A DNA stretch of 64,000 nt from Pegea sp. RAD2-039. Lineage: Eukaryota > Chordata > Thaliacea > Salpida > Salpidae. How positions within the stretch are numbered: the first letter of the stretch is position 1; each line of letters opens with the position of its first letter. Both the position numbers and the translations under genes were made by a program. The DNA lies in contig JAQGEQ010000363.1 in NCBI GenBank assembly GCA_034620365.1, positions 868,001 to 932,000 of the forward strand. The letters run 5' to 3'. Below are positions 1-64,000 of this stretch, one piece after another. Below the pieces are notes generated by a model that was given only the letters and a program-made list of their open reading frames with translations, was not told the DNA's origin and made no database searches.

Positions 1-3000
1 AATCTTGATAATTACACTTTTAAAAGTAAAACATTTCTCAGATAATAAAATTAAAAAAAAATATTGTTTTTTATAAAGTATAAATAGAAAAAAGTTTATT
101 ATTTATTTATCTATAAGTCAGACTTGATATAAAAAAGAAACCCTAGCCTCTAAAGGAAGCATTAACAGTTTATAGAAAAGTATTTAAAATTTATAAGATA
201 ACAAATTTTTTCATTTTAACTTAAGTTTAAATGTTTGAAAAACAAATAATATTTATAATTAGAGAACTATACAAAAAAAACAGACTTTTTAAAATCATCA
301 TTATTATTTTATATAAAATAAGATTTGAAACCCTAATCAAAGAAAGTTTATTACAATAAAGTTTATTGATAAATATTGCAAAAAGTAAAAAATATTTATA
401 GATAAGGTTTCACATTAATTTCAACGTTTATTATACGTCTATTTTATTGCGTTATAATTACGGGAATTTGATTCGTTGTAAAATTAATTTAAAAAATATA
501 AAATTTTAGCTTTTTATAAATTTTACTTCAAAGTTAAAAGAAATTTATGTTGTAATAGGTAAGATTATCTTCATAAATATGTTGTTCATTATCATAAAAT
601 TCTAAAAGTAATGAGCACCAAAATAAACATAATTGTATTATCTTTTAACAAGTATATTTACATTTTGTTTTCACAAATAAACAACTGTTAACTAAAATTT
701 TATTAAAACTGACAATTTGCTTTCATTTTAAAGTAACTCTATTTCTGAAGTATATATTACTAGCAACGAGTGTTCAGCTTAAGCTAATAAACCTAATTAT
801 CATGCAACCTTTATTTGACTCTAAAATATAATCTGTAAAGAAGAATAATTCGAATTTATTGTAAGTTTATTTCAACAAAAGCTTTTTTTTAATTTTTGTA
901 GTACAGTATACCAATTGATTAAATTTAAATATCAAAACAAAAATATACCAATAACGTATAGGTCAATTTGAAGACCTACACTTAACATGAAGTTATGAAT
1001 AATATCACAGTATTTATCAAGCTCAATGAAAACTAAAAATTTTAGGTATACTTTCTCAATATATCTCATTACTTCAAAACCTTTTTTTTATCTATTTGTA
1101 AAGAGAAATTCTTTCCTTATCTTTTAAAAATACAAAAGCTAACCTTAGTGAAATTATGAAATTAGTAAGCCAACTAATTATTCTTAAAGCTATGATGCAA
1201 ATAGTCTAGGTAGCCTATGTTAGAATCAAAAATGAAAATATTCCTTTTAGTTTTAGGAAACCGGAAACCATCATATAATACATCATTTTATTACACTGAT
1301 GATTATAAACCAACTAGATATTTATATGATGTATTATACAGTTAGTAAACAACAATTATCTGGTTTTATTATTTTTTCTTTTAGCTTTTAACAATTTGAT
1401 TAAAATCATTACAATATAACTTCCAACTCAAAACTTATTTTATTCTTGAATAATTGTAATTTATAGCTGGCTAACCAAATTGGTAAATAATTAAAAGAAA
1501 AAAAATAGCTTCAAAAATGTTTTTTTGAGTTTTAATCAAGTAAATGAACTACAAACCATATTAGAATATTATTATTTTCATAATTTTTATGCAAGCTTTG
1601 CTTCAATATTCGACAAATCTTCAATATTATAGACATCTAGATGTAAGTAGTAATAATAAATTTTTCATCAAAACTCAAACTAAATAGCTTATATTACAAT
1701 AAATTGTAAAAAATGTCATAACAGTGATTCTTGAACATAAAAACTATCAAAATATTCATTAGAACTTTATTGATCTAATAACCTGTGACTTAAACGTCAG
1801 TTTTAATATCGCTAGGTGCATATGACTAATTTAAATAAATGCATCACAACGGTGTCAACCATTTATTTCAAACAAATAGCTTTTAGCAGATTATAGAATA
1901 TTTTATTTCATCTTATTTACTTTTAATTTTTATTGCTGCCTGTCTATTATCACTTAAGGAGATATCTCACATTTATCAGACGGTTAAAGATAAAAATGTG
2001 TAGATAAAACTCCTGTTAATATAATTAACATTTCCTCTTAGAAAAAATTCAATAGGAACTAAATGTCGGTTTGACAGTTTTTATCAGAAGTTGTATTTAA
2101 GAAGTAAATAATGAAGCAAGTAAAAGTAATAAGAATATTTTTTGTGAGTTCTGTTTTAACAGTTAAATAAGATGAAAAAATGATTTTTTTTACCTATTTC
2201 TATTAACTAACTGCTACCAATTGAATCATCATCTCATTACATCATTAGATGTTTGTAACTGATTTGTCATCATAAACTAATAAAAGTAAACAATAACAGT
2301 AAATTAAAATCAACCAACTAAGCTTACCTAAAGTATAACACTAATTAACTGTTAAAAAGTTTAGATAAATGACAATCATACTAAAGTTTGAAACATTTGA
2401 AAATTAAATATTTTAATCTAGCTTCAAATTAAATATTATCACTTAACTATGTACAGAGACTTAATTACTACATTTCAACTTTCGTAAGAAAATCTATTAA
2501 TTCTGCCTTTTTAGAATATAAGCATATGATTCAACTATTATTCTTTTAAACTTGTAGCAGAAAGCCTTCTGGCAGAAAGCCATTTCAACTTATATCGTAC
2601 ACCAAAAATTGAAATATATTAAACTATACAAAATAATAAAGGCTATATGTGCATTTAAGATCAAATGAAGTGTCTTTAACGAGATATGATGATGAAATTA
2701 TTAATGATCTTTTACTTTTCTCAATTAATGCTTGATATGAATTTTCTTTTGCTTGAATTTCAAATGTAGAGACCAATTATTATGTTTACATACATGGTTA
2801 TTGGTTGCACGCTTTTACCAAAACTCAAATAAAACTTGTATTTGTGCATACATAAATTTCTCATTGGAGCTGAAATTTATAATTTTGACTATTGAGGTAG
2901 CTGCGTTATGAAACTGAACATCCTTCAACACTTTCATGTTGTCAATATTTGTTAGTCTGTGACTCAACTAGCTAGGAGTTATTTTTTCCCTCCTATCACT

Positions 3001-3300
3001 TCATAACAGAATGAGACACTAAGTAACCTCCTAGTTGAGATTATGAATCATCAAATATGAATTTTGCAACACACTTGATTAGTAGTTTATCGTTAATAAA
3101 ATCTTATTTCGAAATCAAATATCTACTTTCAATTAACGAATAAGAACCAAATTTAGGTTAAGTCATTTATTTTTGTTTTTGGAAGATATCTGTTGCAAAC
3201 ATGTTAACCATTCCAAAAGCTGTAATCATTATAAATGATTGAATTGTAATACCTCTTATTATTTTCTAAGTATTATAGTTGTTTAAATAAAAAAGGGATT
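1..3300. other. AT-rich intergenic DNA, no gene seen
   Basis: No convincing coding exon, RNA gene or mobile element was recognised on either strand. Two small inverted repeats are visible. Around 1270-1342, TATAATACATCA is mirrored by TGATGTATTATA. At 2962-3040, arms ACTAGCTAGGAG and CTCCTAGTTGAG face each other about 60 nt apart and could be the ends of a tiny decayed MITE. Neither is shown to be mobile by a second copy. Confidence 0.5.
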
Positions 3301-3328
3301 ATTCATTTAACTTTATTTATGAATTTAT

Positions 3329-4452
3329 TAATTGAATAAGGCAACTAACAGCAACGAAAACCTTACATGCCAAACACAACACAACCTATTAACGAATGTC
3401 AACCGCCTATACCAGAATAACATTAGATGCATTTACGTCAGCGGCAATTTCTCATTGTTTCTAGGCAGACTTTTCCTGAAGATGACAGGCTCGTTTATAG
3501 TGTCCAATCTTCCCACATTTGTAACAAATTTTATTATTAGCTTGGCATCTTTTAAAATTATGAGGTTTGCCACCTTTACATTTTATACAAAGTTTTTTCA
3601 TGGCCACTGTTGTCAATTCCGCTCGGTCAAATGCTTCCTTCGATGTTAACGTTTCACCAGTTAACAACTTATTCCTTACACCTGATGAGGATAATCCATT
3701 TATAAATGAATCTCTGATCATATCATCCTTGTACTCTGCTGCTGTGACACTCTTAAAATCACAGTTCTTAGCAAGACACATCAAAGTGTTCCGAAAGTCT
3801 CCTAGAGATTGTCTTGGCTTCTGCTTCTCCGATCTCAGCAGATGACGAGCATAACTTCCATTTGGTTTTTTTGTATACAACCTTTCCAGCTCTGCCTTAG
3901 CTTCAACATAAGTTTTGCAGCTCTTAAAATATTCATACACGCCTGGAGTTGAACAATTAACAAGTGCAGCTAATTTCTCTTTATCGCTTCCATCTGACAC
4001 AAGTTTTTTGAAAAAGTTGGTAAAAGTTTTTTCCCAATGACACCACTCTTTAGCTGCCGACGAGCTACTCGGGTCTATAGACAGCGTTTTGGGTTTAAGT
4101 AACACATCCATCTAGTTTTTTATATAAAAACTTTGTTACAGTAAAAAGAAACTAATAAACTTATTCCAATAGAATCGTATCTAAATCTATAATAAAAAAA
4201 ACTATCTTAATCGATGCTAAGTTTTAACTACTTTAAGTTCCAATAACGTCACAACAAATCGCCCAAGAAATAAATTATATTAATTTGATTAAATTGTAAT
4301 GACAATGACTCGTTATATCGAACTTAATTGAAATTAATAAGACGACCAACAACGACGATAAAGTAGCAACGACTCAAGTGACAACATAACCTAGTACGGA
4401 ATGACAACCGCTTATTGTCTCACGATTAACACACTTACGTCAGCGGCAAAAT
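3329..4452 (-). mobile_element. gag-only LTR-type retroelement fossil (Ty3/gypsy-like gag)
   Basis: A gag-type reading frame on the minus strand (3461-4111) lies between two diverged direct repeats. The repeats are at about 3329-3452 and 4325-4452; both carry an 'acaaccta' tract and end in ACGTCAGCGGCAA. Parts in element order: upstream repeat, about 200 nt leader, gag, downstream repeat directly after gag. No protease, reverse transcriptase, RNase H or integrase is present, so the element as seen is incomplete and non-autonomous. It resembles the terminal-repeat-plus-gag arrangement described for some non-autonomous LTR elements. The repeats look roughly one third different by eye, so the insertion is old. 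Confidence 0.55.
3461..4111 (-). CDS. gag-like protein with zinc knuckle (element or domesticated)
   Basis: This is a 216-residue uninterrupted frame. The N-terminal two thirds resembles Ty3/gypsy-type gag capsid (W-x2-W spacing near the start, then an alpha-helical charged region). The C-terminus carries a canonical CCHC knuckle, C-Y-K-C-G-K-I-G-H-Y-K-R-A-C, preceded by a second cysteine cluster (C-I-K-C with a later H and C). Zinc knuckles of this type bind nucleic acid in gag proteins. The frame has stayed open while the flanking repeats diverged, which hints at either a young non-autonomous family or host use. No host-gene intron or clear promoter was seen, so element gag remains the simplest reading. 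Confidence 0.55.
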   Translation of the reverse strand: MDVLLKPKTLSIDPSSSSAAKEWCHWEKTFTNFFKKLVSDGSDKEKLAALVNCSTPGVYEYFKSCKTYVEAKAELERLYTKKPNGSYARHLLRSEKQKPRQSLGDFRNTLMCLAKNCDFKSVTAAEYKDDMIRDSFINGLSSSGVRNKLLTGETLTSKEAFDRAELTTVAMKKLCIKCKGGKPHNFKRCQANNKICYKCGKIGHYKRACHLQEKSA

Positions 4453-4902
4453 ACTTTACTGTTATATCACACTTTAATATAAATTAAATAAGTAAATTTT
4501 ATATTTTATTAATGTATTCTACCTTGACTTTTACATGTTACAGTCATCTTTCGGTATTTTTTTAGATAACTCAAACTTAGATCAACGGCTTTATAAGAAA
4601 TTATCGAGACTCTGAAAGATCAAATTGTATCAAGTTATCTATTTTATAAACTTATTCTATAATAAATTAGTAAATTGTATTATTTATATTTTAAATTAAT
4701 TACCAAAGTTTAAACAGATCGGCATTAAGTTTTAAAAACTCTTTCATTACTATGATCACTTTTAATCAAATGGTTTTTAACTAAACAAAACTTTAAATCA
4801 TATATATTAAGAGCTTCAAAGCATTCTGGCATTCCATCAATTTTACACCTTCATGGCAAGTTTTTAGACATGTGACTATTTCAAGCCATGTTGATATAAC
4901 TT

Positions 4903-4985
4903 TATTTATTTATTGCAATAAATGCGAAGGGGAGTGCCTGAAGAGAGCACCTCCCGCTAACAAACATTCTCACAAATGATATCTA
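4903..4985 (-). repeat. dispersed repeat copy 1 (LINE/SINE 3' end-like)
   Basis: On the minus strand this reads GTTAGCGGGAGGTGCTCTCT, then a second GC-rich block, then an A/T-rich tail with TTTATT-type repeats on the + strand. A diverged second copy is at 28640-28722 in the same orientation. The GC-rich head and short repeated tail are what one expects of a LINE 3' end or a SINE, but the family is not identified. Confidence 0.5.
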
Positions 4986-6448
4986 TTAAGTTAGAAATAT
5001 AGAAAGAAAAGGGTGTAACACATGGCATTTCAGTAATTCTCAAAGTATATAACAGCGAAAAATTACATAGAATTATAGTAATATTTAAAAAAAAGGAAAA
5101 TTCACAGTTTAGAAATGTCAGTGTTGACAATATTATAACGGTTTAAGTTCTGCTTAAACAACACGAGTGATTCTGACATGACAATCAGATATGTAATTAA
5201 ATATGTTTACTTATAATAGCTTAATCACAGTTTAAACTTCTAGCTTTTAAAATAACCATTCTAAACCCAATACCAATTAAACATTTTTTATCCTGTCGAT
5301 AATGCAAACTTTTAAAGTTTCTTCTTCTACATCTAAAAAACAACTTAATTTTCAAAACTTATTCGTCGACGAGTGTTTACGGCGTAGAGACATCAAAGAT
5401 AGAGAAGAACAGCTCTCAACAGTTCTTTTCGCTTTAAGAGGCAGCTGTTGAGCTCCATCCAGAAAGACAAACTTTTATTTGACATCTAAAGATTTTTCTC
5501 ATTCTCTTCACAAAGTTTTGTTGCTAAAATGTTTAACTACAGAGGTTAGATAGCTTGGAATATTCTTTCTAAGAGTTTTCGATCTATATTCATCACATAT
5601 ATGGGTTTGACTTAAAGAAAGGGCTAAGGAGTATTTTCTAGAATAAAAGAAGCAAAACATAAATTTAAAAGTCAGTTTTATTAAAATAAAAAATCCTGAT
5701 TTATAGAAAGCCATTTTTTTAAGAGGCCTTGTGTACTACCAACGAATCATATGCTCAAAGTGTAATTCTAAAAAATTGTTTTTTAATGCCTACTACTAAT
5801 AAGAGCGAGATTTTTCTTTGAGCTTTTGTGGGTCGAAGAGTTTTACAAGCTAAGGTGCTCACAGGATTGAACTTGATGTAAATAAGATTTAAACACTCAA
5901 ATTATAAATCAGTTTTTTAACAAATGAGCACAATAATTACAGCTGTTACATTTATTTCATTAGACTCGAAATACGCCAATAAAGAAACTATATATAGTCG
6001 TTGAAATGCAAATTAAAAACCATAGATAGCGAGAGTTAGACATATCTTATTAATTCTCAAGCCAAAGGATCTTATACTTGCATCTATTGAAAATAAAAAA
6101 AGAGGATACTTTTGTAATCGAATTTGTAAACAGTTTAGAAATGTAAACTAATGATAACATTTCTTAACAGTGAAATTTATTAGATGAAATATATCAGAAT
6201 AGAATAATCATCGAAATATATTTGCCAATGCAAGTAACCAAATTGAAATATTGAAATTTATCAGATAGCAAATGTAGTAAGTCTTATTGAGAAGAAATGT
6301 ACCCAAATATACAATTCTCAGAAAATAATTCATGAAAATTTTATATATATCATTTTGTTTTAAAAAACTAATAATTATGATAAATAAGTGAAAAATTGCC
6401 ACTAGCAGTAAATTTTAGAAACAAATCAGTATTTTAAGTGTACAAATC
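4986..6448. other. intergenic DNA downstream of EMC6
   Basis: Nothing firm was found. A GC-richer patch at 5360-5460 contains an inverted pair CTCAACAG / CTGTTGAG and a short open frame without usable splice sites. It may be the remains of a repeat. Confidence 0.4.
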
Positions 6449-6805
6449 TCAATATACATGAACCATACTATAAAGAAAAGTCCAGGAAAGGATAAAGGTA
6501 AAGATAGAACCCCATTGACCGTTAGTAAACAGCTGACTTCTTTGTAAAAAGTACTTCTTCCATTCCAACTTATTGGTTCCAGCTTTTAATAGAAGGCCTA
6601 TAAATAGAAAAGAAGCATATAACAAGTAGAAGGCAAAGCCTGAAAAACCAGTTAACCCAAGTATACCAGCAACAACGCCCGCTAAAGCTGAACAAGATGT
6701 CCTACAATACTCAGCAATTGACATATTATGTTGAACAGCTAAAGGGTTCACATATTGAACATTTTGAATTAAATTTCTATTTTTTGACAAACTATCTTTA
6801 GACAT
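6449..6805 (-). CDS. EMC6: ER membrane protein complex subunit 6
   Basis: A 118-residue single-exon protein that aligns along its length with animal EMC6 (about 110 aa). Hallmarks are the segment E-Y-C-R-T-S at about residues 31-36, A-G-I-L-G-L-T-G at about 46-53, and the C-terminal W-T-F-L-Y-S-M-V-H-V-Y, which is almost identical to the human end. Hydrophobic stretches near residues 40-60, 62-75 and 98-114 fit the three membrane helices of EMC6. In the family, EMC6 is a core membrane subunit of the EMC insertase, which places tail-anchored and multipass proteins in the ER membrane. An AG acceptor lies about 34 nt upstream of the ATG, so the 5' UTR is probably spliced, in cis or trans. Composition and orientation show no operon partner. 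Confidence 0.93.
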   Translation of the reverse strand: MSKDSLSKNRNLIQNVQYVNPLAVQHNMSIAEYCRTSCSALAGVVAGILGLTGFSGFAFYLLYASFLFIGLLLKAGTNKLEWKKYFLQRSQLFTNGQWGSIFTFILSWTFLYSMVHVY

Positions 6806-9800
6806 TTTTCTTGGAATAAAGAAGCAAACTCTGAAACCTGGATAAAAATATATTTTTTATAATTTGTTAAATTCAAATTTGAGTAGTAATACAAATTGAT
6901 AAGAAGATAACATAGTAAATGAAAAAAATGAATATATTTATGAATACATTATCAAATATATATTATTATATATTACTTATCAAGTTTGTTGTTTAATACT
7001 TAGAAAACTATTATAGCTACTTATAAAAATGTTATTACTATAAACTAAAACAATTATTAAGATTATAAAAAATAATAATTTTTTGAAGATACTACATAAT
7101 AAATTTAATGATAAATTTATTTTCAGTGATTGCAGTTTAAATAAATTTGAATATTTTCAAAAATATGAACAAAGTATGAAACATAAAAAAATAAATATTA
7201 ATGGAATAATACTTGAATTAAAAATTCAGAAAAAGATATCAGCCAGTATTTTGAAGAAACATCATTTAAGGTTAATAAAAGTAAATCAAGATTATAAAAA
7301 AATAATTCAAAAAGCTTTATAGGAAATCATTATATCTTGAGCTGGTTAAAAACAGAAAAAAAATCTTTATGAAAATTGTTAAATAACAAGATTAAGAAAT
7401 TCAAAAAGTTTACTTCATAGTGAGAAAAATAATTCATTATACCAAAATTTTCACAAATAAACTCAATAAACTAAAAGAGTTGAACAATTAGTAAACATAT
7501 TTTAAAATATAAGTCTTTATGCAAAAAGGCATCAAATAAAAAAAAATGTTGTTAAAAGAATTATTCTATAAGTAATTATAATCTATAGATTAGTTTTATT
7601 ATAAGAAATTTATTAACCAAATACAAATATAAGAATATATATTTATATAGACATCTTGAATAACATATCTTGTTTGACTTAAAAAAATTGATTTTAGAAC
7701 TAAAATTAGAGGTGAAAACAGAAAAAACATTTTATAGTAAAAAATCAGAATACTATGATTGACATACTTAATTATCAGTAAATATCTAAAGAAAAAATTT
7801 CAATAAAACACAAAGAACTAATTTCAACACAAACAACTTAAAATGCTACGCCACTCAAAAATAAACCATAATCAACATATTTCATTTACGGAATAACCCA
7901 TGGCTGAAGATGATAAATTATACAGATCTTATAGGGATCACAACACGATATAATTGTGGAGAAATAAAATAAAAAAGTCTGGAATACTAAATTGCAGCAT
8001 AGGTTATGTAAAAAATTTGAACACAACAAAGGTATAAGTATAGCTTTTAAGAATACAGAAGATAGAAAACAAAAGAAGAAATATGTAATTTAAAATTTCA
8101 CTTGTCAAAAAATTACTCAAATCATACTTGTTTAAGTTAATTTTAAAAGAAGTAGGAAAATTTGCGGCAGTGTCGGAGTCAGCAAAAAGATGCCAAAACG
8201 TGGTTACTTTATTGATTAAGATATTTGCTAAATGGATGTTTTGAAGGTTTTTAGTTGGAATTCTTTTGAACAACAGACCTCTGAGAACATAAACCATTAA
8301 AATTAAGTTGGAAAAACCATTAATAGTTTTGAATATTAATATGAGTTGAAATTGCATGATTTCAGTATTAGGCTTTGAGAAACGGTTCTCGTATGAGACA
8401 AAAATTGTATCACGTTTAAGGAAGGTTTTCTGAGTGAACAATATCTTGACGAAGTCAAGCCGTCAAATATATTTTTAAGATTACCTTATTAATAAAAGTT
8501 AAATCTTGACCTTGACGGTTAATCTTGACGGCTAAAATATAAATGATTACTTTATTTTATAGCTAATCCTAATAATTGCAAGCATGTTTATCATTTAATA
8601 AAAAAAGGCAATTTAATTTTACTTTTCTAGTTTTGAATTAAGCTCAAGATATAAACTTTTTATAGGCTATAAGGAGTTAAGTTGAAATGTCTCTAAAATA
8701 AAAAATAAATTGTGTGAAATAATTGAACTGAATAACAGAAGATTATCTTACTGCATAGCTAAATGTCCTTTGTAGTGAGCCTAGAAACCTTCCGTAACAT
8801 AAACCTATTTTGAAGTACTTTGCGTTTGTTTAGTGGTGTTGTGTTAAGCACATTTTATAATAGAATAAAGCTCTTTTAAAGAGTTATTATCATTACAGTG
8901 TGTTTCGTTTATTACTGTGTCTAGATAAAGTTCAAAGAAACGACAAACACAAATATAGATAAAGATTAACATCTACAAAGTTAGTAAGTAATGACTAACA
9001 ACTGAAATTGTGTAGATAATACAACTTCAAGTTCGGCGCCCTAAGGATCTCTGACCAGGAACCAAAGTTAAAATCTGACTTAGGTCACACTACTACTTTA
9101 AAGCTATCAGCTTTAAAACTGTAATGAAATCATAAAATATATTTGTAGAAAAATTAGTGAAGAAAAGACTAAAAACTTGCTTCATTAAATTAAATCAAAA
9201 CTTTAAAAGTAAAAGGGAATGTTGACCTTTGGCCTTTGAGTCCATCAAATTTATATTAAAATCAATTAAAATAAAGTAGCCAGTTTTCGTAAAGAAAAGG
9301 AAAAAATTAGTTTTTAATTTGATAATAAAGACTAAAGTTTATGTTTTTATCAGAAAATTTCCTTTAGACGAAAAGTGATCATTTCTTAGTATAATTGAAA
9401 CTTTATTGCTATCATTCAGATTTACGAGATCAATTTATCATAAGAAGTAGAAAATCGTTAAAGAACTTAACAAACTTTGATTGAATTCATTAAATAGAAA
9501 AGAAGTTATATTTAGCTCAATTTTCTCATGGTGTAATAACTTCAACGTTCAGTATTTTTGAAGGTTTTGAATTATTTTTTCCTCAAATTAATAGTTATAA
9601 CTTCAAGCAAAAAAGTAGCAAATTGTTTCTATGTACAATTTTCAAAGAAAGCTATTCACGAAGTTATATTGCAATAATTGTAGACTTCTACTTACTTAAA
9701 ACTTTAACATTTATTCGTTTAATCTTTTTTCTAATGGTTTGTTTATATACAATATTTTACAGAGGCGTGAATATAAATAGTTGATTGAAAGAAAATGTTT

Positions 9801-11243
9801 TTAATATATCATTGGAGCTAAATATAAACTACAGTGTAATTTTTTACTTGTACATATATCAGCATATGTTTAATGTATTTAATAACATTTAAAAGCCAAT
9901 TTTTCTTTCCAATATTGCCACAAGGTATTAAAAAATTCTTTATAAGGCCAAATGCAAATATACATATACTTTGTCATGAGAACACTATTTTAAAATGAAA
10001 TCTAGTAAATATTATTAATATTCTATATATTCTAGTTGGAGTGGTATTGATGTTAACTATTAACATTGGAAACAAAAAATAGGTGAAGAGTATGTTGATG
10101 AGTTTTTTTAATTTTGTCAATAAATGGCTGGACCATTTTAATAAAAATTAATCTTTAGTTAAAAAATTGTAAAATTAGATAACAAATTTGTAAGTAGCGA
10201 GAAACTACCTTTTATGGCGGATGAATATTACAAGCTCAGTGCTAGTTATCTGTGTTACTGCTTGGTTCTGACTTCAGATCTAGCATCACATGATGTTGTT
10301 TGTTCCCGTGACTTAAACCCGTGATTAATGCATGGCAAAGATACTACGTTAAAAGAATGCTCGTTTTTACTTATTTAGATTCCTACTAGTTTTAATCTTA
10401 TGTCAAGAAAATACTTTTGTTTATTTTTATTGTGTAAGAATGCTTGATTAAAAATGGTGGCTTATAAACCTCTAAAACAAATGGCTTTAAACTGATATTC
10501 AGATTTTAAATAGTTTTAGATTGTAAAGGTATTCATTAATTTAAGTTTTATAGTTTTTTTTTTACAGAGTTTATCTTAATTTGCACCTATGCATTTTTAT
10601 ACTGTGTTTTATAATAATTGATTACATTAGTTTTGATGTAATATTTTGAAATCAACTTTTGTTTTAAATTAAAATTTTTCTTTATTTCTGCAAAGCTATT
10701 TACAAAATATTTTCAGTTATAACTATCAACTATCTAGTTATTATCTACTATTTTGAATACAAAATTAAATTATTAAAAAAGTTTATAAAGCAGACTCATA
10801 AATGTTTGAAGTTATGTATTATATTTGTAACTATTTTGTTGATATAAATTAAAAATTAGATTAGTTGCTGGTTATACAGAAGTTAAATGCCAAATTATTT
10901 TTAAGTAGAACATTTCTATTCTATCATTTTCAATGAAATTTTTGTTCATCATAAATTAAGTATATTTAAAGTTTATTAAAAAATGTTTTTAGTCAATTGT
11001 TTTTAATTTCTTGATTTGTAATTCTTAATCACATACATAAATGAACTGAATTTTGCTGATATATCAAAAATATCTCTTTGCAAATTTAATATTCTGAGTG
11101 TATTGTTTTTATAACTTTTATGTAACCCTTTATAGTGAAAATTTAATAATTTTTTATTTGTAAATTATTTAATATAAACTTTTATATCATATTTTTTAGC
11201 TTCAAAGTTTATAATAAACTTTTTATCATTGAATACTTTTGCT
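6806..11243. other. long AT-rich intergenic region
   Basis: No recognised gene. At 8443-8535 there is a cluster of inverted and direct copies of CTTGACG/CGTCAAG, with AGCCGTCAA at 8458 mirrored by TTGACGGCT near 8524, forming a possible hairpin or small MITE. Around 10200-10340 a slightly GC-richer patch contains ATGGCGG and could be upstream promoter or 5' UTR sequence of the USF gene. Long minus-strand open frames here (for example 8004-8441) have no family resemblance. Confidence 0.4.
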
Positions 11244-13667
11244 ATGTGGTAAGTTTTGTTCAAATAATTAGATACACTAGAAATTTTATGAGTTATTTGA
11301 GAATATTTGGCAAAAAATAAAAAGTTTTTATCTTAAAATTATTAGTTTTCAAAAAGTGCCTTTATGAACTTATATATTTTCTATTAACTATTAAATGCTT
11401 TCAATTTCATAAGATTTCTAAAAGTTGTTTAATTCTATTTTAATAATTGTTAAAAATATGTAACATTTTATTTCCAGTGATAAGCAATCTGACAATCTAG
11501 ATGAAGATACTTCTGAATCTTTAATGCAAGGTTAAAAATTCAGTATATTTAGATTATTAATATATAGGGTTTATGCTTAAAAACTAAAATGTAAACTATT
11601 TAAAAAATATTTTTCTTTACAGTTTCTTAATACAATTAAACGGCTAACTTCAAATATTTTAAACTTTTCAGAATATACATTTTTTTCTAATGATTACGTC
11701 ATGTTATGTATAAATTAGTCATAAAAGTGTTCGTACATTATATCCTTCGTTGATGATATTAGTTAAAATTGTTGATTGTTGTATTTGATTGTACAATATC
11801 TTATTAAATTTATGAAAGAAATCTGTTATGCTTCATATAGATTATATTTAGCTATCATCTAATAACACTTATGCTGATATTATTCTGTATTATCACTAAA
11901 ATAGTTTAAATTATGAAATTTTCTATTGTAAAGATGATCAACAATCTATGAACAGTGGAGTTTCAACTCAACAAACGTCTTTAGAGGGATACAACTTTAC
12001 AGTTCCTAATAACCCAGTTAGTCTTTACAACGTCAAAATAAATTAAATAATTAAATTACATCATTGTAAAATGAAAGTTTAGTTAAACAACTTTACTAAC
12101 AAACAACTAAATTCAAACCAACTTTAATTTCACTTTTCACAAAACGCTTTCAGTCGTGGTTGTTTTGTTACAGGCGTATCGAGTTATCCAAGTCACACCA
12201 GGAACAGGAGATGTTAGTCTAGTTCCAGTTAACAGCGTTCAGAGTATTCTCAATCAATCTTCAACAACTGCTGTTAATGGACCTCAGGTTTGCTATTTAC
12301 AACTACTGTCCACTTATATTAGAGACCTTAAGTAGAAAACAACCATTTTATAAAAATCCCGTTGAGATGATATAAACTGTTGACTTGTAAGAGTTTCTCG
12401 GCCAAAAACACCAAACCAACAAAACTTATTTTATAAACAAGTCCTTCGCCTGATGGTTGAGAGTACTTTGGAAGCTGACATTTCTGATAATCTTTTTCTT
12501 TAGGTGGCTTTTGTGACAAATGGCATTAATGGAGATGGTGATAATAATAGTCAGACCACGAGTAGTACATCCGATTCACAAGTCGCTAAATATGCTTACT
12601 TCCAATCTTCAAGTTCCAGCAATGATTTGTCGCAGACTACAGAGAGTCAAGATCATCCTAATGTTCCTGGAGGTTCTTTAATTTGACTTTTTGTAACATT
12701 TATCAAACTATTTGATAAATTTTATTTCAACTAATCATTTTTACTTGCAGCTGGTCAATTTTATGTGATGATGTCATCACAAGATATGGTCCTTCAAAAC
12801 TCAACAAGGTCTATCGCTTCTAGGTATGTGGGCAAAATGTTTGTTCCCACCCTGAACGAATTTAATATTAACACTCTTTCATAGAAAAATTGATAGCCAA
12901 CGAGGCCTACCAATTAGCGTGCGAGACTCAAACAGACGAACTCAACATAACGAAGGTTAGCGTGTAAATAGTCGATAATCTTTTTTTGTGGTGATTAATT
13001 TCCATTGGTGCTGTAATTACCTCTAAAATTCCAAAAATTTGGTTTAAGTCCAAAAAGTTTTGGAATTGGCTACCGACAAATAATAACTCATTTTTTTACA
13101 AGTAGAAAACTAATATTTTATTTAGTTTGTTTCAAATACAAACTAAAGTGAACTGAATGAATTTGTTTGTAGTCGAAAGACGACGTCGAGATAAAATCAA
13201 TAATTGGATAATGAGGTTATCAAAACTGGTTCCAGACTGCGCTGGTGATAACACTAAACAAGGACAAGTTAGTGGCTTACATATTTAACCAAATGTTTCG
13301 AAATCTTCATCATCTGCAGAGCAAAGGTGGGATTCTGGCAAAAACTTGTGAATATATTGCTGATCTGCAAACTACTAATCAACGTTTTAGCGATTCCGTC
13401 GCTAAACTAGAAAGAGTCCAGTTGGATTATGAAGTTACCCGTCTAGAGGTCTGTTTAAAATTTATTAAAAACAAAATGTTGGGTAGTTTTGTAATCCAAT
13501 TAAAGATCCACAATTATCATAAACATCCAAGATACAATTTCTATCATCAATCAGCAAATTGTTTTTAGTTGGAAGAGACGAAGCAGGAAAACTTGATATT
13601 ACGACGTACACTTCAAAATCACGGACTTGAAGTGAATATCACGTCAACTAGCTCCTCTTCTCATTGA
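11244..13667 (+). CDS. USF: upstream stimulatory factor (bHLH-leucine zipper transcription factor)
   Basis: Ten coding exons join in phase: 11244-11248, 11478-11530, 11934-12016, 12174-12287, 12504-12672, 12751-12823, 12885-12955, 13173-13267, 13320-13448 and 13569-13667. Together they are 891 nt, 296 aa, against 310 for human USF1. Recognisable parts are A-Y-R-V-I-Q-V (the conserved V-M-Y-R-V-I-Q-V of USF1), the USF-specific region G-Q-F-Y-V-M-M-S around residue 143, the basic region Q-H-N-E-V-E-R-R-R-R-D-K-I-N-N-W near 186-201, loop and helix 2 with S-K-G-G-I-L-A-K, a leucine zipper, and the C-terminal H-G-L-E-V. USF dimers bind the E-box CACGTG in the nucleus. The start is the least certain part: a 5-nt coding piece, ATG-TG before a perfect GTAAGT donor, is chosen because its phase fits. 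The symbol stands for a single USF1/2 orthologue. Confidence 0.93.
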
Positions 13668-15191
13668 TTCAACTTACACAGCAGACTCATAATCTCCCTA
13701 TCATGTGATTAACCTTTAAGCTTTTGTTGTTCATTTTTCTTCTTGTAAGATTACTTTCTTGTGTTTTTTTTTGGCAATTGTTTGCTAATTCCATTAATCA
13801 AATTTGTGTTTTATTTAATAGTAGATCTAACTTTCTGATATTTGTAGTTAATATCAAATTCAACCTGTAAATTTGATGTTTTACTAAACTACTTCGTATC
13901 TTTATATTTGGTTTGGATTGATGTAGGGAATATAACAAGTAAATTTTCATCTCCTTAATTTAAGACTTTTATGGAATTATGACACAAAAACGATAAAACT
14001 TCTTTTTGAATCTTTCAAATATTGACTTTTCCATGTTTTGTTCGGATGACTTATTAGCTGACTTGTTCGTTGGCTGGAGCAGTAGAAACAAGGAAGTTGA
14101 CAGTCATTATTCCTTCCTTCTGCGCATGCGCTTTGGTTATTAGTGCGTTAAACCAGCCTCACTGGTTGTTTGGTGACACGGCCCGCTGACCTGGGACAGT
14201 GACATCGATGTTAACGGATTATATATTTGTTGTCTGGGTTTGCATCTGCAGAAGCAGCAGGTTTGTTAGGGAAGATACTTCCGCGTTTAGTTTGTCTTCA
14301 ATCTCCGACGAGACAACCGCGCACGAATAAAACAGTGGGTTAGCAACTTCCTTCTAATTACTCGTCCATCTTGTCGCCTTTATTGTAATTTTATCAATAA
14401 ACAGATTTCTTCAGAATATGTGGTTCTAAGATGATTCAAATTTGGTTTTTAGATAAATATTAGATCTGTTTATTTTGAAGTGTAAGATGAAAATTGATAC
14501 AAAGTTTTTGACGCCAAATTTTATCTTCAAAATTGAGTTTGGTGCTTATACTAAAAGTAAAGGATTTTTCACAGGTTTAGTTTCTCAATGAGTAAAAGTA
14601 TTTCTTTGAAATATACCTAAGTTGATAAGATTTGAAATTTGTTCACTGAGATTAGTTGAAATTTTTTTTAATGTTTCTAACAACCAAAATGTTAATTAAA
14701 AGTTTCCAATTAATAAAAATGCGACCAAAAAATTTTTGAAAATGTTTAAAAAAAATTACTTTTTTCTTAAACATATAACAACTTGTAATGAAAAAGTAGA
14801 TTTTGTCTATTCAATAAATTCCAGTATAAGCCGACCAACTATTAAAGCTGTTTCAGAGTTAAAAAATTGTTGAAAGCAACATGTACTTATCTACAAAGTT
14901 TTTCTTTCTAATTCTGGTAAATAACAGAGAACACATTTTCCAGTTTAAATTCATTTTTCATTAATTCTTTGTGAATAATTAAACCAGTAAGATTTTGTAA
15001 ACAAAAATATTTAAATGTCATAAAATTTATCAGAAAAATAATTTAAAATGCTTCAGATTTAATACATAAAAAGAATAAAAACTTGAAATATATGTAACTC
15101 AAGTAAATTAACAACTGTGTTTATTCAACGATAAAACTAAATTACACAAAGCTGTAAAGAACTCTTTGAATCATAAATAGAGATTTCATAC
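13668..15191. other. convergent 3' region between USF and SLC22
   Basis: USF 3' UTR followed by AT-rich DNA. A distinctly GC-richer block at about 14050-14350 contains TGCGCATGCGC, a perfect NRF1-type palindrome, and an ACTTCCGCG Ets-like site. AATAAA signals near 14325 and 14396 could end the USF transcript. No coding exon seen. Confidence 0.5.
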
Positions 15192-18100
15192 TTATAGGTA
15201 ATCTGAAACTATTTCTGTTGAGTTATCACCTTTAAAAGTCGGATTAACTTGAGACAATTGTTCTGCTTCTAATGCAGTTCTTAAAAAACAAATAAGGTTT
15301 ATTTTAGTACGCAGCTATAGTGCTTCAAGTAATCTGTATTTATCATAAGTTTATTTAAGCTTTATTTTTACACAAAATATGAAAAATAGTTTCTTGTAAT
15401 TAAATAATAAAAATATAAAACAATTGTTTGTTGTTTGTTAAAATTAAAACTCAAAGCTGTTTTTTTTAAATAAGCTACAAAATAAATTAAAATTAAATCT
15501 ATTTACTTAGTTTTGTTTCTGCTATTCCACCATTTCACCAAGAATATATTCTTTTTATAGAATTCTTCTGCCTGATCTAAATTATCAATAAATTCTACAT
15601 TGTTAGTTTCTGGGTATAACATTGTGGCAGCACCAGAAAAAATTGAAAAAGTTCCAAATAAAGTCTAAAATTTGTCAAAATCTGTTTTGATTTGTTCGAA
15701 CAAAAACAGTGAAGTATTACTTGTGTAAACCAGGGTAAGCTTGATTGCAATTGAAGTACAAATGGTGATATCATACTTCCAACTCTTGAAGTCATTGAAC
15801 CTAGACTTATAGCAGTTGTTCTAATCGAAAATATTTGTAAATGATTAATTGCAGCAAAAATATTTCTTACATCGTTTAATTAGTGCTTTCTAATCTTTAA
15901 CTAAAATTGTAAATAAAGTTTTTAGTTATCTACTACAGTGATCATTAAAAAATAGTTCTTTTGATGTGAAGAATAAAAAGTAATCATAAGACCTGGCATT
16001 TGAAGGAAAAACTTCAGAAGTAACGGAATACACCATAGAAAAAGCTGTTGTAGCAAACAGCTTACCAGTGATTGCTAGGACAGTACTTGTGGTAGAAATC
16101 GCTAAAAAATAAATCGTAAACAAAATATGAAAAAAATATGGGTTTAAGACCTGTTGTATCAGACCCAAAAAATGTGGTAAGCATTGAACAAATACAAAAG
16201 CTACCCGCTGCAATAAATGCAAAGCATTGAGTCGGTTTCCTTCCAAATCGATTACTGTAATAAGGCAAGAAATATCCAACAACTTCTACAACAGCGTTTA
16301 AACTACTATTCAAGTAAAAGTCACCTAAATAAATTGATGATTAAGTAAAATCTAAGAAAATATTTGCGTTTTTGTGTCGAGATGTCCATAACTAAGGTTT
16401 AAAAATGTCTCATTCGCTTTTAGAATAATAGTTTGCAGTTTGTTTAGTTTTCTAATAAAAAGATATTTGAAATGAAAATACAATTTAAAATTTTGATTAA
16501 GTTCATTTAATACTAATAAAAACCAAGAACTATTAAATAAACTTTCGAATAAAAATGTATCTTTTCGAATAGTTTATTTTAAATTGTTAAAGATTTTATA
16601 AGAATTCTAGCTGAGAATTTAAATAAAATCATAATGAAGTAGAAAGCTGATTGAATCAATTTTACCTGATAAGTTACCAGCATTCAGCACAAGACCATAA
16701 AAAACCATGCTACAAGTAAACCAACAGAACATAGTGATTAGGCACATGACGCACATTAATGGTCGTTGAAATAATTCCCAAATTCCAACCTTTTTCCGAG
16801 CGCTATTTTGCTCATCATTCTTTTTCTGAATGATGCAACAAAATCAGAAGAAAATCACAAATCACCACTAGGAGTCTCACTTTCATCTCGATGTGTTGGA
16901 CTATTTTACTCCACGTTTTATCATTTAACTCATGACCCGTGCTGCTAGAAAACTTACCTAAGACTTCCCGCGCTTCATTATATCTGCTTTTAGTTAAAAG
17001 CCATCTGTAAAAAGAGTATATTTGACGAAACTTAAAAAACTATTCGGAGATATTTTCTTACACCGGCGATTCAGGAATAAAAAAAATCATAAAAAAAGAT
17101 GGCAGGCCAACCAAAGAAATAACAAAATGGATCGGCCTCCACTTCTTAAAAGCGTAGCAAATCCAAGGATAAGCTGTATGACTTAAAGCAGCACACAGAT
17201 TAATGCCAACAACAGCTTCAAGTCTTCGTTTAACTCCTGCTATTTCACAAGCTACAAAAACAAACTTTAATGAAAAATGAAAAACAATAAAACTTCTAAC
17301 TCACTATAAGTAAAATTAGAAATGTAATTTGCGATTGTAAAAGCCGCTACAAGAGCTCTCATTGCCACGTAAGACTCGTACGTTGGCATAAAAGAACAAA
17401 CTAAAGCTGTAATGATCATACCAAAACTGGTGACTAGCAACGCTTTTTTTCTTCCATACCTAATAATTAGGATATAAATATCGAACTTCAAATGACTTTT
17501 TTCATACCAATCTGCTGCAGGACCAATAAATAAAGAGCCTACAAAGTAACCAAGAAAAAATATTGTGTTTGCTAAGGAGTCCAAATACTCTCTATCACAA
17601 ACTAAATCCCACTGCAAAATCAAATCTCATTTTAAATAACGCTATAAGAGTTAAATAAGATAAAAACTACTTCTGTTATTGGAGTTATTATGAATACGTC
17701 TGTGTCATATTTGTAACCGTAATCACATTTCATATCGGCAACAGGTCCTTGGTTAGATAAACAACTCAAATCATTTACTGATTCGCAGTAACTTAAATTG
17801 TAAGCTTTACGAAGACATTGAGAGTAAGTCTAAACCACCAAAAACAGAATTAAAAAGATCAAAGCTAAAAGAAAGAAAAATGTACATTTGATGTTTCATC
17901 ATATGGTATTGTAAAGTTCTTTATCTCGTCTTCTGTTAGATTAAAACTTGAGTCTATAGGAGGAACAGCACATCTAAAAATATAGTATTTGTTTATCAGT
18001 TATGTTTCAAATAAACATCAATATTAATTTTGCAATCTTTATTTGAGAAAATTGAAGAGATTATAAAAGCAATGTCATCAAGAATATTGTTAAATCATTT

Positions 18101-18630
18101 ATTACTAATTGCTCAGTTTTAACAATTTTGATTATAACACCTCTGGGCCTCAAAGTCAGTTCATTTTATCAATTTTTATGTTTGCATTGAACAAAATTAC
18201 GAATAAAACAGGTTTGATATTGAATATTTGTTGTGAAAACTTAACATTTCAATTTTGTTCTTGTTAAACTAGCAATATGTTTGATTTTTTCGTTTATTAG
18301 ATTTATGACGACTATAAAACTTATATTGAAATAACAATTTTTTTATCGAATTTGAAATAGGTTCCACAAAATCTTATCTAATTGTAGCTTTAATAAAAGT
18401 AAAGATTTTTATTTTTTACAAAAATGAAATTTAAATTAGTGGTGACTGTTATTATTAATTCTTAATTGTTATTATTTAATTCATTACCTGTGGTTTGGAA
18501 GTCCGCTCATATAAACTGCAGATTGTGTCATTAAAGCAGAAGCTAAACAGGAGCAGCATCCAACAAAAATCAGGAGAATTTGAGGAGTCGTAAGACCTCC
18601 AATTTGTTCTTGAAACTCTCCAAGATCCAT
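15192..18630 (-). CDS. SLC22-family organic ion transporter (major facilitator)
   Basis: Thirteen coding exons (reading order 18630-18488, 17973-17886, 17829-17671, 17611-17508, 17459-17305, 17251-17062, 17004-16881, 16825-16666, 16324-16151, 16101-15993, 15820-15721, 15664-15507, 15279-15192) join in phase to 1752 nt, 583 aa. After TM1 comes the large extracellular loop with cysteines and N-glycosylation sites N-L-T, N-F-T and N-L-S. SLC22 signatures follow: W-D-L-V-C-D-R before TM2, then a cytoplasmic A-A-D-W-Y-G-R-K-K loop (the usual D-R-F-G-R-R-K), P-E-S-P-V-W-L after TM6, the R-F-G-R-K-P loop between TM8 and TM9, and a late Y-P-E-T-N in place of L-P-E-T. Family members carry organic cations, anions, carnitine or zwitterions across the plasma membrane; the substrate cannot be told here. 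Confidence 0.92.
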
Positions 18631-21245
18631 ATGAGTTTCTAACAAGATTTGTTGCAAAATCAACTAACAGCAAAGTCTATTGAATATGCATCACATTTTC
18701 ATTGTAGTTTAAAATATTCAAAATGTTATTGATAGTATCTATAAAGTATCGATATCTATCTTATAACTGTTTTTTATGCAATCTGCTTCATAAAAATTGA
18801 TTTTTGTTGAAAGTATAATGCGGTATGCTAGAATACATTTGGTTTTTATTTGGTATGTAGATAGTCAAACAAAGAGTTGGTATATTTAACTTCATCTCAT
18901 CAACAAACTGTTAAGGACTAAAAACATATTTTTTTAATATTGAAAAACACTTTATTCTCTAAACCTAAGTTCCTTAATATGAATAACAAAAGCTGAATGT
19001 TTAATAATAATCTCAATATCATCTAAAGCTATAAATCAAAGTCTCAAAAAGTTTTAAACTGATTAAATGTCGCCTTAAAATATTAATCACTAGCTACAAA
19101 TGGATTAAGTTGAACTTGTAAACTACCAAATAAACTGCAGCAGCTTATACAAACAATACATCATTTATTACAAGCCTTATAGTCCCATAAGTAAATTATT
19201 TGAATTGCTGACAAAATATTTTGCGATTTTGAAACAAATTTCTTGAAGAAAACAAATCTGCCTTTTAAAATGCGAATTATTATTGATAACTTTGTTATCA
19301 GTAGAAGACTATATATTTAAATAGCTTTGAACATTTTTAAAGCTGTAGTGCTTATTTTAATTAGCTGTTTTAATGCTGTAGACTGCAATAGCAATCATAG
19401 TTAAGCATTTATTAATATGACCAACACTAATCAGAAATCTCTGTATGTCATATAGAAAGTTACATACTTAAGGGTATTAAGTTAGACATTTAGAAATCTT
19501 TACATCTATTTTTTGTAGTTGAAAGTTCTAAAAAAAGTTTTGATGATGAATTGTAATATAAAAAATGTTTTAATATTTATTAATTAGAGTTTGTTTTAAG
19601 ATAATAAACATGTTTAAAGTCGTTTTACTGACACAAGAAAATGTTCAAGTTTGTTTTTCAGTTTTTGGGAATAATTATTTAGAAATGTTGTTTATTGAAT
19701 AAAGTAATTTTCCTTCAAAATTTTGTTGTTGTTATTTCACTGACAAATTATACACGAAATATATTTTGCTAATTTTTTTTATTTTAAATTATTTATTTGT
19801 GTTATTCTAAATTGAATAAATAGAAAACACAATTAAAATATGATTAATTTTCAATTAAAATCCAATCAAAACTCAACTATAATAACTTAATGTCTATATG
19901 GGAAAGTATTAGCTTTTTAAAAGTACTGACAACAATTATTTTAGGATGGTCGTTTCTTGGTAATCGTGAACACGCAAATAACAATTTAAAAAGACCCCTA
20001 AATCCCTTCAAAGTAAAATATTTAAAGAAAACGGTTCAGTTTCGTTCACGACCTCAAAGTTCTTTTTCATAAACACTTTACTATGCATCAGGTTGACCTA
20101 TTTTTATTTAATTTTATAACTTTACACAATGATTTCACACTTGACTGATTTTTAATTTGATAGCAATTGCCATGAATCATGAAAAGGAAACAAAATATTC
20201 CCATCTCTTTTTAATGAGAAATTATTTCTGAAAATATTTTTTGCAAATGTAAGTTAGTAATTTAATTAAAATGAAGTCAAAATGACTAATGCAAAGAATT
20301 GGAACATGATTATAATGATTTCTGTCATCATCTCATTTACAGATTTATAAGTAATTTGATTATCTTAACTGACAAGTAAATAAATTTAATAAATAAATCT
20401 AAACAAGTTCTGGCAATCAAAAGGCTTCTTATTAAATAATTTTTATATTATTTATTACATTAACAAACTTATTAAATGATGAAATGTATACTCTAGTTGA
20501 TTTTGTTTAAAATCGAAAACTATAAAAATCCTACAAACAAAATAAGAAAATTTCATTTTTATCTTTAATATGTGGTTAGTTTTTTATCAATAAACTGAAA
20601 CATAATACAGAAATTAGATTTATGCATTGACCGATTTTACTACATCAGTTTTTAAGATGTTTAAAAAACAATTACTTGACGTTAAGGTTATTAAATGCAT
20701 TTTTATTTATGTGGAAAAATATATGAGTCAAATAAAGATAAAATTTAAATTTCTCATGAGTCATTATTAAAGAGTCTTATTGTTTTGATAATTTTCAAGT
20801 TTTGTTGTTTATTATTTTCAAGGATTTTATTGTTATGACGTCTTTTAATTTTTTTTAAATCAATAAAAATCTTTCTCTTTTTCGAACATTTTTCGTACAG
20901 TGATGCTTATAAGAAAATTATTGAATATATAAGTGAACAAATTGAAGGAAATTTAAAAAATACTAATTTGAAAATCTAGTGCTTATTACAGATAGGTTTT
21001 TGATACTAAAACTTTTATATTTTCTAAGCTACAAGTTTTTAGGAAACCGAACCTTAAATCAGAAAAGTTTAACAAATTTTAAATTTTCAAAGTTGAAATT
21101 TTTAATTCTAGAAATATTTTAAAGCATTTCAGTGACTAAAAACAAACTATTTTATTCTATATTTAAACCGATTAAATTAATTAATAAAATTTGTTTGTTG
21201 CAAAAAGTAGACTTTAATTAATTTTATCATTCGTAATTTTTTAGG
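18631..21245. other. intergenic, divergent promoters of SLC22 and MMP A
   Basis: The two flanking genes point away from each other, so both promoters should lie here. The DNA is uniformly AT-rich with no TATA box or CpG-rich block that stands out. A good polypyrimidine-AG acceptor ends at 21244, one base before the MMP A start codon. Confidence 0.4.
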
Positions 21246-24200
21246 ATGAAATTTGAATATTATTTTCTTCTGCTCTTTTTGATCCATTATAATCATGGGT
21301 TCCCGAAATTTGGAGTAAAAGTATCAAAGAGATCAGCTGACATTTCAAAACTAGGAATGTCTGATGTAGCTGTGAGTAAACATTTTACTGTCGGTTCTAA
21401 AAAACTGAAAAATAAATTCAAGATTCTAAAAGGTTTATTGAAAGATTTAAATATATGTTTCTCTCTAATTAATTTGTTTCCACTTAATTGCCAAAAACGA
21501 GAACAAAGCTGTGAAAGTATGATTTCCACTTCGCATTTAGTTAATTTTCTATAACTTGTATTATTTCATGAAAGCTAAAGTTATCTGAACAACTTTATCA
21601 TATAGTTTTCTGAAAGGTGTTTGTAGTTTTATTTATCTTTACCTTGCTTGAACTTGTATGCACCCTAAATAGATAAATTATTAAAATGCTTTTAACGCAT
21701 TTAAAAAGTAAAGTTCATTCATTTATAGAATGCTTTTATAATCTTTGAATAGAAAACTTTGAAAACCACCCAAAAAAGTTTTTTTTTTGAATGAATTACT
21801 TTACACTATCTCACCATAGAATTTGAAAATAGCATTAAAGCAACAACATTTCAAGTATTTTTATTTCAAAGGTATACAGACTTTTGTTGTAACGTTTACA
21901 AGAGCCTTACAATAGTTTGCTCTGTAAAAGATTAAAACTTCAAATTAAATTTTGATCGATAATTAGTTTTGACAAACCAAAGTTTTAAAAAGTTTTTAAA
22001 ATCTATTATCTAAAATACAAAAATAATTTGAAATTTTCTTAAGTAAATGAAATGAAAAGTTATCAATTGTACTCATAAGACTTTGCTTTTAGTTTTTTGT
22101 GTTATCAATCATTTACAATAAGATGAGTTGAAGTATAAAAGATTTTTCATTTGTTTTTAAAAGCTTACAAAGAAAACTTATATAACTTTTTTGTGGATTT
22201 TAGAACGTTTGTCTGTGACCCTCTAAAAACTTCCACAAGAAATAAATTCCGTTTTGATAAACTAAGTTCAAACAACTGATCAATTTTCATTAAAAAAAGG
22301 ATAACAATTGTGAAAGCAATTTAAAAAAGTTTAGACAGCTTAAATATCTAAAAATCGACTTCTGCTGCAGAATATCTGTAGAAGATTAAATACCATATAA
22401 GCTTAGTATTTGATCTTGAATAAAGTTAAGATTGATGAGTTCAATAGAAATCTTCACTTCAGTCAGATTGTAAAAAGCTTAATTGTTGTGGAAAAAATCT
22501 TCAATTTATCTATTTCTTTAAAGAGACATTTAAAGTTGAAAAAAATTTTCATAATAAGTTTTTCTCTTTTGTTTAAATCAAAAGATTTAAGTTATAACAA
22601 GTCATCTTGGATCAAATCAATAAAACACAGAGAGTAAAATACTCGATTAAAATTCAGTTGGGTTGTCAGACACTTTAAATTGTAAAAACTCTTCAACAAT
22701 ACCAAGCCATGAATAGACTGTATTAAAAACAATATTTGTTTTTGGTGACCAATGGTGCTTGGAATTTAATAAGCTCTTGCTCAGTTAGTAGTACACAGCC
22801 TTACAGAAAAATGACAATTGTAAAAACTATGCTATCAGACTTCAAATTCCAACAATTGATAAAAGAAGGTCTTTACAGGAGTATCTCAACAAATATGGAT
22901 ATTTATCAAAATCAAAAACACGAGAGATTAAAGTTGGAGGATACACTGATGCACGGAGCTTTCAAAGATCAATCAAGTAAGAAGATCATATGATCATACA
23001 CATGATTACAAATCTATTTGTAGGAAGATGCAGAGAACTTTAGGATTAATCCCAACTGGTAAGCTTGATGTTGAGACGATGTCTATGATTGTAAAACCAA
23101 GATGCGGAGTTGAAGATACAGTTGGAGTCTCACAGTTGATGGAAGAAGGTAAAGATGAAGATTAGGATCACAGATTTGATTACTAATAAATACAGGGAAT
23201 CACGCGAAGAGCAAATTTCGAAACACAAAATCCAGACGTCGTCAGCGAAAGAAAGAACGAAAACGGAGAAAAGATCATCAAAACCACAAACATCTGCTGT
23301 TAGAACAAGAAGAAGCAAAAAGTCGCCAAAAACGATATAATCTGGAAGGTAGATACGATCTGAAGATTTTCAGCTTGATGGAATTGTGTCTTTGTAGGAA
23401 ATCGCTGGAGAAGAAACAACCTAACTTACTTCATCGAGAACTTTACTCCTGACATGACTCGGAAGCAGGTTGAAGACTCAATTGAAGAGTAAGAGATCAT
23501 GTGATATTTCCCGCCATTCGCACTAATCGATGTGAAAATGATTTAAAATGAGTTTAAATCAAAATCGAGTCGCAAATGACGTCATAAATACATTTCTACG
23601 TCATCAGAGCGTTTCAACAGTGGGCTCGGGTATCAACTTTGACCTTTGCGCGTGTATATGACTCCCAATCAGCAGATATAACTATTCGATTTGGTGCTCG
23701 TAGCCATGGCGACTACTATCCATTTGATGGACCAAGTAAGTCACGTGGTCAGTCCACTACTTGACAAACTGGTCATTGGCTGACAGGTGGGACTCTGGCT
23801 CACGCTTTCTTTCCCGAAAATGGTCAAACACATTTTGATGAAGAAGAGAAGTTTGATTATCTTGATGGTTACGGTGAGTGACGTCATAAATTACAATGAC
23901 GTCATCATTTCTTCTCAAGGTGTAAACTTGATGCTGGTTGCGGCCCACGAATTTGGTCATGCGCTTGGTCTGGCCCACTCAAACGCCCCAAATTCACTAA
24001 TGGCCCCTATTTACTATGGTTACATTCCCGACTATCAGCTAGATATTGATGACGTCAAAGCAATTCAGCAATTATACGGTGAAAAGCGCGATAAAGCGAA
24101 TTAGAGGGCGTCAATTTAAACTTGTTTCAGGTAAAAACCCGACCATATTGACCACTGAAGCACCTACTACTGAACCAACTACTGAAATGGTGATCAAAAC

Positions 24201-25121
24201 ACCTGAGAACGCCCTGGACATATGTGAAGATGGAATTGGATTTGATGCGGCATTTTTTGGTATTTTTTATTCGAAATTTTGGATCTGCAAACTTCGGATT
24301 TTTAGATTTGAAGCGCAAGGAGCTCGTCGCTTTCGAAGGAAAATGGTTTTGGCGTTTCGATAGTAACGGTGATTACCATGGTTACCCAAAACTAATCGAA
24401 GACCACTGGCAGGGACTCCAGTCAAATGTGGACGCGGCCGCTTATTCCAGATACACAGGATTCAGTTACATCTTCAGAGGTACTTCTTCTTTAATCTTCA
24501 ACCATTAATCTTTATGACGTCATAGGAAGCGAGATTTATCGATTTCGAGACTACAAATTAGACCAAGACTTTCCGCGACCCTTATCCAGTCTAGGACTGC
24601 CCAACAATGTGGACGCTGCCATGCAGTGGACAGGTGACGGACTGATGTACGTGTTCAAACGTAAGTGTGATGCAATCAACTATACACGTGACCAAGTATG
24701 TGGTTGCTAGGCAACAATTTTTTCCGCTTCAATGAACATCAACAATACGATGGAATCCGAAGATTTGCTCATCGACACATTAAAAAGAACTGGATTGGGG
24801 TCCCGGACAAACCTGATGGTGCTATTCAATGGAAGGATGGTTAGTGACGGTTGTTAAGGCTTGTTTAGTTGTTAGGTGACGCGTTTTGGTTGATAGGATC
24901 GACTTATTTCTTTAAGGATGATCAAGTCTTCAGATTTGTAGACACAAGGCTGGAAGTTGATAAAAGATATCCGAAAGATTTGAAAAGATACTTTATTCGA
25001 TGTCCAGAACAAAAATGTAAGTTGATCTTCATCTCTTACGGAGTTTTCATGATCTTTGTGACTTTGTGCAGTTACTCCGTTGAGATTTCGGAAGAATCGA
25101 CGCTTCAGACATGATCACTAG
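21246..25121 (+). CDS. matrix metalloprotease A, MMP19/28-like, furin-activated
   Basis: Fourteen coding exons (21246-21371, 22879-22976, 23024-23148, 23196-23348, 23398-23488, 23608-23735, 23787-23873, 23920-24078, 24131-24259, 24306-24479, 24526-24660, 24711-24839, 24897-25016, 25072-25121) give 1704 nt, 567 aa. Order: signal peptide (about 1-18), peptidoglycan-binding-like propeptide, cysteine switch P-R-C-G-V-E-D (100-106), a very basic linker ending in furin site R-Q-K-R (160-163), catalytic domain with [12 protein letters not shown] (His279, 283, 289; Glu280) and Met-turn near M297, a Thr-rich hinge, four hemopexin blades between Cys354 and Cys547, and a basic tail. It should be secreted, activated in the Golgi, and cut extracellular proteins. 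The active-site surroundings look closest to MMP19. After a 1.5-kb first intron the rest are mostly 46-57 nt. Confidence 0.93.
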
Positions 25122-25400
25122 ATGTCAGTCTTCACTTACTAGTTGATGTATACTTTGTACAATATTTGCTATTCACAATTTCAATTTTCTCGACTTTTTT
25201 GGCTTTTATTGGTTTTGGCTTTATCAGAATTTGGTTAAATTGAGTTTCATAATAAATTAAAAAAAGATTTATTCATAAAGAGAGAGTTGAATATAGAAGA
25301 TGTTTGTTCAGTGCATAGTTAGAATAATTAAAAGCTGTAAAAATTATTCTATAGTCGATAACACAAAAGACTTTAAACAATAATTGAAATAATTTCTCTT

Positions 25401-28091
25401 TTAATTAATGTCTTCTTTGAACTGAACATCTTTAAAATATTTAGTTGAAATAAATCCGTGTTCATCTCCAGGACATAAAACAACTCCATTCAATGAAACA
25501 TAAAACTTCAAACCATCTAAAAAAAGATTTTGCTACAAATTCTTACAGCAATTCTCATATCAAAACCTTTCAAAGATTTCTCTAAATCAATATAAATGAA
25601 TAAGTCACATGTTGACCGCATGCCACTGATGACGTCATTTGAAACACCAGGTAGTGATGTAGTCAGGTGAATATGGTTTCGCTAAAATGTAAATAAACTT
25701 TAAGAGAAATATTTTGCTCAAATGTAATAGTATCTTTCAACTTGTCTTCGGTGTAATCCTTTTTCTGAAATACTTTTCCAAAACTTTTTATAAGTTCCAT
25801 GTACAAGTGTCGAGTAAAGTTGAAAGTCCTTAATTTCTTGTAAATTCAATTTTTCAACCTACGAAGAGGTTTGGTTAATAATTGTTTATTGACGATATAA
25901 TAGTTAACTTGTTAATGTGATTTAATTCATAAAACAATTTTATCACATAATTAGAAATAAATATTAAGTTTTTTTTATTATATAAGAAAATATTTGATAT
26001 TAAATAAGAGAATTGATCAAAAACCTGTTTAAATATTTGATATGATTTCAACACAAGTGAAATTGCCCACAAAAACCAAAAACAACTTTTCATTGGTAAA
26101 AATTTTCACGTAGTAAAATGTTCAGCAACGAATTTGTTGTTTGAGTTTTAATTCATAAAATTTTACCTTAATACTATGACCTTGTAAAGCACGAATCTTT
26201 TTTTTGCCATTTTCATTTGTGATGATTTCAAATCGTTTTTTATCATTTAAATCAACTATTTTGTGAATAACTTCATCTGTTGCGTGCAATGTATTTTTAA
26301 AATGAGCTTGTTGAACTATATCATCAATTAATAGAAATCCATCTACAAATATATTCGACTAATTAAAATGAAACAAATTATCATTCACAAACCGTCGCCA
26401 ACTTCAAATCCAAACTTATTGTGACGTAGGGCAGCCGTGAGCGCTTTCGAAATCCGAACTTCATGTTTATTTAAACTCTTTTTCTTTAGTAATGATCTGT
26501 AGAAGATTTACAAAAGACCTATTTGCTGATCAATTCTTTAAATAAGTTTTTCATTATTTTATTGGATTTTAGAAAAATAACTTTTTAGTGTTTAAGGTTC
26601 ATCACCCTTAATGATTCAAACCCGGGATTTTTGAAGCTAATATCAAAAGTCCTATCAAGATCAAATAATAAAAAAAATTCGTGAAATACTTCAGAATTGA
26701 AGAAGTTTCCTGAAGTTCTTTTTCTGTAACATAAAGTTGTTCAAACTGAAAAACCAACAAATCAAGACTCACTTTCATTTTCATTTTTCATCACTTTTTC
26801 AGATTTTTTATCTTTCTGATCTTTTATGACATCAACAAGAGTCCTGCTAGAGCCAGAAGACCCAAAAACTGAATCATATCTTCGAGACTTATCCCAAACT
26901 ATTTCTTGATTGTATTTAAAATACTGAATTCGGTGTTGAGGGATTGCTAAAGTTGAAGCATCCACTGATGAAAGATCTGAGTCCCAATCAAAAAGATCAA
27001 AAGATGATTCGACGGTTCCAAGAAATCGATCCAAGTATCCAACAACAACTGCATCCACATCCAACTGATCATCCCATTTGAATCTGTTGAAGATAAGGAT
27101 CAGATCACACAAGAGTCCTAAAAGATTTCTGCAGAGAAATTTTCTAATCCAAAGAAAATTTTGATGACAATTGTTCATCTTATTTTTAGCAAAATACTTT
27201 TAATAAACTCAAAAGTTAGTTCTTAAAAATATAAAAAAATAACCTTTTTAACCTAAATTAATTTATCTAAATTGTTCATCAAATAAAACTTCTATTACCT
27301 GTTGATAACATCTCTTGTAGTTTTCATTGAAGGTTTTTTACTTGATGAAAATTCATTTAAATTGTTTGTTTCTGAAAATTTAAACTTTAAAAGTAATATA
27401 TCACATATATGACATTTTTTAGTTTAGAGTTAAAGTACAAGAAAGCATTTGAGAACTTTATTTTGTAAAAATTACATTTTGTGCTTTAAGAATAATCATT
27501 TTTTAATTTGTTAAAATTTCACAATAGTTTTTGAACTATGAATAAATTCATGTACAATTCAATATACCACTTTTAATATTATTCATAGAATTTCCATTTT
27601 CTTTGAAATGTTTCTCATATACAGCTTTATAAGATTCCCAAATAAATTCTATTTGTTGAGAAATTGGAACAGAATGTTTTGGAAAGTTTGTTTCAACAAA
27701 AACTTCCATCAACTCTTTTGCTAAATCATCACTGTGGTTTGGAAATGAATATTCCATAAAATTTTCACGACCTTGTGATAAGAAGTCAAAAGTTAAAAAG
27801 TGGATTCCTCAAAATACAATTGATTTAATAATCATTTAAATTGAATGAAAAAGAAATCAACAAAATCTTGATTTAGTCAAAAAAAATTTTGTACAAAAAA
27901 ATTAGAAAAATTTTAAGAATCAGAACTTCACCATTTATCCAAAAGTCGATACAACATTTAGAGTTGTGAAAATCTTTCAATGAAAGTTTTGAAGTTTGAT
28001 TCTGCAAAGGTTGAAAATAGACAATTTGACAAATTGCTTTTTGATTCTTTTCAAAATCTTGAATCAAACTTTTCAAGTCATCACTACTCAT
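25401..28091 (-). CDS. MJ1316 domain fused to KptA/Tpt1 RNA 2'-phosphotransferase
   Basis: Exons in reading order: 28091-27932, 27771-27568, 27371-27299, 27083-26795, 26746-26606, 26483-26393, 26342-26167, 25858-25742, 25681-25567, 25516-25401; 1482 nt, 493 aa. Residues 1-120 are an unrecognised domain. About 140-235 is an MJ1316 (DUF504) RNA-end-recognition domain: T-R-D-V-I-N-R-F-K-W-D, V-V-G-Y-L-D-R-F-L-G, I-P-Q-H-R-I-Q-Y-F, V-W-D-K-S-R-R. The C-terminal 200 residues are a Tpt1 matching human TRPT1 end to end, with L-R-H, R-A-L-Q-G-H-S, L-V-H-G-T, H-L-T and S-G-M-R-S. Tpt1 moves a 2'-phosphate from RNA to NAD+. The exon with L-R-H has no in-frame start, so it needs upstream exons, which favours one fused gene. 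The junction is uncertain: an alternative joins 26794-to-26690 in another frame to an acceptor at 26496. Both keep the frame open. Confidence 0.85.
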
Positions 28092-30661
28092 CTTATTTTA
28101 CTGAAATTTATGTTAAATCTCCTTATTGCTTTTATATAAAAATAAAAACTTACAAAATTATCTAAAAGTTTGTAAAAGATAAAGTTTGTTGGGAAATTTT
28201 AACTTTGAATAAAAATACTGGTTTCTAAACATATATTAAATCTTTTCAAATATATTTTTAATAATACTTAAACAATTTTTAAATTACAACATTTCACATC
28301 GACAAGTTTTTATTAAAATAATTGGGTTTAAGCTATTACCAGCAAATAATTGATTTTGAAAGCATCAAATGTTTGTCTCTTAGATACATTGAAGAAAACT
28401 GGTGCAATTATGTCACCATAGGGAACTCCCCTAACTTGTATGCACTTAATTTGTACCTTTGCAAACTTCAGGTTTTAATGGCATTGAAAGTAATCTTTAA
28501 ATCATAAAAACAAAATTATTAAGATATTTGATAAAAACCAAAAATGCATTCATTAAATGACATTCATTTTTTTATTGTTTAGTAAAACCAATGTTTTCAA
28601 CATTTGGTATTTTATTCAAATTCTTACAGCTTTCAATGCATTTATTTGTTTGTTAATTTGAAACAATAAAGAAGAATGTCTGAAAAGAGTTCCTCTCGCT
28701 AACACCCATTCTCAAAAATTATTAAATTATTTTTCTAAAAATGGTATCTCTAATTGATCTAAGAAAATATTTTTTAGAATCATTATTTCAGAGTTTAAAT
28801 TGTTACTTCTTCAAATTTCCATCAGTTGTTATGAAATGTGTAAAAATAAAATAATTTTTCAACTTTCACTAACTTTGCATTCTGATTTTTAAATCTACTG
28901 CAGCAAATATTAATACAATTGGTTGAAATTCAACTGGAAGATATTCAAACTTCCTGTTTTTAGTTTTACAAACATCTTTTAGAATAATCATTCTGAGTCA
29001 TTTACAGTGAAAAATCAAAAGTGTAATAAAAAGTTAAAAAAAGGTTTTTATCCACCACAATCACAATGCCGATTTATATAAACGTTTCGAATAAATCATT
29101 ATAATAATATTCCTTTCTTAAAAGTGTCTCAGTAGCTTAACATTAATCATAAAATTTTTCTCTTTTAAAAGTGTGATCTTCAGCACTTTATTTGGTTAAG
29201 TTTCTTTTGCAGCTTAAAATAAATTTAAAATAAAATTTGTGGCCAGAAAAAGAAGTATTTGTTTAATTAAGTTGTTAATTTCTTTCTAAACAATGAGTAA
29301 ATTATAAATAAATTATACTTTTAACAAATAATCTTCTGAATCACATAAAGTTGCTTCAAGTACAACTTAAAGAGAAAAGGATTGTTTACTTTAAACTTAA
29401 ACTTTTCAATGAGTTTCTCTCTATTTATGCATGACTGAACGTTCGACCATTAAAAGGTGTGTAGGTACTATATAATAGTAGTGATCGATTCAATCTTTCA
29501 GAGTTCAGTAGAAAGTTAACTGAAAACCAAACCTGATTAATTGAAGAATCTCTAGTCTTATCAAGTTTTATTAAATGCTGTAAAATAAACTTATATATTA
29601 CGAATCAGTTTGTTGTATTTACGAAGGTATTTAAAAATCACCTTAAGTTTTTTTAGAATTGGTTTAAAGTTTATTCAAAGCAACCATCGCAACCTGAAAC
29701 GAAAATTTGGTCGGAAAGTTTTTTCACTTTAAATTTCAAATTTCTATGTTTTAAATTCTAGAAAAACATTAATGAAAAAATTCTCGTTTTAGATGTTTAT
29801 TGTGTTGAAAGATTTTGGTAAAGAAGTAGAAAAACTATTTGTAAATTTGTGAAAGTATCATGAAAATTTCAGCATTAAATTTTTGTAATAAATCCAATCA
29901 ATTTTTTCAACTTTCTTTCCTATTTTTGCAAAAAATTATTCAATATTTGAGTGTGATTGTATCTTTGCAAACTTTTCAGGGACTAGATAAATATAAACAG
30001 TTTATTCCATACAATTCCTTTCATTTACAACAGTTGACTTTCTATTGATTTAAAAACTTTTCACTAAAATATTTTTGATTTATTACTTCTTTAAGCAAGT
30101 AGAAAAATGGTTTAAAGAACAATTCTTTGTTCGAATTTCGTTGTTTAAGTTTTAATTTTGTATAAAGCTTTTTTACTAATAGAAAATTAAACTACTATTT
30201 TCATTTTATTTATACAATTTGATCAGCTTTTTAAACTGGTTGGAAATCAATTTGGTTTTAGGAAGCTACTTCTTAGTGACTAGAAAATATTCATCTTTTG
30301 ATTGTAAAACTCAGAGGGAGAAAAAAATTCTTGAAAACTTAAGGTGTGTCTCTTATGATGATAACGAGTTATAAATCAGTATTAATTTTCATTTCAATTC
30401 ATATCAAGCACAGAAATATTTGAATTTCATCAGGAATTTGAATAGATAACAAATCAGCCTTAAATAATATTATTTCTAGTTTCAGAGCAAATTATTATGA
30501 AAAGTTCAAAAATATTTTACATTAAGCTGAGTTTTAGTAAATATAGGGTTTGCCCTTCGGATTACAATCGAATATTTCTTATATCGAAGTTTTAAGGTTT
30601 AGCCATTTGAAATTTATTGTGTTATGTAACCGTAAACTTCTTTTGAAGGTCTTAAAAGATA
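28092..30661. other. intergenic between KptA fusion gene and MMP B
   Basis: Divergent promoters of the two flanking genes should lie here. The second copy of the dispersed repeat is at 28640-28722. Otherwise AT-rich with short chance open frames only. Confidence 0.4.
28640..28722 (-). repeat. dispersed repeat copy 2
   Basis: It shares with 4903-4985 the ordered blocks AATAAA-GCGAAGG/GAAGAA, TGTCTGAAAAGAG (copy 1: TGCCTGAAGAGAG), CTCGCTAACA (copy 1: CCCGCTAACA) and CATTCTCA. The copies differ by several substitutions and small gaps, so they are separate old insertions of one family. Confidence 0.5.
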
Positions 30662-33573
30662 ATGGTTCGCGTTTTTTATTTGGAAACTATATTTTTGATA
30701 ATATGCTCTGTATCTGTAAAAGCTTTTCCAAAGGCAGACCAAAGTAAATTTGCAAAGCGTGCAGCGGACAAAGTTCCTCAAATTAGTCTGAAGAGTGCTG
30801 CAGTAAGTTCTTCGTATTTTTAGGAGGATTAATACAATAGAAATAAAACGAAATATTTTACAAAGTAATCGTTTTATGTTAAACTTATCAAAGTTTTTAA
30901 TTACCTATTAGCTGTTATTAGTAACTGTAATCGATTAGAATAATTATTAATCAATTTTATTTCTTTTTTTATGTTAACAATTCTTTATTTTTATAATTTA
31001 ACTAAAGTGGACACACTCGCAAACATTACTAATTTTTTCAGACTTATCTAGCGAACTTTGGTTACCTTTCAAAGTCACAAACAAAATCTGTAACAAATGG
31101 AGGATTACTGGATGCACGAACCTTTGCTGAATCTATCAGGTTTTACAAAATCTTTAAAATAAATATCAAAAACGTTAAAATTATTTGGCAGTAAACTGCA
31201 ACTGATGTATGGATTAGAGCCAACCGGAAGATTAGATGATGAAACAATGAAGATGATGGCTAAGCCTCGGTGTGGAGTAGAGGATACTGCTGGAGTATCT
31301 CAGATGATGAATGAAGGTTTGTGAGTTTGAAAACTTAATTTAGTAAAATTTAAGAATATCTGTAACCAGATCATCATATTGGGAGCAAATTTGATAATAA
31401 AAAAGCGAGAAAGAGGTATAACAAAAGAAGAAGGATGAGAAACTCTCGTCGAAGACCAAGATCAATTGATGAAGATCAAGCGAAGAGTAGAAGCAAACGT
31501 TACAGCTTAACTGGTTCGAATTTCAATTAAGCTTTTTAATGTAAAAAAATCTTGATTTTCTAAATATCGAAAATAGATTCTGTTTGGAGTAAAAAGAATT
31601 TGGTTTACAAAATACGCAACTATACTCCTGATATGTCTCGTTCTCAAGTTGATAAATCGATGGCTGAGTGAGTTGAAATGTTGGTTTTTATATCGATTAA
31701 CTTGATAAGTTTATCTAATTACTTTAAACATCTTTTAAAACCAACAAATTTCCAGTGCATTGAAATTATGGAGTGATGTTTCAAAGTTGACATTTACAAA
31801 AGCAGAGGGTGACCAAGATGGCGATATTAATATCAGCTTTGGAAGTGGAAACCATGGTGATGGGTATCCATTTGATGGTCGCGGTAATTTGAAAAAAAAA
31901 ACTAAAAAATTCATTCGTCAACAATAGTAGCAATACAATCAAGTCACAAAAGATTTGCAAAATCATTTCTTTGCTATTTAATTCATCAAATGGAATTTAA
32001 TCCATTATAATTCTCTGTTTATTTTGGGGGCTTTTAAAATGAGTTCATCACAAATTTTTTTATACAAATATAGACCTGAACCTTAAATATGATTATTTTT
32101 TAGGAAATATCTTGGCTCATGCTTTCTTCCCAGAAAATGGAGAAGCTCACTTTGATGAAGATGAACAATTTGATTATGAAGATGGGGAAGGTATTTTATA
32201 TTCATTTTCTTTAATTATTTTGAAAACTTTTTTGTGTTCAGGTGTAAATCTGCGGATTGTTGCTGCGCATGAGTTTGGACATTCTTTAGGATTAGCTCAT
32301 TCCAATGTTGCTAACTCTTTAATGGCTCCAGTGTACCAAGGATATGTAAAAGATTATGAGCTCCATCAAGATGATATAACAGCAATTCAACAGCTTTATG
32401 GTTAGATATTTCAAAGAATCTTCAAACTTTTTTCTATTAACTTTTGAAAATATTTTTTTTCAAAACTTCAGGTAAAATTAAACGAAGAGAAGAAATTGAT
32501 CCTACTACTTCGCCCTACACTGTTCCCACCACATCAGTAGCTCCAAAACCTGGTGTTGATATTTGTACAAAAGAAACATCATTCGATGCTGCTTTTTATG
32601 GTAACTGCTAACGTATTTGAGACAAATAAAATCTGAATTTAGTGTTTTATAGATGACAAGGTCTCTTCTTTGTATGCTTTCAAAGGAAAGCAGTTCTGGA
32701 AGTTTGACAAAGAAGGAAGATTCAATGGACATCCTCAACTAATCAGTGATTATTGGCGAGAACTTAGAGGAAATATTGATGCAGTCGCTCATTCTAAAAA
32801 TACTGAGAGAACTTATTTCTTTAAAGGTATGCGAAACTAAAGAGACAACATCGTTGATTGATGATTTCTAATTTTATAAATTTTGATTTTTTGACAAATT
32901 TTGTGTTTAATTGAAATAAATTGTTTTTAGGTGATAAGATCTACAGATATCACAAGTTCAACTTGGAAAGGGGTTTCCCTATGCCCTTGTCCTCTTTAAA
33001 ACTACCTAAAAACGTTGATGCTGCATTTCAATGGAACCTAGATGGACTTTTTTACGTTTTTAAAAGTAAGTTTTGCTTTCTATATGAATATCAAATTTAC
33101 TTCTTAAAACAATTTTATGATTTTTCGAATAATCTTTTGTAGAAAAGAATTACTTCAGATTCGATGAATATCAACAATATGATGGCCGTAAAAGATATTC
33201 GCATAGGAGAATAGGAAGACATTGGCTAGGAGTTCCCAACAATTTAGATGGTGCAATTCAATGGGGAGACGGTATAGTGTTTAATATTGAGATGAATTTT
33301 CAATTATTTATAGTTTTAATTTTATACATTTGTTTTGTAGAGACTCATTTGTTTAAAGACAACCAAATATACAAATTTGATAACAAGAAATTAGAAGTTG
33401 CAAGGAACTATCCAAAGAATTTAATGAAATACTTTATTCGCTGCCCAAACTCAAAAAGTAATTCATATTTGATATTTTTTAAAGTTTTTATTATAAATCA
33501 TCAACTTTTTCTAGGTCAACCTCTAAAATTTAGAAAGAGGAGATCACGTAATCAAACAAGCAGAAAGTCTTAA
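30662..33573 (+). CDS. matrix metalloprotease B, MMP19/28-like, paralogue of A
   Basis: Fourteen coding exons (30662-30802, 31042-31139, 31192-31316, 31370-31513, 31577-31667, 31756-31883, 32104-32190, 32242-32400, 32472-32600, 32653-32826, 32931-33065, 33143-33271, 33341-33457, 33515-33573) give 1716 nt, 571 aa. Architecture equals MMP A: signal peptide, propeptide, switch P-R-C-G-V-E-D, basic linker with R-S-K-R furin site, [18 protein letters not shown] Met-turn, hinge with T-S-P and T-T-S runs, hemopexin blades bounded by D-I-C and F-I-R-C, and a Lys/Arg-rich tail. G-D-K-I-Y-R-Y in blade 2 parallels G-D-K-V-W-R-Y of human MMP19. Ten of its 14 coding exons have exactly the length of those of A, so the two are duplicates. 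They lie in the same orientation on either side of the KptA gene. Exons are more AT-rich than in A. Confidence 0.93.
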
Positions 33574-34833
33574 AATCACATCATCTATTTCTAATTACTT
33601 GGAATTATTACTTTTCAGTCTCAGTTTTTTTTTTACTTTCATATAAATAGTTTTTTTTTTGACATTTCGCTTTTTCATTTCTTTTATTTTGCACAAATTG
33701 TATTTTATCTTATTAAAATCGAAACATTTTTATATTGCAAATATTTGACTTAACAAATAACAATTTCTAATTATAATTAGTCACAAATAGTAATTACTCT
33801 AACAGCATTTTAATAGTTCTAATCATTTCATTAACTTAATGTCGTACTATAAAAAAGCTTTTTAACAATTTTGGTGATTTATTTTAGGAAAGTAAAAAAG
33901 TTTAAAGTTTTATTCATAGTTTAAAAAGCTAGAAGAAAAAACTCTTTCAGATAAGGACCACCAAGTCTTATTTAAATACTTTTAATAAAACGAGAATGAA
34001 TGAAAAGAGGCAATTAATCGTTGAAATATCGAAAATATATTCAGTTAAGAATAACTTTAAAACATTGAAGATCTGTTTTTTTTGAAGTTACAAACGTAAA
34101 AATCTGGATGAAGCTAATTAATAATTCATATAAAAACCTTTACAGTAAAATATTTGATAAAGTTTTATTTATTTGGAAAAAATTAGATTGGAACTTTGAT
34201 AGTCGAAAACATGTGAAGATGATTGCATGACCAAAGCAACTTTCTATAAAATATATTTCTTAATAAAAATAAATAGCTGAATGATTCGTATCAACGGCTA
34301 AACTTGGAATCTTCAGAAGCTTAAAGTTCATTTATTTTAGCCAAAATAATTCATTGTTATATGAATAAACTTAAATGTAAATTTAAGCTTCCTCAATGCT
34401 ACAAATAAATAGTTTTTGGGAGAAAATATTTGTAAGGTAAAAGAATAATGTAAAAATTCAATATTCATACACAAAGAATTGAACTAAATATTTTTATCAG
34501 TCAAAATATTACTAAACAGTTATTTGATGAATTTGTTCTATATTAGAGTTTCAAAAAGCTTTTGTTTGATCATGTTTAACAACGAAGACATAAAGGTTTG
34601 AAGGTGATGAGGAACTTTTATAACAGCTTTGTTTTATGACAGTTATCATCCATATTCTAACTGCATTATGATATTTATAGAAAAATATCATTCTGTTTTG
34701 ACTAAATTTAAATGTACAGAATATTCCTATATGCTGATAATGTGATTATATACTTCTTATAATGTATAGTTTACTAAATAAAATTAGAAAGTAATAGATA
34801 AAGTAATTTTCATCAGTTTTCAAAGATGTAAAA
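33574..34833. other. convergent intergenic region MMP B / YIPF3
   Basis: 3' ends of both genes meet here. AT-rich with homopolymer T runs; no other feature seen. Confidence 0.4.
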
Positions 34834-36552
<1,719 letters not shown>

Positions 36553-39500
36553 AATTTATTTACATTTAAACCTAAAAAATACAAGATGAAAAATGTTAAT
36601 TGTCATTATTAGTTGAAATGAGTTTAAAATATCATCAGATATCTATTAGAATATACAATAATAATCAATAAAAACATTTTAACATGAAATATTTGTTTTT
36701 TAATTAAAAACAAAATATAAATATTTTAAAGAAATTCAAATCAGTTGTTTAGTGGTAATAATCAAAATATTTAAAATAATGATATCAAATAAAATACTCA
36801 TAAACAACTTTTAATTTTTACAAACTGAAATCTTCTTTAGTTATGAAACTTTTATTTCTGTTTTTTGAAATAAGTAAAATAAAGACAGACTATAGAAAAC
36901 AATTAAAAGATAACTTTAAAATATAAAATGTTTACTTATGTATCCTGAAACAAAAAATTTATCATAAAAAATTATTATTAGTTTATTTTTAAATTTAAGA
37001 GATATTTTAGAAAAATAATGTTAGCTTGTTCAAATACTAGGGAATTATTTATATATCATTATTTTATTGGAAGTTTCTAAAACTAACAAGTCAAAAACAA
37101 TATTACTAAACAAAAATTAAAGTTTTTATTAATTAAAAGTATATTATAAATACAACACCTTACGTTGAAAAAATAACCTTTGAGACTCGACATTCCAATA
37201 TTACGATAACATTGTACTACGAAAACTACAAAATTCTGCATTTTTTTGTGGTTACTTTATATTTTTAAAATTTATTGTAAAATGAGTATACTTAATGAAA
37301 AATAAAGAAAAATAAATGAATTCAAAACTTATAAGTAGTTTGAAAATTTACTTAAAGAAACAATTTTATTTGTAATACTTTTCAAAACGTTTTATTTATC
37401 AAAACTTAATTTTACATTATAAAATCAAACAAAATTGGAGTCTTACACATAAAAATATTGCAAAATTTATTCATTACCTATATTACGTTTTAAAAAAGCG
37501 TAGTCAGAATATATATAAGGCTTGCCAAAAGAGGTAGTAAAAAATAATTGCTCATAATTTTCAATTTCAGAACTTTACGATTCAACTTGATGGTAACTTT
37601 TAAAATACAACTGTTCGTTAAAGTTTTTTAATATTACTTTTTACACAGTTAGCTTAATTAACTTAGGGATCCTGGCTAACCTGTTTACTAAACTTGACTG
37701 ACAACGTACCTCTTCATCTTAACTTAGTAAACTTTAGACTGATCAGAGAATCCTGCATAAACGTGGGTGATAAAACAAAAGAAAATAGAAGTTTTAGTAA
37801 AAGTTTAATCAAGTCGAGCGATAGTTTTGACAAACCACATTCAAGTATCAACTTATAAGTGTTACAGCTTTAAAAGTCAAACAATTTTAGTAAGTAAGAT
37901 AAATCAAAATTTATGAAAATAAAAGAAACAAAAAGCAAGACTCAATTAATATATAAAAGATTTTAGTTTGGTTGCAAGTCACATTCGCCTATGTCGCTCA
38001 CATGATAGTATAAATTAACTCGGCTTATCACCATGATAACATCAACAAGTCGAAGATTTGACTCAAAAACTGGTCACGATTTGACACCCATCTGCATACC
38101 CTCTCTTACCAGAACCACAAACTGCCTCCAATTTAAACCTGAGCCAAATTGGAGATACGAAGATGATGAGGACTATTCGACTATACTTTCAATTTTATGT
38201 AAAAAACTGCTGTTTAGTCAAGTTTTTATAAACATCTTGGTTTTGGCAAACTTCTATTAAAACGAACGTCAGTGTAAGATAAAACAAAGCAACAACTTAT
38301 GTTTGTACTAAAGTTCAAAGTATTACTAAGTTGATTATATTAGACTACTAATGTGTCTTAAAAGATTTGTCTGGATGGTTTTGCTGAGATTGGAGAATAT
38401 GTTTTTATTAGAAAGTTGTGTTTTTGTTATTTCAAACTTTTTAATTATCGTCCTATTTTAAAAATTGATCATTTTTATACGTAGAAAAGAACACTAAATG
38501 AGAAACCTATAACAACCCTAAATATAATTGTGTATTTTGCTAGTTTTCCTTTCTTAGATTTCTAAATTCTTTTTTTTAGTTCAAACGATTTTTAATTCAA
38601 ATCAAAAAAGTAAAGTAGTTAAAAATTGCCTTAAATATTTAAGATTTTTCTAAAATTACATATGATGTACTTATTTATGATAAATTTATGTTTAATACCG
38701 ATCCACAAATTTTTTGTTAGACTTGCGCCCTTATTTCAATCATCAATTATGAGTTGCATAGATGGATGATCTCTATCAGTTTATTGATGTCATCAAAAAG
38801 ATTTAGATGTTACTAAACTTTCTAAATAATTATCCTTATTTTGTAATATAATCTTTATATGAAATTTTCTAATATTTTATTTTTTATCTTTTTGTTAATA
38901 TTATATTTGATATAAAATAAGTTATATATTTTTTTTATTAATTTTTTATGTTTTTTAACCTTTATTATTCTTTACACAAATGTTGACTGGAAATTAAAAA
39001 ACAATAATATATATTTTTAATTATTGAAAAAAGATTTAATTTACTTTTATGCTATTTATTAATCTTATTCAATATATTGCTGTAGATAACAAATTATACA
39101 GCTCTTCTAGCAAACACAAAACAAAATGACTGCAGAAACATAATGAAAAGGTCTTCAGTATCATAGTTTGATTTAATTCATGTATAAGAATGGGAACATT
39201 ACAGAGGTTAAGTAAATACAAGTTATAAATCTGGAAAATTGACAGTATTGTTCTTTACTTGTTGAGGATATTGCTTGAATCATATTTTCTTAACATGATT
39301 TTTACAGAGGTGATAGATTTTGATGTGATGAGGAAGTTAAAAAGTCTTAGTTGCCCAAGAAAGCTGTTAGTTCACTGGGTTATTGATATGTTATTTAAAA
39401 TGTAATAAAGAGAGATTGTTTAAATAATTTTTTAGTTAAAGATTAGTAATGAATGAATGATAACTGCGGTATAATATTTTTTAAGTATTTATTTTTTAGC

Positions 39501-39962
39501 TCATGTAAATAGTATATTTTATAATACTTTTGTTTTATCTTACCGAATCAAGATGTTTCTATTAAACTATAATCAATAAATTGATGTTTATCTTATAGAT
39601 TTTCATCTGGTAAAATTTGATTATATTTAATAAAAATGGTGTTAAAAATAGAAGGGTCTCAAATTGATACCAGCATAAGAAATAATAGGTTTCCAACATG
39701 AAAAGCAAAGTATGAAATATTTCTTATTGAGATTTAATTAGCAATTATATATAATTCCTTTAATTTTATGAGTGCTTAGTAGTTTTTTATTGTATGGTTT
39801 TAATACTCATTTATTTTAGAAGTTATCTTGAAGTATAATCAAAATTAGAAGATTGATTGATTGTCCTGACAGTAGTAAAGTATAGACTTCTAAAAAAGAA
39901 ACTAGTAAGTATTGAATAAGTTTGATCATTAATAAATGTTAAACTTTATTCATTTTTTAGTA
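36553..39962. other. intergenic region upstream of YIPF3
   Basis: AT-rich. A 75-codon open frame at 38033-38260 starts 24 nt after TATAAATT. It has no recognisable family and no splice partner that keeps its frame, so it is not called as a gene. Nothing else supported. Confidence 0.4.
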
Positions 39963-40585
39963 ATGAAAGGAGACAGGAAGAATTTTGGGGTATCATTTGG
40001 TAAGAGTTTTTTTTAATGATGAATTTTTCTAAATTTTTCAAGTTAGCTGTTCATAGACAATTTGATTATATTTTCTTTTTACTCACTGCTTATTTCAAAC
40101 TAATGCAATAGCTAAATTAATTCTTTAACAACTTGTAGTTGTGATTGTTACTTAACTAACTGTCTGTCACTCAATGGTGATAAATATCTACTATCTTTTT
40201 ATAACAAGAAGCCTTTTTTAATCTCATAGTTAAAACAATCTTAAAATTTGAGCAATCTTAATTGACTAAAATTCCTTTTATTTTAAATAAAGTTTTTCAA
40301 ATTAACTGGCCAAATTTTTATTACTTTTTGTAATCTATATCAATCTTTTAAGGCTTCAACTTTAAGCAAGATGCAGCCCCAAGCTCTCCAAACTGTTTAA
40401 ATAGTGATATATCAAAAGATGATCTTATGATTTTGATACAAAACAATGTGATATTGTTTATTAATCTTGCAAACATTCTTGTATCTGATGAAGAGCAAAA
40501 AATTCACTTTATCCAAAATCTTATAATCTCATTCAAACAGTTAATTAGAATAAATGCGCAATATATCATGCCATTAAAGAACTAG
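39963..40585 (+). CDS. unrecognised two-exon small protein
   Basis: Exon 39963-39999 begins with ATG two bases after a TTTTTTAG acceptor and ends at a GTAAGA donor. Exon 40353-40585 follows a TTTTAAG acceptor and ends in TAG. The join is in phase and gives 89 residues. The N-terminus has an F-G-V-S-F-G-F-N-F stretch; the rest is probably helical, with a run like L-I-I-S-F-K-Q-L-I-R-I-N-A-Q-Y and evenly spaced hydrophobic residues. I do not recognise the family. Further upstream exons may exist, since the ATG sits right at a splice acceptor. It could alternatively be the 3' end of a larger protein, or the acceptor could receive a spliced leader. Confidence 0.5.
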
Positions 40586-43500
40586 TATAATTTCTTTGAT
40601 CCTTCAATTCAATTTTCCCATTTTATATGTGTATGCATAAATGTAGTTTTATAAACTGCTAGCTGTAGTTCGTAAATTTGTAGAGTTATGCAGTTTAAAC
40701 TAGATAATACTTAGTTATTGTGGATCTGTATATTTGTCACTTAGTAATCTTGTAACTAAATATTTTGTCGCAAATTAAACTTTGCTTTTATCTAACCTGG
40801 CTGTCTTTAATGCTAAGCGGTTTACTAATAGCAGAGATAGCTAAGCAAACGTTAAAAGATTATCATTTGTTAAGCTTATTGGCATCACCACAAGGTTAGA
40901 TTTTAGTAGATTTTTGGGAAATAGTAACTTTTATATACAACTATAGATTGGTAGATTTAGGTATCCTAATCTTAGAGATTTTTCATGTTTTGATCATATT
41001 CTTATTGCGTCAGCTTTTAATACTTTTGTTGAGAAATCAAATTTAAGTTTCTTTCAATTAAATGTTTTTGAAAATATTAACAACATTTAAAATTCAATTC
41101 GGCATTGGTTGTAGCAAATGTAAGAATATGCTTTAAGTTCTTTATCCACAAACTTTCTTTATAATTTTATTAGTCTTACTTATATCGAACTAAATAAAAG
41201 TTTTTTTTATCTCAAATTTAGAAAGAATCTTTTTGATTACTGATCAGTTAAGTTATCAATCTGTAAATGCATCAATGTAAATATTAAACTTTTCAAAGTA
41301 ATACAATTTAATGTAATTAAACGTAGTTTTTTGCTAATGACAAAATTATTTTGAAAATATTCAAAAGCATAAACAAATATGAATAATCCTATAAAAAAAA
41401 TCTAAGATATTACAACATGATGTTTATATTTCAACAAAAGTTATGATACATTTAAACAAGTATTATGTTCTTGCTACTAAACATTATTATTGTAGCAAAG
41501 CAAGATGTAACTTCTGTTTATTCTTAAGCTCCACATAAGTTATTACAATTATCTATCTATCTAATTACTTTCTTATAAACTTGATTATGTTATTTAGTAT
41601 GTTGATCTGATACTAAGAGCTTTGTTTTTTACTACCAGTATTTTTGAACCAATAGGCCATAGTAGTTTCATTGAAGGCCAGATCAGTCGACTCAGCACTA
41701 CTTGTAGAAACTTGTTAATAATACTAAGCCAAGAGATGAATTGTCGTTATTGCAAGTTAGCACCTAACAGTTAAGGATGGTTAATGCCGCGGTTATCTGC
41801 CTAAAGAATAATATGTATGTCCCTAAAAGTATATTTTATTTATATACTCATTTAATTAACTTTTAGTTGTCTGGTTTGTAAATAGAATTTTATTATTTTT
41901 ATGGAGTATGAATTTTAGTCTTGACTGGTTAAGTAAATTTATTTATATAATCTAACCTTTAATGTTGATGTTTACTTTTAAATTTTGAATAAATGTAAAA
42001 TGTGTCCTGGTGAAAACGACTTTTAGACTAAGAGCTTAATCATTTTGTTACTAAATACTTTGCTTATGACATCAGAAAATTGTTTTAAACATCAATTTAA
42101 GAAGTTTCAAGAATTTGTTTGATTGAAAAAATTAAAACGATTTCATTTTTATATAACAATAAAGCTCAAAACATTTAGTTCATCTTTCGTTGATAAGGAT
42201 CTTAATATCTTCTTTTAAGCTATATACAAGTTTAAGGGTGTCTTAATTTTGATTTCTGTATCCATGTTGTAACATGATTAAGTATCACAAATTCGTTATA
42301 ATTCATAAAATAATATTTTCTCAATAAGTTTCCAGAGTTAAGTGAATTTTATTTATTATCGTCATTTCCTGAATTTGTTACTGAGTTTGATTACGTATGT
42401 TTCAAACCAACTGTAGAGAAGGAACACTTTTATTTGTGAGATAAAGAAACAGCATTAGCACAAAACTCAGTTACACGACTAGCTCTAGAAATAAATAAAG
42501 TGTTTCAAAATTGTTTTTTAATTTTCAGTAACTATTTAATAAAATCTTATTAAAATTGAAAACTTATAAATTAAATATATAATTTTATAATTGCAAGCCG
42601 TTTTTGGGTTTTTATAAAAACTACTTTTTAGATAATGATTTTATTTCTTCCAGCATTTTTCATATACCTCTAAGATACTTTCTTTGATACTTTAAGCTCT
42701 AAAGAAAGTTGAGGCGTTGAGATTGCCAGGAAATGACCAAAGTTCAATCATATGTAGTAGTAATTATTAGTATGCAAGAAATAGTTTATTGGACTTTGTT
42801 GACATTATACAAATTATTTCAAGTTTAAAATGTATTTAAAAGTTGAAATTAATTGTTATAGAGTTTCTAGAAGGTTATTAATAGCTTGATTAAAAGAATG
42901 CAGAAATTTTTATTTTTTGTTTTATTCAGAAAGTTTATGAAAAATCAATGATTTCAAACTAATCTTAAAATGAAATAATTGTTAAGATTTTTTATGCCCT
43001 AAATAAGTTTGATTAATAATTTCCTCTATCTATTAATATCATGCTTTTTATTGATAATAATTTAGTTTTCATAAGTTCAATTTAAACTGTTTTTAAATTA
43101 TGAAAAGAAGACACTAAGTATCAAGTAAACTATCATTTAGCATAATTGCCGTTTTGTGTCATCCATATAATTTGAATTTTACTGCTGATTCGGTAGAAAG
43201 GTTGTTTATTGTGACCTTATAAATAACAAGATCAAACTTTGGTAATTACTAGTTTTTATAGACTAATATACATATTACAAAAAACAAAACTTTAAGATAT
43301 GTATAATTCAACGAAAACATCTTTATTTCTTTCTTATTTGATTTAATTAAAATGTGTATTTAGTCTCTAAACTCTAATGACAGTTGTGTGCTAATTTTAA
43401 CTGCTATTTTTGAATGTTTATCTTTTAGAAAACCTTTTTTTAAACACCGGTGGTTAAGATAAATATTTTTTTATTATAATTTTAAATAATTACTTTCTAG

Positions 43501-44151
43501 AGCATTTAGAAGTCAGTAAACGTCAGTGATTATTCTGTTTCAAATTTTTATCATTTTTAAGTGATATGAAATATCAAGTTATTTAAAAAATAGCTTTCAC
43601 CTTTAAACTTTCAGTTTAATACTTTTTCTTACTGTTTCAGCCTCATATAACAATAGAGTTAAATGAAAAATGAGAAAAAAGTTAGATCAAATCACGTTTC
43701 TAGAATGAATTTAGTAGTAATCAAAAAATTTTTTGGTTCGTATTTTTTCTATAAGTATTTGATTAGTTGTTATACAATAAGTATTCAAAGTGTTAGACCA
43801 TATGAGGACTTTTGTTCAAAGTTTTGTTTACTTATAGCTTGTCTATAAAGGTTTATAAATATTTATAAAATTTCCATTTTTGTAGTTTTGAAAATAAGAT
43901 ATAAAAGAACAAATCAAATTATGGAGTTTTATGGATATATTTCAAGATTTAAAAAGTACAGATATGAAATTTTAAATAAAATGTTTATTGACTCAATGAC
44001 ATACTTAGCTTCTATTCTTATTTCTTTGTGGTTTATTTATTCTTAAATACTGCAGGTAAGTTCAAAAGTTGATGAAGCTTTAGTTATTTTCAGCATCTTT
44101 TTAAGAGTTTTGTTGTAAAAGTGGTTATTTGATTGAATTGTTGCATCTAAT
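40586..44151. other. intergenic region upstream of IPPK
   Basis: AT-rich. A GC-richer block at about 41660-41800 (with CAGTCGACTCAGCACTAC and ATGCCGCGG) resembles repeat sequence but has no second copy here. Near the IPPK start, a GTAAGT donor at 44056 and CAG at 44091-44093 could bound a 38-nt 5' UTR intron. That is shorter than any intron seen in the genes of this window. Confidence 0.35.
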
Positions 44152-45393
44152 ATGGAAGTATCTTGTAAATGGAGATATTGTGGTGAAGGAAACAACAACA
44201 TCGTCTTTACAGATGACGATTCTTCTCATATCTTGCGAGTCCCGAAAATATTTAAGAAACGAAATTCGTTAAAAGACTCTAATCGAAATGACTTTGTTTT
44301 AAAAGAAGCGAAATTTCTTGAGAAATCAGTTTATCCATTACTCAAAGACGTTTCTGTGTATTATAGACTGCAAAGTATTCCTATTAGTAGTGAAATTTGG
44401 GAAAGCTTGCAGCAGAATTCACGTGATTCTGTTGCTGAAACAGAGTTTGCAATTCTGATGCCAAATTATTGCTTGGCCCCACTTTTTTTTGGATGTAGAG
44501 CTTCAAGAATCAGTAGATCACCCGTCGTGTGTGTAGAGTTTCGACCAAAGTCTTGTTATATGCCTGATATAAGTGATACTGGCACTGGTGGTTGCTGCTA
44601 TTTTTGTATGACTCGATTACAAGCAGAAGAAGTGGAAAATAAGTCTCAGACAAAGTACTGTCCTTTTGATCTATACTCTGGATCAAGTAGACGAATTAAA
44701 AGAGCTATCAATCATTTAATAGCTCATCCACAACGCTATTTTGCTCTTTCGATTGATAACAAACTGGTTTATTCCAACAAAAACTCGACAAACAGCTGTG
44801 AAAACTCAGCTTCATTTAATGATATTGTTAAAGATGCTGTAGGTGACCGGAATACCTTCATCAATGTGGTCTGTAACGCTTTGCTTGCTCCAGTTGTTGC
44901 CCATGATTGTGGATCGTACCCCAGACGCTCTCATTGTCGAATATCAGATGATCCGCTCTTGGAAGAAGATGAGAGTCCAACTAAAAGTTATGGTCGAAGT
45001 ATTCTCAGTTTCATGCATTCAATCCATTCAATGAGAAATGTTCCATTAACTGAAATAATTGAGATAAATACTGAGATGAAAGCAAATAAGCAGTCCAAGC
45101 AATTTAAGGACAGTTTGAAGAAGCAGAAACTGAAAAACTTCCAACTCTCTAGAATCTTTAACTGCTGCTCGCTCATGGTGTCATTTCAAAAATTAGAATC
45201 CAATGCAAAAAGTAAAAAGTCACAAGATGAAGATTATCAAAACTATTTTAAAGTTGGAGATGGTTTAGGCAATGAATATATAGTCTGCATGGCTTTAATT
45301 GATCTTTATAAGGAGAACTCACCTGAAAAAGTTGTCAAGTTTTGCAAACGAGAACAAGATGTCATCAACTTTTATCAACAAAATTACTACTAA
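44152..45393 (+). CDS. IPPK: inositol-pentakisphosphate 2-kinase
   Basis: Intronless 413-residue frame. It aligns with IPPK/IPK1 (human 491 aa): W-R-Y-C-G-E-G-N near residue 7-14 (the nucleotide-binding glycine loop), V-C-V-E-F-R-P-K at about 124-131 (family E-I-K-P-K), the zinc-binding-type C-Y-F-C-M region, and K-Y-C-P-F-D-L-Y-S-G at about 165-174, nearly identical to human K-Y-C-P-L-D-L-Y-S-G. The enzyme adds the 2-phosphate to InsP5 to make InsP6 (phytate), in nucleus and cytosol. The final family motif D-L-D-L-K-P appears here as I-D-L-Y-K-E, a clear departure at a catalytic or metal-binding position. The protein is shorter than human in the middle and at the C-terminus. Loss of all CDS introns among intron-rich neighbours could mean retroposition, but no poly-A tail is seen. 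Confidence 0.88.
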   Translation: MEVSCKWRYCGEGNNNIVFTDDDSSHILRVPKIFKKRNSLKDSNRNDFVLKEAKFLEKSVYPLLKDVSVYYRLQSIPISSEIWESLQQNSRDSVAETEFAILMPNYCLAPLFFGCRASRISRSPVVCVEFRPKSCYMPDISDTGTGGCCYFCMTRLQAEEVENKSQTKYCPFDLYSGSSRRIKRAINHLIAHPQRYFALSIDNKLVYSNKNSTNSCENSASFNDIVKDAVGDRNTFINVVCNALLAPVVAHDCGSYPRRSHCRISDDPLLEEDESPTKSYGRSILSFMHSIHSMRNVPLTEIIEINTEMKANKQSKQFKDSLKKQKLKNFQLSRIFNCCSLMVSFQKLESNAKSKKSQDEDYQNYFKVGDGLGNEYIVCMALIDLYKENSPEKVVKFCKREQDVINFYQQNYY

Positions 45394-47357
45394 TGTTCCT
45401 AGTTTCATTTTTCTACAAAATTATAAACATTCTCTTTTCTATTATGTCTTTCTACTGTTATTTATATCAGCTTCATTGTGAATTCATTAATGATACATTA
45501 TAAAGATTAAAATTGTACTTCAACGTCTCTAGAACAATCAACATTGAACTAGTCTTGTGATTTTGGGTGATGAATTGAACTGACTAGCTAAAACAGATAA
45601 GTTTTTTCTCAGGTTGTGAGATCAAAAATCCAACTATATTATAAAATGTATTTCATAAAATAGTTGGATTATTGCAAAAAGCTAAATATACATAACTAAT
45701 ATTGTCAATTGAGAATTAATAAAAATAATTAAAATGTCATTATTAGTGATTTAAGTACGTTATTAAAGTTTCATAGTTTTTTATTATAATTTTGGACCTT
45801 TTTTTATGCATTATATTGAGTATAAGTTTTTGTACAGCCTGATATTAATATTCAATTTAATATAATTTTAATATGTCGAATTATAAAATATATATATTAT
45901 ATATGATCAAAATATTGGTTTTACTTTTGCTAGAATTAAAGGTTAAAAAAATCGTCATCTTTAGTTATAAATAAAAACTCTAAAAATATTTATAATATCT
46001 AACAAAGTATTTTTATTCTTTCAGAAAAAGTTTTTTTATTTTAATCATTTAAAATAGTAACAAATTAAACTGTGTTTTGGTAAGATTTAACTCATAGAGC
46101 TTAGTGAGATATGCATTTCATAGTTTTTAATACAATTATTTTAAACAAACTAAGAATTTACTCACAATTTATCATCGTCAACTACCTAAAAATATGGCTG
46201 TAGATAAGTAGAAGTAACAATGCTTCGAATACCACAGTTCAGCAAAATGAATGTTGAAAATTTGAATACGGCAAAGAGTAAAACGCAGTGAAGTATTATC
46301 AACAAACATAAACAAAGAAACTAAAGAAAGGACTCAAATATATCGATTGTGAACGAAATCACTTACACTATAATTTCAAAACTTAATTTCAAAAGAAGTG
46401 ATAGAGTCTGTTGCAGTGATACACTCAGAAAGAAGATTTCATGGCTATGAGCATCCTGTTCAAAAAGTTATAAACGCACTGGGTGTTATTCAATTTTTTA
46501 ATTGAGTTAATTTTGAACGAACAAACTCTAAGAACATATAAAATATGTATCCCAGTATCGTTTGCTAAGGTTTTTAAAATTTGACATTTCAAACATTATT
46601 TGAACATTTTGTTCCAATTTAAATTTTAAGTTCGTTTAAATTCTTTGCTAAATTTGTATTCAATTTTTAATCAATAGTTTTTTATCTACAAATATGCTTT
46701 CGTTTTCATTAAAACAAATTGAAATTCTAAAATTAAACTATTTAAAAAAAGACATTTTTACGATTGTTTTAATCCAATGAAAACAAAGTTGTCTAAACTA
46801 GTTTTTGTGAACTTATAATTGCATAAAATCTGCTTTTGTAAATTTGTCGTTTTTTAATTCTAAGTAAAAATCAAATGTTTTTTTCAGTTCTGATTAAAAA
46901 TCATCTAAACTCTTAATTTATTGAAGTTTATATATTTTATTCAAATTATAATATTATAGATTTTATCATAAATTATATTATAAATAAATATTTTATTTTT
47001 ATTTATTCTAAAATTTTACAATTGTAAAATTGGAGTAATTGATGATAACATGTTGATAAGTTAGCAGTTAATGTCTTATATGAAGTAGTTTTAATAATTT
47101 GTTGTATTTTATATCTAATTAATTAAAAAAAGTTAAATATATTCAATAAGAATGTTTACTTATATTGAACACATTAAAAATTTTGATATTATATTGAGCA
47201 ACAATTATTTTTATTTTAAATTAAGAAATTATTAGTAAATTCTAAGTTATTAATATACTTTATTTTGAAATATTTAATTTTCTATAAAAATTGTGATACT
47301 TTTTCACATTTTTAATTTTTTAAGGTTTAAATTTTCATAGCTTTTTAAACTATTAAA
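45394..47357. other. intergenic region IPPK to CLASRP
   Basis: Very AT-rich. A moderately GC-richer tract at about 46190-46480 has no open frame or family resemblance. Nothing else supported. Confidence 0.4.
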
Positions 47358-50300
47358 ATGTGGCATGAAGCTAGAAGACATGAAAAAGTTGTTCGAAAGG
47401 CTATTGTAGATTATAGAAAGAGAGCTGAAAGAAGACATGATTATTATGAAAAGATCAAACAAGATCCAACTAAGTTCATGCAGGTTTGATTTGTTCAAGT
47501 TATATTTAAATGCATAATTTGTTTTATATAATTCGATTTATTCCTTTAATGTTATCATAAATTAATGTTTCTCTTTTTATATATTTCTAAAATGATTTGA
47601 AATTCATACTTCTAAAACTGAATCAATTTGTAGTTAAAGTATTTATTTTTTTTGGTAATTGATAAACATAGAAATATTTATGGTGCTTTTTCTAACTTCA
47701 TTTAATAAAATAAACATTTCAAATCAAACTTTAAGAGATTTAAATCTTAAATTTTATTTGTAAAGATTCATGGAAGAACTGCTAAAGTTCATATTGATGA
47801 AAGTGGTCTTCAAAGTGATAATCTCTCCTCAATGATGCCTTGGCAAGGAGATAAGAGTTTAATGATTGACAGGTGGATCTTAGAGCTAAAACATTTTATA
47901 TTATTTGTATCTTTTAAGTAATCTATTATAACTTTAAAGTTTTAATATCAAATTATAAATATTTTAGTAGACTATTTTTATAATTAACACTTATATATTT
48001 TTATTTAATTATATATTCAATTTGTTCTCTTTTTTAGATATGATGCAAGGGCTCTTTTAGATTATATAAAGGAAGTTAAATCAACACCAACAATTGATAT
48101 AACACTAGATAAAGAAGAGAGAAAATGTAACTATGAACGATATCGTGTGATTGTTTTCAACAAGTATAGGTAAGCTCTTACAATAATTTAAAAATATATA
48201 ATTGTTAATTAAAAGATATATAAAGTTTATAAGTTTTGAAAGCATTTTAAGTTGAGCTTTATATACAGAGGTGTGAGTGAAAAAGAACATTTGAAAGATA
48301 TTAGTGTAAAAGAAATGTATGGTGATGTAACAGCACAAAGGCTAGAAGCTGAGAACGCTAAAAAGCACCTATCTGCATCGAAAGCACAAATTGGATATGA
48401 TTATGGGAACGTTATATCTTCAATAGTTTCTACAAATCAAGATGAAGTAACAGACGAAGATGGTGGGGAGGTTTAATATATTATTTAAATCAGTTTGTTT
48501 CTAATCTGTTCCAGCAGAAAAAAAAGAAGAATCATTTAGATGAATGGAAAACTATTAGTAGTAGTGCTTGATAGATTCTAATTGTTTTATATTTGGATTT
48601 TCTTTCAGCTAAATAAGCTCTAACTTCTGATAAATGGATGCTAATGAAAGTTTGTTTGTAGACACTTCTGATATTGAAGCATTTATCAACGGGATACAAG
48701 ATATTCCATTGTCACGTGATTATTACACCTCCGAAACTTTAGAAGATATTGGAAGATGCTCCTTAGAATATGGAATGACACATGAAGATTATGCTAAACA
48801 ACTTCATTTGGATCAAGAACTGCAAGAAAGCAAGGAAAGAGCAAAAGAAATGGAAACTGAGAAACAAAAGATGTCTGGTAAACAGTCACGTAGACAGAGA
48901 AGAATGATAAAAGATGAACTTTTAAAAGTATATTTTCATTTCCATTGTTTAACTTTGCTGTAACTTCTTTGTTCTTGGTTTTAGCATCGTAAAATTGGTA
49001 GATTGAGTTATGCAAAGTATGAAAGTGATGAAGAAAAGGTAGATACAGGTTTGTAACAATTTCAATCTTGTGTCTTCTCGTCTAATGACGTCATAAATCT
49101 TTGATGACAAGTCCGTTGTTATCCTCTACAACCACATCTGCTTTCATAGCTGCTTCTTACTTGTCCTTTGGGACTCGACATAATAATAATATAATCTTAA
49201 CAATCATCTGTCTTTAACCCACCTCGGTGTCAAAGGTACGTCATGGCGCGCTGTATACCGCCACCAATCGAGCAATTACCTTGTGGTCGCTTTGAGAGAA
49301 GCAGATGTTGTGGAAGTAAACTCATACAGAAAACCAACAATTTGTTGACCTCGATGTCACTGTCCTAGGTCACTAAGCCATTTCAATAAACTTTATGATG
49401 TGGAAGTAGTTAAGCGCACGCTGATCTCATATAATCAAAGCGCAGTCAAAGTTGACAGACATCCTTCCTTCCATATACTGCTTCAGTTTACGTAGCTTAG
49501 CTCCCTCAATTGTTTCTAAATATTTTACAATCACTAAATGATACAAAAACTTAATTTCAGATAGTTCAAGTTCGAGTTCTTCATCAGAAGAAGATAGCAA
49601 AGATCGAAGTAATTCCAGAAACTTCCAATTTGTCACCAGCTTCGAACCAACTGACTTGTAAGCTGCAAAATCACCACTGGATGGCGCTAAATTTGTAAAA
49701 AACAATTTCAGAAGCATCACAAAGCGAAAGAAGAAGAAAGAGTCCGCATCCTCATCTCAAGATTACTACAGAAGACGTAACGAGAGTCCTGAGCGACGTC
49801 GCGAAAGCTACGAACGATTCTTGAAGCGACAGTCGCGGTATGCTCGCGCAAACGCTCTATGACGTCATAAATCGATCTTCATTAACAGGCACCGTCGCCC
49901 AGGTGACCGCAAGAGGTCACGCTCTCCTCGTCGGAGATCTCCTCGTAGTCATGGTGACCGAAGACGGTCTCCTTTCTCATCCGGCTACAAGCGACGATCG
50001 CGAAGGTGATGACGTCATCCTTTTTGACGTAGTCTTAAAGTTTTGAATATCAGTTCGTCACCACGGCAACCAACGACGTCATCAGCAACTGTCAAATCAA
50101 AAATTGCTGCTAAGAGCGCTTCGATAGCTGCTGCTGCGAAGAAGAAGCTGGGTGATAAGAAGTTGACTCCTCAGGAGATGTTGAAGATCAAGATGCAAAG
50201 AGCTTTGAAGAAGCAGGTGATGAGGATCAGAAGATGAGGGTTTACTGATTCGATTTCTTCCAGTTGAAAGCTGATAAGAATGCGGAAGCTGAGAAGAAGG

Positions 50301-50464
50301 CTCAGGAGTTTCAAGATCAGATGGATAGAGCTGAGAAGTTGAGAGAGATTACAAAGAAGATTAAAAGAAGAGGAAATGATAGGATCAGGTTTGTTGTGAT
50401 CATCAGTTAGTAGATTAACTAATTTGTTTGTTGTAGAAGTCCTTCAAGAGATTGGGGTTATTAG
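47358..50464 (+). CDS. CLASRP: CLK4-associating serine/arginine-rich protein
   Basis: Thirteen coding exons (47358-47483, 47766-47872, 48038-48169, 48269-48470, 48515-48557, 48662-48927, 48985-49048, 49561-49657, 49712-49837, 49889-50005, 50054-50216, 50264-50388, 50437-50464) give 1596 nt, 531 aa. The N-terminus M-W-H-E-A-R-R-H-E-K is the SWAP-type domain of CLASRP (human M-W-H-E-A-R-K-H-E-R), with M-M-P-W-Q-G-D, R-K-C-N-Y-E-R-Y-R and Q-S-R-R-Q-R-R. F-V-T-S-F matches human F-I-T-S-F-G; an R/S-rich tract follows, then K-L-T-P-Q-E-M-L-K-I-K-M-Q and a charged helical end. It is a nuclear splicing regulator that interacts with CLK kinases. Exon 48515-48557 is required for phase; ignoring its donor gives an early stop after S-S-S-A. 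From 49 kb the gene is much GC-richer than its 5' half. Confidence 0.92.
49049..49560 (+). other. long GC-richer CLASRP intron (retention candidate)
   Basis: A 512-nt intron between short ones, less AT-rich than the surrounding 5' introns, starting GTTTGTAACA. Reading through it would meet a stop at once in frame. It contains a TGACGTCA palindrome at 49086-49093. SR-type splicing factors often control themselves through such introns; here that is inference only. Confidence 0.4.
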
Positions 50465-53140
50465 CTGATCAAAAAATGGTTTCATGAATATCATGTTAAA
50501 TTATTGAAGTTGATAATTTTGTGGGGATACATTAGAAAAATTGGATTTCTTTAAATATATTTCAGAAATAAAACTTCTACAGTTGTTTTACACTCGTACT
50601 GCTTGAGTAAAAAGATATGTATTTTAAGATGACACAATTTGATGTAGAAAATGTTCTGGTGGAAAAATTCTTTTAATATCTATAAAGTAGTATTGAGTAT
50701 ATTTTAACAAAGATGTTATATAATTAGTTGTGTTAAAAACCTCCAGTGTAGTTGAAACTTTATTTATTGATTGATGAAAACACTTAAACATTTCTAAAAA
50801 CTTTCGCCTTTAAAGCATTCCTAAAAATATTAAATATAAATTCAATTATATCTTATAAATCTCAATACAAAACGTGATTGAGATATCATTCAACTTTATT
50901 TCACTTTCTGTTCAGTTTTGCGGCTTTTAACAGATTATAGAAACTATTTTCTCATGCTTAACAAAAGTGGTGCTTTTAGACATGCCTGTTTACGCAATTA
51001 GACAAAAATCTGCTGGAACACATCAATGCTACGTTAGTTTTCTGTTACAAACTAAACCCAAAGAACTCGTATAAATATATATTACAAGTTTCCAGGTATC
51101 AACTTGATTGACTTAATTATCAATAACTGTCCCTGTATTTATTTTAGCTTCTGTTCTTTAGAAGTTTACTTAATTAAATAAGTTGCTGAAAATTTATCAA
51201 AATAATTATACTCATGTTTCATCTAAAATAAGGACTTCTGCTTCATATGTATTCTAACCATAAATTCAAGTTAAACCCATTTCTTTTCCACTTTTAACAA
51301 ATATTTTATTCAAAATGAGTTTGAAATACAATTTTTTATTCTCCTACTTAATATGTTATACTTAGATTACTTTCAGAATAAACTATACCTTTGAGAAACC
51401 ATTTTTTTTGAATTATGGTTGTTTTAAGATATTTTAGATAACTTTTGAGAAGCAAATTACAGCTTTAAGACATTGATTTTAAAGGTTTGTCTATATAAAA
51501 AAGCAAAATTTTTACAAGAAAATAAAGTAAAGAAAAAACAAGAGGAAACAAAGCGTGGTACAGATAAACATAAAATATAGTTTTATTTTGATATATCAGA
51601 AGTAATGTTCCTGGTATTTTCATATTTTGCTACAAAATTTTAAAGTTGTTAATTTTCGTTTTACATATCTATTAAGCAAATACATGTATCTGAATATACG
51701 ATGTCTAATTTCGAATACCTACAGTTTCAAAATATATTTGCGAAATGACTTTGTTTTATCTAAGAAAATTTATTTCTAGACACAAATGTAATAAATAGAT
51801 TTGTTTTTAAACAACTTTTGCTTCATAAAATCTTATTTTAACCTAAATATTAAAATTCAAACTCAAAATGTCTATGAATAGTTACTTTGTTCATAGAAAT
51901 AAAAGAAAAATAAACGGTATTATTTGTATTCAACAACTTAGTTTTTCAAAATATTTATAAGTAAAAAGGGCTGAAGTTAATTTTTTATTTAAATAAATAA
52001 CACATGCTTTAGACAAAATGTCTTTTGACGAAGCTTACACCAAACGCGTGCTCAGACTTAGCGCTAGCAAGCTAGTTGTAGTTGTAAAAATAGAATTCAA
52101 AAATTATTTTTTTTATTTATTGTTTTGTTCTTTGGTTATTTAAGTACTATCTTGGTGAGAGTATATAAAAGCTTTCAGTAATAATTCGTATAACAACTTT
52201 TCTACCTTTCTATCAAAGTTTTATGGCGTTATTATGCTAAGTAACTAAATTTTTATAAATTAAAGATTTTTATGATTTCAGATATATTATCTTCGAATCT
52301 TTTAAAACTTAATAAACTTTTTATTTAAACATATAATAATTACGTTTACAATTATTTTTTAGCGTTTGTTTAGATGATATTATTTTTGATCTTCTGGTGA
52401 CATCACATTTCAAGTCAGTGAAAAAGGTTTGAAATATTTTATGTTTCATAATAATTTTCTCCTTTCGCTGAATTGATGATTTAAAAGAAAGCAATTTCTG
52501 TCATTGATTTACTTTTTTGACATCTTCATTGTATGTGATCATTTATCTTATTCATAACTTTTTTAGTGACCTTGATTCAGGTTGAAATTTTTTTGTTTTT
52601 ATTTGTTGAAAAATTATATTTAATTTTGATTGATATTTCGCAAATGATGAATATATTTTTTGAGATTAGTGAATAAAAATAATGTTGACCTTTAAAGAAT
52701 TATTTTTGTTTACTTTTAACTTTAACTGAACTCTATTTTTAATTCAATACATTACATTTCAAAATCATATTTTTAATTTATTTTTGTTTACCTCTAAACT
52801 AATCAGCTGTTGTTTCTATATTTGATTTTAAACAATTTTATTACATATAAAACTAGTTTAGTTTGAATTAAATCTCTTTAATTTGTATCTTTTTAAAAAA
52901 TGAAATTTTGCTTCTATTTTAAATTTAGAGTTGGATCAGTTACTGTATAAATGTTAATTTTAGTCTCGGCTAGCTCTTAAATGTTTTTCCATTTATTTAT
53001 TTGCGCATTATTTATTTATATTATTTATTTATATTATTTATTTAGTTCATTTCAATTTTTTAAATGAAATTACAATTTTGCATGGCCAAATATGGAAGTT
53101 TTCTAATTACTTTACTTTTACAGTTTGTTCAACTAGTATT
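50465..53140. other. intergenic region CLASRP to smoothelin
   Basis: AT-rich, presumably with the smoothelin 5' promoter and any non-coding first exon; an acceptor TTTTACAG ends at 53123. A short tandem array of ATTATTTATTT units lies at about 52990-53045. No other feature seen. Confidence 0.4.
52990..53045 (+). repeat. ATTATTTATTT short tandem repeat
   Basis: Several imperfect copies of an 11-nt A/T unit, ending just before the first recognised smoothelin coding exon. Confidence 0.6.
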
Positions 53141-56100
53141 ATGGAAACGACAGAACATTTAATGCATCCTGATCAACCTTCGCCTGCTCCTAGAAGACGG
53201 AAGATACGGAAGAATCAGGAGGAGAAGGGAATAGGAACCGGCTTGCACCTGCAACCTTTGGATTTAGAAAGTTTGTTACCTATCAAAGTATGTTTTGATA
53301 GATGAATATTAAAATTATTATATGCAATGTTTGTGGTTGGTTTTTAGATGTTCAAATTCCTATTCCTAAACCTCGCAAACAAAATCGCCAACAATTTGAA
53401 GGTTAGTTGCCTTTTTGAACCAATAATTTTGTTGTTATGTTTACTGACCTTTCATCATAAGCTCTTCAATTTAACCTTTTTATGAGTTGAATGTAAAAAT
53501 AAGATGATAGAAGCTTGTTGCTATTCAAGATTTTACTTAATAAAAAAAATTTAAATTTTTTCAATGAAAAATATTATAAAGTTTTTTATTTATGAAAATT
53601 GAAAATCTTTTTTTAATCTACTAATATTTAAACTTAGAATTTATATTTTTTATTTATTTATTGTTTTAGATATTTGAAGATATCTATAAACTATTTATTA
53701 TTAAAAGATAAATAATTGTTTAAACAAGTATAAAGATAAAACTTATTAAATTGTTCATCTAATAATTGTTCATCTTTTTTTCAGAATCCGTTAATAATAT
53801 CAAGAAGCCAGATCTTTCAAACTCGATCAGTGAGGTGGGTGATGATTTATTACTGATCTCAAAACCCCCTTTTTTCAAATTCATTTGTACTTTAGAAGCA
53901 AACAGATGAAGGCTACTTGAAAACAACTCCACAACATGAAAAAACATTTGATAAAGAATTCAAAGGTTTATTTTTTAATCAATTTTTTCTGTTCTTTTCA
54001 ACCAATTTGTTCATTTAATTTTTACTTTTCTCGTGCTCTAGTAATTTCCAGTAAAACATCATTTTCGTTGTATCTTCAAAAATGTTGTAAGCCTCCAGTT
54101 AAACATAATATCTGCATGAAACCAACCAAATTACAATCTTAACAAGCTTTTTATGCTTCAAAACTAACTAGTTGATTTTTTACAGATGCAAACAGTCATT
54201 CAACTGTAAACAGAGAATCAGTCGACAATCAATTACATAAATCCACCAAAATAAACCAACCCAAAGTTGAAAAAAAGCAAGAAAGCAATCAGCAACTTCA
54301 AGTAAAGTCATTTATGAAAAGAAATCTGTTGATGTGCAAGAACACTTTAACACAAACTGCACGAAAACTGAGTAACCCTCTGCAAGTGAATCGTAGCAAG
54401 GCTTCTAACACATCTGTCATTACTACAAAGCAAGACTGCCATACAGTAGCAGCTGCTTGTGCTAATAAGCGGCAGCAGACGCCGCCATTGAGTCAAGTAT
54501 CTAAACTTAGTTTGGAAATAAGTAAACTCATGAGCAAGTCACGTGATAAAAAGCTTGCAAATGTGAGTTATGAATCAATGTTGCTTGCATCAAAATGCTT
54601 TTTGCTTGATTTTATGATCACAAATGGGCATTAACATTACATTTGCATGAAAACAAATATTAACAAAAAGTAAAGAGTTAATTATTACAAGATTTAGTAA
54701 AAGTGGTGACCAATCATCTTTACATGTTGATCTGTAAATGATGAAATCTCATTTTTTCAGCATATTCAGCAACAAACAAAGTCTCCAGTACCACGTGACT
54801 CATCACGTGAGCGGTTTTTGGATAGAAATGCTAGTTGTAAGTTTCATTTCAATCAATTGTCATCATTGCAACTTCCATTTAGTATTTATCATTTTGATTA
54901 TTTTGTTGAAAGAAAGCTTCAAGTTGATTTTCTTTTGTTTTCAAGTCGATCAATTTTTTCGATTTCCTGTAACTAACTTTTAGAAATGAATTTTCAAAGT
55001 TGTTTTGTGGTTTTGATCGTTGTTTTAGCTTTGATCAAGTTCCTGTTCGATTATATTCAGTTTTTTTTCAATTTAAAACTTTTTGTTTTTTTTTAGTTCC
55101 TAAATTTTCAGTTTTATTTCAATTTGATTTAAAATAAGGAAAATATTGGTTGTAAACTTGAACTTCTTCATTCTTTGAGAGATTTTGACATCATTGAAAA
55201 AATCAATTTATTCACTTCAAACTTTCCACCGCTTCTTCACATTTTCATATTTTTCTTACTTCACTTTCAAATAGATGATAAAAAAGAAAAAAAACTGAAA
55301 TCAAACTCAACAAAACTGAAATGATATTTAGAAATTTTCCAAATACTTCGTTGTATTAAACCACAAATTTAATTTTTGCCTGAAGCAGTATTATCTCTTT
55401 ACTTTGTTGACTTTTGTAAAGACAGTTTGTTTATTTAATGCCACTTAAATATTGACATTAGCAAAGCATAACGACTTCAGTTCAGGCCAATAAAACTTGT
55501 TATCCTTTAATTTGTGCCACAATTTTCCATCCACTGTTTCAAACTTGACAAATTCATATTTGACATAAATTGTCGAAAACTCGTTTTCTGTCTGATAATT
55601 TGCAAATTATTTTCCAACTTCAAAAGCTTCATTTGAAAACTTGATATTTCCTCCCCTCTAAGCTTGAAATTTATGATTTTTTTATAATCTTTAACACTTT
55701 TTATCTGGTTTTATCTTGTAAGATAATTTGATGTTGATTTTTATTAAATTATATTTACTTTCTCACAAAATGTTGTTTGCAAAGCAAATCAAATCTTATT
55801 TCAATATTTGAGGTTTTTTAACAACTTTTAACTTCTGTTCAATTATTTGCTTATAAGGTAACAGCTTTCATGTTTACGTTTAACATTTACAAATCTTGTT
55901 TATGTTTTTTTAGTTTATAAACTTTTCGAAAATAAAAATGAATTTATTTTCTTTTTTTTTAGTTCAAAATATTAATTTTAAAAAGTGAAATTTTCATTCA
56001 AATGTTTTTAAATATTTACTAAAAGTTATCTTACTTTTAAAGATTATTGAAAAGATCTTTTCTAAATCTCTTATTTTGTGATTTATCTATCACGATTAAG

Positions 56101-59100
56101 ATTAAAGTAACTTGAACAAATTTTTCTTTACTTTTTCGCCACTATAATGCCCCGCCTAAAAGCAGAAAAAAAGAAAAAAGTTTTGAAAGTCTTGCAGAAA
56201 AATCTTTCTTACATTTACTCATGTTTTCAAGCAAGTAATTTACCAGTGAGAGAATAGTTGTGGATGAACGTGGAAGAAATTTAAATGCTAAATATGGTCA
56301 TAAAGTTTAGCTGAAAATATTTGAATTGCTTTTATTATCTATAGATCAAAATGTTGAGTTTTTTTGATCTTATGTTATACAGGTTGAGTAGTTAAGTACA
56401 TGTAGTTAGTGATTTATAATCAAACAGTTTTCAAGTGCTTGGAATTGATTGTTAAGGTCTTTAAACTTTTTCTTTTCAGTTTTCATATATTTCTAAAACT
56501 TTATTATTTCAGCTTATGTGATGATATAATCCTAATATTGAGTCAGTCTATTTTTATATTTCTTTTTGTGAATTATTCAAACATTTTAACAAATTTATTT
56601 TAACTTTAAACAGTTTTTATTTTATTCATTATTAGAATTTTAAAAATCTTTGAAAGAAAACAGTTTTCAATCTCACATCTGGATTTGTTTGTCTTCAAAT
56701 TTATATTTAGAATATTTATTTGAATATGTTGATGCTTTGTAAATGAACGTTGAAAGATTTATCTCTAGTAAACTAATATTATAAAAACTGATGGTTTTGT
56801 TATATTTATAGCTCTCTTTTATTAACAGATTTATAATAAAGCTTTTATATTTTCTAGTTTTTATTACTTTGATAATTTTGTGGATAAATTTTGTTTATTA
56901 AGTTCAATGTTTAGCTTCGAATGTTTATAAAAGTTAAAAGTAATTCTGCAATTTTAGTTTATTTCCAAATTTTATAGTTTTTATATTTAAATTTAATTAT
57001 TGTAATAAAACTTTTTTCGTTTCTTATTTAAGTTTGTTAAAAATTATTTACTAAAAAATTGTTCAATATTTTTATTATTTATTTTTTTGAACTTGATAAT
57101 TATTTTTGAATCATTTTATTTCGAGGCCATTTTTGATAAAAGCCATTTTGTGTTTTGCAGGTCTTGTGAAAGTAGAGAGTTCTTGCAAATCTAAACTAAG
57201 ACATCATCAAGTCTCTGCTTCGTTTACTGCTGCTGATTTGATCAAACCTAAACTTCAACCCCAAAATACTTTGTTCAAAAGACCTAAAGATTTTATTAAA
57301 CAAGTTGAGAAGAGTGAAGAAGATACAAAATCCAGCCTCAGCAGATCCGATTCTGTTGAATACAAGGGATCACCTTTCATTTATCCTTCTAAACCAAAGA
57401 CTCCTCTCATAGACTTTCAGTCAAATCGGAAAATAACTTCACTTCGTTTAATTGGACTTCTGCTGAGTGATAAATTAGCTGATGAAAAAGAAGTTGTTAA
57501 AGACTCAATTAAAGATTTGAAAGATAAGGTATCTGAAGATCAAAGTAGTCTTCGTCCTCCTGGAGCTTATAGAAAGTTTTTGAGTAATTCAATCTTACCG
57601 AGTGAGTCTTTATTGAAAACAAGTGATTTGAACAAAATTGTTCAAGAATCTACTGAAAAAAGTGAATCGAAATCTATTGAAGTAGCTGAGTCAGCAGAAG
57701 AAGAATCTAATTTACAAATTGCTGATTTAAAAGATTCTGATAAAATATTTGAACAATCTCAATCAACTGAAGAATCTCTTAAAAAGGTCGAGTCACAATC
57801 AAGTGAAGCAAATTCATCTGCTGAAGAATCTGAGTTACTTGTAGAAGATTCCACCCCAGTAGTAGAGGAATCAGTAAACCAACTAGCTTTAGATTCATCT
57901 GAAACCTTCAAAGAACCTATTTCAGTGGAATTGAAACCAAATCAGCGTGTCCGTGAATCACTCTCTGACAGTGAAGTTCTTACAATCATGAATTCATCTT
58001 TAAAAGTATCAACAAAACAAGCAGAGACCTCTCTATCAGCATTCATCTCAAATCATGAAACTAACTCCGTAAGATGAAGATCATTTTATGCGAATCTTTC
58101 AACTGATCTTTTTATCTTTTTAGTGTACCACATCTAAGTCTAGTTTTGTGGACATGTTTTCTTGCCCGATTTCACCAGGTTTGTTTTTCAACTATTTTTT
58201 TGTTACATCTCTAATTGAATAAAATTGTATTCAGCTAAAACTGAAACGGAAGTTACTAAAGATGACATCAAAGTTGATGTAACATCCACGAGAAGAAGAA
58301 GAAGAAACAGACGCGCTTTGAAAGAAGAAGAAGATCAAAAGATGACAAACCCATCAGTAGTCTCAGACTTGAAACAGTTGGAAGAGAAAGAGAATTTTGA
58401 AGGTTGAATTTTGAGTAGATGTAGCTCACTTACAGATTAATTGAAAACTGTTTTTGTATGTTTAGGATCTCAATATTTGATTTCCAACTTTAATTTGAAG
58501 AAGTCTTCTGATGGTTTGTTCATTTCTACATCAAAAATCTTCTTTTTGAATCTTAAATTTTATTGCAGAAGACAAAAATAAAGATTCAACTGATGACGTC
58601 ATACAAGAAGATCACTCTGTAGTTACTGATGACGTTATACAAGAAGATGACGTTGTAGTTACTGATGACGTTATACAAGAAGATCACTCTGTAGTTACTG
58701 ATGACGTCATACAAGAAGATGTAGTTACTGATGACGTCATACAAGAAGATAGTAGTTACTGATGACGTCATACAAGAAGATGACGTTGTAGTTACTGATG
58801 ACGTTATACAAGAAGATCACTCTGTAGTTACTGATGACGTCATACAAGATGAAGTTATAGTTATTGATGACGTCATACAAGACGATGGCGTTGTAGTTAC
58901 TGATGACGTCATACAAGAAGATGACTTTGTAGTTACTGATGACGTCATACAAGAAGATGAAGTTGTAGTTACTGATGACGTCACACCAACTAATGGTGGC
59001 ACTCAAGCTGTTGTTACCGTTAAAGCTACTAGTGACGTCACGCCAGTTATTAGTATAACTTCTACAAATGACGTCACTGTGACTGATGACGTCACTGACA

Positions 59101-61916
59101 AGCCGATCAAAAAGTGTGAAGTGAGAAAATGGCTTCAATATTTTACGGCTTCAAATCTTCACTTTGAAATTTGTTACAGACAAAAAAATCACAATCAGAA
59201 AACTTCTGTCTCGAAAGATTAGATGAATATGATGATATTGAGTTCCTGAAAGAGATGGTGAGAAGATGATCTGTGTGATCTTTTTCTAACTTCATTTATT
59301 ATTAGGTTTTTGATAAAAACAATTCTTATGAAGATCGAAAGAAGATCCGGAAAGCTATTCGTTTGTTGAAAGCGAAAAAAGGTAAAAAATTTTCGAAATT
59401 TCGAATTTTATCCAACAAATTACTTTTAATAGCAGGAACAACTACATCTTCATCTTCTGCATCTTCATCTGCTGCATCTTTATCATCTACTAAATCTTCA
59501 TCTTCTGCCTTGCCTCGTAGTTATCAGAGCAAATCAAAGACTTCTTCAAATCAATTTGAGAAGAAAACTCCGGCTGCAACCAAGTAAGATCTTGCAGAAG
59601 AGTTTCAGGACTTTTTTATATTGATCTTTCTTCAGGGCGACTTCATCTTCTAATCTCTCATCTTACAGCAGAAGATCTCCTTTAGGTTGGCTTCATCATC
59701 AATTTTCTAAATTTAAATTTTTGTTTATGTATTTTTACTGTCACCATCTCTATTATCAAATTCACTTTTATTTTTTACTGAAATTTATTTATAGTAAAAT
59801 AGTTGATGATTCAGTTTGTTAAATAATTAAACAATTTAATTGAAAGACACGGACATCTCACAATAATCTATTTTCGTTGGTGACCATCAATTCGAACTTG
59901 ACAAATTATATGATTAACTTCTTGCTTTAATTTAATCTCAACCTCTTGATATTGACTATTTCAATTTACAAATTATCTACCAACTTCACCTTTATGAAGA
60001 AAGAAGTTTTTGTTTCTTTGTTTGTTTATTAGCAAAGTTTTGAAAGGTTCTTTTATTCATTAATTTATCCAAGCTTTTATATTTGCGCCCTGTTAAAGAT
60101 GACGTCAGCTCTGATAGGTGATAGATGTGTAAGCTTTATAAATAAACTGAAGTTATAAAGGTGACTGAATCGGTTAGTCGGTCGGTTGGTTGGTTGTGAT
60201 GCTGATGTGTTTTATTGTCGACTTTTTGTTATTTATCAGTTTTTAAATCTCATTTTTGATTATTTATTAGATCAAGTAAGAAAAGAAGTAGTTAGAAAAA
60301 GTGAAAGTTCGAAGAAGTCTTCAATGTCTTCTGTCAGACCTAAAAAGGTAAGATGATAGTAAAGATTTGATCTTTTGCTAAATGATCTTCTAGATTGGAA
60401 GTATTTTTGATCGAGAAGAAGTTGAGCAGAAGAAGACAGGGCCAAGTGCTTTACAGCGTTTACAAGCTGAGAAGAAGAAGGAGTTATCCCGGATTAAATC
60501 CTCACCTTCCTCTGCATCTCGTGATGCTAGAAACAAATTTGTAGCGAAACTGGAAGGTGATAAGTAAGTAGCTGGTCTCCTAGTTGAAATAGATCCAAGT
60601 AATTTTGTTGTAGGAAGATTGTAAGGACACCTTCTGCGATTGTTCCCGGAGCTAACAACATCAAACAGCGATTGCTTCGATGGGCGACTGTCAAAACATC
60701 TCGATATCCGGTTTGTTTCCATCTAATTTTTGATGATAATAATTTAACTTTTTTTCAAATTATTTTTTTGATTAAATAAAATTGTGTTTAGAACTGATTC
60801 AGTTTTCTTTCAGCACGTGAACGTCACCAACTACTCGTCTAGTTGGGCTGATGGTATGGCCTTCTGTGCTCTAGTCCATGCCTACTTTCCTGAAGCATTT
60901 GACTTCTCAGAACTTGATCCAAGTAACCGGGCTCATAACTTTGAGTTAGCCTTCAATACAGCTGAGTAAGTTTTCAAATTGATAAAATCATCAAATGCTT
61001 CATTCATATCATTCATTGCTATTGACAACTCAAACAGGAAAGTGGCTTCAGTTGCTCAATTACTAGATGTTGAGGACATGTTGACTGATGTCCCTGATTG
61101 GAAGTGTGTCTATACTTATCTGACAGAGCTCTATAAAGGACTTGTTGAAAATAATTCGTCATCAAAATAACTTTTTTTTCTCCAATTTTTTATTCCTCAC
61201 TTTTTCAGCCTTTTTGTTGTCATTCTTTTCTCACCTATAACTCTTGAAATCTTCTTATTTGTAAATGTCTTTACCTAATATTCAAGTGATCATGGCTTTG
61301 TTGCCACAGGAGTTGGCCATTTTTAAACTTTCTATTAAATATAGTTAAGTGACCAGATAACTTGCTTTTAATTGGGGTAGTCAAGAAAGCCATCAACATT
61401 TCATTGAAATACGTTTTGCAGTTTTTTTTCTTTTATCATCTCTTGTGGTCTTAAAATTCCATTTTCATTTGCATGACCGTCTATAATGAAATTATAAAAA
61501 AATAAAATTGCAAATTTGTCATCGATTTGTATTCATATTCAAAAATAATAAAAAATATTTACAAATTATCATCAACACTATCAAAAGTTCAATTCTCTCA
61601 AAAATTAAAAACAAAATTTTGCTTGTAAATTCTTCATGTTAAATAAAGCTTCACAAAGAAATCCCTCCTTTCATCTGAAGAACTTTCTCTTTGTAGAAGA
61701 TTAGCTGACGCTTATCCTCTACTGGAAGTTTCTGATATGATTTTGATGGGTGATAAACCTGACTCTAAATGCATTTTCACTTACGTTCAATCTCTGTATA
61801 AGAAGTTTAAAGCTTTTGAAGAAAGTAAAAAAGAAGAGAACAAGCCTAAAGAAGAAAAAACTGAAAAGAGACCTCCACCTGAAAAAACCATCGTTAAAGA
61901 GTCTGATCTGCTTTAA
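53141..61916 (+). CDS. SMTN: smoothelin (CH-domain actin-associated protein)
   Basis: Large spliced gene. The 5' exons (from 53141) encode low-complexity Lys/Ser/Gln-rich sequence; the join of the first two is uncertain. A 900-nt exon (57161-58074) is Ser/Glu-rich. After the repeat exon come exons 59180-59257, 59306-59381, 59436-59583, 59636-59685, 60271-60347, 60394-60563, 60614-60710 and 60814-60965, all phase-consistent. Residues D-D-I-E-F-L-K-E-M and Y-E-D-R-K-K-I-R-K-A-I-R form the smoothelin helical domain. I-K-Q-R-L-L-R-W and N-Y-S-S-S-W-A-D-G-M-A-F-C-A-L-V-H are the type-2 calponin-homology domain (human N-F-S-S-S-W-S-D-G-M-A-F-C-A-L-V-H). Two alternative last exons finish it. Smoothelins associate with actin in contractile cells. 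The repeat exon has an apparent one-base frame break (see the repeat entry). Confidence 0.9.
58594..58986 (+). repeat. coding minisatellite, 36-nt unit (TDDVIQED...)
   Basis: About ten tandem units, mostly 36 nt, encoding T-D-D-V-I-Q-E-D plus four variable residues (H-S-V-V, D-V-V-V, D-F-V-V). One unit is shortened and others vary. Almost every unit carries GATGACGTCATACAAGA, so the array holds a series of TGACGTCA or TGACGTTA sites. It is part of a smoothelin exon (58568-59120), acidic in the protein. Near 58750 one unit reads GAAGATAGTAGTTACTGA where the others read GAAGATGTAGTTACTGA. The extra A shifts the frame to a stop, while the downstream units are open in the frame that would follow without it. 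This is a polymorphism, an assembly error or a real null allele. Confidence 0.85.
60098..60200 (+). promoter_or_regulatory. candidate internal smoothelin promoter
   Basis: Inside the 585-nt intron 59686-60270 lie a perfect CRE palindrome TGACGTCA (60100-60107) and, about 30 nt on, TATAAATA (60137-60144), followed by a GC-richer stretch with GTTAGTCGGTCGGTTGG-type repeats. The next exon (60271-60347) has an in-frame ATG giving M-S-S-V-R-P-K-K, so a transcript from here would encode mainly the CH-domain part. Vertebrate SMTN makes its short isoform A from an intragenic promoter; equivalence is inference. Confidence 0.45.
61038..61170 (+). CDS. SMTN: smoothelin alternative last exon 1 (SMTN CH end, PDWKC type)
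   Basis: After exon 60814-60965 (donor phase 2) this exon completes the CH domain with L-L-D-V-E-D-M-L and P-D-W-K-C-V-Y-T-Y-L-T-E-L-Y and ends in TAA. The same motifs (L-L-D-x-E-D-M and P-D-W-K-C-V-Y-T-Y-I-Q-E-F-Y) occur in one human smoothelin C-terminus. It is mutually exclusive with 61700-61916 because it carries its own stop. Confidence 0.85.
61700..61916 (+). CDS. SMTN: smoothelin alternative last exon 2 (SMTN CH end, PDSKC type)
   Basis: An alternative completion of the CH domain: L-L-E-V-S-D-M-I-L-M-G-D-K-P-D-S-K-C, then [10 protein letters not shown] and a Lys/Glu-rich tail ending D-L-L. Human smoothelin has the matching alternative [20 protein letters not shown]. The acceptor must be TTGTAGAAG at 61699; using the AG three bases earlier would read a stop, so the NAGNAG-like site decides the frame. 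Confidence 0.85.
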
Positions 61917-63686
61917 AGTCTAAGAAACTTTATTTTGTAAATTTTTAACATTTACTTTTGTTGATCCTAAACAATAAATTGTTTTATTTTTTATTTCTAG
62001 CTGAGTTGATATGTAAAACAGCTGGTCAACTTTCTTTTCAGCTTGTATAGATTACAAATAATATTTCTAATAGAAAACAAGATTATATTGAAATCTTTTA
62101 AATTGATTTACTATCTTTTAGACATTTTAATCAGATGTACCGTTACCAATTGATTTTTAATTTCATGATAAATCGGTTGTAAACAGAAATATCATTTTCT
62201 TAATCATACAAATCAAAATCTAGAATAATTTATATTATTTATTTGATTATTTTATATCGTCAATCAATTGTTACATGTAAGAAAAGTTAGAAGATAACAT
62301 TTGGTTAAAATCTTAAGAGTTAAACGTTTCATTTAAAATGCTTTTTTACATAAAGTGTCAGACTTTCATAAAACTAAATTGGTTTATGTGTATACGCAGA
62401 CAATAAATTGAATATTGTAATTAAGTTATTTCAATTTAAGAAGTTAATTTCATTGACTATGTGTCTTGATTGTTGATGTCATCAGTTTTTTTATACTTAT
62501 TGTTTATTTCAATACTCAGCATATAAATCAAATTATGTTTTTACTCCTGAATTAAACTCAAACTTTAGTTCAATTTTATTTTAAGAGTTTGTATTCAAAA
62601 AACTTTAACCTTATTTGTAGACAACAAAGTTGTCTTTTTCATCGTTTATTCATTTATATGATTAATGTCAAAAATATGTCTTCTGTAAATTTTTGTCTGG
62701 TTACTAATATTTCAAAAGAAGTTTAGTCACACAAAAACATTACTAAGAGATAACAAAACAAATTTTAAAAAGATTTTATTAAATAATTTTAATTGAATAA
62801 ATGTTCATATACAAAGTTTCACAATGTTATATACTGTTTAGTTAAGTTAATAACTTGTTCAGTAGAAATATTTTGAACTAATTTTATTTGTAAAATGTTA
62901 ACTAAAGTTGTACAAAGTTTTAAGCTTATAGTTAAAAGTAATATTTTACTAACAGCTTTATTGATTATATTGTTTGAGACATGCTAATATCTTATCTGAC
63001 GAGCTTGTTATAGATAAACAAAAACATTTTAAGTTCTTTGTATTACGTAGTAACAAATACTGAAAATAACTATAATAACCAATTTTCAAAGCTTTATAGG
63101 AACTAGACATTAAAAATACAAATTCAAACAAGATATTAATTTTAGGTTTAATCTTATCACTTTGGGTTTCATAAAACTTATTCAAAATTAGAAATAAAAA
63201 TCTCCTTTACGCGACCTAGTGGTAAGAAATATTGTATCAATATCGTAGAAAGTAAACATTTCAAAATATAATCTTTTAGTCATTCAAGATATAAAAATAA
63301 AAAAAGCATAGATACTACCGTTTTAGTAAGTACTTTGCTGTGTACGTTATAAGCAAGTGTGTCTTCAGCAGCTTTAACTATTAAGCAAAATATTTTTATG
63401 TGAGTTTTCATTAATTTGCTGCTGTTGCCAAAGATTTTTACAAGTTAAGGTGCCTAGTTTATCTATTTTATTTTCATTAGATTTTTATTCTTTACACGAG
63501 ATTGAAATCGGTGTTGCTAGTTTTCTGGTACAACTAGCTGAGTAGACACAGCAAGTTATTTACTAAAAGTTGTATAGTTAAAAATATAAAAGAAATCAAA
63601 TTGAAATCTCTACTTTAAAAAATTTTGAAAACTATTATTAAAGTGGTTTAAAAATCACAGTGCTAAACATTAAACGAATTTTGAAT
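61917..63686. other. convergent intergenic region smoothelin / GPCR
   Basis: AT-rich 3' flank with AATAAA signals close after 61916. No coding exon or RNA gene recognised. Confidence 0.4.
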
Positions 63687-63927
63687 TCAACGAGTCATTA
63701 AATCTAAATCAGATTGAATTTCTAATATTTTTCTTTTTCTTCTTTGCTTGTTCCATATTAAAGAAGTTATTAAAAGCTGAGAAAACTGCTTGCTCCTTAC
63801 ACTATAGATGATGCAATTGAAAAATGAATTTGACAAGAACATCCTTGTTGCTAGGAACAAATATGTTGTATATGCGTTCATGTGATCTTCTGAATAGCTA
63901 TCTGGTCTTCCTTTTGGATCAGTAGAA
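63687..63927 (-). CDS. class A (rhodopsin-like) GPCR, last exon only
   Basis: A 3'-terminal exon behind a TTTACTTTTAG acceptor; the gene begins beyond the right edge. The exon encodes an extracellular loop, then TM7 with A-Y-T-T-Y-L-F-L-A and N-S-F-F-N-C-I-I-Y, the counterpart of the N-P-x-x-Y region with Cys in place of Pro. Then comes S-V-R-S-K-Q-F (helix 8) and a short basic cytoplasmic tail ending M-T-R. Such receptors signal through G proteins at the plasma membrane. The ligand class cannot be told from this exon. Confidence 0.7.
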
Positions 63928-64000
63928 CTAAAAGTAAAAAAAATAACTTTTCCTCACTCGAAAAACTTGTATTAAAAGTTGTTTATTTTTTATAACCGAT

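Follow-up and report, generated by a model that had tools for sequence, protein, structure and literature searches.

On the minus strand of a 64,000-nucleotide stretch of the genome of the tunicate Pegea sp. RAD2-039 (the window, whose positions are used below), we identified a candidate gene that runs from an ATG at 28091 to a stop codon ending at 25401 and comprises nine exons and an uncertain linker. These are the coordinates proposed in an earlier sequence-only reading of the window, and the two domains that it named lie where it had placed them. The gene has a clean start: an in-frame TAA lies 9 nt upstream of ATG 28091, and a tttcag (AG acceptor) stands 9 nt before the same ATG, which would fit either a splice acceptor in the 5′ untranslated region or a spliced-leader acceptor. 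The exons of the candidate gene model are as follows.

27932..28091, minus strand: exon 1, with ATG 28091 and the N-terminal region; donor gtgaag
27568..27771, minus strand: exon 2, the remaining N-terminal region (residues about 54–121), without a Pfam or PDB match
27299..27371, minus strand: exon 3, a linker and the first MJ1316 residues (MKTTRDVINR)
26773..27083, minus strand: exon 4, the core of the MJ1316 domain and a charged tail; terminal donor GTGAGT
26690..26723, minus strand: candidate 34-nt linker exon, one among several possible joins, without statistical support of its own
26393..26496, minus strand: exon 5, the start of the Tpt1 domain (R285 and H286); acceptor at 26496 or 26483; without an in-frame ATG
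26167..26342, minus strand: exon 6, Tpt1 domain with K330 and R332
25742..25858, minus strand: exon 7, Tpt1 domain with an HGT motif
25567..25681, minus strand: exon 8, Tpt1 domain with R394 and HIHL
25401..25516, minus strand: exon 9, the end of Tpt1 and the stop codon

An alternative donor for exon 4 is possible at 26795, and AATAAA signals follow exon 9 at 25273 and 25210. Our working model of 469 amino acids joins exon 4 to the 34-nt exon (26723–26690) and then to the acceptor at 26496.

Two full-length domains in the gene model

The MJ1316 domain, which had been claimed for the middle of the protein, occupies residues 137–211 of the 469-amino-acid model and covers the whole PF04457 profile (positions 1–75 of 75; E = 1.8e-25); exon 4 alone matches the same profile at E = 5.6e-21. 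The claim of a full C-terminal Tpt1 with its conserved arginine and histidine motifs is borne out as well, with PTS_2-RNA/Tpt1 at residues 272–448 and PF01885 matched nearly from end to end (positions 2–177 of 177; E = 3.6e-51). Both domains score far beyond the Pfam cut-offs, and nothing besides these two was found in the model at a Pfam E value of up to 1. For the N-terminal region (residues 1–136), neither Pfam nor the PDB yielded a match at E up to 10.

The Tpt1 part aligns lengthwise with solved Tpt1 enzymes, and like TRPT1, Tpt1 and KptA themselves it is full-length; the best-scoring PDB chain, 7yw3_A, shares 44% identity with it over 187 aligned residues. The 13 matched PDB Tpt1 chains are 177–253 amino acids long and three plasmid KptA proteins are 183–197 amino acids long, whereas in the window protein about 270 residues that include MJ1316 precede Tpt1. 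Among the PDB chains, 6e3a is presumably Clostridium thermocellum Tpt1 (CthTpt1), an assignment that we make from its residue numbering. The Arg-His-Arg-Arg tetrad of the family is intact in the window protein as R285, H286, R332 and R394, corresponding to R18, H19, R68 and R121 of CthTpt1 in the numbering given in PMC6333775, according to which the tetrad contacts the 2′-PO4 junction. Two further contacts from the same source do not align: Tyr80 falls on Q349, and Arg139 falls on M414, which adjoins R415. As a member of this family, the encoded Tpt1 would be predicted to carry out NAD+-dependent transfer of the 2′-phosphate.

For MJ1316, a sequence search found no solved relative. Recognition of RNA ends (2′,3′-cyclic phosphate) is stated as a property of the domain in PMC6514570; that the domain recognizes cyclic-phosphate ends is a prediction.

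The linker between the domains

Ten splice paths across the linker are open, and they yield proteins of 446, 451, 457, 460, 469 (twice), 480, 481, 487 and 488 amino acids. The exons had been read as joining in phase into 493 amino acids; open joins do exist, but there are ten rather than one, and none of them (446–488 amino acids) has that length. A model with no linker exon, from donor 26773 directly to acceptor 26483, was out of frame and was rejected. When the linker intron was shuffled, an open path as good as the real one arose from donor 26773 to acceptor 26496 in 122 of 2000 cases, a comparison that used the best-scoring path between these two sites (exon 26688–26622, weakest site 4.2) and not the 34-nt exon, the weakest splice site of which scores 2.9. 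Some open path was present in 2000 of 2000 shuffles because the shuffled stretch does not take in the one-intron path from 26795 to 26483. Given this outcome, a match in phase is by itself weak evidence. Our working model retains the 34-nt exon because a T-rich tract that looks intronic runs through the longer candidates; this choice is a judgement, contrary to the splice score, and the linker join is not unique.

Partners of MJ1316 in bacteria and in known relatives

A scan of genome contigs with a three-row MJ1316 alignment (the window, Calothrix and Nonomuraea) recovered 62 loci, all of them bacterial by title. Pfam was run on 43 hand-picked proteins from these loci (the other 19 were omitted), and the partner domains were 2H in 38, EEP in 33 and poly(A)-polymerase in 31; the ten families listed for these 43 proteins at a threshold of E = 0.001 did not include PTS_2-RNA. 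The sample leans towards EEP-type proteins, to which two rows of the three-row query belong, and it is wholly bacterial, although archaeal MJ1316 proteins exist (two control genomes).

Bacterial proteins that combine MJ1316, EEP, 2H and poly(A)-polymerase (from cyanobacteria, Myxococcota and Actinomycetota) carry MJ1316 in front of RNA-end enzymes within a single polypeptide, as the window model does. They share W-D, P-x-H-R and W-D residues with exon 4, and seven columns are invariant in a 36-row MJ1316 alignment of exon 4 with 35 of the 62 bacterial loci. They differ from the window protein in their partners, with no PTS_2-RNA among the 43 on one side and no EEP, 2H or poly(A)-polymerase match on the other. 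The window gene thus fits the known habit of MJ1316, with a partner unseen in the bacterial sample.

We also searched the flanks of the 62 loci (at most 8 kb on each side, shorter where a contig ended) for KptA, using tblastn with four queries at E up to 0.01, a search that detected three control loci. KptA lay near MJ1316 at one of the 62, in Nostoc carneum (L049, 12909–13451), about 1.9 kb away and on the opposite strand; because this sole neighbour is on the opposite strand, it does not amount to an MJ1316–KptA operon in bacteria. Single-sequence MJ1316 scans of viral contigs and genome contigs gave no match, nor did a tblastn search of phages with MJ1316, and tblastn against plasmids at E up to 1 matched 2 of 72,556 records (E = 2e-5 and 0.3). 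A Calothrix plasmid typed as conjugative (L040:4995-7970) encodes a 991-amino-acid protein with MJ1316, EEP, 2H and poly(A)-polymerase that is annotated only as thpR.

Among eukaryotic relatives, the vertebrate protein LENG9 combines CCCH with MJ1316, whereas the window gene has no CCCH or AKAP7/2H match (Pfam E up to 1); LENG9 carries a 2H domain and is not known to contain Tpt1. A fusion of a C12orf65-like release factor with MJ1316 likewise joins the domain to an RNA-related enzyme (PMC6514570), with a release-factor peptidyl hydrolase domain as the partner in place of Tpt1. That paper also reports diverse eukaryotic fusions of MJ1316 to RNA-repair domains, so that such fusions form a known class, in which the pairing with Tpt1 may be new. 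Our literature search returned no report that pairs MJ1316 with KptA, and an earlier description is possible, for example in Burroughs and Aravind 2016; it also returned nothing on DUF504, on LENG9 with a 2H phosphoesterase or on Ciona Tpt1 in tRNA splicing. Should Burroughs and Aravind 2016 already list the fusion, it would be less novel but no less useful as a clue.

Matches to RNA-repair genes elsewhere in the genome

The genome contains matches to RtcB, RLIG1, a CLP1-type kinase and RTC cyclase, which are parts of both ligation routes, as well as AKAP7-type 2H matches at two places. Neither a T4-Rnl1/Trl1-type ligase nor a CNPase-type cyclic phosphodiesterase was matched in the genome, in searches for which the controls were silent too, so that absence is not implied. 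Two CLP1_P-type matches of near-equal score, separated by about 3.6 kb on the same strand (contig C249:1668896-1673098), are perhaps a tandem duplication.

One gene or two, and what the product may do

In the 105.7-Mb assembly, the MJ1316 and Tpt1 families each match a single locus, the one described here, and a search with the 469-amino-acid protein at E up to 1 gave nine matches, all at this locus; the genome search ranks the best candidates exon by exon, and a badly split second copy could escape it. The two sets of exons lie on the same strand with a gap of 276 nt between them. The Tpt1 exons supply no start codon, the first in-frame methionine of the domain being residue 414, and of the three ATGs in the gap (26732, 26602 and 26554) none reaches the Tpt1 frame with zero, one or two GT–AG introns of at least 35 nt, which argues against a separate Tpt1 cistron resolved by a spliced leader. 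With no usable start in the gap, single detected copies, a common strand, 276-nt spacing and open joins, the best reading is that a single gene most likely encodes MJ1316 and Tpt1, probably in one polypeptide. The fusion proposed from the sequence-only reading therefore stands on copy number, spacing and the want of a start between the parts, and draws little from the phase of the linker.

That reading had also held that the Tpt1 part has no in-frame start of its own. This is correct for the Tpt1 exons and the gap, but seven ATGs within exon 4 (27072, 27060, 27054, 26877, 26791, 26784 and 26778) can be joined to the Tpt1 frame by one splice, 26784 for instance through donor 26690 and acceptor 26496, and a Tpt1-only form could be started from one of them. 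The locus might accordingly hold two genes or isoforms, the first carrying MJ1316 and stopping after exon 4, the second a Tpt1 transcript that begins within or near that exon. An AATAAA at 26563, in the linker intron, would suit such an arrangement and makes an MJ1316-only isoform conceivable; AATAAA or ATTAAA occurs about six times per kb of the minus strand, and the linker intron is no denser in them than the rest of this AT-rich window. The one spliced leader of Ciona, moreover, serves both single genes and the resolution of operons (PMC7986045). We nevertheless regard two genes or isoforms as improbable: any such start sits inside a coding exon of MJ1316, a GTGAGT donor closes exon 4 and the acceptor at 26496 is the best-scoring one in the region. 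It is hardly credible that misassembly or a faulty gene model alone has brought the two exon sets together; the assembly is in 387 contigs, but the parts lie close together within one of them (C21), the introns on either side of the linker gap are short (50–308 nt) and neither part was detected a second time.

A further alternative accepts the fusion and doubts its link to ligation junctions: MJ1316 would tether RNA or tRNA in general, with Tpt1 acting mainly as an RNA ADP-ribosyltransferase or in other NAD+ chemistry. Human TRPT1 and a bacterial KptA do ADP-ribosylate 5′-phosphorylated RNA ends, as reported in PMC6582358, and no Trl1-type ligase was detected here (with the silent control noted above). 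A 2026 review (PMC13247085) likewise describes parts of the yeast-like, 2′-phosphate-making ligation route in mammals, with no evidence that it operates in complete form in metazoans. Against this, MJ1316 is accompanied by RNA-end enzymes in the bacterial sample, and the window protein retains in full the tetrad for contact with the 2′-PO4 junction. On balance, we consider a tether with ADP-ribosylation as its main chemistry rather unlikely.

The reading that we favour, and hold to be probable, is a tunicate gene in which an uncharacterized N-terminal region, MJ1316 and a complete, tetrad-bearing C-terminal Tpt1 tether together the animal's only detected copies of the two domains, with a predicted role in end recognition and 2′-phosphate removal. 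The coupling of these two activities, which had been suggested before, is plausible. Judging from the two families, MJ1316 would bring the enzyme to RNA ends, or to junctions derived from 2′,3′-cyclic-phosphate ends, and Tpt1 would use NAD+ to clear the 2′-phosphate left after the cyclic ends are opened and resealed, in a repair route that would run in parallel to RtcB.

In animals, tRNA halves are joined by RtcB, and no 2′-phosphate is left behind; a partner domain that in other proteins keeps company with enzymes of RNA-end repair offers a clue to the pathway of animal Tpt1. More tentatively, a sensor of cyclic-phosphate ends within the animal's only Tpt1 might be a direct physical link that ties animal Tpt1 to the resealing of 2′,3′-cyclic breaks in parallel to RtcB, a proposal that we think possible but somewhat doubtful. 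As a domain-fusion clue the finding is credible and useful; as an enzyme, the protein is a prediction.

Spliced leader and other features of the genome and window

Ciona has a 16-nt spliced leader, ATTCTATTTGAATAAG (PMC7986045), which occurs 681 times in the genome at up to one mismatch, against 29 occurrences of the reversed control. On contig C4 it lies in a tandem array with a unit of about 199 bp, compared with a repeat unit of 264 bp for the spliced leader of C. intestinalis in the same source, and gtaagt follows in all four copies read. GT follows only one of the three scattered copies read, and some of the matches are thus not leader genes. A weak GH6 match in the genome (27.5 bits, with the cut-off at 27) fits a tunicate.

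Within the window, two apparent matrix-metalloprotease/hemopexin-like genes, recognized by eye from translations, flank the MJ1316–Tpt1 candidate at 23784–25114 and 33133–33570 on the plus strand. At 44137–45390, also on the plus strand, a single open frame of 418 amino acids resembles inositol-pentakisphosphate 2-kinase (by eye). The palindrome TGACGTCA occurs 22 times in the window against 0.38 expected under a second-order model, and one copy (tgacgtca) is found inside coding exon 8 of Tpt1. A tandem array at 58589–58983, with 11.4 copies of a 36-bp unit, contains the same palindrome and is partly open in a forward frame, where it encodes repeated TDDVIQ-type motifs.
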